Assembly (NCBI RefSeq): GCF_015732155.1
Contig: NZ_WIQK01000001.1
Location: 1,312,001-1,376,000, forward strand
Origin: Pectinatus sottacetonis
Lineage (GTDB): Bacteria; Bacillota; Negativicutes; Selenomonadales; Selenomonadaceae
Length of the DNA stretch: 64,000 bases
Direction: 5' to 3'
Part shown: in pieces, positions 1 through 64,000 of the stretch
Numbering within the stretch: position 1 is the stretch's first letter
How the letters are laid out: each line of letters begins with the position of its first letter
Notes under the pieces: model-generated
The model's database searches: none
Seen by the model: the letters and a program-made list of their open reading frames with translations, nothing else
Told to the model about the DNA's origin: nothing
Translations under genes and position numbers: made by a program

Positions 1-685
1 ATGCCTGGCTGAGTGGGGCTGTTTCACTGGATGTATTAATATTTTTATTTAAAAGTTTTTTATCAGGATAGGCCATAATAATTCCTTTGGTGTTAAGCAG
101 AAACGCGGAACTTCCTTCAAATGGATGAATTTTATTTACTGTTGCAAAAATCGTATCTACAAGTACATCTTCTGATAGGACTCCACGTGTTTCACCAGCA
201 TTATTTTTTAGTGGCATACATATAGGCATGGCTACCTTATTGGTTACTTTATCAAGGTAAGGTTCACCGAAAGTGAGCTGGCTGGCAGCTATGGCATCTT
301 TATACCACGAGCGCGTCCGTGAATCAAAGTTGGCGGGGGCAGTCCATCCAGAACCGTCGACAATAGAACCATCAGTCTTGCTGCCAAAGTATAGATCACT
401 GATATTAGCATCAGCATTTTTAAAACCGGTTACCATAGATAAGGTTATTGGCCCATCTCCGGCTAATTCATTGATAGTAGCTGCTTTTGTTTTTAAGACG
501 GCAGCCCTGCTGGTCAGCCAGCCGTCAAGCTGATTGCTGGTTGCATTTACTATTGATTTTGATCTTTCCTGAATTTGTGTAGTCAGCATTTTTTCCGCAT
601 AGAAATATGCAACACAGGAAATTGCTATGACTATTATCGTTATTAATAGTGAAAATACAAGAGTCATTTTTTTCTTCAGATTCAT
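1..685 (-). CDS. Methyl-accepting chemotaxis-type receptor, N-terminal part (truncated by window edge)
   Basis: The visible 228 residues begin MNLKKKMTLVFSLL and form one membrane segment (about residues 8-29). An extracytoplasmic double-Cache-type sensor follows, with a typical RSWYKDAI motif and a later FLLNTKGIIMAYPD stretch. This is the usual N-terminal half of a chemoreceptor that binds a small ligand outside the cell and signals to CheA. The signalling half lies beyond base 1, so a Cache-containing diguanylate cyclase or kinase cannot be excluded. The start at 685 is chosen because GAGGGA lies about 8 bases upstream. A second ATG at 667 is less well placed. Family-level call; the Cache fold is inferred from motif and layout. 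Confidence 0.7.
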   Translation of the reverse strand, partial: MNLKKKMTLVFSLLITIIVIAISCVAYFYAEKMLTTQIQERSKSIVNATSNQLDGWLTSRAAVLKTKAATINELAGDGPITLSMVTGFKNADANISDLYFGSKTDGSIVDGSGWTAPANFDSRTRSWYKDAIAASQLTFGEPYLDKVTNKVAMPICMPLKNNAGETRGVLSEDVLVDTIFATVNKIHPFEGSSAFLLNTKGIIMAYPDKKLLNKNINTSSETAPLSQA

Positions 686-872
686 TTCGTATCCCTCGAT
701 TCTATGTTCTTATATTCTAAAAAAGACTATAGCAATAAGTATAATGCTTAGTCTTCATTGACTGGGAATATAATAAATTACCAAATCCGTTACTATATAT
801 ATTATATTATATTGTATATATTGTCCATTAAAAATAGTAAATGAGGGATACATTTTGCAAATAATATTAATA

Positions 873-915
873 AAAATGTCTTAACGCATAATAAATTTGT
901 ACGTTAAGACATTTT
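873..915 (-). terminator. Intrinsic terminator after the flavodoxin gene
   Basis: A perfect 14-bp inverted repeat (873-886 with 902-915, arms AAAATGTCTTAACG / CGTTAAGACATTTT) lies 46 bases past the flavodoxin stop. On the minus strand it runs into a T-rich tract. It also separates this operon from the chemoreceptor promoter region at 686-870. Confidence 0.75.
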
Positions 916-960
916 ATGTATACTATAAAAAATAATAAAAAAGTAGTTATAGTATTTATA

Positions 961-1392
961 TTAATATTGGGAAAAAAGTGTTCCAAAAATTTTACAAGCA
1001 TTGATATCATTATCATCGGGGGAAGAATGTACAATAAGCCCTTTATTGTCGAATAATAAAGCATGATCATCTTTTATGCGTTCCTGCCACAAGCGCATCC
1101 ATTCACCATCACCCCAGTCATAAGAACCAAATAAGGCAATTTTTTTATTTTTTAGAAAAGGTTCAAGTGTGGTGAAAACAGGTTCAAATTCAGATGGTTC
1201 TAATTCTTCGGCACCCATGGCTGGACAGCCAAAAGCTATTTTGGGAAATTCTTTTATACGTTCAGAAGAAAAATTTGATATTTCAAATATTTCACAATTG
1301 TTACCTGCATCACTAATCCCCTCAGCAATAGCTTTAGCCATTTGTTCAGTATTACCGGTGCCGCTCCAATAAATTACAGCAGTTTTTTCCAT
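961..1392 (-). CDS. Short-chain flavodoxin
   Basis: A 143-residue FMN-binding electron carrier of normal short flavodoxin length. The N-terminal phosphate-binding loop reads YWSGTGNTEQMA, and later loops (GCPAMGAEELE, FGSYDWGDGEWM) match the isoalloxazine-contacting regions. It would shuttle low-potential electrons in the cytoplasm in place of ferredoxin. The ATG at 1392 is preferred over the in-frame ATG at 1404 because GAGGT sits 6 bases before it; the upstream ATG would put this ribosome site inside the coding region. The gene follows a DUF3793 gene by about 20 bases on the same strand, a pairing common in anaerobic Firmicutes, so the two are probably cotranscribed. Confidence 0.9.
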   Translation of the reverse strand: MEKTAVIYWSGTGNTEQMAKAIAEGISDAGNNCEIFEISNFSSERIKEFPKIAFGCPAMGAEELEPSEFEPVFTTLEPFLKNKKIALFGSYDWGDGEWMRLWQERIKDDHALLFDNKGLIVHSSPDDNDINACKIFGTLFSQY

Positions 1393-1412
1393 ATTATACC
1401 TCATTTCTTTTA

Positions 1413-1982
1413 CTATACAGCAGTCATAATATTTTCAAGATGCATTCCATTGGCCAGATAACGACAGAAGCGATGGCAGCATTTTGTATATTGTGAAAAT
1501 AATTTTTCTGCGGCTTCTGTATCAGAATATACTTTCCATTGACCGCAGAATTTAAAATTTTGTCCATTATTTTTGATAAATCCTTGAACATCGGGAAGGG
1601 GATAACCTAAAAAAATTCCTATTTCGTGAGGAAAGCCTTTTTGCAAAAGCATCCGTACTTTTAAATAGCGCAGACACGACAGGACATTATTAAAATCTTT
1701 ATAACCATATGTCTGGAGAAAATTTTTAATTTCTTTTTTTGATAACAATTGTTTTAAAATAGGTTTGTGATAAATAAGAATAAGACGATAATGTAAGGAG
1801 TCAGATACTGTAAACATATAAACATCGTTGCATTTTAGGCATTTTTGATATTTTTGTTGGATCTGCCTGAAATTATTAAGTTTATTCTTATTTATGGAAA
1901 TTAAATTGCCAGCTTTTATTCCAGCAAGAGTGGGAGCGCAATGAAAAGCCAGTAAGTGTTCAAATTGGTCGAAAGAGCCCAT
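1413..1982 (-). CDS. DUF3793 family protein
   Basis: A 189-residue cytoplasmic protein matching the DUF3793 pattern: an N-terminal FEHLLAFHCAPTLAGIKAGNL segment, a central Lys-rich part, and the family hallmark FPHEIGIFLGYPLPDVQGF near residues 115-135. It has several cysteines (CLKC near 48, CC near 168). The biochemical function of the family is unknown. It is upstream of and cotranscribed with a flavodoxin gene, an association that suggests a role linked to redox or iron-poor conditions; that is inference. The first ATG is used, and a GGAGG-like sequence precedes it. Confidence 0.85.
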   Translation of the reverse strand: MGSFDQFEHLLAFHCAPTLAGIKAGNLISINKNKLNNFRQIQQKYQKCLKCNDVYMFTVSDSLHYRLILIYHKPILKQLLSKKEIKNFLQTYGYKDFNNVLSCLRYLKVRMLLQKGFPHEIGIFLGYPLPDVQGFIKNNGQNFKFCGQWKVYSDTEAAEKLFSQYTKCCHRFCRYLANGMHLENIMTAV

Positions 1983-2149
1983 ATGTTTTCCTCCAAATAA
2001 TTGATAATGATTTTCAATAGCATAAACAATTATAATATAAATGATAATTGTTTTTAATAATAAAATAAAAAAATCTTAAAATATATATAATATTTATGGA
2101 AATAAAGAAAAATCTTGAAGGATAAACAACAAAACTATTTTTTGTTAAG

Positions 2150-2428
2150 TTATACACAACTTATACACAATTTTGTTGATAAGTGGATAAAATTGTGTAT
2201 AAGTTTTTGGAGAGTATTATAATTATTGTATTAAATTATCCACAAGAGAAAAAATATAGTGTTGATAACTTTAAAAAAAGTATTTTTGTAGTAAATAAGT
2301 TATGCACAAAATTATCAACAGGCTGTGGATAATTTAATAAAAGCACAACTATATATCATAATAGAACCTTATGGTTAAAGGATTTATAGAAATAAAGATA
2401 ACTACCTATAATTAGATAGTTATCAACA
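2150..2428. other. DnaA-box cluster, candidate chromosomal origin (oriC) or DnaA-titration site
   Basis: Six 9-mers fit TTATNCACA exactly: 2150-2158, 2161-2169, 2194-2202 (minus), 2236-2244, 2300-2308 and 2324-2332 (minus). Five more differ by one base: 2174-2182 (minus), 2182-2190 (minus), 2260-2268 (minus), 2312-2320 and 2420-2428. The sites occur in both orientations with short spacing, as in bacterial origins. The cluster lies in a gene-free 977-bp region. Genes on its left point left and the first genes on its right point right. Very AT-rich DNA follows (2429-2900) and could serve as an unwinding element. No dnaA, dnaN or rpmH is nearby, so a non-origin DnaA-binding locus remains possible. 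Confidence 0.6.
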
Positions 2429-2875
2429 AAGAGTAAACGTATACAAAATATATGGTAGTATGTTTTTGCGGAGTGTGTGTAAAAAACACATGCAATGTTT
2501 TATTGTAAATACGGTAAAGCTTTTATTAAAAGGCTTTATCGTATTTAATAAAATATTTATAATTTGGTGTATGTATAATAAGGATAGATGTATTTATTTT
2601 TTAGTTGTGGATAATAATAGAATAGACAATAATAAAATGGATATTATAAATAGTATTAATATAAAAAATTCCTGTTTATGTAATAGCTATATGTGAATAA
2701 GGATATAGCTGATTTTGTTACTTTTTTATTTAGCAATAATTATTATTTAAAAATAAAAAAAATTATAGGAAAATAAATATTTAAGATAAAAAATGAAAAC
2801 GCTAGAAATAATGAGATAAATTCGTAAAAAATATTAGTTAATCCTAAATATAGAGATTTTATTTTTAAGTAATAA
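2429..2875. other. AT-rich gene-free stretch beside the DnaA-box cluster, with one hairpin
   Basis: No credible gene is seen here. An open frame at 2460-2696 has low-complexity, Ile/Asn-rich coding and no ribosome site. A near-perfect 13-bp inverted repeat (2508-2520 with 2533-2545, one mismatch) forms a hairpin around TTTTATTAAAAG. The rest is almost entirely A and T and would melt easily. Confidence 0.5.
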
Positions 2876-2890
2876 TTATTATAATTATAA
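2876..2890. promoter_or_regulatory. Candidate Per box upstream of rubrerythrin
   Basis: The 15-mer TTATTATAATTATAA matches the Bacillus PerR box TTATAATNATTATAA at all but one defined position. It lies 70 bases before the rubrerythrin start. Rubrerythrins are common PerR targets in anaerobic Firmicutes. The surrounding AT-richness makes chance matches plausible. Confidence 0.35.
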
Positions 2891-2959
2891 ACGTCAAAGA
2901 TAAAGACAGCTTATAGTAAGGCTGGATAATATAGTACATAAATTGGAGGAATATTTATT

Positions 2960-3505
2960 ATGAAAAAATGGGTTTGCAGCGTTTGTGGTTATGTCTATGA
3001 AGGAGAACAGCCACCTGAGCAATGTCCTATTTGTAAAGCTCCTGCTGCTAAATTTGTAGAACAGACCGGTGAACTTGTATTTGCTGACGAACATCGTGTC
3101 GGAATAGCTAAAGGTGTTGATGAACGTGTGGTAGAAGGTCTGCGTCAGAATTTTAGTGGTGAATGTTCCGAAGTAGGGATGTATCTTGCTATGAGCCGTG
3201 TGGCTGAACGTGAAGGATATCCTGAAATATCAGAAGCTTATAAGCGCTATGCATTTGAAGAAGCTGAACATGCTTCCAAGTTTGCTGAATTGCTTGGTGA
3301 AGTTGTTACTGATAGTACTAAGAAAAATCTAGAAATGCGTGTAGCAGCCGAACATGGTGCTTGCCAGGGTAAGCTTGATTTAGCTAAATTAGCTAAAGAA
3401 TTGAACTTGGATGCTATTCATGATACTGTTCACGAAATGGCAAAAGATGAAGCCCGTCACGGGTGTGGCTTTAATGGACTCTTAAAACGTTATTTTGGTA
3501 AATAA
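2960..3505 (+). CDS. Reverse rubrerythrin (rubredoxin domain first)
   Basis: A 181-residue cytoplasmic peroxide-reducing protein. The N-terminal rubredoxin-like domain has the iron ligands C6, C9, C22 and C25 in CSVCGY and CPICKAP. A ferritin-like four-helix di-iron domain follows, with Glu/His motifs [27 protein letters not shown] and DEARHGCGF. This order is the reverse of classical rubrerythrin and matches the clostridial oxygen- and peroxide-defence proteins, which reduce hydrogen peroxide using NADH-derived electrons. The start has GGAGGA 10 bases upstream. It is a single-gene unit with its own strong terminator; a PerR-like box lies upstream. Confidence 0.93.
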
Positions 3506-3527
3506 AATATAATTATATAAGAATGCG

Positions 3528-3585
3528 AAAGGGCTGTATGTTAATATGTTTTTAAGGGAAAAGGCATATTAACATACAGCCCTTT
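3528..3585 (+). terminator. Strong intrinsic terminator after rubrerythrin
   Basis: A perfect 21-bp inverted repeat (3528-3548 with 3565-3585) containing AAAGGGCTGTATG, followed by CTTTTTT. Confidence 0.9.
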
Positions 3586-3766
3586 CTTTTTTATAAATAA
3601 AAAGGACTGTAGTATAGTAATATTTGCAATATATATTATATTAGTACACTAGTATAATATGAATTGAATATTTTATTCTATAAATAGAAATGTTTTTATT
3701 AACCAGTCATATTTATTTTGTGATATTATATAAATATAAAATATTTATGGATGAGAGTGTTGGGTT

Positions 3767-4468
3767 ATGGCTGATAAAATAAAGGACATACTAAAAAAAG
3801 TTTTAAGCGTGGAAATTGCCGATAATACTAATCAATTTTATTATAAAGCAAAAATAAAATTGATAATGAATAGTGAAATCGATTTTGAAATATTGAGAAT
3901 ATATGATAAAAATAAATTGCCGTTTAAGGAAAATGATTTTGTTACAGTTAAGTTAAAAACGGAAGAATGTTGTTATAGCTTTGAAGGAAAGTGTACTTAT
4001 ATAAAAAAAGGCTATTTTTTTACTTTAAGTGTAACATATCCTCGCAATTTACAGCGAGAACAAAATAGGGAATTTGTCAGGACAAGCATAGATAAAGAAC
4101 TAACGCTGTTTTTAGTCTGCCGAGATGAAAATAGAAGGAAAGTAGAAATGCCGCCAAATAGTTTTTCCATAAAGCTGAATAACGTAAAAAGTGTTGATAT
4201 AAGTGGCGGAGGAATGGCTTTTTATAATAATATATACATAAAGCCAGGTACAGATGTTGTTATTGATTTACAATTTGTTGCGCCTGAATTGGGTGATTTA
4301 CGTCAGAAAGCTACTATATTACGGTGTAATAAGGTGGAAAATAATAAAGAGTTATATATGACAGCAGCTGAATTTATGGACATACCATTTGCAGTGCAGG
4401 AACGGATAAATAAATTTGTATTTACGCAGATAAGAAAAAAAGCACAGGAAAAAAAGAAATCATCTTGA
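3767..4468 (+). CDS. PilZ-domain c-di-GMP receptor, YcgR-like (copy 1)
   Basis: A 233-residue cytoplasmic protein with a YcgR-type N-terminal beta domain (about residues 1-98) and a C-terminal PilZ domain. Both c-di-GMP binding motifs are intact: R101-EFV-R105 (RxxxR) and D144-I-S146-GGG (DxSxxG). Such proteins couple cyclic-di-GMP level to motility or exopolysaccharide output. It is followed 57 bases later by a paralogue of nearly the same length and motif arrangement, so this is a local duplication. The ATG at 3767 has GGATGAGAG upstream. Confidence 0.88.
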   Translation: MADKIKDILKKVLSVEIADNTNQFYYKAKIKLIMNSEIDFEILRIYDKNKLPFKENDFVTVKLKTEECCYSFEGKCTYIKKGYFFTLSVTYPRNLQREQNREFVRTSIDKELTLFLVCRDENRRKVEMPPNSFSIKLNNVKSVDISGGGMAFYNNIYIKPGTDVVIDLQFVAPELGDLRQKATILRCNKVENNKELYMTAAEFMDIPFAVQERINKFVFTQIRKKAQEKKKSS

Positions 4469-4525
4469 TGGTGATGGAAAAATGAATAATGGAAATTTTA
4501 TTAAGGATGAGAAAGTAGGACTGTT

Positions 4526-5233
4526 ATGGCAGACAATATAAAAAATATTTTGCAGAAAGTTTTGAGTGTAGAGCTACGACCTGAGCATAGGCAGGAAAAA
4601 GTCTATAAGGCAAAAATTGAATTAATAATGAACAGTGAAGTAGATTTTGTATTGGCAATGGATAATAATGAAAATTTTTTTAAAAAGGGAGAATATGTTA
4701 TTGGAAGCTTGAAAATGGAGAATTGCTGCTATAATTTTAAGGAACGATGTATTGGTATACATAAAGGGCAGTTTTTCACCTTGAGCATAGATTATCCCAA
4801 AAACATGCATAGAAAACAAAACAGGGAGTTTGTTCGGGTGGATATTGATAGGGATATATTGATTTTTGTCATTGATAAAGAGGAAAAAAGAAATATAAAT
4901 TCTTTGGCTAAAAGTATGGATGTAAAGGTTACTAATGTAAAAAGTATTGATATAAGCGGTGGTGGACTGGCGTTTTATAATAAAAATTCTCTAGAAATAA
5001 ATACGGAAATAGTAATTGATATGGAATTTATTTCACCAAAATTAAAAGATCGGCGACAGAGGGCAGAGGTACTGCGTTGCACTAAAATTAATGCTAAAAA
5101 AGGAAAGTATCTTGTTGCCGTGAAATTTATTGGAACATCATTTGCAGTACAGGAAAATATTAACCATTATGTTTTTGACAAAATTCGCAGTAAACAACAA
5201 ATGAAAAAAAGACCATTAAATTTACTTAATTAG
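4526..5233 (+). CDS. PilZ-domain c-di-GMP receptor, YcgR-like (copy 2)
   Basis: A 235-residue paralogue of the preceding gene, sharing segments such as KQNREFVR and the SIDISGGG core. The PilZ motifs are complete (R100-EFV-R104 and D142-I-S144-GGG). The two differ most in residues 15-60 and in the loop after the RxxxR motif, so they may differ in partner or affinity. It probably shares a transcript with copy 1 and possibly with the epimerase gene 45 bases downstream. The target of either copy cannot be read from the sequence. Confidence 0.88.
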   Translation: MADNIKNILQKVLSVELRPEHRQEKVYKAKIELIMNSEVDFVLAMDNNENFFKKGEYVIGSLKMENCCYNFKERCIGIHKGQFFTLSIDYPKNMHRKQNREFVRVDIDRDILIFVIDKEEKRNINSLAKSMDVKVTNVKSIDISGGGLAFYNKNSLEINTEIVIDMEFISPKLKDRRQRAEVLRCTKINAKKGKYLVAVKFIGTSFAVQENINHYVFDKIRSKQQMKKRPLNLLN

Positions 5234-5278
5234 GCTTATGACGGGTGTTTATTTTAAATTTATGGAAGAGGTATGATT

Positions 5279-6148
5279 ATGTTATATAGTCTAGAAAATA
5301 AATATGTAAAAATTGCTGTGGATAGTTTAGGAGCAGAGCTTAAATCTTTGTTTTCACGAGAAAACAACAGAGAAAATATGTGGAATGGAGATCCTGCTTA
5401 TTGGAAAAGGCGGTCCCCAATTTTGTTTCCTGTAGTGGGACGGTTAAAAGAGCAAAAATACAGATATAATGGTAAGCTATACGAAATGAGCCAGCATGGA
5501 TTTGCCCGAGATAAAGAATTTAAATTGTTTGAAAAAGAAAAAAATAAAATAACATTTTTGTTATGCGATGATGAGAGTACATATCAAATTTATCCATTTA
5601 GGTTTAACTTATTCATAGAATATGAGTTGTTGGATAAAAAGGTAATTGTCAGGTGGAAAGTCATTAATACAGATAATAAATTAATATATTTTTCTATAGG
5701 GGCACATCCAGCGTTCATATGTCCGTCAGCACCAGCAGAAAAAATCTGTCATTTGCAGTTTGATACGGCTGGACCGTTGACATATAAATTATTGAATAGT
5801 GATTCCTTAATGGAAAATACGGAATATAATTTATCATTAGAAAATAATATATGGAGTTTTACCAAAGATGTATTTGCTGATGATGCTCTGGTATTTGAAG
5901 ATTATCAGATTAAGGAAGTGGCGATGCTGGATAATGAAGATAAACCGTATCTAACTATGCATTTTGCGGCACCAGTTGTAGGAATTTGGTCTCCGGCGCA
6001 TAAAAATGCACCTTTTATCTGTATTGAACCATGGTATGGCCGCTGTGATGCAGTAAATTATTCTGGGGAATTAAGGAACCGGGAATATGGAAATAGTTTA
6101 CCTGGCGGGGCAGCTTTTTCAACGAAGTATGAGATTGAACTTGGCTGA
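5279..6148 (+). CDS. Aldose 1-epimerase family protein (LacX-like)
   Basis: A 289-residue galactose-mutarotase-fold protein, the shorter LacX-like branch. Conserved pieces are FPVVGRLK, the histidine loop QHGFARDKEF, a second histidine in GAHPAF and the C-terminal glutamate in CIEPWYGRCD. It probably interconverts anomers of a sugar or sugar phosphate in the cytoplasm; the substrate is unknown. The ATG at 5279 is preferred to the one at 5273 because the GAAGAGG ribosome site sits 7 bases before it. It is distinct from the full-length galM at 56118. Confidence 0.82.
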   Translation: MLYSLENKYVKIAVDSLGAELKSLFSRENNRENMWNGDPAYWKRRSPILFPVVGRLKEQKYRYNGKLYEMSQHGFARDKEFKLFEKEKNKITFLLCDDESTYQIYPFRFNLFIEYELLDKKVIVRWKVINTDNKLIYFSIGAHPAFICPSAPAEKICHLQFDTAGPLTYKLLNSDSLMENTEYNLSLENNIWSFTKDVFADDALVFEDYQIKEVAMLDNEDKPYLTMHFAAPVVGIWSPAHKNAPFICIEPWYGRCDAVNYSGELRNREYGNSLPGGAAFSTKYEIELG

Positions 6149-6172
6149 ATATGAAGTACTTATTTGAATTTC

Positions 6173-6220
6173 TATATAATAAAGGATACATATTATATAA
6201 TATGTATCCTTTATTATATA
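6173..6220. terminator. Bidirectional terminator between convergent genes
   Basis: A perfect inverted repeat with arms of at least 20 bp (6173-6192 with 6201-6220) contains AAAGGATACATA and its complement. It lies between the convergent ends of the epimerase (plus) and OPT transporter (minus) genes, with AT-rich flanks on both sides. Confidence 0.8.
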
Positions 6221-6234
6221 AGTAATATTTATAG

Positions 6235-8151
6235 TTATCTTTTTGCTGTCATGGCTTTTTTATATATGAACACACATAAAATCAAATAAAGAAACAACCC
6301 TAGATATGTGGCGGTTGGAGTTTTAGCCCAGGCTTCTTGAAAATAGTTAAAACCTAATATTCTAGTTATAGCACTTAGCAAACTGCCAATAGCACCACCG
6401 GCTATTAAACCTGAAGCAATGGTTTGTCCTCTGCTTAGACGCAGCGAATTTAGTATAGCATCTTTGCTGCTGTGAGAAACAAGATAGGAAATAAGTCCAC
6501 CGACCAGCAGGGGTGTACTTATCTGCATGGGAAGGTAAGCCCCTAGGGCAAATGCAAGCGGAGGAATTTTTATCATCCATAAAATAACAGCCATGCAGGC
6601 ACCTGCCAGGTACAGCATCCAATGGGCGCTGCCACCATCCATTAGAGGTTTTACTATGGCAGCCATAGCGTTAGCTTGCGGAGCAGGTAAAGCTTCTTTC
6701 CCGACAAATCCATAGGCCTGATTGAGCAGGATAATGACGCCTATGGATAATACAGAAGTCATTATAAGAGAAACAATTTGCCATTGTTCCATTTTTTTCG
6801 GAGTGGCACCTAATAAGTTGGCAACTTTTAATTCAGACATAAAATTACCAGATACACCTAAAGATGTGCATAAAAAAGCGGCCATCATCAGAACGGCTGT
6901 TATGCCCATAGAACCATGCATACCGGCTTTACCCAAAACAACAGATGATATTATAAGCATAAAAATAGTCATACCGGAGACGGGTTCACTGCTGGTAAAA
7001 GCAATGGAACTTATTCCGACAACGGAGAAAAGCATGGTAAAAATGGCTATAATGATAAATGCCAATAGTGTCTGAAGTATGTTCTGCGAAAAATAAATAT
7101 GGAAGAATACGGTAAATAGTATTGTTACTAAAATAGCACCTATAACTATAGCTGGAATCGGAATATCCTGCTGGGTTCGCAATAAGTTTTCTTTTATATT
7201 GGTGGATCCTTTAAAAATACCAACAAATACATTTTTTACTACATGCAGCATAACTTTTGACATTGATAAAAGACCAATGATACCAGCCATGGCTAGCATA
7301 CCAATGCCAATATGACGAACGTATTCGCTGAAAACAGCTGTCACAGGTGCATTAGCAAGTAAAATATTATGTCCATTGATTACCATAGTATGGCTGCCAC
7401 CCAGATAATATATAATGGGAACACATACGGTCCAAGAAAAGAAAGATCCAGCAGTTATTATTGCGGCATAGCGCAACCCAGTAAAGTAACCTATACCTAA
7501 TAGCGCTGTTTCAGTATCTAAACTAAAAAGAAGTTTTGTTTTTGCAACTAGATAATGCCCCCAGGTGAAGGCATTGCTGGATATTACTTCCTGCCACCAG
7601 CCAAAAGTGTTAAGGATAAAATCGTAGATAAGAGCAATAATACCACTGCCTACCATTAGTTTTACCTTGCTTTTTTCTCCCGAAGTTAGAACTTCAGCGG
7701 CAGCCTGTCCGGCAGGAAAGGGATATATATCAGCTTTTTCTTCACAGAAATAACGCCGGAAAACAGCAGCAATCAAAACGCCTAATACACTTCCCAGAAC
7801 AATTGGAACGGCCAATTCAAAGTACGTAAGATGGTTATTTCCTAAAATGTAAAAAGCAGGCAGGATAAACATTGCACCGCCGATACCATTGGTGCCGGCA
7901 CTGGCAATCGCTTGAATGTGTATATTTTCTGGAAAGGGATTTTTTCGTTTTAGTATTACCCCCATGCCCATGGCCATGGCTGAAACAGGGGCAAAGGCAT
8001 CAACAGTCTGACCAATTTTCAGGCAGAGATACCCTATTGCTAAAGCAAAAATTGCAGCATAAAATAATCCCCAAAATATGACATACATATTGATTTCGTT
8101 ATATTCTTTATATGGTGATAAAGAATGTGGTGATTTGGGGTTTTCTGTCAT
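6235..8151 (-). CDS. OPT family oligopeptide transporter
   Basis: A 638-residue integral membrane protein with about 14-16 hydrophobic segments. It begins with an OPT-type segment (YLCLKIGQTVDAFAPVSAMAMG) followed by the family loop ASAGTNGIGGAMF near residues 85-100. OPT proteins take up small peptides, or metal chelates in some members, using the proton gradient. The start has AGGAGG 8 bases upstream. The gene follows a Crp/Fnr regulator on the same strand with a 140-base gap that contains a small inverted repeat (CATGA at 8204-8208 with TCATG at 8216-8220), so it may be that regulator's target. Substrate unknown. Confidence 0.88.
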   Translation of the reverse strand: MTENPKSPHSLSPYKEYNEINMYVIFWGLFYAAIFALAIGYLCLKIGQTVDAFAPVSAMAMGMGVILKRKNPFPENIHIQAIASAGTNGIGGAMFILPAFYILGNNHLTYFELAVPIVLGSVLGVLIAAVFRRYFCEEKADIYPFPAGQAAAEVLTSGEKSKVKLMVGSGIIALIYDFILNTFGWWQEVISSNAFTWGHYLVAKTKLLFSLDTETALLGIGYFTGLRYAAIITAGSFFSWTVCVPIIYYLGGSHTMVINGHNILLANAPVTAVFSEYVRHIGIGMLAMAGIIGLLSMSKVMLHVVKNVFVGIFKGSTNIKENLLRTQQDIPIPAIVIGAILVTILFTVFFHIYFSQNILQTLLAFIIIAIFTMLFSVVGISSIAFTSSEPVSGMTIFMLIISSVVLGKAGMHGSMGITAVLMMAAFLCTSLGVSGNFMSELKVANLLGATPKKMEQWQIVSLIMTSVLSIGVIILLNQAYGFVGKEALPAPQANAMAAIVKPLMDGGSAHWMLYLAGACMAVILWMIKIPPLAFALGAYLPMQISTPLLVGGLISYLVSHSSKDAILNSLRLSRGQTIASGLIAGGAIGSLLSAITRILGFNYFQEAWAKTPTATYLGLFLYLILCVFIYKKAMTAKR

Positions 8152-8291
8152 GAAGATTCCTCCTAAGTTTTAATGTAGCAGATATTGTTACAACGGTAAG
8201 TTTCATGATTGTAAGTCATGGATATAATTTAATAAGAAAACTGTATGGAGAGAGATATATAATCCTGAATGGATTTTTATGCAGATTAGTA

Positions 8292-8981
8292 TTATTGCAG
8301 ATGAATACTTTGCTGTAGCAGAGCTTCAGGATTTTTTATAATAATTTTTTTATTGCTTATGCTGATGAAATTTTTGTTGATAAATTGGTTTAATATCCTG
8401 GTTACGGTAATTCTTGAACAGCCAGTGATATTTGCCAGCTCTCCCTGGGTAAATGGAATGGCAATGGTATTATTGTCTGCTGGAGAATTTTTCAGGGGAA
8501 CTGATGCTAATGAAAGACGAAGCAGGGTATCAGCAATTTTACCGGCAGAATTATTAAATATATTACTGACCATTTGCAGTAGGACAATTCTAAATTTTAT
8601 TATTATAACATTTATAAAATATTGATAAACAGCAGGATTATTTTTTAAAATGAGGTTAAACTTTTTATTATGAACAAAGGATATCCAGGTATTTTTTTTT
8701 ACCTTTATAATATAGTTAAAAAAGCTATCAGATAAAAGATTCATTTCACCAAAGCATTCTCCTGGCAGTAAAGTATATAAAATCTTTTCTTGTCCCTTGG
8801 AACTTATTACACTTATAGTTACCTGTCCTTTGACTACAATGCCTATGGACATACTGACCGGGTCTGCAGTTATGGTTTGCCGTTTATTATAGTGTTTTAT
8901 TGTACCATGTTGTGCTAATTCATTTAGAAAATAGTCACGCATTAAAGTTTGTTGATCTTCGATAAATAAATTTTGATGCAT
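8292..8981 (-). CDS. Crp/Fnr family transcriptional regulator
   Basis: A 229-residue regulator. Residues 20-120 form a cyclic-nucleotide-binding-type beta barrel (VVKGQVTISV, LLPGECFGEMNLL). A long dimer helix follows, then a Crp-type winged helix near 175-215 with TQGELANITGCSRITVTRIL as recognition region. No N-terminal iron-sulfur cysteine cluster is present, so it is not a classical Fnr oxygen sensor. The effector is unknown. It is just upstream of the OPT transporter gene and divergent from an aminotransferase gene. Palindromes at 9030-9066 and 9101-9120 in the shared upstream region are possible operators. Confidence 0.88.
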   Translation of the reverse strand: MHQNLFIEDQQTLMRDYFLNELAQHGTIKHYNKRQTITADPVSMSIGIVVKGQVTISVISSKGQEKILYTLLPGECFGEMNLLSDSFFNYIIKVKKNTWISFVHNKKFNLILKNNPAVYQYFINVIIIKFRIVLLQMVSNIFNNSAGKIADTLLRLSLASVPLKNSPADNNTIAIPFTQGELANITGCSRITVTRILNQFINKNFISISNKKIIIKNPEALLQQSIHLQ

Positions 8982-9029
8982 ATTATCACATCCTGATTAA
9001 TAATATATAAATTAAAACTTATTAATATT

Positions 9030-9120
9030 ATAGCGTATAAAATGCATCTTTTTAATTATACGTTATAAATATAAATAAAACTGTAGCTGACGCTACAGTT
9101 TTATAATGTATACATTATAA
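9030..9120. promoter_or_regulatory. Palindrome-rich regulatory region between divergent crp-type and aminotransferase genes
   Basis: Three structures lie in this 381-base divergent interval. The first is an 11-bp inverted repeat with one mismatch (ATAGCGTATAA at 9030-9040 and TTATACGTTAT at 9056-9066). The second is a perfect 11-bp hairpin with a TGAC loop (9077-9087 with 9092-9102). The third is a perfect 20-base palindrome at 9101-9120, TTATAATGTATACATTATAA. They could be operators for the adjacent Crp/Fnr protein or another repressor. No gene is seen in the remainder. Confidence 0.5.
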
Positions 9121-9362
9121 AAAAGTGGATTTTATAAATGTCATGTTTATTGTCATAAAAGAAAAAAAATAGGTGCTTATTTTGGCAACAAAACAAATAA
9201 CATATTTTTTTATAAAAGAATATTTATTTCAGATAAAATATATGAATGTTATATAGTAAATTAAATTTATATAGGTAAAAATAGTATTCTTAGTATAATA
9301 GTATATTATTATATTATATGATATACTATGTTGAAAAATATAGTATTTTAAGGGGGAATTGT

Positions 9363-10529
9363 ATGCCAGATTTATCAAAAAGAACCATGCATTTTACAGA
9401 TTCAGTAATTCGCCGCATGACCAGAATTTCGTTAAAATATAGTGCAATTAATTTGTCACAGGGGTTTCCAGATTTTTCCCCGCCGCAGGAATTGATGGAT
9501 TCTCTTGCCAAAGCTGCTTATGAAGGACCTCATCAGTATGCTGTTACCTGGGGAGCACAGAATTTTCGCGAGGCTTTAGCAAAAAAACAGAAACATTTTA
9601 TGGGCATTAACATAGATCCTGATAAAAATATTGTTGTTACATGCGGAAGTACAGAGGCAATGATGGCAGCAATGATGAGTGCTGTTGATCCAGGTGATAA
9701 GGTAATAGTGTTTTCCCCTTTTTATGAGAATTATGGTGCTGATGCGGTATTAAGTGGTGCAGAACCTATATATGTGCCGCTCTATGCACCTGATTTTCAT
9801 TTTGATGATGACGAGCTGGAGGATGCTTTTGAGCAGAAGCCAAAAGCTTTGATTTTGTGTAATCCTTCTAATCCTACGGGTAAGGTATTTTCATATGATG
9901 AATTGAAGATAATTTCACAATTGGCGATGAAATATGATACTTTTGTGATAACTGATGAAGTTTATGAACATATTGTATATAGACCCTACAAACATATCTA
10001 TATGGCTTCTTTGCCAGGAATGTATGAAAGAACTATATCGTGTAGTTCTTTGTCCAAGACATATTCGATAACGGGATGGCGTCTGGGATATATAATAGCA
10101 CCGCCGGATATTATTGAAAGAGCCAGGAAAGTACATGATTTTCTGACTGTCGGGGCAGCAGCACCATTGCAGCAAGCAGCAGTGGCTGGCTTAAAAATGA
10201 AAGATAGTTATTATGATAATTTAAGGAAGTTATATACTAAAAAGCGTGATTTATTCACAAAAGGGTTGGATGATTTGGGGATAATTTATACTAATCCGCA
10301 GGGAGCTTACTATGTTATGGTGGATATAAGTGAGTTTGGCTATGATAATGATCTGAAATTTTGTGAAGTTTTAGCGCGAGACGTAGGCGTCGGGGCAGTA
10401 CCAGGATCATCATTTTTTCATCGCGATATAAATAGTTTTATTAGATTACATTTTGCTAAAAGTGAAAGAGTGTTAAATGATTCATTGGAAAGACTGGCAA
10501 AAATGCGTAAAGTTATAAAGTGTAAATAG
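9363..10529 (+). CDS. Class I/II pyridoxal-phosphate aminotransferase
   Basis: A 388-residue fold-type I aminotransferase of the aspartate/aromatic/methionine transaminase group. Visible features are the N-terminal NLSQGFPDF substrate loop, NPSNPTGKVF, TDEVYEHI, the Schiff-base lysine in SSLSKTYSITGWRLGY and the C-terminal arginine region SFIRLHFAKS. It would move amino groups between an amino acid and a 2-oxo acid; the exact substrate cannot be fixed. The ATG at 9363 is used because GGGGGA lies 6 bases before it; the open frame extends upstream without another ribosome site. Confidence 0.9.
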   Translation: MPDLSKRTMHFTDSVIRRMTRISLKYSAINLSQGFPDFSPPQELMDSLAKAAYEGPHQYAVTWGAQNFREALAKKQKHFMGINIDPDKNIVVTCGSTEAMMAAMMSAVDPGDKVIVFSPFYENYGADAVLSGAEPIYVPLYAPDFHFDDDELEDAFEQKPKALILCNPSNPTGKVFSYDELKIISQLAMKYDTFVITDEVYEHIVYRPYKHIYMASLPGMYERTISCSSLSKTYSITGWRLGYIIAPPDIIERARKVHDFLTVGAAAPLQQAAVAGLKMKDSYYDNLRKLYTKKRDLFTKGLDDLGIIYTNPQGAYYVMVDISEFGYDNDLKFCEVLARDVGVGAVPGSSFFHRDINSFIRLHFAKSERVLNDSLERLAKMRKVIKCK

Positions 10530-10609
10530 ATATTTATACAGTTTTTTTATAAAAATTAATCTTGATTTTAGCCAGTTATTTTATTATACTAAACTTATTT
10601 GTTATATAG

Positions 10610-10647
10610 ATACCCTGTCGACGTGGTGAAAAACATCGGCAGGGTAT
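10610..10647 (+). terminator. Terminator-like hairpin between the aminotransferase and feoA genes
   Basis: Inverted repeat ATACCCTGTCGA (10610-10621) with TCGGCAGGGTAT (10636-10647), containing one T-G pair, followed by TTTC. It ends 31 bases before feoA, so it could end the aminotransferase transcript or act as a feo leader element. Confidence 0.6.
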
Positions 10648-10678
10648 TTCATTCTTTAAGCAATGGAGAAGATTATTA

Positions 10679-10912
10679 ATGGTTGTATCTGAGGGAATTA
10701 TTGGAAGTACATATATCGTGGAGGATATACAGCTTAGTAATGAAATCGAACGTCGACTGGAAATGCTGGGAATGACAACTGGCGTAAAACTACTTATTTT
10801 AAATAAGAAGCATAATGGAGCGACTATTTTAAAAGTACGTGGAACTAGGTTTGCATTAGGACGGGAAATTACTGATGGAATAAAAATTAGGGAGAGTTTG
10901 AAAAATGGATAA
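10679..10912 (+). CDS. feoA: Ferrous iron transport protein A
   Basis: A 77-residue SH3-like FeoA protein. It has the typical IERRLEMLGMTTGVKL core and ends with the TRFALGREITDGIKI strand pair. It assists FeoB-driven ferrous iron uptake at the cytoplasmic face. It overlaps feoB by 8 bases, which implies translational coupling. GGAGAA lies about 8 bases before the ATG. Confidence 0.9.
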   Translation: MVVSEGIIGSTYIVEDIQLSNEIERRLEMLGMTTGVKLLILNKKHNGATILKVRGTRFALGREITDGIKIRESLKNG

Positions 10913-12941
10913 AAGAGACGTTCATGTAGCTTTTATTGGTAATCCTAACTGTGGTAAGACAACTTTATTTAATGCTTATACTGGGGCACATTTGAAAGTT
11001 GCTAATTGGCCGGGTGTTACTGTAGAGAAAAAAGAAGGGGCATTAAAATATCATAATAATAATTACAAATTAGTGGATCTTCCAGGAATTTATAGTCTTA
11101 CCTCTTATACTATGGAAGAAAAGTTATCAAGACAGTATATTTTGGAGGATGAGGTAGATATTATAGTTGACGTTGTTGATGCATCTTCGTTAGAACGTAA
11201 TCTCTATCTGGCTTTACAGCTTATTGAATTAGGCAAACCCTTGATAATAGCACTTAATATGATGGATGTAATTGAGGAACGAGGTATGGATATAGATTTA
11301 CATCGCCTGCCTGAAATGCTGGGGGTGCCTGTTATTCCCGTCTGTGCCAGGCGTAAGAGAGGCTTGGAAATACTTCTTCACGCTGTTGCACACCATAAGG
11401 ACCGGCCTATAGCCGATAATATCAAACATGAATATTATAATGGGACCAGAAGAAAAAAAAATGCGGTAATGATATACAGCGAATGGTTGGAAGATAAGAT
11501 CGAAGCGGTGCAAACGGCGTTAAAGGAAAAGTATGGCGACATAGCTAATCCTCGCTGGTATGCATTGAAATTACTGGCTTTTGATGCTGAAATAGTAAAA
11601 AAATATCCAGTGGATTTACCACAGGTGCTGGATAAAAGTTATGAAAAAGAGATAATAAAACAAAAATATGATTTTATTGGAGAAATTATTGAAGAAGTAG
11701 TTGTAAATAAAGAAAAGGAATCTAAGAGCACAGACAGAATAGATTCTTTATTGACGCATCGTTATCTGGGAATTCCTATATTTTTGGCAATAATGGCATT
11801 TATATTTTTCTTAACATTTACTATTGGTGATTTTTTTCAAGATTGGATAGTAATGGGAATTGATACGATATCAGCAGTTATCAGAAATTTTTTGGGGTTT
11901 TTACATGTTACTCCGGTTCTTAGTTCACTGCTTATTGATGGTGCCATTACAGGAGTAGGTAGTATATTATCTTTTTTGCCGAATATTTTTATTTTGTTTT
12001 TAGCTTTGGCAGTTTTAGAGGATAGCGGATATATGTCACGGGTTGCCTATGTTATGGATGGAATAATGGGGAAAGTTGGTTTATCTGGACGTGCTTTTAT
12101 ACCCCTGCTGTTGGGTTTTGGTTGTAGTGTGCCGGCAATAATGGCCTCAAGGGCATTGGAAAATCCTCGAGACAGACTTAAAACAATATTAATTACACCG
12201 TTTATGTCATGCAGTGCCAGACTGCCAATATATATTCTTATATCGGGTATGTTTTTTGGAGATATGGCTGTATATGCGGCCTTTTCTATGTATGTTATAG
12301 GAATTGTCACAGCTATAGTGCTGGCGTTATTATTTTCCCGTGTCGATAAAAATAAAAATACACATACATTGCTTATTGAGTTGCCGGAATATAAGACGCC
12401 TAATATTGCATCTATTTTTATTTATGCATGGGAAAAAGTAAAATCTTATTTGTCAAAGGCAGGTACTACTATTTTTGTGGCATCATTGGCTATGTGGTTT
12501 ATTTTACATTTTAACATGACGGGTATGGTAAGCAATATTGGTGATAGTTTTGGTGCATATATTGGTAAGTTTGCAGCACCAATTTTAGCACCGGCAGGAA
12601 TTGGTATATGGCAACTGGCAGTAGCCTTATTATCGGGAATAGCGGCTAAGGAAGTAGTAGTTTCTAGTATAAGTATTCTTTATGGTGTGGCAGATATCAG
12701 TTCAAGTACGGGTATGGCTAGTGTTATTAATCAGCTTTCTAATATGGGCTTTTCTCAGCTTAACGCATATGCATTGATGGTATTCTGTCTTTTATATACA
12801 CCATGTATAGCTAGTATAGTCACAATAAGAAAGGAAACCGGCAAGATAAAATGGGCTGTTTTTTCTGTATTTTTTCAACTTACTGTCGCCTGGGTGGCGG
12901 CCGTCTTAGTTTATCAAGTGGGAAGTATTATATTTAGTTAG
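10905..12941 (+). CDS. feoB: Ferrous iron transporter B
   Basis: A 678-residue inner-membrane Fe(II) transporter. The N-terminal GTPase domain shows GNPNCGKTTLFN (G1), the switch segment NWPGVTVEKKEG, DLPGIYSL (G3) and NMMD (G4). About eight membrane helices follow from residue 280, including the family Gate segment LLGFGCSVPAIMASRALE. Length is normal for the shorter FeoB type. It forms an operon with feoA. No feoC is seen downstream. A classical Fur box was not identified upstream by eye. Confidence 0.95.
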   Translation: MDKRDVHVAFIGNPNCGKTTLFNAYTGAHLKVANWPGVTVEKKEGALKYHNNNYKLVDLPGIYSLTSYTMEEKLSRQYILEDEVDIIVDVVDASSLERNLYLALQLIELGKPLIIALNMMDVIEERGMDIDLHRLPEMLGVPVIPVCARRKRGLEILLHAVAHHKDRPIADNIKHEYYNGTRRKKNAVMIYSEWLEDKIEAVQTALKEKYGDIANPRWYALKLLAFDAEIVKKYPVDLPQVLDKSYEKEIIKQKYDFIGEIIEEVVVNKEKESKSTDRIDSLLTHRYLGIPIFLAIMAFIFFLTFTIGDFFQDWIVMGIDTISAVIRNFLGFLHVTPVLSSLLIDGAITGVGSILSFLPNIFILFLALAVLEDSGYMSRVAYVMDGIMGKVGLSGRAFIPLLLGFGCSVPAIMASRALENPRDRLKTILITPFMSCSARLPIYILISGMFFGDMAVYAAFSMYVIGIVTAIVLALLFSRVDKNKNTHTLLIELPEYKTPNIASIFIYAWEKVKSYLSKAGTTIFVASLAMWFILHFNMTGMVSNIGDSFGAYIGKFAAPILAPAGIGIWQLAVALLSGIAAKEVVVSSISILYGVADISSSTGMASVINQLSNMGFSQLNAYALMVFCLLYTPCIASIVTIRKETGKIKWAVFSVFFQLTVAWVAAVLVYQVGSIIFS

Positions 12942-12956
12942 TAAATAATATTCTTG

Positions 12957-13078
12957 TTGTGCTAGTTAAAATTACTGTTTTGGTTCAACATTCGCTACAC
13001 TTTTTGGGGATTAGACACTTAAAAGGATAGCCTGTTGAGCCTTTTTTGTGAAATACATTATTTTATTAACTAACACAA
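12957..13078. repeat. Nested inverted-repeat element, possible insertion-sequence end relic or MITE
   Basis: An outer 13-bp imperfect inverted repeat (12957-12969, TTGTGCTAGTTAA, with 13066-13078) encloses an inner one. The inner arms are GGTTCAACA at 12982-12990 and TGTTGAGCC at 13033-13041, followed by TTTTTT. The loop is more GC-rich than the surroundings. Non-coding in both strands. It may also work as the feoAB terminator. No clear target duplication is visible. Confidence 0.4.
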
Positions 13079-13118
13079 TGTGAATTACTATATATTAAAA
13101 AAAGGATAATTTTGGTGA

Positions 13119-14078
13119 TCATATATAACTTAGTATAACCATATAAATAGGTATAGTAATAATTGAAGCAATAGTAGTAACTGATACAATAACAGTAGCA
13201 TATTCAACGTCTGCTTTGTATAAACTGGATAGCAAAACAGTTTGTATCATGGCTGGAAGAGAAGACATGATAACAAAATCTTTGAACATAAGTGATGGAA
13301 TAGAAAATTGGGATGCAACAATGTATGTGACCAGTGGTGTAATAATAAAACGTCCGATAAGGACACCGTTTAGGTCTCGATTGAATTTTAATTTGGCAAA
13401 GTTCATTGATTGCAAGGTGGCACCTATAAAAATAAGAGCAACTGGCGTTGTCATACTGCCGAGATATTTTGTGGTATCCATGATAAAAGAGGGAAGTTTT
13501 ATATCTAATAATATTAATAGCAGTGATAGCAAAAAGCCGCAAATTGGTATGGAAAAAATTTTTTTCATAGTATCAATGGTCAGGTAATTTCTCCAATAAT
13601 TTTTTTTATTGGCATCTGATTGAATGAGTGCATTACCTAAAGTCCAGAAAAGAGTCGTATTGGCAAAGAAAAATAGTAGAGCGTAGGGGAGTGCAGCTTG
13701 GCCGAATAATGCAACTGTTACTGGAATGCCTACAAATACAGAATTACAGTTAGTAAAAGAGGTGCTGAAGGTTCCACGATGACCATGAGAAATTTTTAAT
13801 AGATGAATGATTATTGTACTGAGAAGAAAACAAATGAGCATGGATAGAAAAGGGATAGATGCACCTGAAATCAAGTTTTCAAGTTGGTTTTTAGAGAATG
13901 TAGTGGTGAGATTATAAATAAAAAACATTGGCAGTGATATATAGTTTACTAATTTTGGCAGCAAAGATTTATTGTCATCGTTAATCCAGCCTTTATGAGC
14001 CATAAACCAGCCAATTAGTCCCATTAGAAGAAGTGTTAATACCCCTTCTATAGCATTGAGGAAAACAGTCAAAGTCAT
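13119..14078 (-). CDS. AEC family transporter (auxin-efflux-carrier type permease)
   Basis: A 319-residue membrane protein with about ten hydrophobic helices in two five-helix halves. AEC-type features are the conserved N-terminal NYISLPMFFIYNL region, TNCNSVFVGIPV near the first half-repeat crossover, and the C-terminal half-repeat with MSSLPAMIQTVLLSSLY. Members export or exchange small organic acids such as malate; the substrate here is unknown. It has AGGAGG 4 bases before the ATG. The gene is bracketed by two small inverted-repeat elements (12957-13078 and about 14116-14257), which may mark past insertion. Confidence 0.88.
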   Translation of the reverse strand: MTLTVFLNAIEGVLTLLLMGLIGWFMAHKGWINDDNKSLLPKLVNYISLPMFFIYNLTTTFSKNQLENLISGASIPFLSMLICFLLSTIIIHLLKISHGHRGTFSTSFTNCNSVFVGIPVTVALFGQAALPYALLFFFANTTLFWTLGNALIQSDANKKNYWRNYLTIDTMKKIFSIPICGFLLSLLLILLDIKLPSFIMDTTKYLGSMTTPVALIFIGATLQSMNFAKLKFNRDLNGVLIGRFIITPLVTYIVASQFSIPSLMFKDFVIMSSLPAMIQTVLLSSLYKADVEYATVIVSVTTIASIITIPIYMVILSYI

Positions 14079-14101
14079 AACCTCCTGTTTATATGAGAAT
14101 A

Positions 14102-14260
14102 TTAAGTATAAAATAAGACTGTTACACGTAAATGTTTTCCTTCACAAATATGCAATAACGTTTTTCCCTGTTGTCCATAAAAAAATGGTGGAGTAAAACT
14201 GCACAGTGGGCAGCAGGTTGCATTTTTGTGAGGGTCAATGCCATTGTGTGACAGCCTCAT
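14102..14260 (-). CDS. Candidate small Cys-containing protein, 52 aa, or remnant of a mobile element
   Basis: A complete short frame runs from the ATG at 14260 to the TAA at 14102. It reads as protein-like sequence with CCPLC near residues 16-20, then FYGQQGKTLLHICEGKH. Base composition is richer in C and G than the surrounding intergenic DNA. There is no recognisable ribosome site (the upstream bases are AAAATAT). The ends carry a 12-bp inverted repeat with two mismatches: AGACTGTTACAC at 14116-14127, and AGGCTGTCACAC read on the minus strand at 14257-14246. It may therefore be an insertion-sequence relic rather than a gene. Weak call. Confidence 0.28.
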   Translation of the reverse strand: MRLSHNGIDPHKNATCCPLCSFTPPFFYGQQGKTLLHICEGKHLRVTVLFYT

Positions 14261-14303
14261 ATATTTTACTGTATTATATTTATAAAAGTAGCAGCGGGAT
14301 TAA

Positions 14304-15488
14304 TCATACCATAAAAAAACTTGTTAAATGATCATATAAATTATAACAGAGTGATTTGAAGCTAAACCCTTTATTACTTGAACTGTCAGCAACAACAGGA
14401 ACTTCTTCTACTTTTTTGCTGTTATAAAATATATCTATTGAACCAACTTTTTCGCCTGTTTTAATAGGAGCTGTTAAATAACGTGGTATGTTTACCTTGA
14501 TAAAATAATCTTTGTTATTTTGACCATTAATTATAGGATAATCTATATCATGGGTGGGGGATACATTTATAGATGCTGTTTCACCATCATGGATATGTAT
14601 AGCTTTTACAAGTTCTCCTTTTTTATAAGCAGATTTCATATAGACTTGTTGAAAACCGTAATTGAGCAGCTCTTTGGCTTCAGAAAAACGATCTAAACCA
14701 TCATTTGTATGCATGACAATGGCAATGAGGGTAACACCATTGCGCGTGGCAGAAGCAGCAAGACAGCCACCAGCTTCATCGGTATAGCCTGTCTTGATGC
14801 CATCTGCATAGGGGTATGTCCAGAGTAAATGATTAGTATTGTCAAAAGTAACCGTTTTATTAGGATATATCCAATGTACAGCCTTTTCTTTGGCGGCAAC
14901 TATTTTGCGAAAATCTTCGTTGCGATAACAATAGGCTGCGATTTTTGCCATGTCACGTGCTGTTGAATAATGGCTAGGATTAGGAAGACCATTAGGATTT
15001 GCGAAATGTGTGTGCGTTGCGCCTATTTCCATAGCTTTTTTGTTCATTAAATTAGTAAAAGCAGGGATACTGCCGCTTACAGCATCTGCTATAGCAACAG
15101 CAGCATCATTACCGGAAACGAGCATCATTCCCTGACGTAATTGGCTCATTAGCATAATATCGCCTTTTTCCAAATATAAAGACGAACCGTCGACATTAGC
15201 AGCTTCATTAGATATATGCACGATATCATCTGGGCGGGTCATTTCCAAAGATAATATTGCAGTCATCATTTTGGTCATGCTGGCAGGATATTCTTGAGCA
15301 TCAGCATTTTTTTCAAATATTACACGGCCTGTTGAAGCTTCAATCAAAATAGCGGAATGAGCAGTAAGTCCATATTGGGGCGGAGCATTAAAATTAAACT
15401 GCTGTGCGGATGTATTTTGTGCAAATACAGAAGACACAGATGATAGAGAAAATATTATGGTGAAAATCAGGTATTGTAAAAATCGCAC
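14304..15488 (-). CDS. D-alanyl-D-alanine carboxypeptidase (peptidase S11)
   Basis: A 394-residue low-molecular-weight penicillin-binding protein that trims the terminal D-Ala from peptidoglycan stem peptides outside the membrane. A signal peptide is visible (residues 1-23, ending VSSVFA). The three serine-enzyme motifs are present in order: SMTK, SGN and KTG in DGIKTGYTDEAGG. A C-terminal beta domain (about 290-365) and an amphipathic/hydrophobic tail ending FFMV give membrane anchoring, as in DacA/DacF proteins. Translation starts at GTG, with AAGGGGG upstream. It follows a thioesterase gene with a 19-base gap. Confidence 0.93.
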   Translation of the reverse strand: MRFLQYLIFTIIFSLSSVSSVFAQNTSAQQFNFNAPPQYGLTAHSAILIEASTGRVIFEKNADAQEYPASMTKMMTAILSLEMTRPDDIVHISNEAANVDGSSLYLEKGDIMLMSQLRQGMMLVSGNDAAVAIADAVSGSIPAFTNLMNKKAMEIGATHTHFANPNGLPNPSHYSTARDMAKIAAYCYRNEDFRKIVAAKEKAVHWIYPNKTVTFDNTNHLLWTYPYADGIKTGYTDEAGGCLAASATRNGVTLIAIVMHTNDGLDRFSEAKELLNYGFQQVYMKSAYKKGELVKAIHIHDGETASINVSPTHDIDYPIINGQNNKDYFIKVNIPRYLTAPIKTGEKVGSIDIFYNSKKVEEVPVVADSSSNKGFSFKSLCYNLYDHLTSFFMV

Positions 15489-15507
15489 AAAGATCCCCCT
15501 TTATTTT

Positions 15508-15945
15508 TTATTTTTGAAATTCGCCTAAGACAAACATTGTAGCACGGCTTTTACAGCATAATCTATCAGTGTTATCTGAAATAGCACATTCAACAACGAT
15601 AGTTTGCTTACCATTATGTATTACCTGAGTTTTGGCTGTTATTGTATCACCCTGGGGAACTGCTTTCAGCATATTTATATTAAAATCTAGTGTTACAACG
15701 CGTTTATTAAGCCGCAGGCAGGCGGCACCTATAGCTGTATCAGCAAGAGACATCATGACACCGCCATGGGCAATATTATATACATTTGTATGGCAGTGCT
15801 TTATATCAAGTTTAGTAACGGTTGTATTATCATCAACTTTATCACTGATTATTCCTAAATTTTTGGTAAAAGTATTATCATTATAGAATGATTTTATTGC
15901 TTCATTCAGGGTACAGTCATCCAAATGAAGATTAGATCTTATCAT
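15508..15945 (-). CDS. PaaI-type hotdog thioesterase
   Basis: A 145-residue hotdog-fold acyl-CoA thioesterase. The central helix motif NIAHGGVMMSLADTAIGAA fits the PaaI family, where the HGG segment and a following Asp or Glu take part in hydrolysis; here Asp lies in SLADTA. It would release CoA from a small acyl- or aryl-CoA; substrate unknown. The ATG at 15945 is preferred to the upstream frame start at 15981 because AAAGGA precedes it at an acceptable distance and the family normally begins close to this point. It is probably cotranscribed with the downstream carboxypeptidase. Confidence 0.83.
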   Translation of the reverse strand: MIRSNLHLDDCTLNEAIKSFYNDNTFTKNLGIISDKVDDNTTVTKLDIKHCHTNVYNIAHGGVMMSLADTAIGAACLRLNKRVVTLDFNINMLKAVPQGDTITAKTQVIHNGKQTIVVECAISDNTDRLCCKSRATMFVLGEFQK

Positions 15946-16301
15946 ATTTGAGCCATTCCTTTCACAGTAGGTAAAGAACAATTATTTGTTCTGAATCATT
16001 AAAATAATTTTACGGTAGAAAATAATATATAAGACGCGAGAACAATATTATTTCTATATTTTTAAAGCATTAAGTTTCTGGAGATATTATATAACAGCAA
16101 TAAAGTATCATCACTCACGTAAGTGCAGGAGATACTTTATTATCATTATCTTAGACAAAAGTAAATTTTTGGGAAAAACTAGGCGATATATTGATTTTTT
16201 TTAATCCTGCTGCTATTTAAAAATATTTTAATATTATACACCTTTGCAGTATAAACCTCAATCCAAAAAAGGTTTAAAAAAATGTAAAAATTTGTAATAA
16301 A
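15946..16301. other. Gene-free interval with one hairpin
   Basis: No coding frame is supported in these 356 bases between two minus-strand genes. A hairpin is present: ATAAAGTATC (16100-16109) with GATACTTTAT (16131-16140), with an inner CACT/AGTG pairing. It lacks a T-run on either strand and may be a weak terminator of the upstream oxidoreductase gene. The rest is AT-rich with no clear signal apart from promoter-like A/T tracts. Confidence 0.4.
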
Positions 16302-17666
16302 TCAGTCGGTCATTTTTAAGCCACATTTTTCCATGAGTTTTTTTGCTTCTACATATTGAGCTATTCCCCTTGCTGCCATTTTAGCGTCTTTCATTGCTCT
16401 TACAACAGTAGCGGGGCCATTGACAACATCGCCACCGGAAAATACGCCGCTGCGCATAGTCATGCCATAAGGAATATCGCGTGTTTTTACATAGCCGTTT
16501 TCATCGACTTCAATGCCGCGTGTGGAGCCTATTATCCGACTGGCAGGCCGTTGTCCAATGGCAATTATTACTTTGTTGGCAGGAATTGTAGTTATTTTTT
16601 CCGTTATTATGAGATTTTTGTCTTTTCCAGGATCATGTATTATATTACAACGTAAACCAGTAACAAAATATTTGCCGATTAATTCGAGCGGGTTGAGCAG
16701 TGAAAGAAATTTTATGCCTTCTGATTGTGCTGATTTTACTTCGGACTCAAGAGCGGCTATTTCATTGGTACGGGCTCTGTTGATTACTGTTACAGTTTTA
16801 GCTTTGCAGCGAATAGCGGTGCGGGCAGCATCTATAGCAGTGTTTCCGGCACCAATTATTACGACATTATCATTAGCATGAATGGGGACTTCGCGTGAAG
16901 CAATACTTTTCTGCTTGGCAAGGGCGACCATTTGTAAGAAATAAGTCGCCTGGATAACTCCTGGAAGTCTTATGCCGGGAAGAGGCAAAAACTTTGATAA
17001 AGCGTTGCCGGTTCCAATGAAAATAGCATCAAATCCCTCTTCAAAAAGCATATCAAGTGTAAGCTTAGTACCAATCATTGTATTGAGCCTAAATTCAACG
17101 CCCAAATTAGCTATTTTTTTTACTTCGCGCCGTACCACTTGTTTAGGAAGCCTGAATTCAGGAATCCCGTACATTAATACTCCGCCTGCTTCATGCTGGG
17201 CATCAAAAACTGTTACACTAAAGCCCATTTTACTCAAATCACCGGCTACGGTAAGCCCGGCAGGACCGGATCCAATAACAGCAATTCTACCGGGGACTTT
17301 TTTCTTGATTACTATAGGAGTCAGGGATAACTCTCCATCCATGTCAGCAATAAATCGCTCAATTTTACCGATTTTTATACCTTTACCACGCTTGTTTAAA
17401 ATACAGGAACCCTCGCATTGTTTTTCATGGGGACATACCCTGCCGCACACTGCGGGTAAGTTGCTGTGATGGGCTATTATGGCACTGGCAGCACCCAAAT
17501 TACCTTTGGCCATTTCAGCAATAAAATCAGGTATTTCATTTTCAATAGGACAGCCAGTACGGCACAGGGGTTTAACACAATGCAGACAGCGCTTTGCTTC
17601 AATGACTGCTTCACGCAGGGTAAAACCGGCTGGATCGTAGTCAATGAACCTTTCTAATTCTTTCAA
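16302..17666 (-). CDS. NADPH-dependent glutamate synthase small-subunit-like oxidoreductase
   Basis: A 454-residue flavoprotein of the GltD/GltA family. The N-terminal cysteines CLHCVKPLCRTGCP and CGRVCPHEKQCEGSC bind two 4Fe-4S clusters. An FAD site GSGPAGL follows near residue 133, an NADPH site GAGNTAIDAAR near 270 and a C-terminal FAD-contacting FSGGDVVNGPATVV. It transfers electrons between NADPH and a partner. No large glutamate synthase subunit or NfnA-like partner is adjacent, so it is a stand-alone copy, and NfnB-like or other roles are possible. Start is TTG with AAAGGAG 9 bases upstream. Confidence 0.88.
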   Translation of the reverse strand: MKELERFIDYDPAGFTLREAVIEAKRCLHCVKPLCRTGCPIENEIPDFIAEMAKGNLGAASAIIAHHSNLPAVCGRVCPHEKQCEGSCILNKRGKGIKIGKIERFIADMDGELSLTPIVIKKKVPGRIAVIGSGPAGLTVAGDLSKMGFSVTVFDAQHEAGGVLMYGIPEFRLPKQVVRREVKKIANLGVEFRLNTMIGTKLTLDMLFEEGFDAIFIGTGNALSKFLPLPGIRLPGVIQATYFLQMVALAKQKSIASREVPIHANDNVVIIGAGNTAIDAARTAIRCKAKTVTVINRARTNEIAALESEVKSAQSEGIKFLSLLNPLELIGKYFVTGLRCNIIHDPGKDKNLIITEKITTIPANKVIIAIGQRPASRIIGSTRGIEVDENGYVKTRDIPYGMTMRSGVFSGGDVVNGPATVVRAMKDAKMAARGIAQYVEAKKLMEKCGLKMTD

Positions 17667-17718
17667 ACTAATTCTCCTTTGTAAACTTCCTAAAAACTAA
17701 ATCCATTTATTATAAATA

Positions 17719-19287
17719 TTATACCCTTTTAATATTAGTGAAAGCAAAAGTAAAAGTGGTTCCTTTATCTAAAATACTGTCTACTTTTATAGTAATGTCA
17801 TGTCTTTCTGCTATATGTTTAGCTATAGCCAGACCAAGTCCAGTTCCCTTTTTGTTGCGTTCGTTATTTACTTTATGGAACCGATCGAAAATATGGGTGA
17901 GTATTTGCGGTGATATACCACAGCCATTATCAGCTATTTGCAGGTAAGCAATGCTGTCTTTATCATAAAGATGGATTTTTATTTCATTATTCTGCTGGGA
18001 AAATTTTATTGCATTGTCCAAAACGATCATTAGCATTTGTCGCAAACGTCCATAGTCACCAAGAAATTTTACAGGAGGAATTTCTATATTTGTCTTGAGC
18101 TGTATCTGTTTTGCGGCAGCAAATGGACGCATTGATCTTGCAGCGTCATTTACAAGATCGTTTAAAATAAATTTTGACATTTCTATTTTAAAATCGGGAT
18201 TTTGCAATTTGGATAATTCTAGCATGTCATTTACCAGGCGCTCAAGATATATAGTTTCATTGAGCATCTGTTGATGGTATTCTTTTTGTTTTGTTTCATC
18301 TTTTATTACTCCGCTGGTAAGCGCTTCAAGTGAGGCACGCAGTACCGTAACAGGCGTTCTAAGTTCATGAGATACATTAGCAGTAAAAATACGGCGAGCC
18401 TTATCAAGGCGGCCGCTTTCCTGAGCCGCTTTATCAAGCCTTATAGCCATCTGGTCGAGAGAATCAGCTAAATCACCTATTTCATCAGATTGATTAATAT
18501 TAGTCTTGCTATTATAATTGCCATCAGCAATAGAAAGGGCAAGTTTCTTCATTTTACGCAGTGGTTCTGTACAGTAATAAGAAAGAAATAATGAAGCTGG
18601 CAATGAAATGAGCATGGCAAATAAGGAGCTTATTATTAAAAGTTTTATGGCATAAAAAATAGAACTATTTAGTTGATTGATAGGCGCATGCATGAGAACT
18701 GCACCTACGAATTTACCGTTAGAATCTTTTATGGGGGCAGCTGCTGTGGTAGAAGGTGTGCCCAAAACGCTGCTAAAACTGTTGGCGACGACAATGTTAC
18801 CTTTTAAAGCTTTATTGATAACCTGAACACCTCCGGGGGGAAGTTCATTATATTGCACAGAATGATGAAAATGATTGTTACTTATCAGGAACTGTCGATT
18901 ATTGTTTATTATCCATATATCACACTTATCCATATTATTGAGAAGCTTTATATAATAACCGAGTGCCTTATAGTAGGGAATTGTAGGATCCATAGAAGGG
19001 GGTATCCGCATATCTTGTCCCATCATATCCATGTGATGATGGTGTATACGTAGATAAGGAGGTGGTTCTTTTTCTGGGACATCGTTTTGCAGAAAAAGAC
19101 TAATTGTATTAGAAATGGTTACAACTTTTTCTTTTAAATCATTTCTGTGCAGTTCAATGGTTTGCTTATTAAAGAAAAAATAAAAAAAGCTGTTTATTAT
19201 AAGCATAAAAATGAGTAAAACCACAGAAAAAAAGGCAAATAATTTATATACAATTTTAATTTTCATCTTCGGTTTCGGCGGTTTCAA
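17719..19287 (-). CDS. Sensor histidine kinase with His/Met-rich extracytoplasmic domain
   Basis: A 522-residue membrane kinase. It has one helix near residues 12-34, an extracytoplasmic sensor, a second helix near 207-230, HAMP, HisKA with the phospho-histidine in FTANVSHELRTPV, and an ATPase domain with the N box DNAIKFS, DNGCGI and GTGLGLAIAKHI. The sensor is unusual: H82-H85 form a run of four histidines followed by M86, M88, M89, M93 and M99, and a second H139, H141, H142 group follows. This suggests metal sensing, by inference. A TTG start at 19287 has GGGATA upstream and overlaps the response regulator. An ATG at 19266 is an alternative. Confidence 0.9.
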   Translation of the reverse strand: MKPPKPKMKIKIVYKLFAFFSVVLLIFMLIINSFFYFFFNKQTIELHRNDLKEKVVTISNTISLFLQNDVPEKEPPPYLRIHHHHMDMMGQDMRIPPSMDPTIPYYKALGYYIKLLNNMDKCDIWIINNNRQFLISNNHFHHSVQYNELPPGGVQVINKALKGNIVVANSFSSVLGTPSTTAAAPIKDSNGKFVGAVLMHAPINQLNSSIFYAIKLLIISSLFAMLISLPASLFLSYYCTEPLRKMKKLALSIADGNYNSKTNINQSDEIGDLADSLDQMAIRLDKAAQESGRLDKARRIFTANVSHELRTPVTVLRASLEALTSGVIKDETKQKEYHQQMLNETIYLERLVNDMLELSKLQNPDFKIEMSKFILNDLVNDAARSMRPFAAAKQIQLKTNIEIPPVKFLGDYGRLRQMLMIVLDNAIKFSQQNNEIKIHLYDKDSIAYLQIADNGCGISPQILTHIFDRFHKVNNERNKKGTGLGLAIAKHIAERHDITIKVDSILDKGTTFTFAFTNIKRV

Positions 19288-19957
19288 ATTTATATCCCAC
19301 TCCCCATACTGTTTTTATCATTTTACCATAAATACTTTTAGTATTTAACTTTGCCCGTAGACGTTTTATATGGGAGTCGACTGTTCTGGTATCACCGAAA
19401 TAGTCATATCCCCAAATACTGTCTAAGAGATTATCACGGGAGAAAACTTTACCATAATTTGAAGCTAGAAGCCATAAAAGTTCAATTTCTTTTTTAGTCA
19501 GAGAAACATCTTTTTCATCAATTGTAACAGCATAACTATCTAGATCAATGACCATAGTATCATATTTTAATATATGTTTTTTATCTGATGAAGTAGTATC
19601 CATACGGCGCAGTACGGCTCGTACTCTGGCCATTACTTCCGCGGGAGAAAAGGGCTTTACAATATAATCATCAGCGCCAATGTCAAGTCCCATGATGCGT
19701 TCAAAATCTTCACCGCGAGCTGTTATCATTATTACAGGAACATTAGAACTCTTACGAATCTCACGGCATACGGCAAAGCCGTCTTTTTTGGGCATCATTA
19801 TATCGAGTAGAATTATGTCAAGTTTTTCTTTGTCAAATATAGCAGTAGCAGCCATTCCATCTTCTGCAAAAAATACATTAAAACCTTCCTGTCTGGCATA
19901 TTCGCCCAAAACAACGGCTATTTGTTCATTATCTTCCGCAATGAGCATGTTTTTCAT
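19256..19957 (-). CDS. OmpR/PhoB-family response regulator
   Basis: A 233-residue two-component DNA-binding regulator. The receiver domain has the acidic pair E8-D9, phospho-acceptor D52 (DIILLDIMMP), T79 and K101 (VKPFSPAEV). The C-terminal winged helix contains LTKKEIELLWLLASNYGKVF and RTVDSHIKRLRAKL. It is the partner of the overlapping downstream kinase. The gene diverges from a small exported-protein gene at 20264, which may be a target. AGAAAGGAA precedes the ATG. Confidence 0.95.
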   Translation of the reverse strand: MKNMLIAEDNEQIAVVLGEYARQEGFNVFFAEDGMAATAIFDKEKLDIILLDIMMPKKDGFAVCREIRKSSNVPVIMITARGEDFERIMGLDIGADDYIVKPFSPAEVMARVRAVLRRMDTTSSDKKHILKYDTMVIDLDSYAVTIDEKDVSLTKKEIELLWLLASNYGKVFSRDNLLDSIWGYDYFGDTRTVDSHIKRLRAKLNTKSIYGKMIKTVWGVGYKFETAETEDEN

Positions 19958-20263
19958 AATATATTCCTTTCTCTATTACAGGTATGATTATTTGTATAAA
20001 AATTTAACGAATGCGTTATAGTAATTTTATGTTATAAATAAGATAACTTTACTAAAATAATATCAGATAAATTTGTTTTTTTTATGATATGAGATAAAAT
20101 TATTTCTTTGTATAACCTAGTAATTGTAAATAAAAGGTAATAGCTTTTGCCATAATTTTGTCATATTTTATTGTTAAACTTTAAATATTAGTCGGATTGA
20201 CTTGGAAAATTAAATAGTGCAGGAACAATTTAAGAATTTTATGAAAGAGAGAATAATATAATA

Positions 20264-20641
20264 ATGGGAAATAAACTTATAATATCGCTTACAGTTGCTG
20301 TTGCTATAGCTATGGCATCTATTACAGCTTTCGCGGCTACGGCAGCAGAGACAAGAACAGCAGAAATTGCAGCAACCCTGACCAATAGGAGTATTGATAG
20401 TGTATTACGGGAAAGCTATAGTCAGCATAAAACTTTTGCCCAGATTGCTGATGAAGCAGGGAAGCTGGATGATTTTAAAAAGCAGGTTTCTTTTGTGCAG
20501 GATAATACGTTAAAACAGCATAGTTCCAGCCGAATAAATAAGAAACAGGAAAAAGGTATGCTGGAAAAATTAGCTGCTGACTATAAAGAATCAGCACAAA
20601 CAAATTTTGCTATATACAGTAGTGCTAATGAGAATAAATAA
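20264..20641 (+). CDS. Small exported protein of unknown function
   Basis: A 125-residue protein with a clear signal peptide (MGNKLIISLTVAVAIAMA, cleavage near TAFA-AT) and a charged, helical mature part. It includes a segment reading SYSQHKTFAQIADEAGKL, a G/K-T-x-x-x-I-A pattern also seen in small secreted Firmicute proteins of unknown role. No enzyme motif is seen. It is transcribed divergently from a two-component system whose sensor may bind metal. A periplasmic feedback or stress protein, analogous in position to CpxP/Spy, is therefore a reasonable but unproven idea. Exported location is well supported; function is not. Confidence 0.7.
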   Translation: MGNKLIISLTVAVAIAMASITAFAATAAETRTAEIAATLTNRSIDSVLRESYSQHKTFAQIADEAGKLDDFKKQVSFVQDNTLKQHSSSRINKKQEKGMLEKLAADYKESAQTNFAIYSSANENK

Positions 20642-20687
20642 TGCTTATCGGGAATGATTATTTATAAATAAAAAGACTTAAAAACAC

Positions 20688-20716
20688 GTGACAATTTATA
20701 GTTTATAAACTATAAT
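20688..20716 (+). promoter_or_regulatory. trxA promoter with operator-like palindrome
   Basis: -35 GTGACA (20688-20693), 17-base spacer, -10 TATAAT (20711-20716). A perfect 20-base palindrome TTATAGTTTATAAACTATAA (20696-20715) fills the spacer and overlaps the -10 box, an ideal place for a repressor. Confidence 0.65.
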
Positions 20717-20760
20717 ATAAGCAGTAAGAGATATGATATATAAGATAGGAGGAATCTGTT

Positions 20761-21093
20761 ATGGCTATAATTCATGCAGATAAACAACTTTTTGATAAAA
20801 TGGTGGCTGAAAAGAAAACTTTTTTGGCAGATTTTTTTGCAACTTGGTGTGGTCCTTGTAAGATGCTGGGACGTGTTTTTGAATCAATAGATAAAAAATC
20901 TGAGGTAAATATAGATATTGTAAAAATAGATATTGATAAGGAACCGGAACTTGCACAGAAATATAATGTGTCAGTAGTGCCGACACTCTATTTTATTGCT
21001 AATGGTGAATCAGTGGAAACTATGAGCGGATTTGTTCCAGAAGAAGCTTTGGTAGGTAAATTAAAGAGTTTAGCAGAAAAAAATGCTGAGTGA
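20761..21093 (+). CDS. trxA: Thioredoxin
   Basis: A 110-residue cytoplasmic dithiol reductant with the active site W29-C30-G-P-C33-K and the cis-proline loop VSVVPTLYF. It is close to the standard thioredoxin length. It keeps protein thiols reduced and supplies electrons to reductases and peroxidases. The gene has AGGAGG 8 bases upstream and a likely repressor-controlled promoter. It directly precedes its reductase gene with 4 bases between stop and the likely trxB start. Confidence 0.95.
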   Translation: MAIIHADKQLFDKMVAEKKTFLADFFATWCGPCKMLGRVFESIDKKSEVNIDIVKIDIDKEPELAQKYNVSVVPTLYFIANGESVETMSGFVPEEALVGKLKSLAEKNAE

Positions 21094-21097
21094 TACT

Positions 21098-22030
21098 ATG
21101 ACAGAAAATAAGAACCTATATGATATTGTTATAATTGGCGGCGGACCAGCAGGCATGACCGCAGCTGTTTATGCAAGCAGGGCAGGTTTTAAAGCAGTAG
21201 TATTGGAAGCTGATGCTCCAGGAGGAAAACTGGTCAAGACATTTTCTATTGAAAACTGGCCGGGGATGAAATCTGTCAATGGTGCAGACTTAGCATGGTC
21301 GATGTATGAACAGACAACAGCGCTTTGTCCTGATTTTGTATTTACTAAAGTGGTTGATATAAAAAATGATGGTAGGATAAAAACTGTCTTCTGCGCAGAT
21401 GGTAAGACATATCAAGGGTATGTTGTCATAATTGCATCAGGAACAATCGAACGTCTTATGAATATTCCGGGAGAGCAGGAAGCTATTGGCAAGGGCATAA
21501 GTTTTTGTGCTGTTTGTGATTCAGCTTTTTATAAGGATAAGGATGTAATTGTAGTTGGTGGAGGTAACTCTGCACTTGAAGAATCAGTTTATTTGTCACG
21601 AGTAGTCAGAAGGGTAACTATTATTATCCGCCGTGATGTATTCAGGGCTGATGATGTCATACAAAAAAAAGTTTTAGCAAATGATAAAATAGAAATAATA
21701 AGGAATAAATTACCGCAGGAAGTTTTGCTTAAAGATGGGCGGGCTGCTGGACTGTCTGTAAAGGATGCTAAGACAGGTAAGTTACAGAATGTTTATGCGG
21801 ATGGTATATTTCCTTATATTGGCAATGATCCCATAACTGGATTTGTTAAAAATCTGGGGATTACAGATGAACGAGGCTATATTATAGTTAATGAAAACAT
21901 GGCAACTAAAGTCAGAGGAATCTATGGAGCCGGCGATGTTTGTCAGAAGTTTCTGCGGCAGATTGTAACTGCTGTAAGTGATGGAGCTATTGCGGTTCAG
22001 GCTGCGGAAAAATATTTAGATGAAATTTAA
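21098..22030 (+). CDS. trxB: Thioredoxin reductase
   Basis: A 310-residue FAD/NADPH enzyme that reduces thioredoxin. It has the FAD motif IIGGGPAGMTAA at the N-terminus, the redox pair in FCAVCDSAF, an NADPH-binding GGGNSALEES and the C-terminal GAGDVCQKFLRQIVTAVSDG. ATG at 21098 is chosen because GAG lies 7 bases upstream and the start follows the trxA stop by 4 bases. An ATG at 21083 overlapping trxA is possible. RRDVFR matches the usual NADPH-phosphate HRRxxxR region with Ile in place of His. It forms a two-gene operon with trxA. Confidence 0.93.
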   Translation: MTENKNLYDIVIIGGGPAGMTAAVYASRAGFKAVVLEADAPGGKLVKTFSIENWPGMKSVNGADLAWSMYEQTTALCPDFVFTKVVDIKNDGRIKTVFCADGKTYQGYVVIIASGTIERLMNIPGEQEAIGKGISFCAVCDSAFYKDKDVIVVGGGNSALEESVYLSRVVRRVTIIIRRDVFRADDVIQKKVLANDKIEIIRNKLPQEVLLKDGRAAGLSVKDAKTGKLQNVYADGIFPYIGNDPITGFVKNLGITDERGYIIVNENMATKVRGIYGAGDVCQKFLRQIVTAVSDGAIAVQAAEKYLDEI

Positions 22031-22048
22031 AAATAACGAACAATAGGG

Positions 22049-22083
22049 ACACCGTGAGATAATTAATTATTGTCTCACGGTGT
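22049..22083. terminator. Terminator between convergent trxB and patB-type genes
   Basis: A perfect 11-bp stem ACACCGTGAGA (22049-22059) with TCTCACGGTGT (22073-22083), followed by TTTT on the plus strand. Confidence 0.85.
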
Positions 22084-22099
22084 TTTTACTGCACGAAAT

Positions 22100-23278
22100 T
22101 CAGCAGTTCTTTAATACGTTTGTCAGTCTTATTAAAGCATTTTCTAGTACATTGGAGGGGCAGGCTAAATTTATTCGTTCAAAATTTATTCCTTCTCTGC
22201 CAAACATATAGCCATTATCAGAAAATAAAAAAGCTTTTTTATTCATAAGTATTTCCCGGTTCTTATAAGTTAAACCAAGTCCGCTGCAATCCCACCATTG
22301 AAGGTAGGTTCCCTCCATATCAATAACTTTTATCTGAGGTAGATTTTTCTTTATATAATCTTCAGATAATTTTTTATTGTGAACAATGAGAGTGATAAAT
22401 TCATCCAGCCAGTTACTGCATTTTGTATATGCAGTCTCGCAAGCTTTATATCCTAGTATATTTAAAGCGCCATAACCTGCCTGTAAGGCAGTATTCATAA
22501 ATTTGTGGCGCAGCGCGTGATTTTTTATTATTATATTTGAAACCTGTATACCCGCAATATTAAAAGTTTTGCTGGGAGCAGTACAGGTGATGCAATTATT
22601 AGCAATAGTGTCGTTTAAAGATGCCAATGCAGTATGTTCATGTCCAGGCATTATTATGTCAGAGTGTATTTCGTCAGAAATCATGAGAACATTTTTTTGA
22701 AGACATATATCAGCAATTTTTAGCAGTTCTTTTTTATTCCATACTCTGCCTACAGGATTGTGTGGATTGCATAAAATCAACAAATTATTATTATTGTCAT
22801 GTGCTGCTTTGGCTAATGTATCGAAATCTATTTGATAATGAGTATTTTTATAGATTAAAGGGACGGATATGAGTTTACGTTCATTTTTTTCAACAGCTCG
22901 GAAAAATGGATAGTAAACAGGAGTCATGACAATGACTCCATCACCTTTTTTAGTAAAAGCGCGGACTGCGTTGAATAATGCTGGGACAACTCCGGGAGAG
23001 GGGAGAATCCAGTCAGCTTTTATCGGCCATGCATGATGGTCTTTCATCCACATACTTACAGCACGAAAATAGTTTTCTGTAGGCATACTGTATCCTAAAA
23101 AGCTGTGAGAGATAAATTCCTGTAAGGAGGCAATTATTTCTGGTGCAACAGGTAGTTCCATATCAGCAATGGAAAAGGGAAGAATATTATCAGGGACAGC
23201 AGGATTATTTTTTTTCATATTCAGCCATTTAACGGAGCCGAGAGCTGTTCTATCGGGAACTGTAGAGAAATCATACAT
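22100..23278 (-). CDS. PatB/MalY-type pyridoxal-phosphate enzyme (cystathionine beta-lyase family)
   Basis: A 392-residue fold-type I enzyme. MalY/PatB features include an N-terminal DRTALGSVKW, FSIADMELPVAPEI, NPHNPVGRVW, SDEIHSDIIMPG and the Schiff-base lysine in TAPSKTFNIAGIQ. Members cleave the C-S bond of cystathionine or cysteine conjugates and can also transaminate. The ATG at 23278 is used because AGAAGG lies 7 bases upstream; the GTG at 23284 has no room for a ribosome site. It is a single-gene unit convergent with trxB. Confidence 0.88.
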   Translation of the reverse strand: MYDFSTVPDRTALGSVKWLNMKKNNPAVPDNILPFSIADMELPVAPEIIASLQEFISHSFLGYSMPTENYFRAVSMWMKDHHAWPIKADWILPSPGVVPALFNAVRAFTKKGDGVIVMTPVYYPFFRAVEKNERKLISVPLIYKNTHYQIDFDTLAKAAHDNNNNLLILCNPHNPVGRVWNKKELLKIADICLQKNVLMISDEIHSDIIMPGHEHTALASLNDTIANNCITCTAPSKTFNIAGIQVSNIIIKNHALRHKFMNTALQAGYGALNILGYKACETAYTKCSNWLDEFITLIVHNKKLSEDYIKKNLPQIKVIDMEGTYLQWWDCSGLGLTYKNREILMNKKAFLFSDNGYMFGREGINFERINLACPSNVLENALIRLTNVLKNC

Positions 23279-23784
23279 AAGCACACCTTCTTTATAAAAA
23301 ATTTTAACAGATACAAATAGTTAATATACTATTATTAGTGTACTATTTTTGGCTTATTTTTTCCAATAAATTTATATTTTATGGGAAAAAGCAGAGAAAA
23401 AAGAATAAAAGCTATAATTAAATTTTAGTAAAATGGAAATTATAAACAAGTATAATTATGTTTATTTATATATCTATAATTGATTATAAAAGAAATTAAT
23501 TGTTACTGATAAGAGCTGTATTTTCATTGCTAATGAAAATACTAAAAATTACATATAGATATATTTATATGTAATTTTGCTCTTAAAATATACTCAAACA
23601 GCCTCAAAAAATATGATTTGTAAGTAATAATAAGACGAAAATGATAAATGGGCATGATATATGTTAAATAATTATATATTTTATGTAAATTTTTACTGGT
23701 AATTTTTCTTTGTATTCGGTATAATTTAAAGAGTGCAGTATAGCTGCTATAATTAATTTTTTTTGATAAAAGGGGATATAATTC
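23279..23784. other. 506-base divergent interval upstream of ptsH with two hairpins
   Basis: No gene is seen. Two consecutive perfect hairpins occur: ATTTTCATT (23520-23528) with AATGAAAAT (23532-23540), and a 13-bp stem AAAATTACATATA (23545-23557) with 23566-23578. They lie between divergent genes, so they are not terminators of a known transcript. Near ptsH there is an extended -10 box TGCTATAAT (23745-23753) overlapping the palindrome TATAGCTGCTATA (23739-23751), and another TATAAT at 23720-23725. Confidence 0.5.
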
Positions 23785-24048
23785 ATGGAAAAAACACTAA
23801 CTATTGAAAACAAAACAGGTTTACATGCTCGTCCTGCATCAATGTTTGTTCAAACAGCAAATAAATTTAAAGCAAAAATTAAATTAACAGCCAAAGGGAA
23901 AAGTGTTGACGCTAAAAGTATTCTTATGATTATGAGTCTGGGACTTCAGCAGGGTACAGATGTAACTGTAAGTGCTGAAGGTGAAGATGCACAGGCTGCT
24001 ATTACAGCGTTAACAGACCTTGTAAAATCTAAATTTGGCGAAGAATAA
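23785..24048 (+). CDS. ptsH: Phosphocarrier protein HPr
   Basis: An 87-residue phosphotransferase-system carrier. It accepts phosphate from enzyme I on H14 (GLHARPAS) and passes it to sugar-specific EIIA domains. S45 in DAKSILMIM corresponds to the Firmicute regulatory serine phosphorylated by HPr kinase for CcpA-type catabolite control. It is followed by ptsI with a 33-base gap, the standard ptsHI operon. It would serve the mannose-class PTS at 41006-43601. Confidence 0.96.
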   Translation: MEKTLTIENKTGLHARPASMFVQTANKFKAKIKLTAKGKSVDAKSILMIMSLGLQQGTDVTVSAEGEDAQAAITALTDLVKSKFGEE

Positions 24049-24081
24049 TATTCATTCATAAAGCCCCAGGGAGGTCTATTG

Positions 24082-25812
24082 ATGTCAGTAAAATTACGCG
24101 GTAAAGGCGTTATTGCCGGTATTGCTATAGCAAAAGCTATAACTCTTGAACAGGATTTAGATAAATATATTAATTTGTATACACCGGGAAATGCCGAAGC
24201 TGAAATAAGCAAGGTAAAAAAAGCTATTAATGAAGTCGCAGATATGCTTGCTGAGAATGTGAAAAATCTCAAAAGTAAGGGAATGGCAGAACAAGCAGGA
24301 ATTATGGAAGCACATCGTATTATGGTGCAGGACCCAATGCTTGAAGATAATGCCGTGGGTAAAGCAGGTGAATTAAAGTCTGCACCTAAAGCAGTTTTGG
24401 CAGCATCTGAAGAGTCAGCTGCGATTTTTGAAAATATGGATGATGCTTATTTTCGTGAACGGGCCGTTGATATTCGCGACGTAGGTAAAAGAGTTGTCCG
24501 TCAAATTTTGGGGCTTAAAGGACCGGATGTTGGTAATGAACCGGTTATTTTATGCGGTCATGAAATAGAACCATCTGTTATTGCAAATATTCCTACTGAG
24601 CAAATTGCCGGTGTACTGTTAGGGCAGGGCAGTACAACTTGCCATGCAGTTATTATTGCGAAAGCTCGTGCAATTCCGACTGTTGTCGGACTTGAAGTGA
24701 ATCTTAAGGATATAAAAAATGGTGATCGGTTAATTATTAACGGAGAAACTGGAGAAGTATATGTAAATCCTACAGATGAGCTTATCAAATCTTTTAATGA
24801 ACATATTAAGGAACAAAATAGACTAAAGCAGCATTACGCAGAACTTACTTCATTGCCGGCAGAAACAACTGATGGTCATAAAGTTATGCTGGTTGCTAAT
24901 ATAAGCACACATCTTGATGTTGAAGCTGCAGTTACTAATTTCGGTGCTGAGGGTGTCGGCCTTTTTCGTTCAGAATTTTTATTTATGGGCAGGAGCGAAG
25001 CCCCGGATGAAGAAACTCAATTTCAGGCATATAAGGATGCCGTAGAAAAATGTAAGGGTCATTTATGTGTTATTCGCACAATGGATATTGGCGGGGATAA
25101 GCCGCTTCCTTATCTTAATATTCCTAAGGAAGAAAATCCTTTCCTTGGCTGGCGCGCACTTCGTATCTGCCTGGCCCGTCGTGATATTTTTATGCCGCAG
25201 GTAAAGGCTATACTGCGTGCAGGTGTTTATGGCAAGGCAGCAATGATGCTTCCTATGGTAATAAGACTTAGTGAAGTTGATAAAGTTAAGGAAATAATAA
25301 AAGAAGCTAAGGGACTACTTTCACAGGAAAATAAAGCATATTCTGATAATGTTCAGCTGGGTATTATGGTGGAAACACCGGCTGCTGCTGTTATGACACC
25401 TATATTTGCTAAACATGTTGATTTCTTCAGCATTGGTACAAATGATCTTATTCAGTATACACTGGCAGTAGACCGTGTCAATAGTAATGTAAGCTATTTA
25501 TATGATCCGTTTAATCCGGGTGTACTTGCTCTTATTAAGCGTACTATTGATTCCGCGAACAAGAATAAAATTTGGGCAGGAATGTGTGGCGAAATGGCCA
25601 GTGATCCATATGCGGCTATTATTCTCATGGCTATGGGAATTACAGAACTTTCAATGAGTGCACCGTCAATTCCGCGAGTTAAAGAATTGATAAGAAGTGT
25701 AAGCATAGCAGATGCTAAAAAAGCTATGAATAAAGTTATGGAAATGGAACATGCATCAGATATTAAAGAATATTTGCATGAAAAATTCGGTAATATAAGT
25801 AGTAAAAAATAA
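24082..25812 (+). CDS. ptsI: PTS enzyme I (phosphoenolpyruvate-protein phosphotransferase)
   Basis: A 576-residue cytoplasmic enzyme that transfers phosphate from PEP to HPr. It shows the N-terminal HPr-binding helical domain, the phosphohistidine in GQGSTTCHAVIIAKARAIP, and the C-terminal PEP-binding barrel with FRSEFLFMGR, RTMDIGGDKPLPY, GIMVETPAA and GTNDLIQYTLAVDR. The ATG at 24082 has GGGAGG 8 bases upstream; an in-frame TTG just before it is not favoured. Length matches the family (about 570-575). Confidence 0.96.
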   Translation: MSVKLRGKGVIAGIAIAKAITLEQDLDKYINLYTPGNAEAEISKVKKAINEVADMLAENVKNLKSKGMAEQAGIMEAHRIMVQDPMLEDNAVGKAGELKSAPKAVLAASEESAAIFENMDDAYFRERAVDIRDVGKRVVRQILGLKGPDVGNEPVILCGHEIEPSVIANIPTEQIAGVLLGQGSTTCHAVIIAKARAIPTVVGLEVNLKDIKNGDRLIINGETGEVYVNPTDELIKSFNEHIKEQNRLKQHYAELTSLPAETTDGHKVMLVANISTHLDVEAAVTNFGAEGVGLFRSEFLFMGRSEAPDEETQFQAYKDAVEKCKGHLCVIRTMDIGGDKPLPYLNIPKEENPFLGWRALRICLARRDIFMPQVKAILRAGVYGKAAMMLPMVIRLSEVDKVKEIIKEAKGLLSQENKAYSDNVQLGIMVETPAAAVMTPIFAKHVDFFSIGTNDLIQYTLAVDRVNSNVSYLYDPFNPGVLALIKRTIDSANKNKIWAGMCGEMASDPYAAIILMAMGITELSMSAPSIPRVKELIRSVSIADAKKAMNKVMEMEHASDIKEYLHEKFGNISSKK

Positions 25813-25823
25813 TCGGCATAAAT

Positions 25824-26204
25824 ATGAATGATGAAAAAATTAAGGCAGTATATGGAAAAGAGCAAAATATAAAAATAGATATTATGCATATGATTAATGA
25901 GGGAAAAGATCCTTATGGGATAATCCTTTATATAGCCGAATATCTGGAAAAAAAATCTGGTGAAAGCGGATATGCAGATAATATACGTGAATGTATACAT
26001 GCGGTTTATGGTGTGGGACTAGATGAGCAAAAACCCTTGTCTGAGGAACTTTCTGAGGTACAGGAAAGATGCAATAAACTAGAAAAATCATTGACGGAAG
26101 TTAGTAGTGACGATGTAAAGAAACGAATTAAATTTGCTATTGAACATCATAAAAAGCTTGCTGCTTTTTTAGAAAAAAAAATAAAAAAAGCTAATGGAAT
26201 TTGA
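25824..26204 (+). CDS. Protein of unknown function, coiled-coil-like, downstream of ptsI
   Basis: A 126-residue soluble, highly charged protein. The N-terminal half (residues 1-65) contains MINEGKDPYGIILYIAEYLEKKSGE, and the C-terminal half (about 75-122) is a Lys/Glu-rich helix with heptad-like leucines, probably a coiled coil. I do not recognise the family. It begins 11 bases after ptsI and is likely cotranscribed with ptsHI. A PTS-related role is suggested by position only. The ribosome site is weak (TCGGCATAAAT), so the exact start is uncertain. Confidence 0.6.
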   Translation: MNDEKIKAVYGKEQNIKIDIMHMINEGKDPYGIILYIAEYLEKKSGESGYADNIRECIHAVYGVGLDEQKPLSEELSEVQERCNKLEKSLTEVSSDDVKKRIKFAIEHHKKLAAFLEKKIKKANGI

Positions 26205-26334
26205 TATATGCCTTAAAAAGGATAATATTAATTTCATTTTAATAGTATGCGGTGAAATTATTTTGACTTTACATCGAGAGATTTTACCACGGATTTTATA
26301 TTATTCCATAAAGTAGTAATACTATTATGGCAGG

Positions 26335-26470
26335 GAACTGCTGTACGAACGGCATTGATCTCATAAATATACAGTTATTTAGTTACTTATTCGTCTTTTA
26401 AGAGATGGGCAGAGGACGGAATATTGTATTTTATAAGGGAAGATGTTTATGTGCAGCAGTTCATTTTTTT
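26335..26470 (+). ncRNA. Candidate structured RNA ending in an intrinsic terminator, upstream of cydA
   Basis: A 12-bp closing stem GAACTGCTGTAC (26335-26346) with GTGCAGCAGTTC (26451-26462) has one wobble pair and is followed by ATTTTTTT. Inside it further pairings are possible: ATCT with AGAT, ATAAAtATAC with GTATTTTAT, and TATTCGTC with GACgGAATA, giving a rod-like fold with an asymmetric internal loop. A smaller hairpin lies just upstream (about 26307-26329). It does not match 6S, SRP or tmRNA signatures that I can recognise. Both a free-standing small RNA and a cyd leader attenuator are possible. Confidence 0.45.
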
Positions 26471-26596
26471 AAGAAAAAATTCAGTTATAAAGTAAAATTA
26501 TATAAATTTTATATAATATACAGCCGGATTCTATTAATAAGTCTTTTCATATGAGAAAAAGCATAGTATTAGTTAAGATTATTAATTAATAATGGA

Positions 26597-26625
26597 TTGC
26601 ATTTTTTTCGATAAAAATTTATACT
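26597..26625 (+). promoter_or_regulatory. Probable cydA promoter
   Basis: -35 TTGCAT (26597-26602), 17-base spacer, -10 TATACT (26620-26625), about 45 bases before the cydA start. No clear Fnr or Rex palindrome was found next to it by eye. Confidence 0.5.
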
Positions 26626-26669
26626 ATATAATAAGAATCATATTTTGACTTACATAGGGAGGATACAAA

Positions 26670-28025
26670 ATGGATGTTATTACTTTATCGCGATTACAAT
26701 TTGCGATAACAACTATTTATCATTATTTATTTATTCCGATATCCTTAGGATTGTCAATTTTGGTTGCTATATTGTCAACAATATATTTAAAAAATGGTAA
26801 TATGGCATATAAGCGGCTGGCAAAATTGTTTGGTAAATTATTTATTGTTTCTTTTGCTATGGGTGTTGTTACAGGCATAGTACAGGAATTCCATTTTGGA
26901 ATGAATTGGTCTGAATATTCCAGATTTATGGGGGATATTTTTGGTGCACCCTTAGCTCTTGAAGCTTTGACCGCATTTTTTTTAGAATCAGTATTTTTGG
27001 GAGTTTGGATTTTCGGGGAAAATCGGTTACCGAAAAAAATTCATTGTCTGTCTATATGGTTAGTTGCATTTGGTAGTAATTTATCTTCTTATTGGATTTT
27101 GGTAGCTAATTCTTTTATGCAACATCCCGTAGGTTATGTTATTAATAATGGACGTGCAGAAATGACTAATTTTTTGGCGCTATTAACCAATCCATATGTA
27201 TATGGACAGTTTGCCCACGTTTTAACTTCGGGAATAACAACAGCAGGTATTTTAGTAGTATCAGTAAGTGCTTATAAGCTGTTGTGCGGAGAAAATGTAG
27301 AAATATTTAAAAAGGGAATTAAGATAGGTGCTATATATGCAGTAATAGGACTTTTTGCTGTTATGGGGACGGGACATCTACATACTCAATATATAGGTCA
27401 TAATCAACCGATGAAGCTGGCATCTATGGAAGCTTTATGGAATAATGCTGATCCGGCACCCTTTACTCTTTATGCAACAATAGATACAAAAAAACAGAAA
27501 AATACAAATGTGATAGAAGTACCATATGCATTGTCGTTTATGCTTAACAATAAACCATCTGGTGAAGTTAAGGGAATTAAGGCACTACAGCTTCAGGACC
27601 AGAAAAAATACGGCTATTATAATTATATACCAAATGTGGAATTATTATTTTGGAGTTTTCGCATAATGCTGGGATTAGGTATGCTTATGCTGGCTATGAT
27701 GCTTATAACATTATATTTGGTTTGGAAAAAACGTTTGAGTGAGTATAATACCAGATGGTTGAGGCTCTTGGTATGGAGTATAGTTTTGCCATTTATAACC
27801 AATACTGTAGGATGGTATATAGCCGAAGGAGGACGGCAGCCGTGGATGGTTGAAGGTTTGCAAAAAGTTGCTGATGCGGTATCTCAGAATATTACTTCTA
27901 CAGAAGTGTGGATATCATTGATCGGATTTACTGTTGTATATGCACTACTGGCGGTAGCTGCTATTTTTGTTTCGGTCAGGATTATTAAAAAGGATGTTAC
28001 TGCTGAAGAAGGGGGCGGTTTATAA
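26670..28025 (+). CDS. cydA: Cytochrome bd ubiquinol/menaquinol oxidase subunit I
   Basis: A 451-residue membrane subunit that binds the b and d hemes and oxidises quinol to reduce oxygen to water. Heme-ligand histidines are visible at H18 (TIYHYLF) and in QFAHVLTSG, with the conserved GRQPW motif near residue 388. It is shorter than the E. coli protein (about 520), consistent with the short Q-loop type found in Firmicutes. First gene of cydABDC; cydB starts on the last base of its stop codon. Confidence 0.96.
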   Translation: MDVITLSRLQFAITTIYHYLFIPISLGLSILVAILSTIYLKNGNMAYKRLAKLFGKLFIVSFAMGVVTGIVQEFHFGMNWSEYSRFMGDIFGAPLALEALTAFFLESVFLGVWIFGENRLPKKIHCLSIWLVAFGSNLSSYWILVANSFMQHPVGYVINNGRAEMTNFLALLTNPYVYGQFAHVLTSGITTAGILVVSVSAYKLLCGENVEIFKKGIKIGAIYAVIGLFAVMGTGHLHTQYIGHNQPMKLASMEALWNNADPAPFTLYATIDTKKQKNTNVIEVPYALSFMLNNKPSGEVKGIKALQLQDQKKYGYYNYIPNVELLFWSFRIMLGLGMLMLAMMLITLYLVWKKRLSEYNTRWLRLLVWSIVLPFITNTVGWYIAEGGRQPWMVEGLQKVADAVSQNITSTEVWISLIGFTVVYALLAVAAIFVSVRIIKKDVTAEEGGGL

Positions 28026-29035
28026 TGGACTTGCAATTGGTGTGGTTTATTCTTATTGTAGTATTATTTACTGGTTTCTTTTTTCTGGAGGGATTTGATT
28101 ACGGCGTAGGTATTTTACTGCCTTTTGCTGCTAAAAATGATATAGAACGACGTATGTTTATAAATAGTATTGGGCCTGTGTGGGATGGCAATGAAGTATG
28201 GATGATAACTGCTGGTGGGGCAATGTTTGCAGCATTTCCTCATGTTTATGCAACTATGTTCAGTATGTTTTACATGGCCTTGTTTTTGATGCTTTTGGGA
28301 CTTATTGTACGTGGTGTTGCTTTTGAATTTCGTGGACAATATAATAGTTCATCCTGGCGTAGTTTATGGGATTATATGATATTCATAGGCAGTATTCTGC
28401 CAGCTTTTTTATGGGGCGTAGCTGTGACCAATCTTATGAAAGGGTTCATGATAAACAGTGATAAAATATACATGGGAACTTTTTGGGATTTATTGTCAAT
28501 ATATACTATAATCGGCGGAATAACTTTCGCATTGGTATTTGCTTTTCATGGTGTGACATATTTATCGTTAAAATTAGATAAAAAGTCTGTTGTTATGCCA
28601 AGACTTCGCTTAGTAGGAACATGTCTGGGAGGAACAGCTGCTATTTTTTATCTTATTTGTATGGCATTTACTTATACCAATACTGATATGTATAAATCAT
28701 CGTTATCCCTGGGACTAATGCTGTTTGCGGCTATAGTATTTGTTTTGGCTGTTATTGCCCGGAGGCAGAATAGTTGTGGCTGGGCTTTTATTGGCAGTTC
28801 TTTGGCTATAGCACTCACAACAGCAGGAGTTTTTGTAGGATTGTTCCCGAGAATTTTGATATCAACGATGAATCCAGCATGGAGCTTGACTATTACTAAT
28901 GCATCATCTTCTCCATATACACTTTCCATAATGACTGTAGCGGCAGTTATTTTTGTGCCGATAGTGCTTATATATCAGATATGGGTATATTGGATTTTCC
29001 GGAAGCGCATAACAGCTAAGGATTTAGAGTATTAA
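28025..29035 (+). CDS. cydB: Cytochrome bd oxidase subunit II
   Basis: A 336-residue partner of CydA with about eight membrane helices. The N-terminal signature FFFLEGFDYGVGILLPF is typical, followed by NGPVWDGNEVW-like text in this protein as IGPVWDGNEVWMITAGG. It completes the heme d active subunit pair for oxygen removal and weak proton motive force generation. It overlaps the cydA stop by one base, and cydD follows after 58 bases. Confidence 0.95.
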   Translation: MDLQLVWFILIVVLFTGFFFLEGFDYGVGILLPFAAKNDIERRMFINSIGPVWDGNEVWMITAGGAMFAAFPHVYATMFSMFYMALFLMLLGLIVRGVAFEFRGQYNSSSWRSLWDYMIFIGSILPAFLWGVAVTNLMKGFMINSDKIYMGTFWDLLSIYTIIGGITFALVFAFHGVTYLSLKLDKKSVVMPRLRLVGTCLGGTAAIFYLICMAFTYTNTDMYKSSLSLGLMLFAAIVFVLAVIARRQNSCGWAFIGSSLAIALTTAGVFVGLFPRILISTMNPAWSLTITNASSSPYTLSIMTVAAVIFVPIVLIYQIWVYWIFRKRITAKDLEY

Positions 29036-29093
29036 TGAATAAAACTGAGAAGATATGTATATATTTTAAGGGATGCAATAGGGAATATAATAG

Positions 29094-30806
29094 ATGATTG
29101 ATAAAAATTTATTGAAGGAATTACAGCCTTATAAAGGAAAAATATATAATATTATTGTCTTAGATATAATTGGGGCAGCAACTATTATTGGCCGCTGTTA
29201 TAGCTTGGCATATATTATCAATAGAATGTTATTTTCACGGTTAGATTTAAAAACAGCAGAGCCGTATCTGGCCCTGCTGTTTTTCTGTTTTATGATGGAG
29301 GCTGTACTTAATTTATGGGTACGATTTATTACACATGGGATATCTGTTGATATTAGAAAAAAATTGCGTTTTAAGATTATAGATAAATTGGCAGAGTTTG
29401 ATTTTATGTCACAGGTATATAAAATGGATATTTTACAAACAGCATCAACGGGAATAGATTCTTTTGATGCGTATTTTTCCCGATTTCTGCCACAGTTGCT
29501 TGTAACAGTACTGGTTCCATTGTTTATTATTCCTACAGCTTTTTATAATGACTGGATATCCGGTTTGATATTTTTGGTTACATTACCGCTTATTCCTTTT
29601 TTTATGATGCTCATAGGGAAGAAAGCTCAGTTGGAAAATAAGAAGCAATGGTCAGCACTAACACAGCTAAGTGCTGTTTTTATGGAATTGCTGTCAGGGA
29701 TTGCTGTTATTAAGATGTATAATCAAGCAGAAAATCAGTTGAAAAAAATAGTTAAAACTGGCAGTGAATTTTCTCAGGCAGTATTGAAAGTTTTGCGTAT
29801 TGCATTTTTGTCAGCATTTTTTTTGGAACTTACAGCTACTTTAAGTATTGCTATTATAGCAGTAAATATAGGGCTAAGGCTTTTATATGGACAGGCTCAT
29901 TTTTTGCCGGTTTTTTTCATTTTACTCATGGCACCGGAATTTTATAAGGCACTGCGGCAGACTGGAAGTATGTTCCATGATGCTATGGGAGCACTTACTA
30001 ATGCAGATAAAATTTATGCTATAGTTAATGCTTCAGTGGAAATAGGGCTTGGACATAAAATACCCTGCATCCCAAAACCACCTGAAATCGTTTTAGAAAA
30101 AATTGATTTTCAGTATGATGCTGCGAGAGAAAAAGCTCTATGTGATGTAAATATTACTTTTGCCGCAGGAAAAATTACTAGTTTAGTAGGGAATAGTGGA
30201 GCAGGTAAGTCAACAATATTTTCGTTGTTGCTAAAATTTATAGCTCCTTGTAGCGGCAGTATTTTGGTTGATGGGATAAATTTAGACTCACTGGAATCAG
30301 TTGCATGGCGGAAAAATATAGCTTATGTACCCCAACAGGCTCATATTTTCAGTGCAAGTGTCAGAGAAAATATCTGTATGGGTAAGAACTATTCTGACAG
30401 TGCTGTAAAAAACGCCATAAAAGAAGCTGGAATGACTGATTTTGTGAAAAATCTGTCGGCAGGGATAAATACGATTATTGGCAATGGAGGAATTGGTTTG
30501 AGTTATGGGCAGGCAAGGCGTATAGCTTTAGCAAGGGTATTCATGTCTGATGCATCAATATTGCTGCTTGATGAACCAATGGAAGGATTAGACTTAGCGA
30601 CGGAGGAAGTTGTACAGCGTGGCATTAACATATTGGCAGAACATAAAACTGTTATAATCATTGCACATAGACTAGAATCAATAAAAAATTCTGATCAGAT
30701 ATATGTTCTGTCGCAAGGACAGATCATTGAAAGTGGCAGCCATGAAAATTTATTGAAGCAGAAAGGCCTTTATTATAAAATGATGGAAAGTACGGAGGCA
30801 TTTTGA
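29094..30806 (+). CDS. cydD: Thiol reductant ABC exporter subunit CydD
   Basis: A 570-residue fused permease-ATPase half-transporter that, with CydC, exports glutathione/cysteine-type thiols or otherwise supports cytochrome bd assembly. Six membrane helices fill residues 15-300. The ATPase domain has Walker A VGNSGAGKST, Walker B ILLLDEP and a C-terminal H-loop IIAHRLES. The ABC signature reads LSYGQ rather than LSGGQ; CydD proteins often vary at this position. It lies in cydABDC, with cydC starting one base after its stop. Confidence 0.92.
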   Translation: MIDKNLLKELQPYKGKIYNIIVLDIIGAATIIGRCYSLAYIINRMLFSRLDLKTAEPYLALLFFCFMMEAVLNLWVRFITHGISVDIRKKLRFKIIDKLAEFDFMSQVYKMDILQTASTGIDSFDAYFSRFLPQLLVTVLVPLFIIPTAFYNDWISGLIFLVTLPLIPFFMMLIGKKAQLENKKQWSALTQLSAVFMELLSGIAVIKMYNQAENQLKKIVKTGSEFSQAVLKVLRIAFLSAFFLELTATLSIAIIAVNIGLRLLYGQAHFLPVFFILLMAPEFYKALRQTGSMFHDAMGALTNADKIYAIVNASVEIGLGHKIPCIPKPPEIVLEKIDFQYDAAREKALCDVNITFAAGKITSLVGNSGAGKSTIFSLLLKFIAPCSGSILVDGINLDSLESVAWRKNIAYVPQQAHIFSASVRENICMGKNYSDSAVKNAIKEAGMTDFVKNLSAGINTIIGNGGIGLSYGQARRIALARVFMSDASILLLDEPMEGLDLATEEVVQRGINILAEHKTVIIIAHRLESIKNSDQIYVLSQGQIIESGSHENLLKQKGLYYKMMESTEAF

Positions 30807-30807
30807 T

Positions 30808-32496
30808 ATGAAGATAAATCTTTGGCAGCTGTTTAGATCGGTAAAGTTTTATATAGTTTTGTCTTTGATTATAGGTTTTTTTTGTAATATGAGTGTTATA
30901 GGCCTTATGGCAGCTTCAGCTTATCTTGTAACAAGTGCCGCCTTGAAAATACCTCTTTATAAGCTGGCTTTGGCAATAACCGGGGTACGGGCCTGTGGTA
31001 TTTTTCGAGCAGTTTTTCGTTATGCAGAAAGATATATTTCTCATAATGCAGCTTTTACTGTTTGGCAGCAGTTAAGAAAGAATATTTATAGAAATGTCAT
31101 AAGAGCATTACCTTTTTCGGAAAAAGCAATGCATGACGGTGATATATTTACAGCAGTAATTAGCTCGCTTGAGGATCTGAGAGATGCTGTATTGAGACTG
31201 TTTTTACCGCCATTTACCGCTCTTTTTATGGTACTGGCTTTGTTTTTATTTATATATCCATATAGTGTATATGCTGCAAAAATATTTTTGACAGCCTTTT
31301 TTGTTACAGCTATTTTACTACCGTTGATTTTTTATCCATACAAGCAGAAAAAAATGGTATCGTTTGAAGCTGAATTATTGGAATTTCTTGAAGGAGCAAA
31401 AGATATGGCAGCATTTGGCTATCAAAATGAAAGAAAGAAGACGGCTTATAATAAAATAAACAACAATGTGGTAGTTGAAAATAGTTCATTTAGATTTAGT
31501 ATGCTGGCAGCTGTGTCTGCCCGGATTACAACGGCTGTGACCATAGTAGCTGTGTTGGCAGCCTTTATTGTTTCTCCTGCACAGATTACTGCAATAGATG
31601 CAGCAGTAATAATATTGGCAGTCACTGCTGCTTTTGAAGTCATGCTGCCTCTTTCTGAGTTGGGAAGTCAATTTAGAAAGGCTGCTGATGCAGTGGAAAA
31701 ACTGGATTATTTACTGCAGCCGCATAATATGAAACTGCCTTATGCAGTGGAAAGCAGACCAAAAAATGAAGATATATTGACTGTCAGTAATGTTTCTTTT
31801 GGGTATGAAAAAGATAAGCTTATATATGATGCTGTTAATTTTTCTTTAGAAAAGGGTAGTAAAACTGCTCTTATAGGTAGCAGTGGCAGTGGAAAAAGCA
31901 CCATGGTGAATTTATTAGTAAAGCTTTTGGCTTATAATGCAGGGACTATTTTTTTTCAAAATGATGCTTATAATTATATTGATGAAGTAAAATTGCGAGA
32001 AAATATAAAAACAGCTATGCAGAATCAATATATTTTTACAATGACCATCCGAGAAAATTTTCATATGCTTTATCCGAAAATAAGTGATATGGAGATATAT
32101 AAGGCATTAAAATTAGCAGGATTATATGATTTTGTAATTAAAACGCCGCAAAAATTAGATACCCAGACGGGTCGGGATGGAGCTTTTTTATCAGGCGGAC
32201 AAAGAAAGAGACTGGCTATAGCAGTGGCATTGGCAAAAGATGCACCAATGCTTATTTTAGATGAACCTACAGCAGGTCTTGATATATTTACAGCAAAAAA
32301 AATAATGAATACGGTGCTGCAACTTGATAAAGAACATACGGTTCTGGTCATAACGCATGATCTTAGCTGTATTACCAAATTTGATAAAATTTTTGTTTTA
32401 GACAAGGGGAAAATAATTGAAAGTGGTACGCCGATGGAATTGCTGCAGAAAAAGGAACATTTTGCCAATATGATGCAATATCGCAGGGTGATTTAG
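30808..32496 (+). CDS. cydC: Thiol reductant ABC exporter subunit CydC
   Basis: A 562-residue partner half-transporter of CydD, with six membrane helices and an ATPase domain. Walker A is IGSSGSGKST, the signature is the canonical LSGGQRKR, Walker B is MLILDEP and the H-loop VITHDLSC. Together they form the heterodimeric exporter needed for functional cytochrome bd. Final gene of the operon; a 90-base gap then precedes an ECF component gene. Confidence 0.92.
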   Translation: MKINLWQLFRSVKFYIVLSLIIGFFCNMSVIGLMAASAYLVTSAALKIPLYKLALAITGVRACGIFRAVFRYAERYISHNAAFTVWQQLRKNIYRNVIRALPFSEKAMHDGDIFTAVISSLEDLRDAVLRLFLPPFTALFMVLALFLFIYPYSVYAAKIFLTAFFVTAILLPLIFYPYKQKKMVSFEAELLEFLEGAKDMAAFGYQNERKKTAYNKINNNVVVENSSFRFSMLAAVSARITTAVTIVAVLAAFIVSPAQITAIDAAVIILAVTAAFEVMLPLSELGSQFRKAADAVEKLDYLLQPHNMKLPYAVESRPKNEDILTVSNVSFGYEKDKLIYDAVNFSLEKGSKTALIGSSGSGKSTMVNLLVKLLAYNAGTIFFQNDAYNYIDEVKLRENIKTAMQNQYIFTMTIRENFHMLYPKISDMEIYKALKLAGLYDFVIKTPQKLDTQTGRDGAFLSGGQRKRLAIAVALAKDAPMLILDEPTAGLDIFTAKKIMNTVLQLDKEHTVLVITHDLSCITKFDKIFVLDKGKIIESGTPMELLQKKEHFANMMQYRRVI

Positions 32497-32586
32497 TTAA
32501 TATCGGCATGGTATTGGCTTGACTAAATATTAGTTAATGACTATAATATGCCTGAAATAATGTAACAATAAGAGTGGAGAGTATTT

Positions 32587-33129
32587 ATGATCAGCAATAA
32601 GATAAAAGTTTTGACAAACATGGCCATGTTGGTAGCAATATCATTAGTATTAGTAGCAGCCATAAATTTTCCGCTTATACCAGCGGCACCATATTTGAAA
32701 TATGATCCGGCAGATATTCCTATTTTGATAGGGACTTTTTTGTTTGGTACTTATGCAGGTTTGTTATTGACAGCTTTTACAGTGCTTTTGCAAGGGCTGT
32801 TGATAAGTACTGACGGTGGTCCAATTGGTATAGTAATGCACTTTGCGGCTACAGGTACCTTTGTGGTGACTGCTGGAATGATTTTTCATCACGTGCATAT
32901 TAAAAGGACAGAACAAATTGCGTTGTTTTGTGGCAGTATAGCTATGACTATTGTCATGGTTTTGTTTAACCTGCTGCTGACACCTTTATTTTTGGGAGCA
33001 CCATTAGAAAAAATAATAGAACTTTTGCTACCGGTGATCATTCCATTTAATTTGCTCAAAGCAGGAATAAATGCAGTATTGACGGGGATAATTTATAAAT
33101 CTGTGGGCAAGTTTTTACAGAGAAGTTAA
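32587..33129 (+). CDS. ECF transporter substrate-binding (S) component, RibU-like
   Basis: A 180-residue membrane protein with about six helices. The YLKYDPADIPILIGTFLFG region after helix 1-2 is typical of the RibU/FmnP branch of ECF S components, which bind riboflavin. The energising EcfA/EcfT subunits are not in the window, as is usual for shared (group II) systems. No FMN riboswitch is seen upstream. The gene leads into a nucleoside catabolism operon, so a different substrate, such as a nucleoside or nucleobase-related vitamin, is possible. GAGTGGAG precedes the ATG. Confidence 0.75.
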   Translation: MISNKIKVLTNMAMLVAISLVLVAAINFPLIPAAPYLKYDPADIPILIGTFLFGTYAGLLLTAFTVLLQGLLISTDGGPIGIVMHFAATGTFVVTAGMIFHHVHIKRTEQIALFCGSIAMTIVMVLFNLLLTPLFLGAPLEKIIELLLPVIIPFNLLKAGINAVLTGIIYKSVGKFLQRS

Positions 33130-33241
33130 GTGGCTGGTATTATATGTTGTTTCAAATTAAATATAGCGATACAATATATATGAGAAAGCTGATTGAGCGT
33201 GTAATAGAGCGATGTATATAATCTGGAAAGAAGGTTTTTTA

Positions 33242-33949
33242 ATGAGTACACATATTGAAGCACAGAAAGAACAAATCGCAGATTGCGTTTTACTGCCGGG
33301 GGATCCGCTGCGAGCTAAGTATATAGCTGAAACTTTTTTGACGGATGTGCAGTGTTATAATAAAATCCGCAATGCTTTTGGCTATACAGGAACATATAAG
33401 GGAAAGCGGGTTTCAGTACAGGGAACAGGTATGGGGATGCCATCAATATCCATTTATGTTAATGAACTTATTCAAGAATATGCTGTAAAAAAACTAATAA
33501 GAGTAGGGACATGTGGCGGAATGCGTAAGGATGTACATGTCCGTGATGTGATTATTGCGCAAGGTACAACAACTGATTCGGGCATGATCAGAAATACATT
33601 TGGTGAAGGGATATATTATGCTCCTTTAGCTGACTTTGATCTCTTATATAAGGCATATGAAATAACTAAGAAAAGTGGTATTCCGGTAAAAATAGGCAAT
33701 GTAATTTCTGAAGATCGTTTTTATAATGATGAAATAGACCGCCAGAAACTTATTGATTATGGTGTTTTGGCGGTAGAAATGGAAGCGGCGGCATTGTATT
33801 TATTAGCTGCAAAATATCATGTGCAAGCTCTGGCTGTGTTTACAACCAGTAATAATCTCGTTACGGGGGAAGAAACTACAGCCAAAGAACGTGAACGTTC
33901 TTTTAACGATATGATAAAAATAGCATTAGATACAGCAACAGCAGAATAA
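33242..33949 (+). CDS. deoD: Purine-nucleoside phosphorylase, DeoD type
   Basis: A 235-residue hexameric-type PNP that splits purine (deoxy)nucleosides with phosphate into base and (deoxy)ribose-1-phosphate. It shows [18 protein letters not shown], the phosphate loop [21 protein letters not shown], and the nucleoside-binding VEMEAAALY with the later TTSNNL. The ATG at 33242 has AAGG 8 bases upstream; the open frame upstream (from 33212) lacks a ribosome site. It leads the operon with the NCS2 permease, deoB, pdp and cdd. Confidence 0.94.
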
Positions 33950-33950
33950 A

Positions 33951-35228
33951 GTGAAAAAAATTTTTATTGGCTGGGGAAAGAGCAGACAATTAATAAAAAA
34001 TGAGATAACGGCCGGGTTGACAGCTTTTTGGGCAATATCGTATATCATTGTTGTTAATCCGCTAATATTGGCAGATGCCGGAATACCAATTGACTTGAGT
34101 GTATTTGCAACTATATTTACATCTGTTATAGGCTGTGCAGTAATGGGAATATGGGCGGATGCCCCTATTATTCTTGTACCGGGAATGGGTGTAAATGCTT
34201 TCTTTACGTACACTGTAGTAATGGACATGGGATTTACTTGGCAGGAAGCACTGGGAATAGCATTTATAGCAGGAATATTATTTTTGCTGGTGGCCTGTAC
34301 CTGCCTGGCGGATATTTTAATACGGGCGGTATCACCGTCATTGAAGTATGGGATTACCGCGGGGATAGGTCTTTTTCTAATAGAACTTGGTTTGGAAAAG
34401 GGGCAGTTGATAGAACAAGGGAAGAATTCACTTATAAAACTAGCATCTTTGCAAAATCCAGCAGCACTGCTGACCATTTTAGGATTGATATTAAGTTTGG
34501 TCTTATATTTGCGCAGGGTTAACGGTGGATTTTTTATTGCTATTATCTTAATTAGTATTGTAGGAAATGTTATAGGTGTAGGAAAAGATGTTTCTTTAAA
34601 TGTAAATTTAGATAAAATTTTGTTATACCGGAATATGTTTTTTCAGAACAGTTTTATCCATATTTTGGATTTTAAATTTTGGCTGGCAGCGTTTTCTATG
34701 GCCATGATTCTTATATTTGATACAGTAGGGATACTGGAAGGGCTGCTACCGGATAAGACTAAGTTTAAAAAAACCTTTTCAGGTTCAGCGGCAGTAACGG
34801 TAGTGGCAAGTATTATGGGGACAAGTCCCACTGTTGTTGCTGCTGAAAGTGGTGCCGGGATAATAAGTGGCGGAACTAATGGGATAATGGCATTGACGGC
34901 AGCTGTTTTATTTATGCTGGTACTGTTTTTTGTTCCTTTTTTATCGTATATTCCACAGTCAGCAGTTGCCCCGGTCATTATTATTACAGGGACAATGATG
35001 CTTCAGCAGTTGCGATATGCTGATTTTAGCGATTTTTCGGAGTGGTTTCCAGCAGTTTTATTGACAGTTATGATCCCTTTTTCCGGAAGTATTTCTACAG
35101 GGCTGGCTTTTGGTTTTATTGTGTATCCGATAATGAAACTCTGCACAAGTAAGACTAATCATATCCATCCTTTGATGTATGCAGTAGCAATATTATTTTT
35201 GGTGGATTTATTCGTTAATAATTATTAA
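33951..35228 (+). CDS. NCS2 family nucleobase permease (AzgA-like)
   Basis: A 425-residue membrane protein with about 13 helices, of the guanine/hypoxanthine/adenine permease branch. Characteristic parts are the N-terminal EITAGLTAFWAISYIIVVNP, the loop PGMGVNAFFTYTVV, and MGTSPTVVAAESGAGI in the substrate site. It would move purine bases across the cytoplasmic membrane by proton symport, pairing with DeoD, which generates or consumes the base. It starts at GTG one base after the deoD stop, so translation is probably coupled. Confidence 0.88.
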   Translation: MKKIFIGWGKSRQLIKNEITAGLTAFWAISYIIVVNPLILADAGIPIDLSVFATIFTSVIGCAVMGIWADAPIILVPGMGVNAFFTYTVVMDMGFTWQEALGIAFIAGILFLLVACTCLADILIRAVSPSLKYGITAGIGLFLIELGLEKGQLIEQGKNSLIKLASLQNPAALLTILGLILSLVLYLRRVNGGFFIAIILISIVGNVIGVGKDVSLNVNLDKILLYRNMFFQNSFIHILDFKFWLAAFSMAMILIFDTVGILEGLLPDKTKFKKTFSGSAAVTVVASIMGTSPTVVAAESGAGIISGGTNGIMALTAAVLFMLVLFFVPFLSYIPQSAVAPVIIITGTMMLQQLRYADFSDFSEWFPAVLLTVMIPFSGSISTGLAFGFIVYPIMKLCTSKTNHIHPLMYAVAILFLVDLFVNNY

Positions 35229-35260
35229 TTTTGTCCATAAGGCTGATGGGAGGTTTTAGT

Positions 35261-36433
35261 ATGAGTATAAAAAGAGCATATATTATAGTCCTTGATAGTT
35301 TTGGGATTGGGGCAGAACCTGATGCAGCAGAGTTTGGGGATGGTGACTGCAATACTTTGCGTTCAATCGTTTCATCACCGCGGTATTATACGCCTAATAT
35401 GAAAAAATTGGGGCTGTTTAATATTGACGGAGTCGATTATATGACAAGTGAAAAATTACCAGTAGGAGCTTTTGCCCGGATGAGAGAAAAATCAATGGGG
35501 AAAGATACTACTATTGGCCATTGGGAAATTGCCGGTATTGTTTCTAAAGATCCACTACCTACTTATCCACAGGGTTTTCCAAAAGATGTAATCAACGAAT
35601 TAGAAACAGCTTTTGGCAGAAAGATAATTTGCAATAAACCTTATTCCGGGACCAAAGTAATAAAAGACTATGGGCAGGAACATGAAAGAACAGGGGCTTT
35701 AATTGTATATACTTCAGCCGACAGTGTTTTACAGATTGCTGCGCATGAAGAAGTTATACCAGTAGAGCGGCTTTATGAATATTGTCGTATTGCTCGTAAG
35801 ATAATGCGTGGTGAACATTCTATAGGGAGAATTATTGCCAGACCTTTTGCGGGTAAATATCCTAATTATGAACGTACGCCTCGTCGGCATGATTTTTCTT
35901 TGCAGCCACCAGCACAGACAATGATGGATGTCTTGCTGCAGCATGACTTTACCACTATCGGTATTGGAAAAATATCAGATATTTTTGCGGCACGCGGTAT
36001 AGGAAGACATATTCCAATAGATGGCAATGAAGATGGAATGAACAAAACAATTGCTACATTGGATGAAAAATTTAAGGGACTGTGTTTTGTCAATCTAGTA
36101 GATTTTGATATGAAGTATGGTCATAGGCGTGATGTAGACGGCTATGCTAATGCGGCAACAGTGTTTGACAAACAATTAGGAACTTTTATGAAAAAAATGA
36201 GTGATGATGATATTCTATTTATTACAGCTGATCATGGCTGTGATCCTAAGGCTCCTGGTACTGATCATACGCGCGAATATACTCCTTTGCTTGTCTGGGG
36301 TAGTCAGGTAAAACAAGGGCTGAATTTGGGGACATGTCCTACTTTTGCAGATATTGCAGCAACTATCACGGATTTATTTGCAGTTAAATTTGTTACAGAG
36401 GGAAAAAGTCTGGCTGGTAAAATAATGAAATAG
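35261..36433 (+). CDS. deoB: Phosphopentomutase
   Basis: A 390-residue metalloenzyme of the alkaline-phosphatase fold that converts (deoxy)ribose-1-phosphate to the 5-phosphate. Metal and catalytic regions visible: IIVLDSFGIGAEPDA at the N-terminus, KDTTIGHWEIAG with the phospho-threonine, NLVDFDMKYGHRRD and TADHGCDP with DHTREYTPLLVW. ATG at 35261 is used because GGGAGG sits 8 bases upstream; the frame is open back to a TTG at 35231. It links the nucleoside phosphorylases to the pentose phosphate pathway; deoC is not in the window. Confidence 0.95.
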   Translation: MSIKRAYIIVLDSFGIGAEPDAAEFGDGDCNTLRSIVSSPRYYTPNMKKLGLFNIDGVDYMTSEKLPVGAFARMREKSMGKDTTIGHWEIAGIVSKDPLPTYPQGFPKDVINELETAFGRKIICNKPYSGTKVIKDYGQEHERTGALIVYTSADSVLQIAAHEEVIPVERLYEYCRIARKIMRGEHSIGRIIARPFAGKYPNYERTPRRHDFSLQPPAQTMMDVLLQHDFTTIGIGKISDIFAARGIGRHIPIDGNEDGMNKTIATLDEKFKGLCFVNLVDFDMKYGHRRDVDGYANAATVFDKQLGTFMKKMSDDDILFITADHGCDPKAPGTDHTREYTPLLVWGSQVKQGLNLGTCPTFADIAATITDLFAVKFVTEGKSLAGKIMK

Positions 36434-36457
36434 AAATAGTATTTTGCGAGGCATAAA

Positions 36458-37792
36458 ATGCGTATATTTGATATTATTGATAAAAAAAAGCATGGCGGAA
36501 GATTGACAGATGTGGAAATTGAATACATGATAGAAGCATTTATAAGCGGTAAAATTGCAGATTATCAGATGTCGGCAATGCTTATGGCAATATGGTTCAG
36601 AGGAATGAATGATCATGAGCTAGCTGTTTTAACGCAAGCAATGGCAAAATCTGGTGACATGATTGATTTATCGGCAATTTCAGGTAAGAAAGTTGATAAA
36701 CATAGTACAGGTGGAGTTGGTGATAAAACAACATTGGTTGTTGTACCTATTGTAGCAGCCTGCGGAGGTAAAGTTGCTAAAATGTCAGGCCGCGGACTGG
36801 GACATACAGGCGGGACAATTGATAAACTGGAAGCTATTCCTGGCATGCGGACTTCTTTGAGTCAAGAAGAATTTTTTGCTACAGTGAATAAAATTGGAGC
36901 GGCTATTATCGGTCAGACAGGAAATTTAGCACCAGCGGATAAGAAAATATATGCGTTGCGTGATGTAACGGCGACAGTTGATAGTATACCATTAATAGCA
37001 TCATCTATAATGAGTAAAAAATTAGCGGCGGGAAGTGATTGTATTCTCCTCGATGTTAAAACGGGCAGTGGTGCCTTTATGAAAACATTTGCTGATTCAG
37101 TGAAACTAGCTCAGAAAATGGTAGCAATTGGGACTCATGCTAAGAAAAAAACAGCAGCTTTAATCACAGATATGGATATTCCACTGGGGCATGCTGTTGG
37201 TAATTCACTGGAAGTCATTGAAGCTGTTGATACGCTGTGCGGTAAAGGGCCGGATGATCTTACAGAGGTATGTATTCAATTGGCAGCTAATATGCTGTAT
37301 CTACTTGAGAAGGGAAATATTGCTGAATGTCAGAAAATGGCACGAAGAGTTCTCAATAATGGAAGTGCCTTTGAAAAGTTTATTGCGATGGTAGCAGCAC
37401 AAGGCGGTGATATCTCTGTATTGCGTGATACAGAAAAGTTTCCTAAAGCCCCTTATAAAAAATCTGTTTTGTCAGATAGTGATGGTTATATTACAAAAAT
37501 GGATGTGGAAAAATGTGGTATTGCTTCAATGATACTAGGTGCTGGACGTGAAAATAAAGACAGTGTAATTGATTTTTCTGCTGGAATATTGATTACCAAA
37601 AAATATGGAGATAGAGTGAAAAAGGGAGAAAAATTAGCAGTCCTTTATACTGGAAAGAGAGAAAGACTAGAACAAGCAGAGAATGTGTATAAAAGATCGG
37701 TAAAAATTGGTAGTAAAAAACCCGAACAACGGTCATTAATATTAGCTCGTGTAGAAAAAAATAAGATAGAAAAATTTTTTAGTGGGGAATGA
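36458..37792 (+). CDS. pdp: Pyrimidine-nucleoside phosphorylase
   Basis: A 444-residue enzyme that phosphorolyses uridine, thymidine and deoxyuridine. Family marks are the N-terminal helical domain (MRIFDIIDKKK), the glycine-rich KHSTGGVGDKTTLVV phosphate site, SGRGLGHTGGTIDKLE and the lysine-rich LLDVKTGSGAFMKT. Length fits the Firmicute Pdp type, which is homologous to DeoA. The cdd start lies 4 bases after its stop codon, indicating one transcript. Confidence 0.93.
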   Translation: MRIFDIIDKKKHGGRLTDVEIEYMIEAFISGKIADYQMSAMLMAIWFRGMNDHELAVLTQAMAKSGDMIDLSAISGKKVDKHSTGGVGDKTTLVVVPIVAACGGKVAKMSGRGLGHTGGTIDKLEAIPGMRTSLSQEEFFATVNKIGAAIIGQTGNLAPADKKIYALRDVTATVDSIPLIASSIMSKKLAAGSDCILLDVKTGSGAFMKTFADSVKLAQKMVAIGTHAKKKTAALITDMDIPLGHAVGNSLEVIEAVDTLCGKGPDDLTEVCIQLAANMLYLLEKGNIAECQKMARRVLNNGSAFEKFIAMVAAQGGDISVLRDTEKFPKAPYKKSVLSDSDGYITKMDVEKCGIASMILGAGRENKDSVIDFSAGILITKKYGDRVKKGEKLAVLYTGKRERLEQAENVYKRSVKIGSKKPEQRSLILARVEKNKIEKFFSGE

Positions 37793-37796
37793 TATA

Positions 37797-38189
37797 ATGA
37801 CAGAAAAAGAATTAGTAGAGGCAGCTAAAAGGGCAAGACAGTTTGCCTATAGTCCTTATTCGAACTTCAAAGTTGGGGCAGCTGTTTTAACTAAAAGCGG
37901 AAAAATATATAGCGGCTGCAATATTGAAAATGCGTCTTATGGAATTACTAACTGTGCTGAGCGTACAGCAATTTTTAAGGCGGTATCTGAAGGTGAGAGA
38001 GATTTTCTGGCACTGGCAGTAGCGGCTGATACCGATAAGCCTACAGCTCCTTGTGGGGCCTGCCGCCAAGTGATAGCTGAGTTTAAGATAAATAAGATCA
38101 TTATGGCCAATGTGAGGGGAGATACTAAAGTGGTGACATTAGAAGAATTGCTGCCATTTCCTTTTTGTGATAATGATATGATTTTATAA
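37797..38189 (+). CDS. cdd: Cytidine deaminase
   Basis: A 130-residue homotetrameric-type zinc enzyme that deaminates cytidine and deoxycytidine to uridine forms, feeding the upstream pyrimidine phosphorylase. The zinc and catalytic motifs CAERTAIFKAV (C-A-E) and PCGACRQVIAEF (PCxxC) are intact, and NIENASYG contacts the ribose. The ATG at 37797 has GGGGA 8 bases upstream; an upstream GTG frame start inside pdp is less likely. Last gene of the nucleoside operon. Confidence 0.94.
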   Translation: MTEKELVEAAKRARQFAYSPYSNFKVGAAVLTKSGKIYSGCNIENASYGITNCAERTAIFKAVSEGERDFLALAVAADTDKPTAPCGACRQVIAEFKINKIIMANVRGDTKVVTLEELLPFPFCDNDMIL

Positions 38190-38323
38190 ATATATTTACC
38201 GGTAATAGATTAATTGTTGTATAAAGTTAAACATACTGATAAAATTATAGATAATGTGCGATTAAAACAGTAAGTAAAAACTTATAGGAACCATTAAAAA
38301 TATTGCAGGTGGATAAAAATAAT

Positions 38324-39078
38324 ATGCTTATAAATGTTAATAGACATGTAATAGAAAAATTATCGAAAACAGAATTATCTATTATCCAATATATAAATGA
38401 AAAAGAAACAGAATTATCTGATATGTCAATTGTGGATATTGCTTTTGAAACTTTTACCTCACCAGCAACTGTTTCCAGGGCAATTAGAAAATGTGGCATA
38501 AATGGTTTTAATGAATTAAGATACAGACTTAATTTACCGAAGGATAATAAAGAGTTAATAAGTATCAATGAAATAATGAAAAAAACATTGATAGAAGCAA
38601 ATGAAGTCTTACAAAGGATATCATTGAAAGATGTATTAAATGTTGTAAATGATATAATTGATGCATTTGATGAACAAATTTATATTTTTGGCAGAGGACC
38701 AACAGAGCAGGTAGTTAAAGAATTTTCCCTGAGATTACAGTTACTGGGATATAATGTATTGGCAACAGAAGATCCTACAATTATGGTCAAATTAAGTCAA
38801 AGGTCTAATAATCAATTAGTAATATTATTTTCATTAAAAGGGGAGACACGGGAACTTATAGAAGTTGCTGAAAACTGTTACTTGAATAAGGTAAAGCTTA
38901 TTGTAATTACTTGTTCTTCTGCTAGTCCGTTGTTGCAATATGCATCACATTGTTTATTAGGATATTATCATAAAAAAATAGCTATTAAAGAATTTGATGT
39001 CACTTCACGTATTCCGCTTTCGATGATATCAAGAATAATAGTTGATTATCTCGTAGAAAAAAACAATGAAAGTGTTTA

Positions 39079-39079
<1 letters not shown>
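38324..39079 (+). CDS. MurR/RpiR family transcriptional regulator
   Basis: A 251-residue regulator. An N-terminal HTH_6 domain (residues 1-75) includes SIVDIAFETFTSPATVSRAI as the helix-turn-helix. A SIS sugar-phosphate-binding domain follows (about 110-240), starting IYIFGRGPTEQVVKEFSLRLQ. Such proteins sense phosphosugars and control the adjacent catabolic operon, here the PTS gene set that follows. The ATG at 38324 is chosen for the AGGTGG upstream. It has its own terminator, so it is transcribed separately from its likely target operon. Confidence 0.9.
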
Positions 39080-40058
<979 letters not shown>

Positions 40059-40074
40059 TTCAAGGAGAAAATTA

Positions 40075-40989
40075 ATGATTTATACATTGACGATGAATCC
40101 TGCAATTGATTTCAACATTACAGGACAAAATATCAGGAAAAATCATGTAAACAGGACATGGAATCCTGTTTACACCCCTAATGGCAAGGGTGTGAATGTA
40201 TCATTAGTGTTGAAGCATTTTAATTGTGAATCGGTAGCAATGGGTTTTTTTGGCGGATTCAGTGGTAAATATATTATTGATGAATTGAAAAAAACAGGTA
40301 TAGAAGTAAGTCCGGTATGGATAGATACAGTAACGAGAATAAATGTTTTTCTAAATGCAGGAAAAGATGAATACAAATTTGTCAATAAGGGGCCGTTAGT
40401 TGCAGAGAAATACCAGCAGGAACTTTTATTTAAATTAAAACAGCTCGATGATTGCGAATATTTATCAATAAGTGGCAGCCTGCCAGTTGGGGTCAGTGAA
40501 GAATATTATGATAAAATAGCTGAAATATGTGAAATGAAAAACATAAAATTAATCTTAGATATAAGTTCCCCAAAATTGAAAGAGTTATTAAAGTACAGGC
40601 CGTTTTTAATAAAACCGAATGATGATGAAATAAATGCCATATTTGGTTATGAAATAAAATCAGATGAAACAGCTATGCAGGCATTAACAGAATTGGTATA
40701 TAAAGGTGCGCAGAATATTTTACTTACTATGGGAGATAAAGGCGCGTATTTCACAAATGGTAAGGATATTTATTTTTCCACAGCGCAGAAGGTGGAGTTG
40801 CTTAGCTCTGCATGTGCAGGAGATTCAGCATTGGCAGCTTTTTTAAGTGGATTTTTGTACGGCGGTACTATAGAATCGTCATTGAAGAAATCTGCGGCAA
40901 CAGGAGCAAATGTTGCGGAAAGCAATGCACTGGGAAATATGAAAAAAGTGGAAGAATATATGAATAATATTAATATAAGAAAATTATAA
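40075..40989 (+). CDS. 1-phosphofructokinase / tagatose-6-phosphate kinase family (PfkB type)
   Basis: A 304-residue ribokinase-fold sugar kinase. It starts MIYTLTMNPAIDFN, has the GKGVNVSLVLKHF substrate loop, and ends with SACAGDSALAAF, where the usual GAGD motif reads CAGD but keeps the catalytic aspartate. FruK and LacC are the closest types: one phosphorylates fructose-1-phosphate, the other tagatose-6-phosphate. The adjacent GatY-like aldolase favours the tagatose type by context. ATG at 40075 has AAGGAG 8 bases upstream; the longer frame overlaps the aldolase gene. Confidence 0.85.
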   Translation: MIYTLTMNPAIDFNITGQNIRKNHVNRTWNPVYTPNGKGVNVSLVLKHFNCESVAMGFFGGFSGKYIIDELKKTGIEVSPVWIDTVTRINVFLNAGKDEYKFVNKGPLVAEKYQQELLFKLKQLDDCEYLSISGSLPVGVSEEYYDKIAEICEMKNIKLILDISSPKLKELLKYRPFLIKPNDDEINAIFGYEIKSDETAMQALTELVYKGAQNILLTMGDKGAYFTNGKDIYFSTAQKVELLSSACAGDSALAAFLSGFLYGGTIESSLKKSAATGANVAESNALGNMKKVEEYMNNINIRKL

Positions 40990-41005
40990 AAGCGAGGGAT
41001 TTTAA

Positions 41006-41434
41006 TTGATTGGTATTTTGGTAATTACACATGGAAGTTTTTCTGATGGTTTAAAAAATGCGGCTGAATTACTTGCAGGAAAACAAGAATACTTTGAATC
41101 AATAGGATTTTATCATGGAGATAGTATAGAAATTCTTAATGAAAAGGTTTTATCAGCACTTAAAAATCTTAACAGAGGACAGGGGATTTTAGTTTTTGTA
41201 GATATGTTGGGAGGTTCACCGTCTAATGTTATTTTAAAATTATTAAGAAGTAATAATTTTAAGGCAATTGCCGGAGCAAATTTACCAATGATATGTCATG
41301 CCGTATTAACAAGAAATTCGGAATTATGTCTTGATGAACTTTTTAAACAATGTATTGCGGTTGGTAAAGAATCATTGGTATCACTGAATAAAGTATTTGA
41401 TAATATGCAGGAAAATATTGAAAATGATTTTTAG
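41006..41434 (+). CDS. PTS system mannose-class EIIA component
   Basis: A 142-residue cytoplasmic phosphocarrier that takes phosphate from HPr on H9 (ILVITHGSF) and passes it to EIIB. FVDMLGGSPSNVILKLL and the GANLPMI segment are typical of the mannose/sorbose EIIA fold. It is a separate protein rather than an EIIAB fusion. Translation starts at TTG (41006), with GCGAGGG 8 bases upstream. It is part of a four-subunit PTS with the next three genes. Confidence 0.9.
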   Translation: MIGILVITHGSFSDGLKNAAELLAGKQEYFESIGFYHGDSIEILNEKVLSALKNLNRGQGILVFVDMLGGSPSNVILKLLRSNNFKAIAGANLPMICHAVLTRNSELCLDELFKQCIAVGKESLVSLNKVFDNMQENIENDF

Positions 41435-41446
41435 GAGGAAAGTAGG

Positions 41447-41923
41447 ATGAAAAATGTAGTATTAGTAAGAATTGATGACAGACTTATACATGGACAGGTA
41501 ATGACATCTTGGTTAAATTTTACACAAGCAACAAAAATAATGGTAATTGATAATGGAGTAGCAGACGATCCATTTATGAAAAATGTTTTAAAAAGTGCAG
41601 TACCTGGAAATATAGGGTTAGGAGTTTTTTCAGTGGAACGTGCAGCTGAAAGATTACAAAAAGGATTTAAAGATATTGATAAGGTCATAATATTGGTAAA
41701 ATTTCCTAAAACATTAGAATGTCTTATGGATAAGGGAATTAAATTTGAACAAATAAACATAGGAGGAATGGGAGCAAATATAAATAGGCATCAATTTTAT
41801 AAAAATATATCGGCTTCGGATGAAGAAAAAGAAATATTTAAAAAAATATTAAATAAAGGTTGCAATTTGGAAATTCAAATTATTGCTGAAGATAATAAGA
41901 TTAATGTAGCTAAATATTTGTAA
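41447..41923 (+). CDS. PTS system mannose-class EIIB component
   Basis: A 158-residue cytoplasmic subunit with the phospho-histidine H15 in VRIDDRLIHGQV and the family features TKIMVIDNGVADDPFMK and INIGGMG. It phosphorylates the incoming sugar during transport by EIIC/EIID. A strong AGGAGG precedes the ATG. It lies directly between EIIA and EIIC genes. Confidence 0.93.
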   Translation: MKNVVLVRIDDRLIHGQVMTSWLNFTQATKIMVIDNGVADDPFMKNVLKSAVPGNIGLGVFSVERAAERLQKGFKDIDKVIILVKFPKTLECLMDKGIKFEQINIGGMGANINRHQFYKNISASDEEKEIFKKILNKGCNLEIQIIAEDNKINVAKYL

Positions 41924-41955
41924 AATTTTAATTATTTTAAAAGGAGAGAAAAGCA

Positions 41956-42753
41956 ATGGAAATATCCTTAGCACAAGCATTTTTGATTGGTGTAGTTTAT
42001 TATTTGGGAATTAACGGAACACCATGGTTAACTTGTTTAGGAAGTACAATTATTCAAAAACCATTAGTATCAGGACTTGTTGTAGGTATAATTTTAGGTG
42101 ATCCACTGACTGGTGCAATAATAGGGGCAGCAATTAATCTTCCATTTATAGCGTATATTTCAGCTGGAGGAGCTCCGCCTACTGATCCTGGTTTAGCAGG
42201 AACTTTGGGGACTGCACTGGCTATGGCCGCAGGAGTAAGTCCGGCTGTAGCAATAACGATTGCTGTTCCATTGGGAATTTTGGGAACGATTATATGGGTT
42301 GTTCATATGACTGTGGATGTATTCTTTGTCCATATGATTGATAAGTGTGCGTTGAATGGTGATATGAAAAAGGCTAGTTTTTTGCACATTGTACCACCAC
42401 AAATAGTAGCATTTTTAATTGGTGTTGTTCCGGTTACATTGGGTTGTTATTATGGAGCTGGTATAGTTTCTAACATCATTGCTGTATTAAATGGAACACC
42501 TCTTAAAGTGCTTGAAGTAATAGGGGGAATACTTCCTGCTATCGGTATAGCTATGAACTTACGGGCAATAAATAAGCCAGGAATTCTTTTATGGTTTGTT
42601 TTAGGTTTTGTTATTACTGTATATCTTGGACTTACAACTATGCCGGTTGCAATTATTGCTGGAATAGTTGCTTATTTGTATACAGGTATTATGGTAAATG
42701 TAGAAAATAAAAAAGTAGCTGTTTCATCAGCTGACGATAATGATGATTTTTAA
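41956..42753 (+). CDS. PTS system mannose-class EIIC component
   Basis: A 265-residue membrane subunit that, with EIID, forms the sugar channel. The hydrophobic helices and the loop PLVSGLVVGIILGDPLTGAI followed by FIAYISAGGAPPTDPGLAGTLG-type text (in two parts here) mark the mannose/sorbose EIIC family. The specific sugar is not defined by sequence. AAGGAG lies upstream of the ATG. Confidence 0.92.
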   Translation: MEISLAQAFLIGVVYYLGINGTPWLTCLGSTIIQKPLVSGLVVGIILGDPLTGAIIGAAINLPFIAYISAGGAPPTDPGLAGTLGTALAMAAGVSPAVAITIAVPLGILGTIIWVVHMTVDVFFVHMIDKCALNGDMKKASFLHIVPPQIVAFLIGVVPVTLGCYYGAGIVSNIIAVLNGTPLKVLEVIGGILPAIGIAMNLRAINKPGILLWFVLGFVITVYLGLTTMPVAIIAGIVAYLYTGIMVNVENKKVAVSSADDNDDF

Positions 42754-42776
42754 GGTAAAAAGGAGAGCGGATTCAT

Positions 42777-43601
42777 ATGAATAATAAAATAACTCTTAGC
42801 AAGAAAGATGTCCTTAAAGCATTTTGGAAATGGACCTTTTTTTCTCATGCAAATTATAATTATGAACGATTACAAGCCAGTGGAGTATTATTTTCTATGT
42901 CGCATTTGCCAAAAAAATTATATCCAGGAGACGAAAAAGCACAAAAAGCTTTTATGCAAAGGCACATGCAATTTTATAATACGGAACCTCATTTTGGTGG
43001 GATAATAAATGGTATGGTATTGTCAATGGAAGAAGCAAAGGCAAATGGAGCAGATATTCCTGATGATGCAATTAATAGTGTAAAAACAGGCTTAATGGGA
43101 CCTTTTGCTGGGATAGGCGATACTTTATGGCAAGGAACATTACAACCGATATTACTGGCTGTAGGTATTAGTATTGCTTCTGCTGGGAATATGCTGGGAG
43201 CTGCTGTGTTTGGTATATCAGAAGCTATTATAATGTTGATGCTTGCTTATATTATGTACATGCGTGGTTATAAGACAGGCAAAGATGGAGTGCAGGTTAT
43301 ATTGGGCGGGGGAAAAATGAAACAGCTCATGGCAGCAGCTTCAATAATGGGAGCAACTGTACTGGGTTCTTTGACAGCAAGTTATGTAAAAGCTCAATCG
43401 ACTATGAGTATTCCTTTGGGACAGGCGCATCTATCATTGCAGACAGACATATTAGATAAATTGTTTAAAGGGATGATCCCTTTAGGAATAACACTACTTG
43501 CGTTATATTTATTGAAGAATAGACAAATGAAGTCAACTACTGTTATGGGAATTTTAGCAATAATAGGAATTATATTAGGGGTTACAGGAATTTTAGGATA
43601 A
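42777..43601 (+). CDS. PTS system mannose-class EIID component
   Basis: A 274-residue membrane subunit found only in mannose-class systems. It begins with the typical soluble segment (FWKWTFFSHANYNYERLQ, YNTEPHFGGIINGMVLSME) and contains GLMGPFAGIGDTLWQGTLQP before its helices, with one C-terminal helix ending GVTGILG. Together with EIIC it recognises and translocates the sugar. The gene is followed after 18 bases by a dehydrogenase gene, as in sorbose operons. Confidence 0.93.
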   Translation: MNNKITLSKKDVLKAFWKWTFFSHANYNYERLQASGVLFSMSHLPKKLYPGDEKAQKAFMQRHMQFYNTEPHFGGIINGMVLSMEEAKANGADIPDDAINSVKTGLMGPFAGIGDTLWQGTLQPILLAVGISIASAGNMLGAAVFGISEAIIMLMLAYIMYMRGYKTGKDGVQVILGGGKMKQLMAAASIMGATVLGSLTASYVKAQSTMSIPLGQAHLSLQTDILDKLFKGMIPLGITLLALYLLKNRQMKSTTVMGILAIIGIILGVTGILG

Positions 43602-43619
43602 ATTTGGGAGGAAAATTTA

Positions 43620-44654
43620 ATGAAAACAGCCGTATTTACAGGTATTAGAAAAATTACTTTGGAAGAATGTAAAACTCCCACAGCTAAAGGCAATAAGGTC
43701 TTAGTAAAAGTAAATTCTTGTGCTATTTGTACATGGGAACAAAGAGTATATACTGGAGTAAATAAAGTGGAATTTCCTTTTATTGGAGGGCATGAGATAG
43801 CAGCAGAAATAGTTGCTATGGGTGATGATGTAAATAGAACAGAATGGGCAGTTGGTGATAAAGTAGTTGTAGGTGCTACGTTACAATGTCGTAATTGTTA
43901 TTATTGTAAAACAGGAAATTCACAAAGCTGCGAACATTTTGATCATAGTGCTCATTTAGAGGGACTTCCATATAGAGGAATGGGAGGTTTAAGTGAGTAT
44001 TTGCTTGTTTCTCCTGATTGTATATTTAAATATAGAAATGTAGATCCAAATGAAGCTTGTATAATAGAACCATTATCCTGTGTTATTCATAGTGTAGAAA
44101 CAGCAAATGTACAAATGGGAGATTTTGTATTGATAATCGGCTGTGGTATTATGGGTCTGCTTCATACATTGCTCTGTCAGAAAAAAGGTGCAACTGTTAT
44201 TGTTTCAGATGTTAATGAAGAAAGATTAAAACTGGCTAAAAAATTAGGTGCATCATATATTGTGAATCCGATGAAGAATAATATAGAAGAAGAAGTAAAA
44301 AAAATTACAGGCGGGATAAAGGCTCAAGTAATTTTTGATACAACACCTATCCCCATAGTTATACAAGACACGTTTAAATGTGTAAGCAATGTCGGAAAAA
44401 TTGTTTTATATAGTTCTATTCATCCTGCTGAGCCAGTATTGTTTGATCCTAACTGGGTGCATGGAAAATCCATACAAATATTGGGAACAGCTAATTCTAA
44501 TGATCGCGATTTTATGAGAGCGGCGCAAATGGTGTCTGAAGGAGTAATAAATTTAAGACCTTTTGTAAGTGAAGTTTATCCAGCAGAAAAAATACAAGAT
44601 GCATTTGAGTCAGCAGCTAAAGCGGATAAATTTAGAGTAGTAGTAAATTTTTGA
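43620..44654 (+). CDS. Zinc-dependent medium-chain dehydrogenase (SorE/GatD-like sugar-phosphate dehydrogenase)
   Basis: A 344-residue MDR-family NAD(P)-dependent enzyme. Catalytic-zinc residues C37, H58 and E59 (GGHE) and the structural-zinc set C90, C93, C96 and C104 are all present. A Rossmann motif GCGIMGLLHTLL follows. Position after a mannose-class PTS recalls SorE (L-sorbose-1-phosphate reductase), and the class also includes GatD (galactitol-1-phosphate dehydrogenase). The substrate is probably the phosphosugar made by the PTS; that is inference from context. GGGAGG precedes the ATG. Confidence 0.85.
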   Translation: MKTAVFTGIRKITLEECKTPTAKGNKVLVKVNSCAICTWEQRVYTGVNKVEFPFIGGHEIAAEIVAMGDDVNRTEWAVGDKVVVGATLQCRNCYYCKTGNSQSCEHFDHSAHLEGLPYRGMGGLSEYLLVSPDCIFKYRNVDPNEACIIEPLSCVIHSVETANVQMGDFVLIIGCGIMGLLHTLLCQKKGATVIVSDVNEERLKLAKKLGASYIVNPMKNNIEEEVKKITGGIKAQVIFDTTPIPIVIQDTFKCVSNVGKIVLYSSIHPAEPVLFDPNWVHGKSIQILGTANSNDRDFMRAAQMVSEGVINLRPFVSEVYPAEKIQDAFESAAKADKFRVVVNF

Positions 44655-44686
44655 GACAATAAGAAAACAAAAGGGACGATAAAGAT

Positions 44687-45463
44687 ATGCTTATGAAAAA
44701 TAAAACTATAGTTATAACTGGAGCTGGCAGTGGGATTGGGGCTCATATAGCAAAGATGTTTTCTAACGAAGGCGCAAAGGTAGCATTATTGGATATAGAT
44801 GAAGATGGTTTAAATAATACTGAGACGGCTATATCAAAAACAAATGGAATAGTATTAAAGAAAAAAATTGATATAACAGATAAAAAGGAGGTTTTCACTG
44901 TTGGAGATACTGTTATGAAAAAATTTGGCAGTATTGATGTGTGGGTAAATTGTGCAGGTATTTCAATAATTATTCCTTTTTTGGACTGTTCAGAAGAAAT
45001 ATGGGATAAAACCTTAGCTGTGAATTTAAAAGGAATGTTTTTAGGCTGCCAGTGTGCAGTTACTTATATGATGCAGACAGGAGGCGGGAGTATTATTAAT
45101 TTTTCTTCTCAATCTGGTAAAAAAGCTGGGGCACGTTATCAAGCATATTGTGCAAGTAAGGCTGGTGTTATTGGCCTTACACAGTCTGTTGCCGTAGAAT
45201 TTGCTCCGGCAAATATAAGAGTTAATGCTATTTGTCCAGGCGTAGTAAAAACACCTATGTGGGATAAACAAATAAATGATTATGCTAAAAAACGTAATCT
45301 TAAACCAGAAGAAGTAATGCCATATTTTTGTAAGACAATACCAATGGGGCGTGTTTGTGAATATGATGAAGTGGGAAATTTAGTTATGTTTTTAGCAAGT
45401 AACAAATCTTCATATATTACGGGGCAGGCAATAAATTTAACAGGCGGAAGTCTTATGAGTTGA
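44687..45463 (+). CDS. Short-chain dehydrogenase/reductase (SorD-like)
   Basis: A 258-residue SDR. The cofactor motif TGAGSGIG is at residues 11-18, the structural NCAG-type motif appears as WVNCAGIS, the catalytic serine lies in INFSSQSG and the YxxxK pair in YQAYCASKAG. The C-terminal ITGQAINLTGG is classical. In sorbose operons an SDR (SorD) oxidises glucitol-6-phosphate to fructose-6-phosphate; a comparable second redox step is likely here. The ATG at 44687 is used; a second ATG at 44693 is equally possible. Last gene of the operon. Confidence 0.85.
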   Translation: MLMKNKTIVITGAGSGIGAHIAKMFSNEGAKVALLDIDEDGLNNTETAISKTNGIVLKKKIDITDKKEVFTVGDTVMKKFGSIDVWVNCAGISIIIPFLDCSEEIWDKTLAVNLKGMFLGCQCAVTYMMQTGGGSIINFSSQSGKKAGARYQAYCASKAGVIGLTQSVAVEFAPANIRVNAICPGVVKTPMWDKQINDYAKKRNLKPEEVMPYFCKTIPMGRVCEYDEVGNLVMFLASNKSSYITGQAINLTGGSLMS

Positions 45464-45526
45464 GAATAATTTATTATTTTTGATGTAGAAAAAATAGCTG
45501 CTGATGTAAAAATAAGGATGATTTGA

Positions 45527-45568
45527 AAAAAAGTTTCTAAACTAGAAAATTAGTTTAGAAACTTTTTT
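45527..45568. terminator. Bidirectional terminator ending the PTS and symporter operons
   Basis: A perfect 18-bp stem (45527-45544 with 45551-45568) containing AAGTTTCTAAACTA, with A-tracts and T-tracts on the outside. It lies between the convergent SDR and SSS symporter genes. Confidence 0.9.
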
Positions 45569-45569
45569 A

Positions 45570-47024
45570 TTATGCCAAATTGGTTTTACCGGTTTTAGTT
45601 ATAAGACTTACAATAATAAATACGATCATATTAGCGGATAATGCGATAAAACCAGCGTTTAAATGATAGCCAGCAATAGCCGGAGCGGACATTCCATTAA
45701 GTATAAGATAAAATACAAGGCCTTCACCAACAATAAGACCACATATAGAAGCTAGTTTGCTGGCTTTTTTCCAGAACATACCTAAGACAATAATAGGAAA
45801 GAACTGTGTAACACCGGAGTATCCGGTAAGAAGCAGATTTACGAGCAGTTTACCGTGAAAGATTGACAAATAAAGAGCGGCGGCTGTTAATAATAAAATT
45901 AAAAATCGGGCGACTTGTTTTATTTGGTGACTGGAAACATCATGCCCGTTTCGTAAACCTTTTGCATAAATATTACGGGAAATCAATAGTGAAGTAGATA
46001 AGAGCAGATCGGCTGCGGGAATCATGCAGGCTAAAGCTCCAGCTCCGCCAACAATCCCCAGTACCCATCCGGGAAAAGTGTCTTTGACAAGGAATAAAAA
46101 GGCCATATCAGCAGAAGGAAGCGGGTTGTGGGCATAAACGATAAGAGCAGTAAAGCCGACTAACATAGGAAAAATTAAAAGTAAGTGGCAGACAGGGAGC
46201 CAGACAGCATTATGTTTTAATACATCGGGATTTTTAGCACTGAATGTATTAGTAGAAAAGTGTGGCCACATATAGAATCCGGCAGCCATAACTACTAACG
46301 TAGACATAGCCCAGCTTACGTCAAGGACTGAAGTTCCGCCGGGGAATATTAAGAAATTTGGGTTAATAGTTTGTATTTGGTTCATAAGCGGACCAATACC
46401 GCCAGCATAATGATAAGGCAGGTATATACCAAAAAATACCATTGCTCCCATCATCATAACATCTTTAATTACTGCAGTAGAAGCAACACCTTTTAAGCCA
46501 CTGAGAAAAACGAATAAAGCAACCATGATAAAAGCTATGAGCATAGCCGTTACCCTGCTTATAGCACCAAAAGAGGCAACTTCTACAATAAGGCCCAGAC
46601 CGGTAAGCTGCAGTTGCAGGTAAGGCAGAAGGAAAGCTACACCAATACATGATACCAATATGCCAAGTGGGCGACTGTTGTATAAATATTCTACCAGATC
46701 GCCTTGAGTTATGAGATTATGACGACGTCCGTATACAGATATTTTTGGAAGTATATGATATCCAACCATATAACCTAAAGCACCATAACCTAATATATAG
46801 AAAACAGGTCCGCCTTTTTGGTAAGCCCAGCCGCTTGCCCCTAAAAAGGCAAATGCGGTATATACTTCTCCGGCCATTATAAACCAATTCATCCACCGGC
46901 CAAAATCACGTCCGCCCACAGCCCAGCTTTCGGGACTGAGCGTGCTGCGCATGCCGGGAATAGCACCTAAGATAGAAGTTCCTATAATAAAAATAAATAA
47001 AATTATTATCGCCAGTTCATTCAT
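45570..47024 (-). CDS. Sodium:solute symporter family (SSS) transporter
   Basis: A 484-residue membrane protein with about 13 helices of the SSS/SLC5 family. The early SPESWAVGGRDFGRWMNW, EVYTAFAFLGASGWAY and GLKGVASTAVIKD segments are typical of this branch. It would import an organic anion or amino-acid-like compound with Na+. It follows a 58-residue DUF3311-type gene and an M20 hydrolase gene on the same strand, a module consistent with uptake and hydrolysis of an amide or acylated compound. Substrate unknown. GGAAGG lies upstream of the ATG. Confidence 0.88.
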   Translation of the reverse strand: MNELAIIILFIFIIGTSILGAIPGMRSTLSPESWAVGGRDFGRWMNWFIMAGEVYTAFAFLGASGWAYQKGGPVFYILGYGALGYMVGYHILPKISVYGRRHNLITQGDLVEYLYNSRPLGILVSCIGVAFLLPYLQLQLTGLGLIVEVASFGAISRVTAMLIAFIMVALFVFLSGLKGVASTAVIKDVMMMGAMVFFGIYLPYHYAGGIGPLMNQIQTINPNFLIFPGGTSVLDVSWAMSTLVVMAAGFYMWPHFSTNTFSAKNPDVLKHNAVWLPVCHLLLIFPMLVGFTALIVYAHNPLPSADMAFLFLVKDTFPGWVLGIVGGAGALACMIPAADLLLSTSLLISRNIYAKGLRNGHDVSSHQIKQVARFLILLLTAAALYLSIFHGKLLVNLLLTGYSGVTQFFPIIVLGMFWKKASKLASICGLIVGEGLVFYLILNGMSAPAIAGYHLNAGFIALSANMIVFIIVSLITKTGKTNLA

Positions 47025-47043
47025 TTACAACACGTCCTTCCTA

Positions 47044-47220
47044 TTATTTTTTAGTATCCATTACGTATAATCGATGAATACAAAAGACTGTGATGACAAC
47101 ACCAAGCTGTATCCAAAAAGCCACAAATGGCAGTCCGAATATAAGTGGTTGAATGTGGTTAACAAATGGTAGAGATAAAATTATCCAAATAAAAGGGATA
47201 GCGGTCAATATAATACGCAT
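47044..47220 (-). CDS. DUF3311-like small membrane protein
   Basis: A complete 58-residue frame: it begins MRIILTAIPFIWIILSLPFV, has a second hydrophobic helix (LPFVAFWIQLGVVITVFCIH) and ends LYVMDTKK. Two membrane segments with a short NHIQP linker fit the DUF3311 family, whose genes usually lie directly before SSS symporters and probably encode a small accessory subunit. AAAGGA lies 9 bases before the ATG. The stop is 20 bases before the symporter start. Confidence 0.82.
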   Translation of the reverse strand: MRIILTAIPFIWIILSLPFVNHIQPLIFGLPFVAFWIQLGVVITVFCIHRLYVMDTKK

Positions 47221-47271
47221 ATAAATCGTCCTTTCTTCTACTGGTAAAATTATGCCAGAGTATATATTTTT

Positions 47272-48450
47272 TTATTTATGGGTATTTAACCAGTCCACAG
47301 CATATTGGGCATATACGCCGGATGCGCCGGCTAAAACAGTATCATCTAGGTTAAACTTAGGGCTGTGATGAGATTCAACGGCATTTATACTTGGATTATA
47401 GATACCAAAAAAGGCAAAACAACCGGGTTTATGATTCATATAAAAAGCAAAATCTTCGCCGCCGGTGGTTTTCTGCATAATTGATAGATGTTCTTTGCCA
47501 AGAACTTTTTCTACTGCTGCAGCAGCGATCTTTGATGAGGCAGGATCATTGATAGTGGGCGGGATCATGGGAACATAGTTGAATTCAGCTGTTGCGCCAT
47601 ATGCTTTAGCTGTATTCATGATGATTCTTTCCATGGTATCTTTCAGATCTTTGCCTAATTCACGACGAAAATAGCGTGTTATACCTTCCATGACGGCTTC
47701 ACCGGCAATGATATTAAATCTTGTTCCGCTGTGGATAGAAGCAATTGTGACAGCTACAGAGTCAAGTGGATTATAATGCCGGGAAACTATTGTTTGCAAA
47801 TTCATAACAATAGCCGAAGCAATAACGACAGCGTCAGTGGTTTGATGAGGCTGCGAGCCGTGACCTGAATGACCATGTATTTTAATAGTAAATTGATCCC
47901 CAGCTGCCATACGTTCTCCCTCTTCAACGGAAACCTGTCCGGCCGGGAGATCAATCCAGACATGTCCGCCAAAAATGTTGTCAATTTGTTTAAACCAGTC
48001 ACCGAATTTCATCATATATGAGGAACCCTGTCCCAGTTCTTCAGCTGGCTGGAATATTAAATAAACAGTTCCGTTAATTTGTTCTCGCACATCCATGAGT
48101 ATTTTTGCGGCACCTAACAAAATAGCTATGTGGGCATCATGACCACAGGCGTGCATTTTGCCTTTGTGGCAGGAAGAAAAACTGACGCCGCTTTCTTCTG
48201 TGACATTTAAAGCGTCTATATCAGAACGCAAAGCTATTTTTTTCCCAGGCATAGTTCCTTCTATGACAGCAACTAGTCCGGTATTCTTTTCTGGATTGAT
48301 TTTGTAGGGGATTTTCAGTTTATCGAGTTCAGCAGCAATCATTTTTGTAGTTTCTACTTCTTTAAAACTGAGCTCAGGATATTGATGGAATAGGCGGCGT
48401 AATGCCTGAATATCTGCCTGATATTTTTTTACTAAACTTTTAATTTCCAT
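47272..48450 (-). CDS. M20-family metal-dependent amidohydrolase
   Basis: A 392-residue two-domain peptidase/amidohydrolase of the N-acyl-amino acid/hippurate hydrolase group (M20D). Metal ligands lie in HACGHDAHIAILLGAA, QPAEELGQG and GHVWIDLPAG, with a C-terminal GGEDFAFYM and HHSPKF. A dimerisation domain occupies about residues 180-295. It removes an acyl or similar group from an amino acid. It is the first gene of the unit leading to the DUF3311 and symporter genes, so it may act on the imported compound. Confidence 0.88.
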   Translation of the reverse strand: MEIKSLVKKYQADIQALRRLFHQYPELSFKEVETTKMIAAELDKLKIPYKINPEKNTGLVAVIEGTMPGKKIALRSDIDALNVTEESGVSFSSCHKGKMHACGHDAHIAILLGAAKILMDVREQINGTVYLIFQPAEELGQGSSYMMKFGDWFKQIDNIFGGHVWIDLPAGQVSVEEGERMAAGDQFTIKIHGHSGHGSQPHQTTDAVVIASAIVMNLQTIVSRHYNPLDSVAVTIASIHSGTRFNIIAGEAVMEGITRYFRRELGKDLKDTMERIIMNTAKAYGATAEFNYVPMIPPTINDPASSKIAAAAVEKVLGKEHLSIMQKTTGGEDFAFYMNHKPGCFAFFGIYNPSINAVESHHSPKFNLDDTVLAGASGVYAQYAVDWLNTHK

Positions 48451-48515
48451 ATATAAAACTCCTAAATTTAAATATTATAAAAACCATTATAATTTAATAA
48501 TAAAAAAAAGATATC

Positions 48516-48576
48516 CTGCATATGCAGAACACCTTTGTTCTATTTATTAAATATAATAAGCTTATATTTAATAAAT
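48516..48576. promoter_or_regulatory. Palindromes upstream of the M20-symporter operon
   Basis: A perfect 12-base palindrome CTGCATATGCAG (48516-48527) is followed by a long perfect inverted repeat with 15-bp arms (48542-48556 and 48562-48576, ATTTATTAAATATAA and its complement around TAAGC). The position 65-125 bases before the M20 start suits operator or promoter structures. Confidence 0.45.
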
Positions 48577-48668
48577 GTCAATGTATCATTGTATCAACAC
48601 GCGAAAAATCTATACTGGTTAAAACTGATAAGTAGGCAGTACGTATATATTTTATTGATAATATGCAA

Positions 48669-48715
48669 GGCACCATCCGTTCCCGTTAGCAGACACAGCG
48701 ATGAACGATGGTGCC
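48669..48715 (-). terminator. GC-rich hairpin after the repeat-protein gene
   Basis: GGCACCATC-C-GTTC (48669-48682) pairs with GAACGATGGTGCC (48703-48715), with one bulged base. It lies 31 bases past the stop of the 48747-49748 gene on the minus strand. A T-run is lacking, so termination efficiency is uncertain. Confidence 0.5.
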
Positions 48716-48746
48716 ATATTCTTATGAAAATAAAAGATATACTATA

Positions 48747-49748
48747 TCAATAATTAGCACTGGCGGTTTTTATCCCATAGAGAGTGGTATCTGTTTTTGT
48801 CTGGATAAAAAGCTCTGTACCGGCGGGCAGTTCAATGTTTTTCCCTTTTACAAATATTCCCCCTACTATACCTATTGGCCCTAGCAAAGCCATGCCGGCA
48901 ATGCTTGCTCCGGCAGCCATTGCTTCTGATTTCATTTCTTTTTTTGCTTCATCACCTAAAAGGGTATTGACCATTGTTCCATCAAATGCTTGGGTTTTGG
49001 CAAAATCAATGTCGATTTTTGCATCACGGCCAAAGTTCCTAGCAGAAGTTACTTTAGTCACCTGTCCTTCACCTAATCCTCCGGCAGCAAAAACAAGATC
49101 GCCATTGCAGATTACATTTTCTGCTACTTGGAATTTGATTTTATCACCGGCCTTCATTGTTTTTGAGTCTAGAGGTGTAACGAGTTTGATTTTTATCAGG
49201 GTATTAGCAGGAACCTGGGTACGGGAAAGTGGAATAGCTTCTTGTGAATTGCCAAAAGCAGCCTTCCCTAATGATAGCATGCGACTATAAAAAGTACCTT
49301 CCTTAGGTTGTCCGTAGAGCGTTGTTTCCAGATTTGACAAGCGCTGGTTTATAGGCTGCATAGACACTTTATGCATTAAAGACCATTCTATGCCGTTCAT
49401 CTGGGCAATTGCTGAAGGTGAATAAGTATTGTGGAAAATGTGGTCATAAAGAAGATTGACACGATTTGCCAGACTACCGGTTTTTTCCGTACCATAATAA
49501 TCGTGTTCAAGTTTATTGATACGGTCAATAATAGCACCAGTTTGACGGGTACCATATACAGCCTTTTCCACTGATGACAGCTTATATTGTAAGGCGTTGT
49601 TACTGGTATTATTATTTTCATATATACTAACGGCACTATCTGGAGTTATTGCTGCTTCGGCAAAAACTATAGGAGTGGTTGAAGCAGTAAATGCTATACA
49701 TAAAGCAACAGATAGAGTTTTAAATTTTTTGCTGGAAAAAACATTCAT
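48747..49748 (-). CDS. Exported protein with YG-type repeats
   Basis: A 333-residue protein with a signal peptide ending TPIVFAEA. Residues about 55-170 hold at least three degenerate repeats of the form L-x-x-[VL]-E-x-x-x-Y-G-x-x-x-x-T/G-x-x-x-x-R, for example VEKAVYGTRQTG, HDYYGTEKTG and LETTLYGQPKEG. A beta-rich C-terminal domain follows (about 178-330): VPANTLIKIKLVTPLDSKTM, then VICNGDLVFAAGGLGEG, with a Gly/Ala-rich hydrophobic stretch (MAAGASIAGMALLGPIG). This looks like an envelope protein of diderm Firmicutes; function unknown. ATG at 49748 is preferred because AAAGG lies 9 bases upstream. Confidence 0.75.
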   Translation of the reverse strand: MNVFSSKKFKTLSVALCIAFTASTTPIVFAEAAITPDSAVSIYENNNTSNNALQYKLSSVEKAVYGTRQTGAIIDRINKLEHDYYGTEKTGSLANRVNLLYDHIFHNTYSPSAIAQMNGIEWSLMHKVSMQPINQRLSNLETTLYGQPKEGTFYSRMLSLGKAAFGNSQEAIPLSRTQVPANTLIKIKLVTPLDSKTMKAGDKIKFQVAENVICNGDLVFAAGGLGEGQVTKVTSARNFGRDAKIDIDFAKTQAFDGTMVNTLLGDEAKKEMKSEAMAAGASIAGMALLGPIGIVGGIFVKGKNIELPAGTELFIQTKTDTTLYGIKTASANY

Positions 49749-49776
49749 TAAAGTCATCCTTTCTAAAAAGCTTAAA

Positions 49777-50559
49777 TTAATGTTGTAAAACTGGTTTATG
49801 CTGACGAAAGTAAATCGGTGTCAGAGAACATTCTTTCAAAAAAGATAGTGCTTCTTTAAATTTATAGCCGATGTTATCAGGCGTATGGGCATCTGAGCCT
49901 ATCGTTGCATAACGGCCTCCCATTTGTTGATATCGTGTATATATAGGAATAAGAGATTTTATAGCAGATTCATCGGCGAATCTTCTTGTATTTATTTCTG
50001 GTATAATATTATTTTGCAGGGCACTTTCCCAAACAGAATCAATGTATGAAGAAAATTCATCATAATATAAATTGGGATCATTATAAGGTGCCTTACGGCA
50101 TATATAGTCAATATGTCCCAATACATCACCAAAAGAATGTTTTTTTAACAAGTCGGCCATCGTTTTTAGATAAATACTGTAAGCTGTGTGTTTGTTTTTA
50201 TTCTGATAATATTCAGGGTAATAGATATCGTGCCCTTCAAGCACATGTATTGATAAAATTATCATGTCAAAAGGGCTGCTTTGGGCAAATTCCCTGCTGC
50301 GCAGAGCAGTTTGTGGTTGCATGCCGATTTCTGTGCCTAGTAATAAATTATTTGCAGCGGTGTATTTTTTATAGGAGGAGAAATATTCATCGGCAGTAAA
50401 TTCATAAGTGTCTTCTCCCGGAAAATCAAAATCAATATGTTCAGTGGTAATTATATTAAGATGTATTTTTTGGGCATAATTAAGGGCTTCTCTGATGTCC
50501 ATAGAAGAATCAGCTGAAAATTTTGTATGAGTATGGCAGTCAAATAAGATAATATCCAC
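49777..50559 (-). CDS. PHP-family histidinol phosphatase (HisJ/HisK-like)
   Basis: A 260-residue PHP-domain metallophosphatase. Metal-ligand motifs are DCHTHTKFSADS at the N-terminus, TTEHIDFDF, GTEIGMQ, SIHVLEGHDIYY, GHIDYI and a C-terminal GSDAHTPDNIG. Members dephosphorylate histidinol phosphate in histidine biosynthesis. No other his genes are in the window, so another phosphomonoester substrate is possible. It follows the TSCPD gene by 7 bases on the same strand. Confidence 0.86.
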   Translation of the reverse strand: MDIILFDCHTHTKFSADSSMDIREALNYAQKIHLNIITTEHIDFDFPGEDTYEFTADEYFSSYKKYTAANNLLLGTEIGMQPQTALRSREFAQSSPFDMIILSIHVLEGHDIYYPEYYQNKNKHTAYSIYLKTMADLLKKHSFGDVLGHIDYICRKAPYNDPNLYYDEFSSYIDSVWESALQNNIIPEINTRRFADESAIKSLIPIYTRYQQMGGRYATIGSDAHTPDNIGYKFKEALSFLKECSLTPIYFRQHKPVLQH

Positions 50560-50566
50560 CTCTCTT

Positions 50567-50815
50567 TTAATTGTTCTTCAATGCCTGCTGTAATGCTTTT
50601 GATAGTTGATCAGGATAGAAAGTAGAGTGTGGTCCGCATTTGATGCCGCTGAATTTTTCAATGACATCGGTTGCTTTCATACCACGAGTTATACTGCATA
50701 TTCCCTTTAGATTGCCATCACAGCCGCCGATAAATGATAAATTTTTAAGTATCACCATCAAGTTCAATATCAATTTGTTTTGAGCAGATATCATTAGTTT
50801 TATAAGAAAAACCAT
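50567..50815 (-). pseudogene. TSCPD-domain (TIGR03905-type) gene with frameshifts and altered motif
   Basis: The 82-residue frame has a good family C-terminal part (FIGGCDGNLKGI, GMKATDVIEKFSGIKCG), but its first 24 residues do not fit. The shifted frame at 50745-50813 reads GFSYKTNDICSKQIDIELDG, exactly the expected N-terminus, and ends in a TAA at 50747-50745. One base lost in the T tract after ATGG (50807-50811), plus a second shift near 50749, would explain this. The hallmark TSCPD is TFYPD here, losing the cysteine. Either the gene is decaying or the assembly has indels. The family function is unknown. Confidence 0.6.
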
Positions 50816-50988
50816 TTATTATTATCGTTCCAGCCGCTCCAGTATTGTAAAGATATTAACTAATAGTATTATTATAATCTACGGAGCCATTTTTTGAAAG
50901 CCCTTGTAAATTTCTTATAAATATAGGAAAATATAGATTATGAAAGATATACGAGGCTAAATAGGATATATTTGAGGAGAAGATTATT

Positions 50989-52314
50989 TTGAAAATAGCA
51001 ATGATCGGAACGGGTTATGTGGGACTCGTGACAGGAACATGTTTTGCAGAAACAGGTAATGATATTATCTGTGTTGATGTTAATGAAAGTAAAATAAACA
51101 AGTTAAAAGAAGGACATATTCCTATATATGAACCAGGACTTGCCGATATGGTAAAAACTAATCATGAACGGGGCAATTTATTATTTACGACTGATGTAAA
51201 AAATGCACTGGAAAAAGTTAACATTTGTTTTATTGCTGTCGGGACACCGATGGGAGAAGATGGTAGTGCTGATTTGCAGTATGTTTTAGCAGCAGCACGG
51301 GATATTGGCCGTTATATGGTTCATGATATGTATGTAGTAGATAAATCAACGGTGCCTGTTGGTACGGGTGACAGAGTAAGGGCCGTTATTGCTGAAGAAT
51401 TAAGAAAACGTGGCAGTGATTTAAAATTCGATATAATATCTAATCCTGAATTTTTAAAGGAAGGAAATGCTTGTGCTGATTTTATGACTCCTGACAGAGT
51501 AATAATAGGTTCAGAACAACCTGCTTCAATCGAAGTAATGAAAGAACTTTATGAACCATTTATTCGGTCGCGTGAAGTGTTCATAATAATGGATGTAAAA
51601 AGTGCAGAACTTACTAAATATGCAGCTAATGCCATGCTTGCCACAAAAATATCCTTTATTAATGAGATATCTAATATAGCTGAACGGGTAGGTGCTGATG
51701 TAAACAAGATCAGGCATGGTATAGGCAGTGACAGGCGTATAGGATATAGCTTTATAAATCCGGGATGTGGATATGGCGGCAGTTGTTTTCCTAAAGATGT
51801 ACAGGCACTTATAAAAACAAGCAGTGAATATGGATATGAAGCAAGACTGCTTCAATCGGTAGAACAGGTTAACTTTGACCAAAAAAGAATATTAGCAAGG
51901 AAGGTAAAAAATATATTTGGTGACGATTTAAAGGGAAAGATTTTTGCTGTATGGGGGCTGGCCTTTAAACCAGGAACGGATGATATGCGTGAAGCACCAG
52001 CAGTAGAGCTGATTTCTGAATTGACAGCACAAGGGGCGTTTATACAAGCATATGATCCTAAGGCAATGGAACTGGCACAGAAATTTTATCTCAAAAATAT
52101 AAATAAAATAAGTTATGCAAAGAATAAATATGATGCACTGGATAATGCAGATGCACTCATACTTGTCACTGAGTGGAAAGAATTCCAAAGTCCTGATTTC
52201 ATGGAAATAAAAAACAGATTAAAAGGCAAATATGTTTTCGATGGACGTAATCAATATAAAGTGAAGACGCTTAAAAAATTTGGCTTGTCATATGTACAGA
52301 TGGGCGTTAAGTGA
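50989..52314 (+). CDS. ugd: UDP-glucose 6-dehydrogenase
   Basis: A 441-residue NAD-dependent enzyme that oxidises UDP-glucose to UDP-glucuronate for surface polysaccharides. It has the N-terminal Rossmann motif [17 protein letters not shown], the central [18 protein letters not shown] and the catalytic cysteine near residue 266 in [13 protein letters not shown]. It starts at TTG with GAGGAG 9 bases upstream. rmlA begins 10 bases after its stop, so they are cotranscribed. Confidence 0.94.
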
Positions 52315-52324
52315 GGTATTTTTT

Positions 52325-53200
52325 ATGATAAATAAGGGAATTATTTTAGCAGGCGGGGCAGGAACACGCCTTTATCCATTAACAAAAGTAGTAAGTAAAC
52401 AGCTTATGCCGATTTACGATAAGCCAATGATATATTATCCGCTTAGTACGCTTATGCTGGCGGGTATCAAAAATATTCTTATTATAACAACACCACAGGA
52501 TGCAAAGCTTTTTCAGTCATTGCTGGGGGATGGAAGTCAGTGGGGAATATCACTCCATTATGAGATACAGCCGAGTCCTGACGGTCTGGCACAAGCATTT
52601 GTGATCGGGGAAAATTTTATTGCTGGGCAAGGCTGTTCCCTGATTCTGGGAGATAATATTTTTTATGGACATGATTTATCATATTCTACAAAACAGGCTG
52701 CAGGCAGATGCGGCGGAGCTACAGTGTTTGCTTATTATGTGAAAGATCCGCAGCGGTATGGCATTGTTGAATTCGATAAAACAGGGAATGCTATTAGCTT
52801 GGAAGAAAAACCTAAAATGCCTAAATCTAATTATGCTGTTACAGGTTTGTATTTTTATGATAATAATGTTGTTGATTATGCCAGATCATTGAAACCATCT
52901 CCGCGCGGTGAATTGGAAATAACAGATCTTAACCAGATGTATCTTGATAATGGGGAACTTTATGTGGAAACAATGGGTAGAGGTTATGCATGGCTTGATA
53001 CAGGAACCCACGAGTCATTACTTCAGGCATCGTCTTTTGTAGAAACAGTACAGGACAGGCAAGGCTTAAAAATAGCCTGCCCTGAAGAAATAGCATATCG
53101 GCTGGGATATATAAATGAGGATGATGTATTAAAAGCAGCTCGTCCTTTAGCTAAAAATGAATATGGGAAGTACCTTATAAATATGTTGAATAATAAATAA
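52325..53200 (+). CDS. rmlA: Glucose-1-phosphate thymidylyltransferase
   Basis: A 291-residue nucleotidyltransferase making dTDP-glucose from dTTP and glucose-1-phosphate, the first step to dTDP-rhamnose. It shows [17 protein letters not shown] at the N-terminus, [11 protein letters not shown], the Glu/Lys pair in [22 protein letters not shown] and [16 protein letters not shown] at 52325 with GAGG upstream gives the normal family length; the longer open frame overlaps ugd. Confidence 0.95.
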
Positions 53201-53221
53201 AGCTGGCAGGGAGAATTATTA

Positions 53222-53791
53222 ATGAAAGTAATAGAAACAGAATTAAAGGACACATATATCATAGAGCCAAAAGTATTTGGGGATAACCGCGGCTGGTTCA
53301 TGGAAACATATTCTTACCGTGTGCTGGAGGAATATGGAATAAAAACAAATTTTGTTCAGGATAACCAATCATATTCAGCACCAAAAGGAACATTGCGCGG
53401 GCTGCATTTTCAAAAACCACCGATGACCCAGGCTAAATTAGTGCGCTGCACCCGTGGAGCGATGATGGATATAGCTGTTGATATAAGGAAAGGTTCACCT
53501 ACATATAAGAAATGGATAGCTGTTGAGTTGTCAGGAGAAAATAAACGCCAGCTTTATGTTCCACGTGGTTTTGCTCATGGTTTTATAACTATTACAGCTG
53601 ATGTGGAAGTTCAATATAAAGCAGATAATTATTATGCGCCAGAAACAGAAGGAAGTATCATATATAATGATCCCGATATTGGTGTGACCTGGGGAAAATG
53701 GGCTGAAAATGAATATACTTTTTCAGCCAAAGATAAAAAAGCACCATTTTTTAAAGATTTTGTTACACCGTTTACATATGAAAAATACTGA
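53222..53791 (+). CDS. rmlC: dTDP-4-dehydrorhamnose 3,5-epimerase
   Basis: A 189-residue cupin-fold epimerase acting on dTDP-4-keto-6-deoxyglucose. Active-site motifs RGLHFQKPPMTQAKLVRC and GFAHGFITI are intact, as is the C-terminal NDPDIGVTW. It follows rmlA by 21 bases. rmlB is separate at 58836 and rmlD is not in the window. Confidence 0.95.
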   Translation: MKVIETELKDTYIIEPKVFGDNRGWFMETYSYRVLEEYGIKTNFVQDNQSYSAPKGTLRGLHFQKPPMTQAKLVRCTRGAMMDIAVDIRKGSPTYKKWIAVELSGENKRQLYVPRGFAHGFITITADVEVQYKADNYYAPETEGSIIYNDPDIGVTWGKWAENEYTFSAKDKKAPFFKDFVTPFTYEKY

Positions 53792-53833
53792 GTCATGTTG
53801 TTATATAAATTTAGAAGGAACAGGTGAAGGAGA

Positions 53834-54715
53834 TTGGCCGTATCAATAAAAGTACCAGGCTCTTGTGGAGAACTAGTCCAGGGAGTTATAGACGGTACGT
53901 CTTTTCTCGTTACTTGTCCCATCAATGTATTTACCACTGCGGTTGTTAATTTTGGACCAAATTTTTGTTCCGAAAAGCCAATGAAGGAAAAAGCGCGGCA
54001 GGCAATAAAAAAAAGCTGTATTCAATTAGGTGTTAATGAAAAAAATTTAACATTAGAGTTATCATCACAGCTCATAAGAAGTAAAGGAATGTCATCAAGC
54101 AGTGCTGATATAGCAGCAGTCTGCAAAGCTATTGCCGTAGCCTGCAATAAGGATATGACGGATAGTCAGATAGCCAAAATTGCAGCGGCAATAGAGCCTA
54201 CAGATGGTATATTTTGCCGGGGAATTGTAAAATTTGATCATATACATGGAAAAATCCTTCAATATCTGGGGCCGCCGCCGCGGGTAAAAATAGTAATTTT
54301 TGATTGCGGTGGCGATGTTGATACAGTGCTTTTCAATCAACGTGATGAGCTGCCATTTTTGAATAGACAAAAAGAACATGACGTCAGGCAGGCATTAAAA
54401 TTTATTGAATATGGAATATTGAATAATGATATAGGTGCATTGGGTAGGGGAGCAACTATAAGTGCATTTGCCAACCAAGCTATTTTATTTAAACCGCAGC
54501 TGCAGCAAGTTTGGAATATTGCTAAAGAATATAAGGCGGCAGGAGTTAATGTAGCACACAGTGGGACACTTATTGGGGTAATATTTGCAGCCAGTGTAGA
54601 AAAGGATGTTTTGAATGAATACATTGGAAAAACAGATAAATACTGCCGTGATATTAAGTATTTATTTACAGCAGATTTAATATCAGGTGGTTTTTATATA
54701 ATGAAAAACTGCTAA
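53834..54715 (+). CDS. pduX: GHMP kinase, L-threonine kinase (PduX-like)
   Basis: A 293-residue GHMP-family kinase. The N-terminal KVPGSCGELVQG is diagnostic of PduX-type enzymes, with the ATP loop RSKGMSSSSADIAAV (in place of PxxxGLGSSAA) and a C-terminal NVAHSGTLIGVIF. It phosphorylates L-threonine to O-phospho-threonine for the cobalamin aminopropanol arm. The downstream CobD-type gene supports this. The start appears to be TTG at 53834 with AAGGAG very close (2 bases), so the exact start is less certain. Confidence 0.87.
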   Translation: MAVSIKVPGSCGELVQGVIDGTSFLVTCPINVFTTAVVNFGPNFCSEKPMKEKARQAIKKSCIQLGVNEKNLTLELSSQLIRSKGMSSSSADIAAVCKAIAVACNKDMTDSQIAKIAAAIEPTDGIFCRGIVKFDHIHGKILQYLGPPPRVKIVIFDCGGDVDTVLFNQRDELPFLNRQKEHDVRQALKFIEYGILNNDIGALGRGATISAFANQAILFKPQLQQVWNIAKEYKAAGVNVAHSGTLIGVIFAASVEKDVLNEYIGKTDKYCRDIKYLFTADLISGGFYIMKNC

Positions 54716-54820
54716 TAATAGCTCTGAAAAATATTATGTATTTCGGGGGGCCGGAGTATAACATTAATGATTTTACTACCTTAGTAGTATGGGGTCGTTC
54801 ATATTGAAAGGAAGAAGTTT

Positions 54821-55909
54821 ATGCCAGAACAAGACCAATTTGAACATGGTGGCAATATTTATAAAATGAAATTAAATACCGGCAGGGAAAGTATAATGGA
54901 TTTTAGTGCTAATATAAATCCTATGGGCCTGAGCAAAGCTGTGCGCAAGGCAATTATCGATAATGTTGATGATATAATACACTATCCTGATGTTAGCATG
55001 AATGAATTAAAAAACAAACTTAGTGAAATTTATGATATTTCTGTCCAACAAATAATAATAGGTAATGGGGCAGTAGAATTAATATATATTTTATGCCATG
55101 TGCTGATGCCACAGAATGTATTAATTACAGCACCAACTTTCAGCGAATATGAACGCGCGTCCAGAAGTGTCGGAGCAAAAATAACATATTGTACTTTAGC
55201 CGAAGAAGATAATTTTGAGTTATCACTGCAAAAAATTATTATTGCCATGAAAAATAAAGATTTACTATTCTTATGTAATCCAAATAATCCAACGGGTACA
55301 TTAATTGCTGCAGAAGATTTGACTCTTATTATAGAGCATGCAGAAGCTAATGGGTGCTTTGTGGTTATTGATGAATCTTTTATGGATTTTATAGCAAACA
55401 GCGGTGATTTTTCTGCTAAGCCATTGCTTAAAAATAATCATAATCTCTTTGTTTTACATTCATTGACCAAGTTTTTTGCGTTGCCGGGACTGCGTCTGGG
55501 ATTTGCAGTTTGTGCGGATAATGAAGTAATAAAGCGTATGTATTTGAATAAAGATCCCTGGAATGTAAACTGCTTAGCACAAAAAGCCGGACTTGCTGCA
55601 TTGGAAGATGAAAAATACCGGCGACGCAGCAGAAATTATACTCGCAGCGAAATCAATTATTTGTATGAGGAACTTTTGCATATGGATAAATTAAAAGTGT
55701 ATAAACCAACAGTGAATTACATTCTTATAAATATAAAGAAAACAGGGATAAAATCGAAACAGTTTAAACTGAAAATGCTTGATAAGGGTATTGCTGTAAG
55801 AGATTGTGCAAATTATCCGGGATTATCGGGAGATTTTATCCGTATAGCAGTGCGAACTAGAGAAGAAAATGATAAATTATTAGATGCAATGGAAGATGTT
55901 CTTAAATGA
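54821..55909 (+). CDS. cobD: Threonine-phosphate decarboxylase
   Basis: A 362-residue fold-type I PLP enzyme that converts O-phospho-threonine to aminopropanol phosphate for cobalamin assembly. It begins with HGGNIYKM-type text and MDFSANINPMG, typical of CobD and shared with HisC relatives; NPNNPTG and the lysine in HSLTKFFALPGLRLG form the cofactor site. The adjacent threonine kinase makes CobD more likely than histidinol-phosphate aminotransferase. A GGAAG precedes the ATG. Confidence 0.88.
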   Translation: MPEQDQFEHGGNIYKMKLNTGRESIMDFSANINPMGLSKAVRKAIIDNVDDIIHYPDVSMNELKNKLSEIYDISVQQIIIGNGAVELIYILCHVLMPQNVLITAPTFSEYERASRSVGAKITYCTLAEEDNFELSLQKIIIAMKNKDLLFLCNPNNPTGTLIAAEDLTLIIEHAEANGCFVVIDESFMDFIANSGDFSAKPLLKNNHNLFVLHSLTKFFALPGLRLGFAVCADNEVIKRMYLNKDPWNVNCLAQKAGLAALEDEKYRRRSRNYTRSEINYLYEELLHMDKLKVYKPTVNYILINIKKTGIKSKQFKLKMLDKGIAVRDCANYPGLSGDFIRIAVRTREENDKLLDAMEDVLK

Positions 55910-55958
55910 AATATATTATATAAATAAATTTTGTAGTTAGTAGTGTATTATAAGGTGT

Positions 55959-56010
55959 AATATTAAAATCCTTGTTCACTTCTTGGGAGGGGAACAAGGA
56001 TTTTAATATT
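55959..56010 (+). terminator. Strong terminator after cobD
   Basis: A perfect 19-bp inverted repeat (55959-55977 with 55992-56010) containing AAAATCCTTGTTC, followed by TTTC. Confidence 0.9.
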
Positions 56011-56035
56011 TTTCGAATATTTATAAAATATAAAA

Positions 56036-56065
56036 TTGACATAATTTATATAATGGTGTTATTCT
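56036..56065 (+). promoter_or_regulatory. Probable galM promoter
   Basis: A consensus -35 TTGACA (56036-56041) is followed, after 18 bases, by TATTCT (56060-56065), about 52 bases before the galM start. Confidence 0.4.
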
Positions 56066-56117
56066 ATAAAAAGAAAAGGTTTACTGGATTTAATTTATTG
56101 AAAGAAGGGTAAATAAA

Positions 56118-57161
56118 ATGGGAGTAGAAAAAAATTTTTTTGGTAAAATAGCTGATGGAAGAAGTGTAGTATTATATACAATCACTAATAAAAATGGAAT
56201 GAAAGTTTCTGTTTCTAGTTTTGGCGGAGCAATACAAAAAATAGTTGTGCCAGCTAAAAAACCGATAGATGTTGTACTGGGATATGATACTGCGGCAGAA
56301 TATGAAAATCAGGACACCTACATTGGATCATTGATAGGACGAATGGGAAACAGAATAGAAAAAGGAAAATTTACCTTAAATGGAATAAATTATAATTTAT
56401 TTACAAATAATGGTGAAAATCATCTGCATGGTGGAAAAATAGGCTTTGACAAAAAAATATGGGATGCAGCAATAATAAGTGATAATGAAATAAAACTTTC
56501 ATATACAAGTCTGGATGGAGAAGAAGGCTATCCAGGTGAATTAAAAGTATCAGTCAGTTATAAATTGGTAGAATGCAATACACTGCTTCTTGAATATCAG
56601 GCACGTACTACAAAGGATACTTTATGTAATCTTACTAATCATAGTTACTTTAATTTATCAGGTTATGATAGTGGAAATGCTGGGGACCAGTTAGTACAGT
56701 TGTTTGTAGATGAATATACAGCAACTGATAAAAATTCTATTCCGCATGGTGAAATTTTATCAGTAAAGGGGACGCCATTTGATCTGCAAACAGCAAAACC
56801 TATAAAAAATGGCTGGGATGCTGAATTTCAAACAATACAGGAAGCAGGTGGGTATGATCATAATTTTATTGTGCCGGAATTTAACGGCAATATGAAAAAA
56901 ATAGCCCGGGCACATAGCAATGAAACGGGTATAAGTATGACTGTTTTCACTACACTGCCGGGGTTCCAGTTTTATACAGGTAACTATCTTAATCCCAAAG
57001 TAAAAGGGAAGGATGGTGTGCCGTTAGAAAGACGGTCAGGATATTGTTTTGAAAGCCAGTATTTTCCTAATGCAGTAAATGTACCGTCTTTTATTACACC
57101 GATATTACGAAAGGGAAATATTTATAAAGCATCAACAGCATATCATTTTACTGTGGAATAA
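56118..57161 (+). CDS. galM: Aldose 1-epimerase (galactose mutarotase)
   Basis: A 347-residue full-length mutarotase that interconverts alpha and beta anomers of galactose and glucose. Conserved features are GRMGNRIEKGKF, NHLHGGKIGFDKK, the catalytic histidine in LTNHSYFNLSG, GGYDHNF and the catalytic-glutamate region CFESQYFPNAVN. AAGAAGG lies before the ATG. It is a single-gene unit with its own promoter-like sequence and terminator; other Leloir genes are not in the window. Confidence 0.93.
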   Translation: MGVEKNFFGKIADGRSVVLYTITNKNGMKVSVSSFGGAIQKIVVPAKKPIDVVLGYDTAAEYENQDTYIGSLIGRMGNRIEKGKFTLNGINYNLFTNNGENHLHGGKIGFDKKIWDAAIISDNEIKLSYTSLDGEEGYPGELKVSVSYKLVECNTLLLEYQARTTKDTLCNLTNHSYFNLSGYDSGNAGDQLVQLFVDEYTATDKNSIPHGEILSVKGTPFDLQTAKPIKNGWDAEFQTIQEAGGYDHNFIVPEFNGNMKKIARAHSNETGISMTVFTTLPGFQFYTGNYLNPKVKGKDGVPLERRSGYCFESQYFPNAVNVPSFITPILRKGNIYKASTAYHFTVE

Positions 57162-57249
57162 AAAATTTATTGCAAGTAATTTTTATTTACAAATGGGCAA
57201 TCTATCATACCAAGTTTCCTATGATTAATGAGGGAAACTGCTCAATGCA

Positions 57250-57295
57250 GCGGTATATTGCAATATTAATAATGTCAATGTATTGCAATAACCGC
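57250..57295. terminator. Terminator between convergent galM and cheX-type genes
   Basis: GCGGTATATTGCAATA (57250-57265) pairs with TATTGCAATAACCGC (57281-57295), with one bulged base, followed by TTTTC. Confidence 0.8.
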
Positions 57296-57355
57296 TTTTC
57301 TCTCATAGATAAAAGTAAAATCAGATAAATTACGTAAATATAATAATATAAAATA

Positions 57356-57820
57356 TTACATTAAGCCAATGTGAAGATGAACAGGAATATCATCACACAA
57401 TAATTCCACTACAACAGTTTGAGGAACAGGAATACCAACCTGTCCGTCACTGTCACTTATCAAAAGGGTAGGAGGGGAAATATCAAGCCCGGCTACATCT
57501 GCTTTGCTGAATTGGGTACAGGCATTAGCACATACCATATTCCCCATTTCTGATATAGCACTCTGGGCTAATTTGTTAAATTCCGGTACTTCCATGCCCA
57601 TCATCATTTTGCTAGCAAACTTCTTAGCGCCTTCCTTGTCCATCCCAATTAGAATAACGCCTTTTATTGAACCAACTACAGCGATGTTTAGTAGTACGCC
57701 ATTGTAGGAAAATGATGAACCGGTAACTGAAACACCGGTTTTTTCTATTTTTTGGATGCCGATTTGCGGTAAGACTTCCCTGAAGGCAGTGATTACGGGA
57801 TTAATGATATTTACATCCAT
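57356..57820 (-). CDS. CheX/CheC-family chemotaxis phosphatase-like protein
   Basis: A 154-residue protein with the CheX fold: N-terminal INPVITAFREVLPQI, KTGVSVTGSSFSYNGV, and the phosphatase motif E91-x-x-N94 in SEMGNMVCANA. CheX proteins dephosphorylate CheY-P. It is downstream of, and overlaps by 10 bases, a receiver-CheX fusion gene, so the two probably act as a pair. No other chemotaxis gene lies beside them. Confidence 0.88.
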   Translation of the reverse strand: MDVNIINPVITAFREVLPQIGIQKIEKTGVSVTGSSFSYNGVLLNIAVVGSIKGVILIGMDKEGAKKFASKMMMGMEVPEFNKLAQSAISEMGNMVCANACTQFSKADVAGLDISPPTLLISDSDGQVGIPVPQTVVVELLCDDIPVHLHIGLM

Positions 57821-58671
57821 AATGTCGACCCCTTTTTAAAACCTACACCTAAGAAGATTTTACCATAATCGGTTTTGGCCAGAGCTTGTTCGATTTTTAC
57901 GCTGGGACTGACTAATTCAGCTGAATTTCCGTGAAACATGCTGGGAGGAGATACACGTAGCCCTAAAGCTTTTTCCTGCTTATTGAGCATGGAACAAGCC
58001 CGTCCGCCGATAATATTAGAAAGCTCTGATACCATAGCCAGTGTTTCGTCTTCATTCTTGGGAGGACGGTGCAGGATGGCTTGTACTAAGTTTTGGGCAG
58101 TTTCGGAGGAGAGATCCATTATCATAGTTCCTGTATACTGGCCGATAATGCCAATAACTGAAGTGACACCACTTGAGTTATAAGGTTTAGTGATAGATCT
58201 GTTTTCAGCGAAAAAAACAGGAACCTTAGCCATGCGGGTTATATTTTGTGATAGAGCTTCCTTAAAAATTTCAATGCCGGATGATAATAATTGGTCAAAA
58301 AGGGTGTCTGGCGAGAGAACTTTATGAATAACGGCGAAAAGAACATCAGCCTCAACGGGTTTTTGTACATAACCAGCGATGCCAATACGTTTCGCTTCCA
58401 TTTCAGTTTCTTCATCTTTCATTGAACTAGACAAGATTATTTTAGTATCGGGGTCATTATGGAGCAGAGCCCGGCTTACTTCAAAACCATCATGATCAGG
58501 CATTGCAATATCCATGGTCACAATGTCAGGATGAGTTTTGTTGTACATAGATATGGCTGAATCCAATGAGTCTGCCTCAGCAACAACATCGTAGCCGCCT
58601 TCCTTTAATGCATCTGCAATCAGTGTGCGGGAAAAAGGAGAGTCATCGACTATCATAATTTTAGCTGACAT
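57811..58671 (-). CDS. Response regulator with CheY-like receiver and CheX-like phosphatase domain
   Basis: A 286-residue two-domain protein. The receiver (1-120) has D9, D10, phospho-acceptor D54 (IVTMDIAMP) and a switch lysine in YVQKPVEADV. The second domain (about 130-280) is CheX/CheC-like, with an ExxN motif at E216-N219 (SELSNIIGGRA). It could both receive and remove phosphate, adjusting chemotaxis or another phosphorelay. ATG at 58671 has AAGGAG 8 bases upstream; the open frame extends to 58716 without a ribosome site. Confidence 0.88.
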   Translation of the reverse strand: MSAKIMIVDDSPFSRTLIADALKEGGYDVVAEADSLDSAISMYNKTHPDIVTMDIAMPDHDGFEVSRALLHNDPDTKIILSSSMKDEETEMEAKRIGIAGYVQKPVEADVLFAVIHKVLSPDTLFDQLLSSGIEIFKEALSQNITRMAKVPVFFAENRSITKPYNSSGVTSVIGIIGQYTGTMIMDLSSETAQNLVQAILHRPPKNEDETLAMVSELSNIIGGRACSMLNKQEKALGLRVSPPSMFHGNSAELVSPSVKIEQALAKTDYGKIFLGVGFKKGSTLWM

Positions 58672-58835
58672 AATATCAACTCCTTTATATTTATACTTGA
58701 TTATACTATTCGACAAAAAAGAAAAAAACCTTTTAGTTATTTTATTGCAGGCAATATATACATATTATACGTATGAGATGATTAGACATCAATAATATGA
58801 TAAAATGTTACTAAAAAGATGAAGGGACGTTATTT

Positions 58836-59852
58836 ATGAAAATATTAGTAACAGGTGGAGCGGGATTTATTGGCAGTAATTTTATTTATCAGCAGTTGGC
58901 ATATCACAATGATGAGATAGTGTGCCTTGATTTATTAACTTATGCGGGTAATCTCTCTACATTGGATAAAGCCGCTAAGGATAATAGATTCAAATTTATA
59001 AAGGGCGACATAGCTGACCGGGAATTTATTTATGGTTTATTTGCAGTAGAAAAACCGGACATTGTAGTTAATTTCGCAGCAGAAAGCCATGTTGACAGAT
59101 CGATAAAAATGCCCGAAATATTTTTACAAACGAATATAATAGGAACTAGTGTACTTATGGATGCCTGCCGTAAATATGGCATAAAAAGATATCATCAGGT
59201 ATCAACTGATGAGGTTTATGGAGATTTGCCGCTGGATCGTCCTGATTTGTTTTTTACGGAGAACACTCCTGTACATGCATCAAGTCCTTATTCAGCCTCT
59301 AAAGCTTCGGCAGATTTATTGGTCCAGGCTTATTACAGGACCTATGGGTTGCCAGTGACAATTTCGCGCTGTTCTAATAATTATGGTCCTTACCATTTTC
59401 CAGAAAAATTGATTCCGTTAATGATAATAAATGCCCTGAACGATAAAAAACTGCCAGTTTATGGCAAAGGAGCGAATGTACGTGATTGGCTTTATGTAGA
59501 GGATCATTGTAAAGCTATTGACCTCATTATAAGAAAAGGCCGGTCGGGAGAAATATATAATATTGGCGGACATAATGAAAAAACAAATCTCCAGGTAGTC
59601 AAGATTATTTTACGAGAATTAAATAAACCGGAAAGTTTAATTGACTTTGTCACAGACCGCCCAGGCCACGATAGACGATATGCAATTGATCCGGCTAAAA
59701 TACATATGCAGCTTGGCTGGCTGCCGGAAACGAACTTTGAATCGGGAATAAAAAAGACCATAAAATGGTATTTGGAAAATAAAACATGGTGGGAAGAAAT
59801 AATAAATGGAGCATATAAGGACTATTATCAGAGAATGTATGAAAAAAGATAA
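58836..59852 (+). CDS. rmlB: dTDP-glucose 4,6-dehydratase
   Basis: A 338-residue extended SDR that converts dTDP-glucose to dTDP-4-keto-6-deoxyglucose. It has the NAD motif TGGAGFIGSNFIY, FAAESHVDRSI, STDEVYGDLP and the catalytic YxxxK in SPYSASKASADLL. It is separated from rmlA/rmlC by about 5 kb containing cobalamin, galM and CheX-type genes. GAAGGGACG precedes the ATG. Confidence 0.95.
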   Translation: MKILVTGGAGFIGSNFIYQQLAYHNDEIVCLDLLTYAGNLSTLDKAAKDNRFKFIKGDIADREFIYGLFAVEKPDIVVNFAAESHVDRSIKMPEIFLQTNIIGTSVLMDACRKYGIKRYHQVSTDEVYGDLPLDRPDLFFTENTPVHASSPYSASKASADLLVQAYYRTYGLPVTISRCSNNYGPYHFPEKLIPLMIINALNDKKLPVYGKGANVRDWLYVEDHCKAIDLIIRKGRSGEIYNIGGHNEKTNLQVVKIILRELNKPESLIDFVTDRPGHDRRYAIDPAKIHMQLGWLPETNFESGIKKTIKWYLENKTWWEEIINGAYKDYYQRMYEKR

Positions 59853-59942
59853 TAATCCTGTATATCATTGTTGTGTGAAAAATTTGTTATATAAAAAATT
59901 GCGGTTGATATCGTTTTTGCCTGTACTATTATTGTATGTTGA

Positions 59943-60320
59943 CTATTTTATGGCTATGCATTCTATTTCGATGAGTACATCTTTGGGCAGGCGTGAAACT
60001 TCTACGCAAGAGCGGGCTGGGCAGATCCCCGTGAAAAACTGTCCATAGATTTCGTTTACAATAGGAAAATCAGTCATGTTTTTTATAAACACAGTAGTTT
60101 TTATTACATTATCCAGGGAAGAACCGCCCTTTTCCAATATGGTTTTTAAATTTATCAATACCTGTTTTGTCTGGCAGGCAATATCCTGGGGAATTTTTCC
60201 TGTTTCCGGGATTATGGCAATTTGTCCCGAAGTAAAGATGAATTTAGCAAAAACGGAAACAGCTTGCGAGTATGGACCTAAAGCGGAAGGGGCTTTATCA
60301 GTATGGATTTCTTGTTTCAT
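59943..60320 (-). CDS. RidA family (YjgF/YER057c/UK114) protein
   Basis: A 125-residue trimeric-type enzyme that hydrolyses reactive enamine/imine intermediates released by PLP enzymes. SALGPYSQAV, FTSGQIAI, the arginine in GICPARSCVEVSRLPKDVLIEIE and the terminal EC are typical; the usual catalytic Arg is present. It follows pdxK by 20 bases on the same strand, so PLP supply and PLP-enzyme damage control would be co-expressed. Confidence 0.93.
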   Translation of the reverse strand: MKQEIHTDKAPSALGPYSQAVSVFAKFIFTSGQIAIIPETGKIPQDIACQTKQVLINLKTILEKGGSSLDNVIKTTVFIKNMTDFPIVNEIYGQFFTGICPARSCVEVSRLPKDVLIEIECIAIK

Positions 60321-60340
60321 ATGAGGTACTCCTTTATATT

Positions 60341-61144
60341 TTATTTACGCAGAGCCCAATGACAGACCGCACCAGTGAATTTGTTGAGTTTGAATGAATT
60401 GACAACAGCCTCTTGCATAAAAGCCTGAGTGGTCTTAAAAGCATCATGGATAGTTGCTCCCTTAGCCAGACAGGCTGTTATAGCTGCTGAGAAACTGCAT
60501 CCGGCACCACTGTTATAAATATTACTCAGCTTGGGTTTTTGCTCTATAAGAAAGTCATGACCATCGAATAATACATCGGACATATCATCAGAAGCAAAAC
60601 GGCTGCCTGATTTTATGATTATGTTTTTAGCACCAAGCTCATGGATTTTCACGCAGGCCGTTTTTATATCATCAATGGTTTTTATAGAGGGAATATCAGC
60701 AAGATAAGCTGCCTCTAAAGTGTTTGGCGTAATTACATCAGCATATTTTACCAGTTTTGTTTTTATTGCCGCAGCGGCTTCAGGAACCATTATCGTATCA
60801 ATACCTTTGCATACCATGACTGGATCAATTACAATATTTTTAAATTTGTATTTTTCAATGGAGTTTACAACTAATTCTACCAGTGCAGCAGAACCGAGCA
60901 TACCGGTTTTCATGGCATCGGGAGTAATACTGCCGCCAATGGTGTCAATTTGTTTTTCTATGGTAGACAGTTCAATGGGAAATATGTCATGTGACCAAGT
61001 TTGAGGATTTTGTGCAACAATGACAGTTAGAGCAGTCATGCCATAAACTTTCATTTCTTCAAATGTTTTTAAATCTGCTTCCATACCGGCACTGCCCGAA
61101 GTATCAGAACCAGCGATAGTTAATGCTTTAAAATTTTCAGACAT
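60341..61144 (-). CDS. pdxK: Pyridoxine/pyridoxal kinase of the ThiD-like (B. subtilis PdxK) type
   Basis: A 267-residue ribokinase-fold enzyme. ALTIAGSDTSGSAGMEADLKTF and VYGMTALTVIVAQNP match the B. subtilis PdxK subgroup of the ThiD family, with VIDPVMVCKG, VITPNTLEAAYL and the active-site GAGCSFSAAI with its cysteine. It phosphorylates vitamin B6 forms; activity on hydroxymethylpyrimidine cannot be excluded. ATG at 61144 has AAAGGTGA 7 bases upstream. Confidence 0.87.
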   Translation of the reverse strand: MSENFKALTIAGSDTSGSAGMEADLKTFEEMKVYGMTALTVIVAQNPQTWSHDIFPIELSTIEKQIDTIGGSITPDAMKTGMLGSAALVELVVNSIEKYKFKNIVIDPVMVCKGIDTIMVPEAAAAIKTKLVKYADVITPNTLEAAYLADIPSIKTIDDIKTACVKIHELGAKNIIIKSGSRFASDDMSDVLFDGHDFLIEQKPKLSNIYNSGAGCSFSAAITACLAKGATIHDAFKTTQAFMQEAVVNSFKLNKFTGAVCHWALRK

Positions 61145-61431
61145 GAGAATCACCTTTATTAATCTATTTTTGTCCACTCTCTACGAGTATAGGTAAAATT
61201 ATAGAGAACGTTTTATTAAAAGTCAATTATAGAAAAATGTAAAAAAGACAAACAGACAGGACAATATTTTGCTGCTGTTCAGCCATAAACAAGTGATTTA
61301 TTGTATATTTATAATGAAGTTTTATATAGCACAAAAATAAGTCAATAAGCAACTTTATAATTAAAGAAGAAAATGTTTTGCCAAAGGTTTATAGATATGT
61401 TTAAAAATATGTTTTGCTGATAAGGAAAAAC

Positions 61432-61460
61432 TTGACATATTATAAAAAGAAAATTATAAT
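61432..61460 (+). promoter_or_regulatory. Consensus promoter for tRNA-Pro
   Basis: A perfect -35 TTGACA (61432-61437), 17-base spacer and perfect -10 TATAAT (61455-61460), ending 9 bases before the tRNA. Confidence 0.9.
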
Positions 61461-61469
61461 ATATCCATT

Positions 61470-61546
61470 CGGGACGTGGCTCAGTTTGGTAGAGCACTAC
61501 CTTGGGGTGGTAGGGGTCGTGGGTTCAAATCCCGCCGTTCCGACCA
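61470..61546 (+). tRNA. tRNA-Pro (anticodon GGG)
   Basis: A 77-base cloverleaf with encoded CCA. The acceptor stem CGGGACG pairs with CGTTCCG, including one G-T pair. The anticodon stem CTACC/GGTAG encloses the loop TTGGGGT, giving anticodon GGG. The T arm has GTGGG-TTCAAAT-CCCGC. Reads CCC and CCU codons. Confidence 0.95.
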
Positions 61547-61557
61547 TGATGAGAGAT

Positions 61558-61586
61558 AAGCACTATAACGAGAAGTTATAGTGCTT
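61558..61586 (+). terminator. Terminator after tRNA-Pro
   Basis: A perfect 12-bp stem AAGCACTATAAC (61558-61569) with GTTATAGTGCTT (61575-61586), followed by TTTA. Confidence 0.85.
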
Positions 61587-61693
61587 TTTAAGGTGTAATA
61601 TAGCTTGAATAATGCATTTTATTATGGTAATTTATCAGCTGTTGTTATATAATAAAAAAATGAACATGATTCGTAAATAAAAGAGGTGTCTTT

Positions 61694-62326
61694 TTGTATC
61701 CGATAAATCTGATTCTTGACGATAAACCGTGTGTTGTTATAGGCGGTGGTGAGGTAGCCTATCGCAAGATAAAAGGACTTATTGAAGCTAAAGCAAAAGT
61801 TACTGTTATTTCACCTAGATTGCATGATAAACTTGCCCGAATGAATGCTGATGGTGAATTTACATGGATAAATAGGGAATATAGGGACGGCGATATAAAA
61901 AATTATATATTGGCTGTCAGTGCTACTGATGATGAAACTATAAACCATAAAGTGGCAAATGAAGCGAAAAAAGAGAAAATTCTTATAAATGTTGTTGATC
62001 ACTTGGCATTATGTGATTTTGCTATGCCAGCGGTTATAAGGCGAGGTAACTTACTCGTAACATCATCAACAAATGGAAAGAGTCCCGCTATGGCCAGAGA
62101 AATCCGACGTGAATTAGAAAAATTTCTCGATAATGGATATGCTCCCTTTATTGATAAAATGGCAGAATTAAGGCAGAAAGCAAAAAAAGCCATACCAACA
62201 TTTCAGCAGCGGGAAGACTTTTGGCGGCAGGTACTTGACGAGGATATATTAAAGTTAGTAAGAATGGGTAAGATTAAAGAAGCGGAGGATAAGATTTGTA
62301 ATGCAATTAGCAGTTTTAGGGCTTAA
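61694..62326 (+). CDS. Precorrin-2 dehydrogenase / sirohydrochlorin ferrochelatase-like protein (CysG N-terminal type)
   Basis: A 210-residue bifunctional-type enzyme that oxidises precorrin-2 to sirohydrochlorin and may insert iron. The NAD motif VVIGGGEVAYRKIKGL is near the N-terminus, and the central SSTNGKSPAMAREIRRELE is a family hallmark. The start is TTG (61694), with AGAGGTG 8 bases upstream. Its end overlaps hemA by 26 bases. With hemA and hemC it forms a tetrapyrrole operon leading to siroheme or cobalamin. Confidence 0.92.
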   Translation: MYPINLILDDKPCVVIGGGEVAYRKIKGLIEAKAKVTVISPRLHDKLARMNADGEFTWINREYRDGDIKNYILAVSATDDETINHKVANEAKKEKILINVVDHLALCDFAMPAVIRRGNLLVTSSTNGKSPAMAREIRRELEKFLDNGYAPFIDKMAELRQKAKKAIPTFQQREDFWRQVLDEDILKLVRMGKIKEAEDKICNAISSFRA

Positions 62327-63617
62327 TCATAAGACCGCACCAGTACCAATTCGTGAAAAATTTTCTATAAGTCAAGACAGTGTTATTGACGGACTTCATC
62401 ATATTGATGACTATGGTGCTATAATGGAAGCCGTTATTTTATCTACGTGCAACCGCACTGAGATATATGCAGTCCTGGATGATGGAGATAATGGCAGAAG
62501 CATATTGAAAAGATTTTTATTTGATTTGACTGGTAATGAAGATGAGATAGATTGTTACTTGTATTATTATCCTGCCAGAGCATGTATAAAGCATTTATTT
62601 GAGGTAGCCTCCAGTCTTGATTCTCTGGTAATAGGAGAAGGGCAGATTTTGAGCCAGGTGAAAAAAGCATATGCCGTGGCGCGGGAAAATGCGGCTACGA
62701 GTACGGTTTTAAATACTTTATTTCATAGAGCGATAACTACAGGCAAAAGAGTGCGTACAGAAACTCATATAGCATATAGTGCCGTATCAGTAAGCTATGC
62801 AGCTGTAGAGCTTGCTAAAACAGTATTCAGTAATAATCTGAAAAATTCTTCAGCACTTATTTATGGTGCCGGAGAAACGGCTGAACTTACGGCAAAAAAT
62901 CTTTTGGGGAAGGGAATAAAAAAGATTTATATTGCTAACCGCCATATTCAAAAAGCACAGACACTGGCAGAGAAATTTGCTGGTTCAGCGGTGCCATTTG
63001 ATAAAGCATTTACTATGGCTGATGATGTAGACATAGTAGTGACCTCGACAGGCGCGCCGCATTATGTAGTAAAACCGTGGGAAACACAGCAGTTTATGGC
63101 ACGCAGAAAAGGAAGACCGCTGGTATTTATTGATATAGCCGTTCCACGTGATGTAGATCCTGATGTTGAAAACATAAAGGGCGTTATTTTATATAATATA
63201 GATGATCTTAAAGCAGTTGTTGAAGACAATATAAAGCGCCGTGGGCAGGAAGCCCAGGTCGCCCGCAAAATAATAAATGAAGAAGTAGAAGGGCTTATTG
63301 AAAGATTCCGCTATTTATCATTCAGGCCGGTAATGGTCCTGTTGACTGATAAGGCTGACCGTATACGGCGCCGTGAAGTAAAAAGGGCGATGAATAAACT
63401 TGAAGATATTACTCCCGCCCAGGAAAAAGCTGTAGAAAATATGTCTAAAATGATTGTGAGAAAACTCTTGCGGGAACCGATGAGCAAATTAAACAGTTCA
63501 GCAGGAACACCACAGGAAAAATTTTACATAGAAGCTATGAAGAAATTATTTAAACTCGATATGTTTAAGGAGAAAAATAGTGAGGAACAAAATAGTTATA
63601 GGTACGCGCAGCAGTAA
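62301..63617 (+). CDS. hemA: Glutamyl-tRNA reductase
   Basis: A 438-residue NADPH enzyme that reduces glutamyl-tRNA to glutamate-1-semialdehyde, the first committed tetrapyrrole step. [16 protein letters not shown], the catalytic cysteine in [28 protein letters not shown], the NADPH motif YGAGETAEL and the C-terminal dimerisation helix are all present. Length is normal. It overlaps both neighbours, implying translational coupling. Confidence 0.96.
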
Positions 63618-64000
63618 ATTAGCCTTATGGCAGGCAAATTACATTGCTGACTGTATAAAAGAAAAGTATCCTGATAAAACAGTGGAACTTTTGCATATTA
63701 CAACTAAAGGCGATCGGGTACTTGAGGTTCCTCTTGCTAAAATAGGTGGAAAGGGACTTTTCACTAAGGAAATAGAAACGGCAATGCTGGAAAAGAAAAT
63801 AGATATGGCGGTACACAGCTTAAAGGATATGCCGACAGTCCTTCCTGCAGGATTGAAATTAGCAGTAATCAGTAAAAGAGCAGATGTTGGAGATGCTTTT
63901 GTAAGTTTAAAATATAAAAAGTTTTCTGAGCTGCCGAAAGGTGCTAAAATAGGTACTTCAAGTCTTAGACGCAAGGCTCAGCTCCTGCATGTGCGCCCGG
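63580..64000 (+). CDS. hemC: Porphobilinogen deaminase (hydroxymethylbilane synthase), truncated by window end
   Basis: The first 140 residues are visible. It starts at GTG (63580), with AAGGAG 6 bases upstream and a 38-base overlap with hemA. Conserved parts are [48 protein letters not shown] and [11 protein letters not shown]. The dipyrromethane-cofactor cysteine lies beyond the window. It polymerises four porphobilinogens to hydroxymethylbilane. Confidence 0.95.

Follow-up and report, generated by a model that had tools for sequence, protein, structure and literature searches.

A DnaA-box cluster upstream of a rubrerythrin gene is probably one of an origin-proximal set that titrates DnaA, and is not the replication origin

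Does a dense cluster of DnaA boxes that lies away from dnaA mark the origin of replication, or does it control initiation from a distance? The window analyzed here, a stretch of 64,000 nucleotides (C1:1312001–1376000) from a genome of 2.69 Mb (chromosome given as 2.6 Mb), contains such a cluster at window positions 2150–2428. A preliminary description proposed either a candidate oriC displaced from dnaA or a second locus at which DnaA binds, similar to datA or DARS. This interpretation is partly supported by the analysis below, which also guards against a mistaken inference: the place where DnaA boxes are densest on a chromosome is not necessarily where replication starts.

All 11 DnaA-box-like 9-mers previously counted in these 279 bases were found: six exact copies of TTATNCACA, four of TTATCAACA, and one of TTATCCACT, the last two being one-mismatch forms of the exact box. 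On the plus strand, exact boxes are located at 2150–2158 and 2161–2169 (both TTATACACA), at 2236–2244 (TTATCCACA), and from 2300 (TTATGCACA), with TTATCAACA variants from 2312 and at 2420–2428. The minus strand carries TTATCAACA variants from 2174 and at 2260–2268, the TTATCCACT variant from 2182, and exact boxes from 2194 (TTATNCACA) and 2324 (TTATCCACA). Two further exact boxes on the minus strand, TTATCCACA at 2606–2614 and TTATTCACA at 2692–2700, lie beyond the span first described. Several boxes are arranged in larger units. Positions 2158–2205 form a perfect 17-bp inverted repeat composed of DnaA boxes (arms 2158–2174 and 2189–2205), the minus-strand boxes starting at 2174, 2182, and 2194 make up a 29-bp head-to-tail module (TTATACACAATTTTATCCACTTATCAACA, 2174–2202), and TTATGCACA, TTATCAACA, and TTATCCACA follow one another in 12-bp steps in a second three-box module with + + − orientation (2300–2332).

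The cluster occupies a 977-bp AT-rich intergenic region (1983–2959) between a DUF3793 gene on the minus strand (1413–1982; Pfam PF12672, E 2.6e-53) and a rubrerythrin gene on the plus strand (2960–3505; Pfam), and AT content reaches 80% in 2020–2959, so that the AT-rich, divergently flanked setting is as originally described. A 78-aa ORF at 2460–2696 gave no match in a Pfam search, and an Rfam RNA search of the cluster region found none. Thirteen boxes including variants were observed in window 2084–2959 against 0.13 expected, the maximum among 3000 dinucleotide-preserving shuffles of this sequence being 2. The genome contains 196 exact boxes. A scan for at least three exact boxes in 300 bp, covering the 192 of these listed by position, returned five places on the chromosome; window 2150–2428 is the densest, with six, and all five, including two at oriC, fall between −8 and +161 kb from dnaA.

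The dnaA gene itself (C1:1259864–1261288) lies 52.9 kb to the left of the cluster, just beyond the window edge, preceded by rnpA, yidC-like, and trmE-gidA-rsmG-like genes and followed by dnaN (names assigned by sequence likeness and gene order). Box clusters flank dnaA on both sides (1259573–1259733 and 1261292–1261456), the bipartite arrangement also known around dnaA in B. subtilis. Past the last boxes of the dnaA–dnaN gap, a short GC-richer spacer is followed by a run of six trio-like units, TAGTAGTAATAGTAATAG, on the minus strand (~1261469–1261486). This is the same order as in the B. subtilis unwinding region, which comprises boxes, a GC-richer spacer, and trios (PMC5742627, PMC13220808). 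An exact-run scan for at least four TA[AG] units found none at the cluster; near dnaA it gave clear runs in the window genome and in genus member G003 and weak ones in G002 and G004, and is only suggestive in these relatives.

GC skew, computed from 126 contiguous kb plus sampled stretches, agrees with this placement. The cumulative minimum within the 126 kb is at 1262903, beside dnaA, and in sampled stretches of at least 5 kb the skew is mostly negative to the left of dnaA and mostly positive rightward to ~2.35 Mb. Across the same data there is no turn at the cluster (1314150), where the curve is still rising. The strand switch reported at this locus holds for the divergent genes but is local only, and the skew check put forward in the preliminary description, with a minimum elsewhere named as the outcome that would count against an origin here, places that minimum at dnaA. 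Because dnaA with its bipartite boxes and the adjacent skew minimum lie elsewhere, the reading of the cluster as oriC is unsupported; the replication origin is in its usual place next to dnaA, not at window 2150–2428.

The cluster is nonetheless conserved. Each of the five genus members, the window genome (G000) and G001–G004, has a box cluster upstream of this same rubrerythrin gene. The rubrerythrin protein is 93–94% identical in the four other genomes, which also carry DUF3793, flavodoxin, and chemoreceptor genes on the cluster's other side. Global pairwise alignments told little about the five intergenic regions, whose DNA is so AT-rich, and box counts were therefore compared with shuffles: including variants, G001 has 4 boxes, G002 7, G003 5, and G004 9, against about 0.1 expected, counts reached by 0 of 3000 shuffles. 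In G002 and G004 several kb are inserted between DUF3793 and the cluster, which still adjoins rubrerythrin, and in G003 the orientation of the segment with respect to dnaA is reversed. In the four genomes with cluster and dnaA on one contig, they are separated by 52.9 kb (window genome), ~39 kb (G002), 28 kb (G003), and 37 kb (G004). The head-to-tail module 2174–2202 differs little among G000, G001, and G002, and the + + − module 2300–2332 recurs in G004 and, with its middle box degenerate, in G002. Box number and order differ among the species, from 4 to 13 boxes. At the rubrerythrin loci of other genera there is 0 or 1 box each, and a cluster in 0 of 25.

Two other segments of this intergenic region are similar among relatives. 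Window 2739–2951, upstream of rubrerythrin, is 68–71% identical in the four relatives and contains TAATAATTATTATAATTATAA, possibly a Fur/PerR-type operator. Window 1990–2084, upstream of DUF3793, is 81–82% identical in two relatives and contains GATAATGATTTTCA, a putative Fur-type operator by its resemblance to the consensus.

The rubrerythrin-locus cluster has company: with it, the extra clusters of the window genome number four, located roughly −8, +53, +160, and +191 kb from dnaA. The cluster at 1251917–1252134, with five exact boxes, is 7.7 kb to the left of the box cluster upstream of dnaA; in 5/5 genus genomes its flanking genes are an IMP cyclohydrolase-like gene and the one that follows rsmG. 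That at 1421306–1421543 (four exact boxes) lies between Dak2/FakA-like and mqnA-like genes, again in 5/5, and that at 1452514–1452556 (two exact boxes and one variant) between genes named by eye as NRAMP-like and MgtC-like in 4/5, with G000, G001, G002, and G004 examined there. Many copies of the latter two clusters have the box layout + [12] + [22] −.

The closest known system, closer than datA or DARS, is the group of oriC-proximal DnaA-box clusters (DBCs) of B. subtilis (Okumura 2012), as described in PMC5295017 and PMC4447404. There, as in the window genome, several multi-box clusters lie outside oriC, mostly in intergenic DNA and most of them near oriC, which is itself bipartite and surrounds dnaA. 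B. subtilis has six such clusters; removing all of them causes early initiation (PMC5295017, PMC13220808), restoring one partly relieves it (PMC5295017), and the strongest DnaA-binding regions in vitro include these clusters (PMC4447404). The gene neighborhoods differ between the two organisms, and the role of the window genome's four clusters, −8 to +191 kb from dnaA, is a predicted one. With boxes clustered outside oriC above chance and four extra clusters near the origin, the locus shares those features of the B. subtilis clusters that sequence can test.

By analogy with B. subtilis, it is likely that the window cluster is an extra-oriC, oriC-proximal DnaA-box cluster working by titration of DnaA, which we consider the most likely mechanism, and that it is probably one of several clusters kept in the genus near the origin that soak up DnaA to time replication. 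We infer from that system both DnaA binding here and an effect on initiation. DnaA would bind the boxes cooperatively, and the locus would be copied soon after initiation, doubling the sites. As the locus would be duplicated early in the cell cycle, the doubled sites would lower free DnaA by taking up free (ATP-)DnaA, and the next initiation would be delayed, as is thought for the B. subtilis clusters. The differences in box number and order among species, and the confinement of the cluster at the rubrerythrin gene to one genus in the sample, count against this reading. Titration, transcriptional regulation, and effects on the nucleotide state of DnaA cannot be separated on sequence alone.

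The main rival to titration is transcriptional control of rubrerythrin. DnaA would act at the cluster mainly as a transcription factor on this gene, and perhaps on DUF3793-flavodoxin, and would thereby tie genes for oxidative stress or iron to the state of replication. The cluster does stay close upstream of rubrerythrin despite the insertions on the DUF3793 side, and in B. subtilis, DnaA is an activator of sda and seemingly a repressor of several genes at such clusters (PMC4447404). However, the three sister clusters adjoin unrelated genes, the rubrerythrin loci of other genera are without the cluster, and the rubrerythrin promoter is probably further to the right, near the conserved segment 2739–2951. 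As the main role, transcriptional control is thus unlikely, although it deserves some weight; it and titration could both hold.

A DARS-like site, promoting release of ADP from DnaA, is considerably less probable. The modules 2150/2161/2174 and 2300/2312/2324 each have one box opposed to two co-directional ones, an orientation pattern like that of the E. coli DARS core (PMC5742627) and of the three-box units of DARS1 and DARS2. The spacing does not fit: the E. coli DARS2 core, located with the help of the deletion primers that PMC4585315 gives for its flanks and measured from boxes at L204 1636, 1650, and 1662, is + [14] − [12] − from start to start, whereas the modules of the cluster have [12][12] and [13][11]. 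DARS2 served for this comparison, since E. coli 815000–817500, examined for DARS1, contained no recognizable core. Moreover, a similar triple ([11][12]) is found upstream of dnaA in the window genome, and the opposed-box triple is therefore not specific to a role outside oriC. Of the earlier suggestion of a second DnaA-binding locus like datA or DARS, the general class stands, the DARS core spacing does not, and the B. subtilis clusters are a closer match. Like datA, the locus is a non-coding DnaA-box cluster away from oriC and broadly kept in relatives; datA, for its part, depends on IHF and stimulates the hydrolysis of ATP. In Streptomyces coelicolor, a chromosomal box cluster that likewise lies outside oriC represses untimely initiation (Smulczyk-Krawczyszyn 2006, as cited in PMC5742627). 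Least credible is a chromosomal origin displaced to the cluster, which has the most exact boxes among the places found (192 of 196 boxes listed) in AT-rich DNA between divergent genes but is ruled out by the position of dnaA between two box clusters as in B. subtilis, the box, spacer, and trio-like run in the dnaA–dnaN gap, the skew that rises from its minimum through the locus, and the trio scan.

Studies of extra-oriC DnaA-box clusters exist for B. subtilis, E. coli, and Streptomyces, and a literature search for DnaA boxes in Negativicutes or Selenomonadaceae turned up no relevant paper. A set kept at corresponding loci throughout a Selenomonadaceae genus, with one of its clusters shared across genera, suggests more widespread titration-type control among Firmicutes than these models indicate, and the clusters give concrete loci for deletion or footprinting. 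The cross-genus member is the −8 kb cluster, which spans at least five other genera because it is also present in G023, G024, G033, and G077 and, with the three-box module, in G017 and G021. Occurring in at least six genera of the family, it is more widely kept than the rubrerythrin-locus cluster. It is possible to speculate, though the odds are low, that a conserved set of origin-proximal DnaA-regulating clusters, built from the recurrent three-box module, is peculiar to this diderm Firmicutes family, and that one of them also couples rubrerythrin expression to DnaA state. Among 101 family genomes, the module pattern TTATNCACA-N3-TTATNCACT-(N)TATCMACA has matches in 11, at most one per genome, and its reversed control has 0; the pattern is found in four genera besides that of the window, at other loci. 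In another genus, 12 DnaA boxes lie within ~320 bp (G027:C27; L210 5867–6182) on the downstream side of an amino-acid permease gene, with dnaA on a different contig of that genome.
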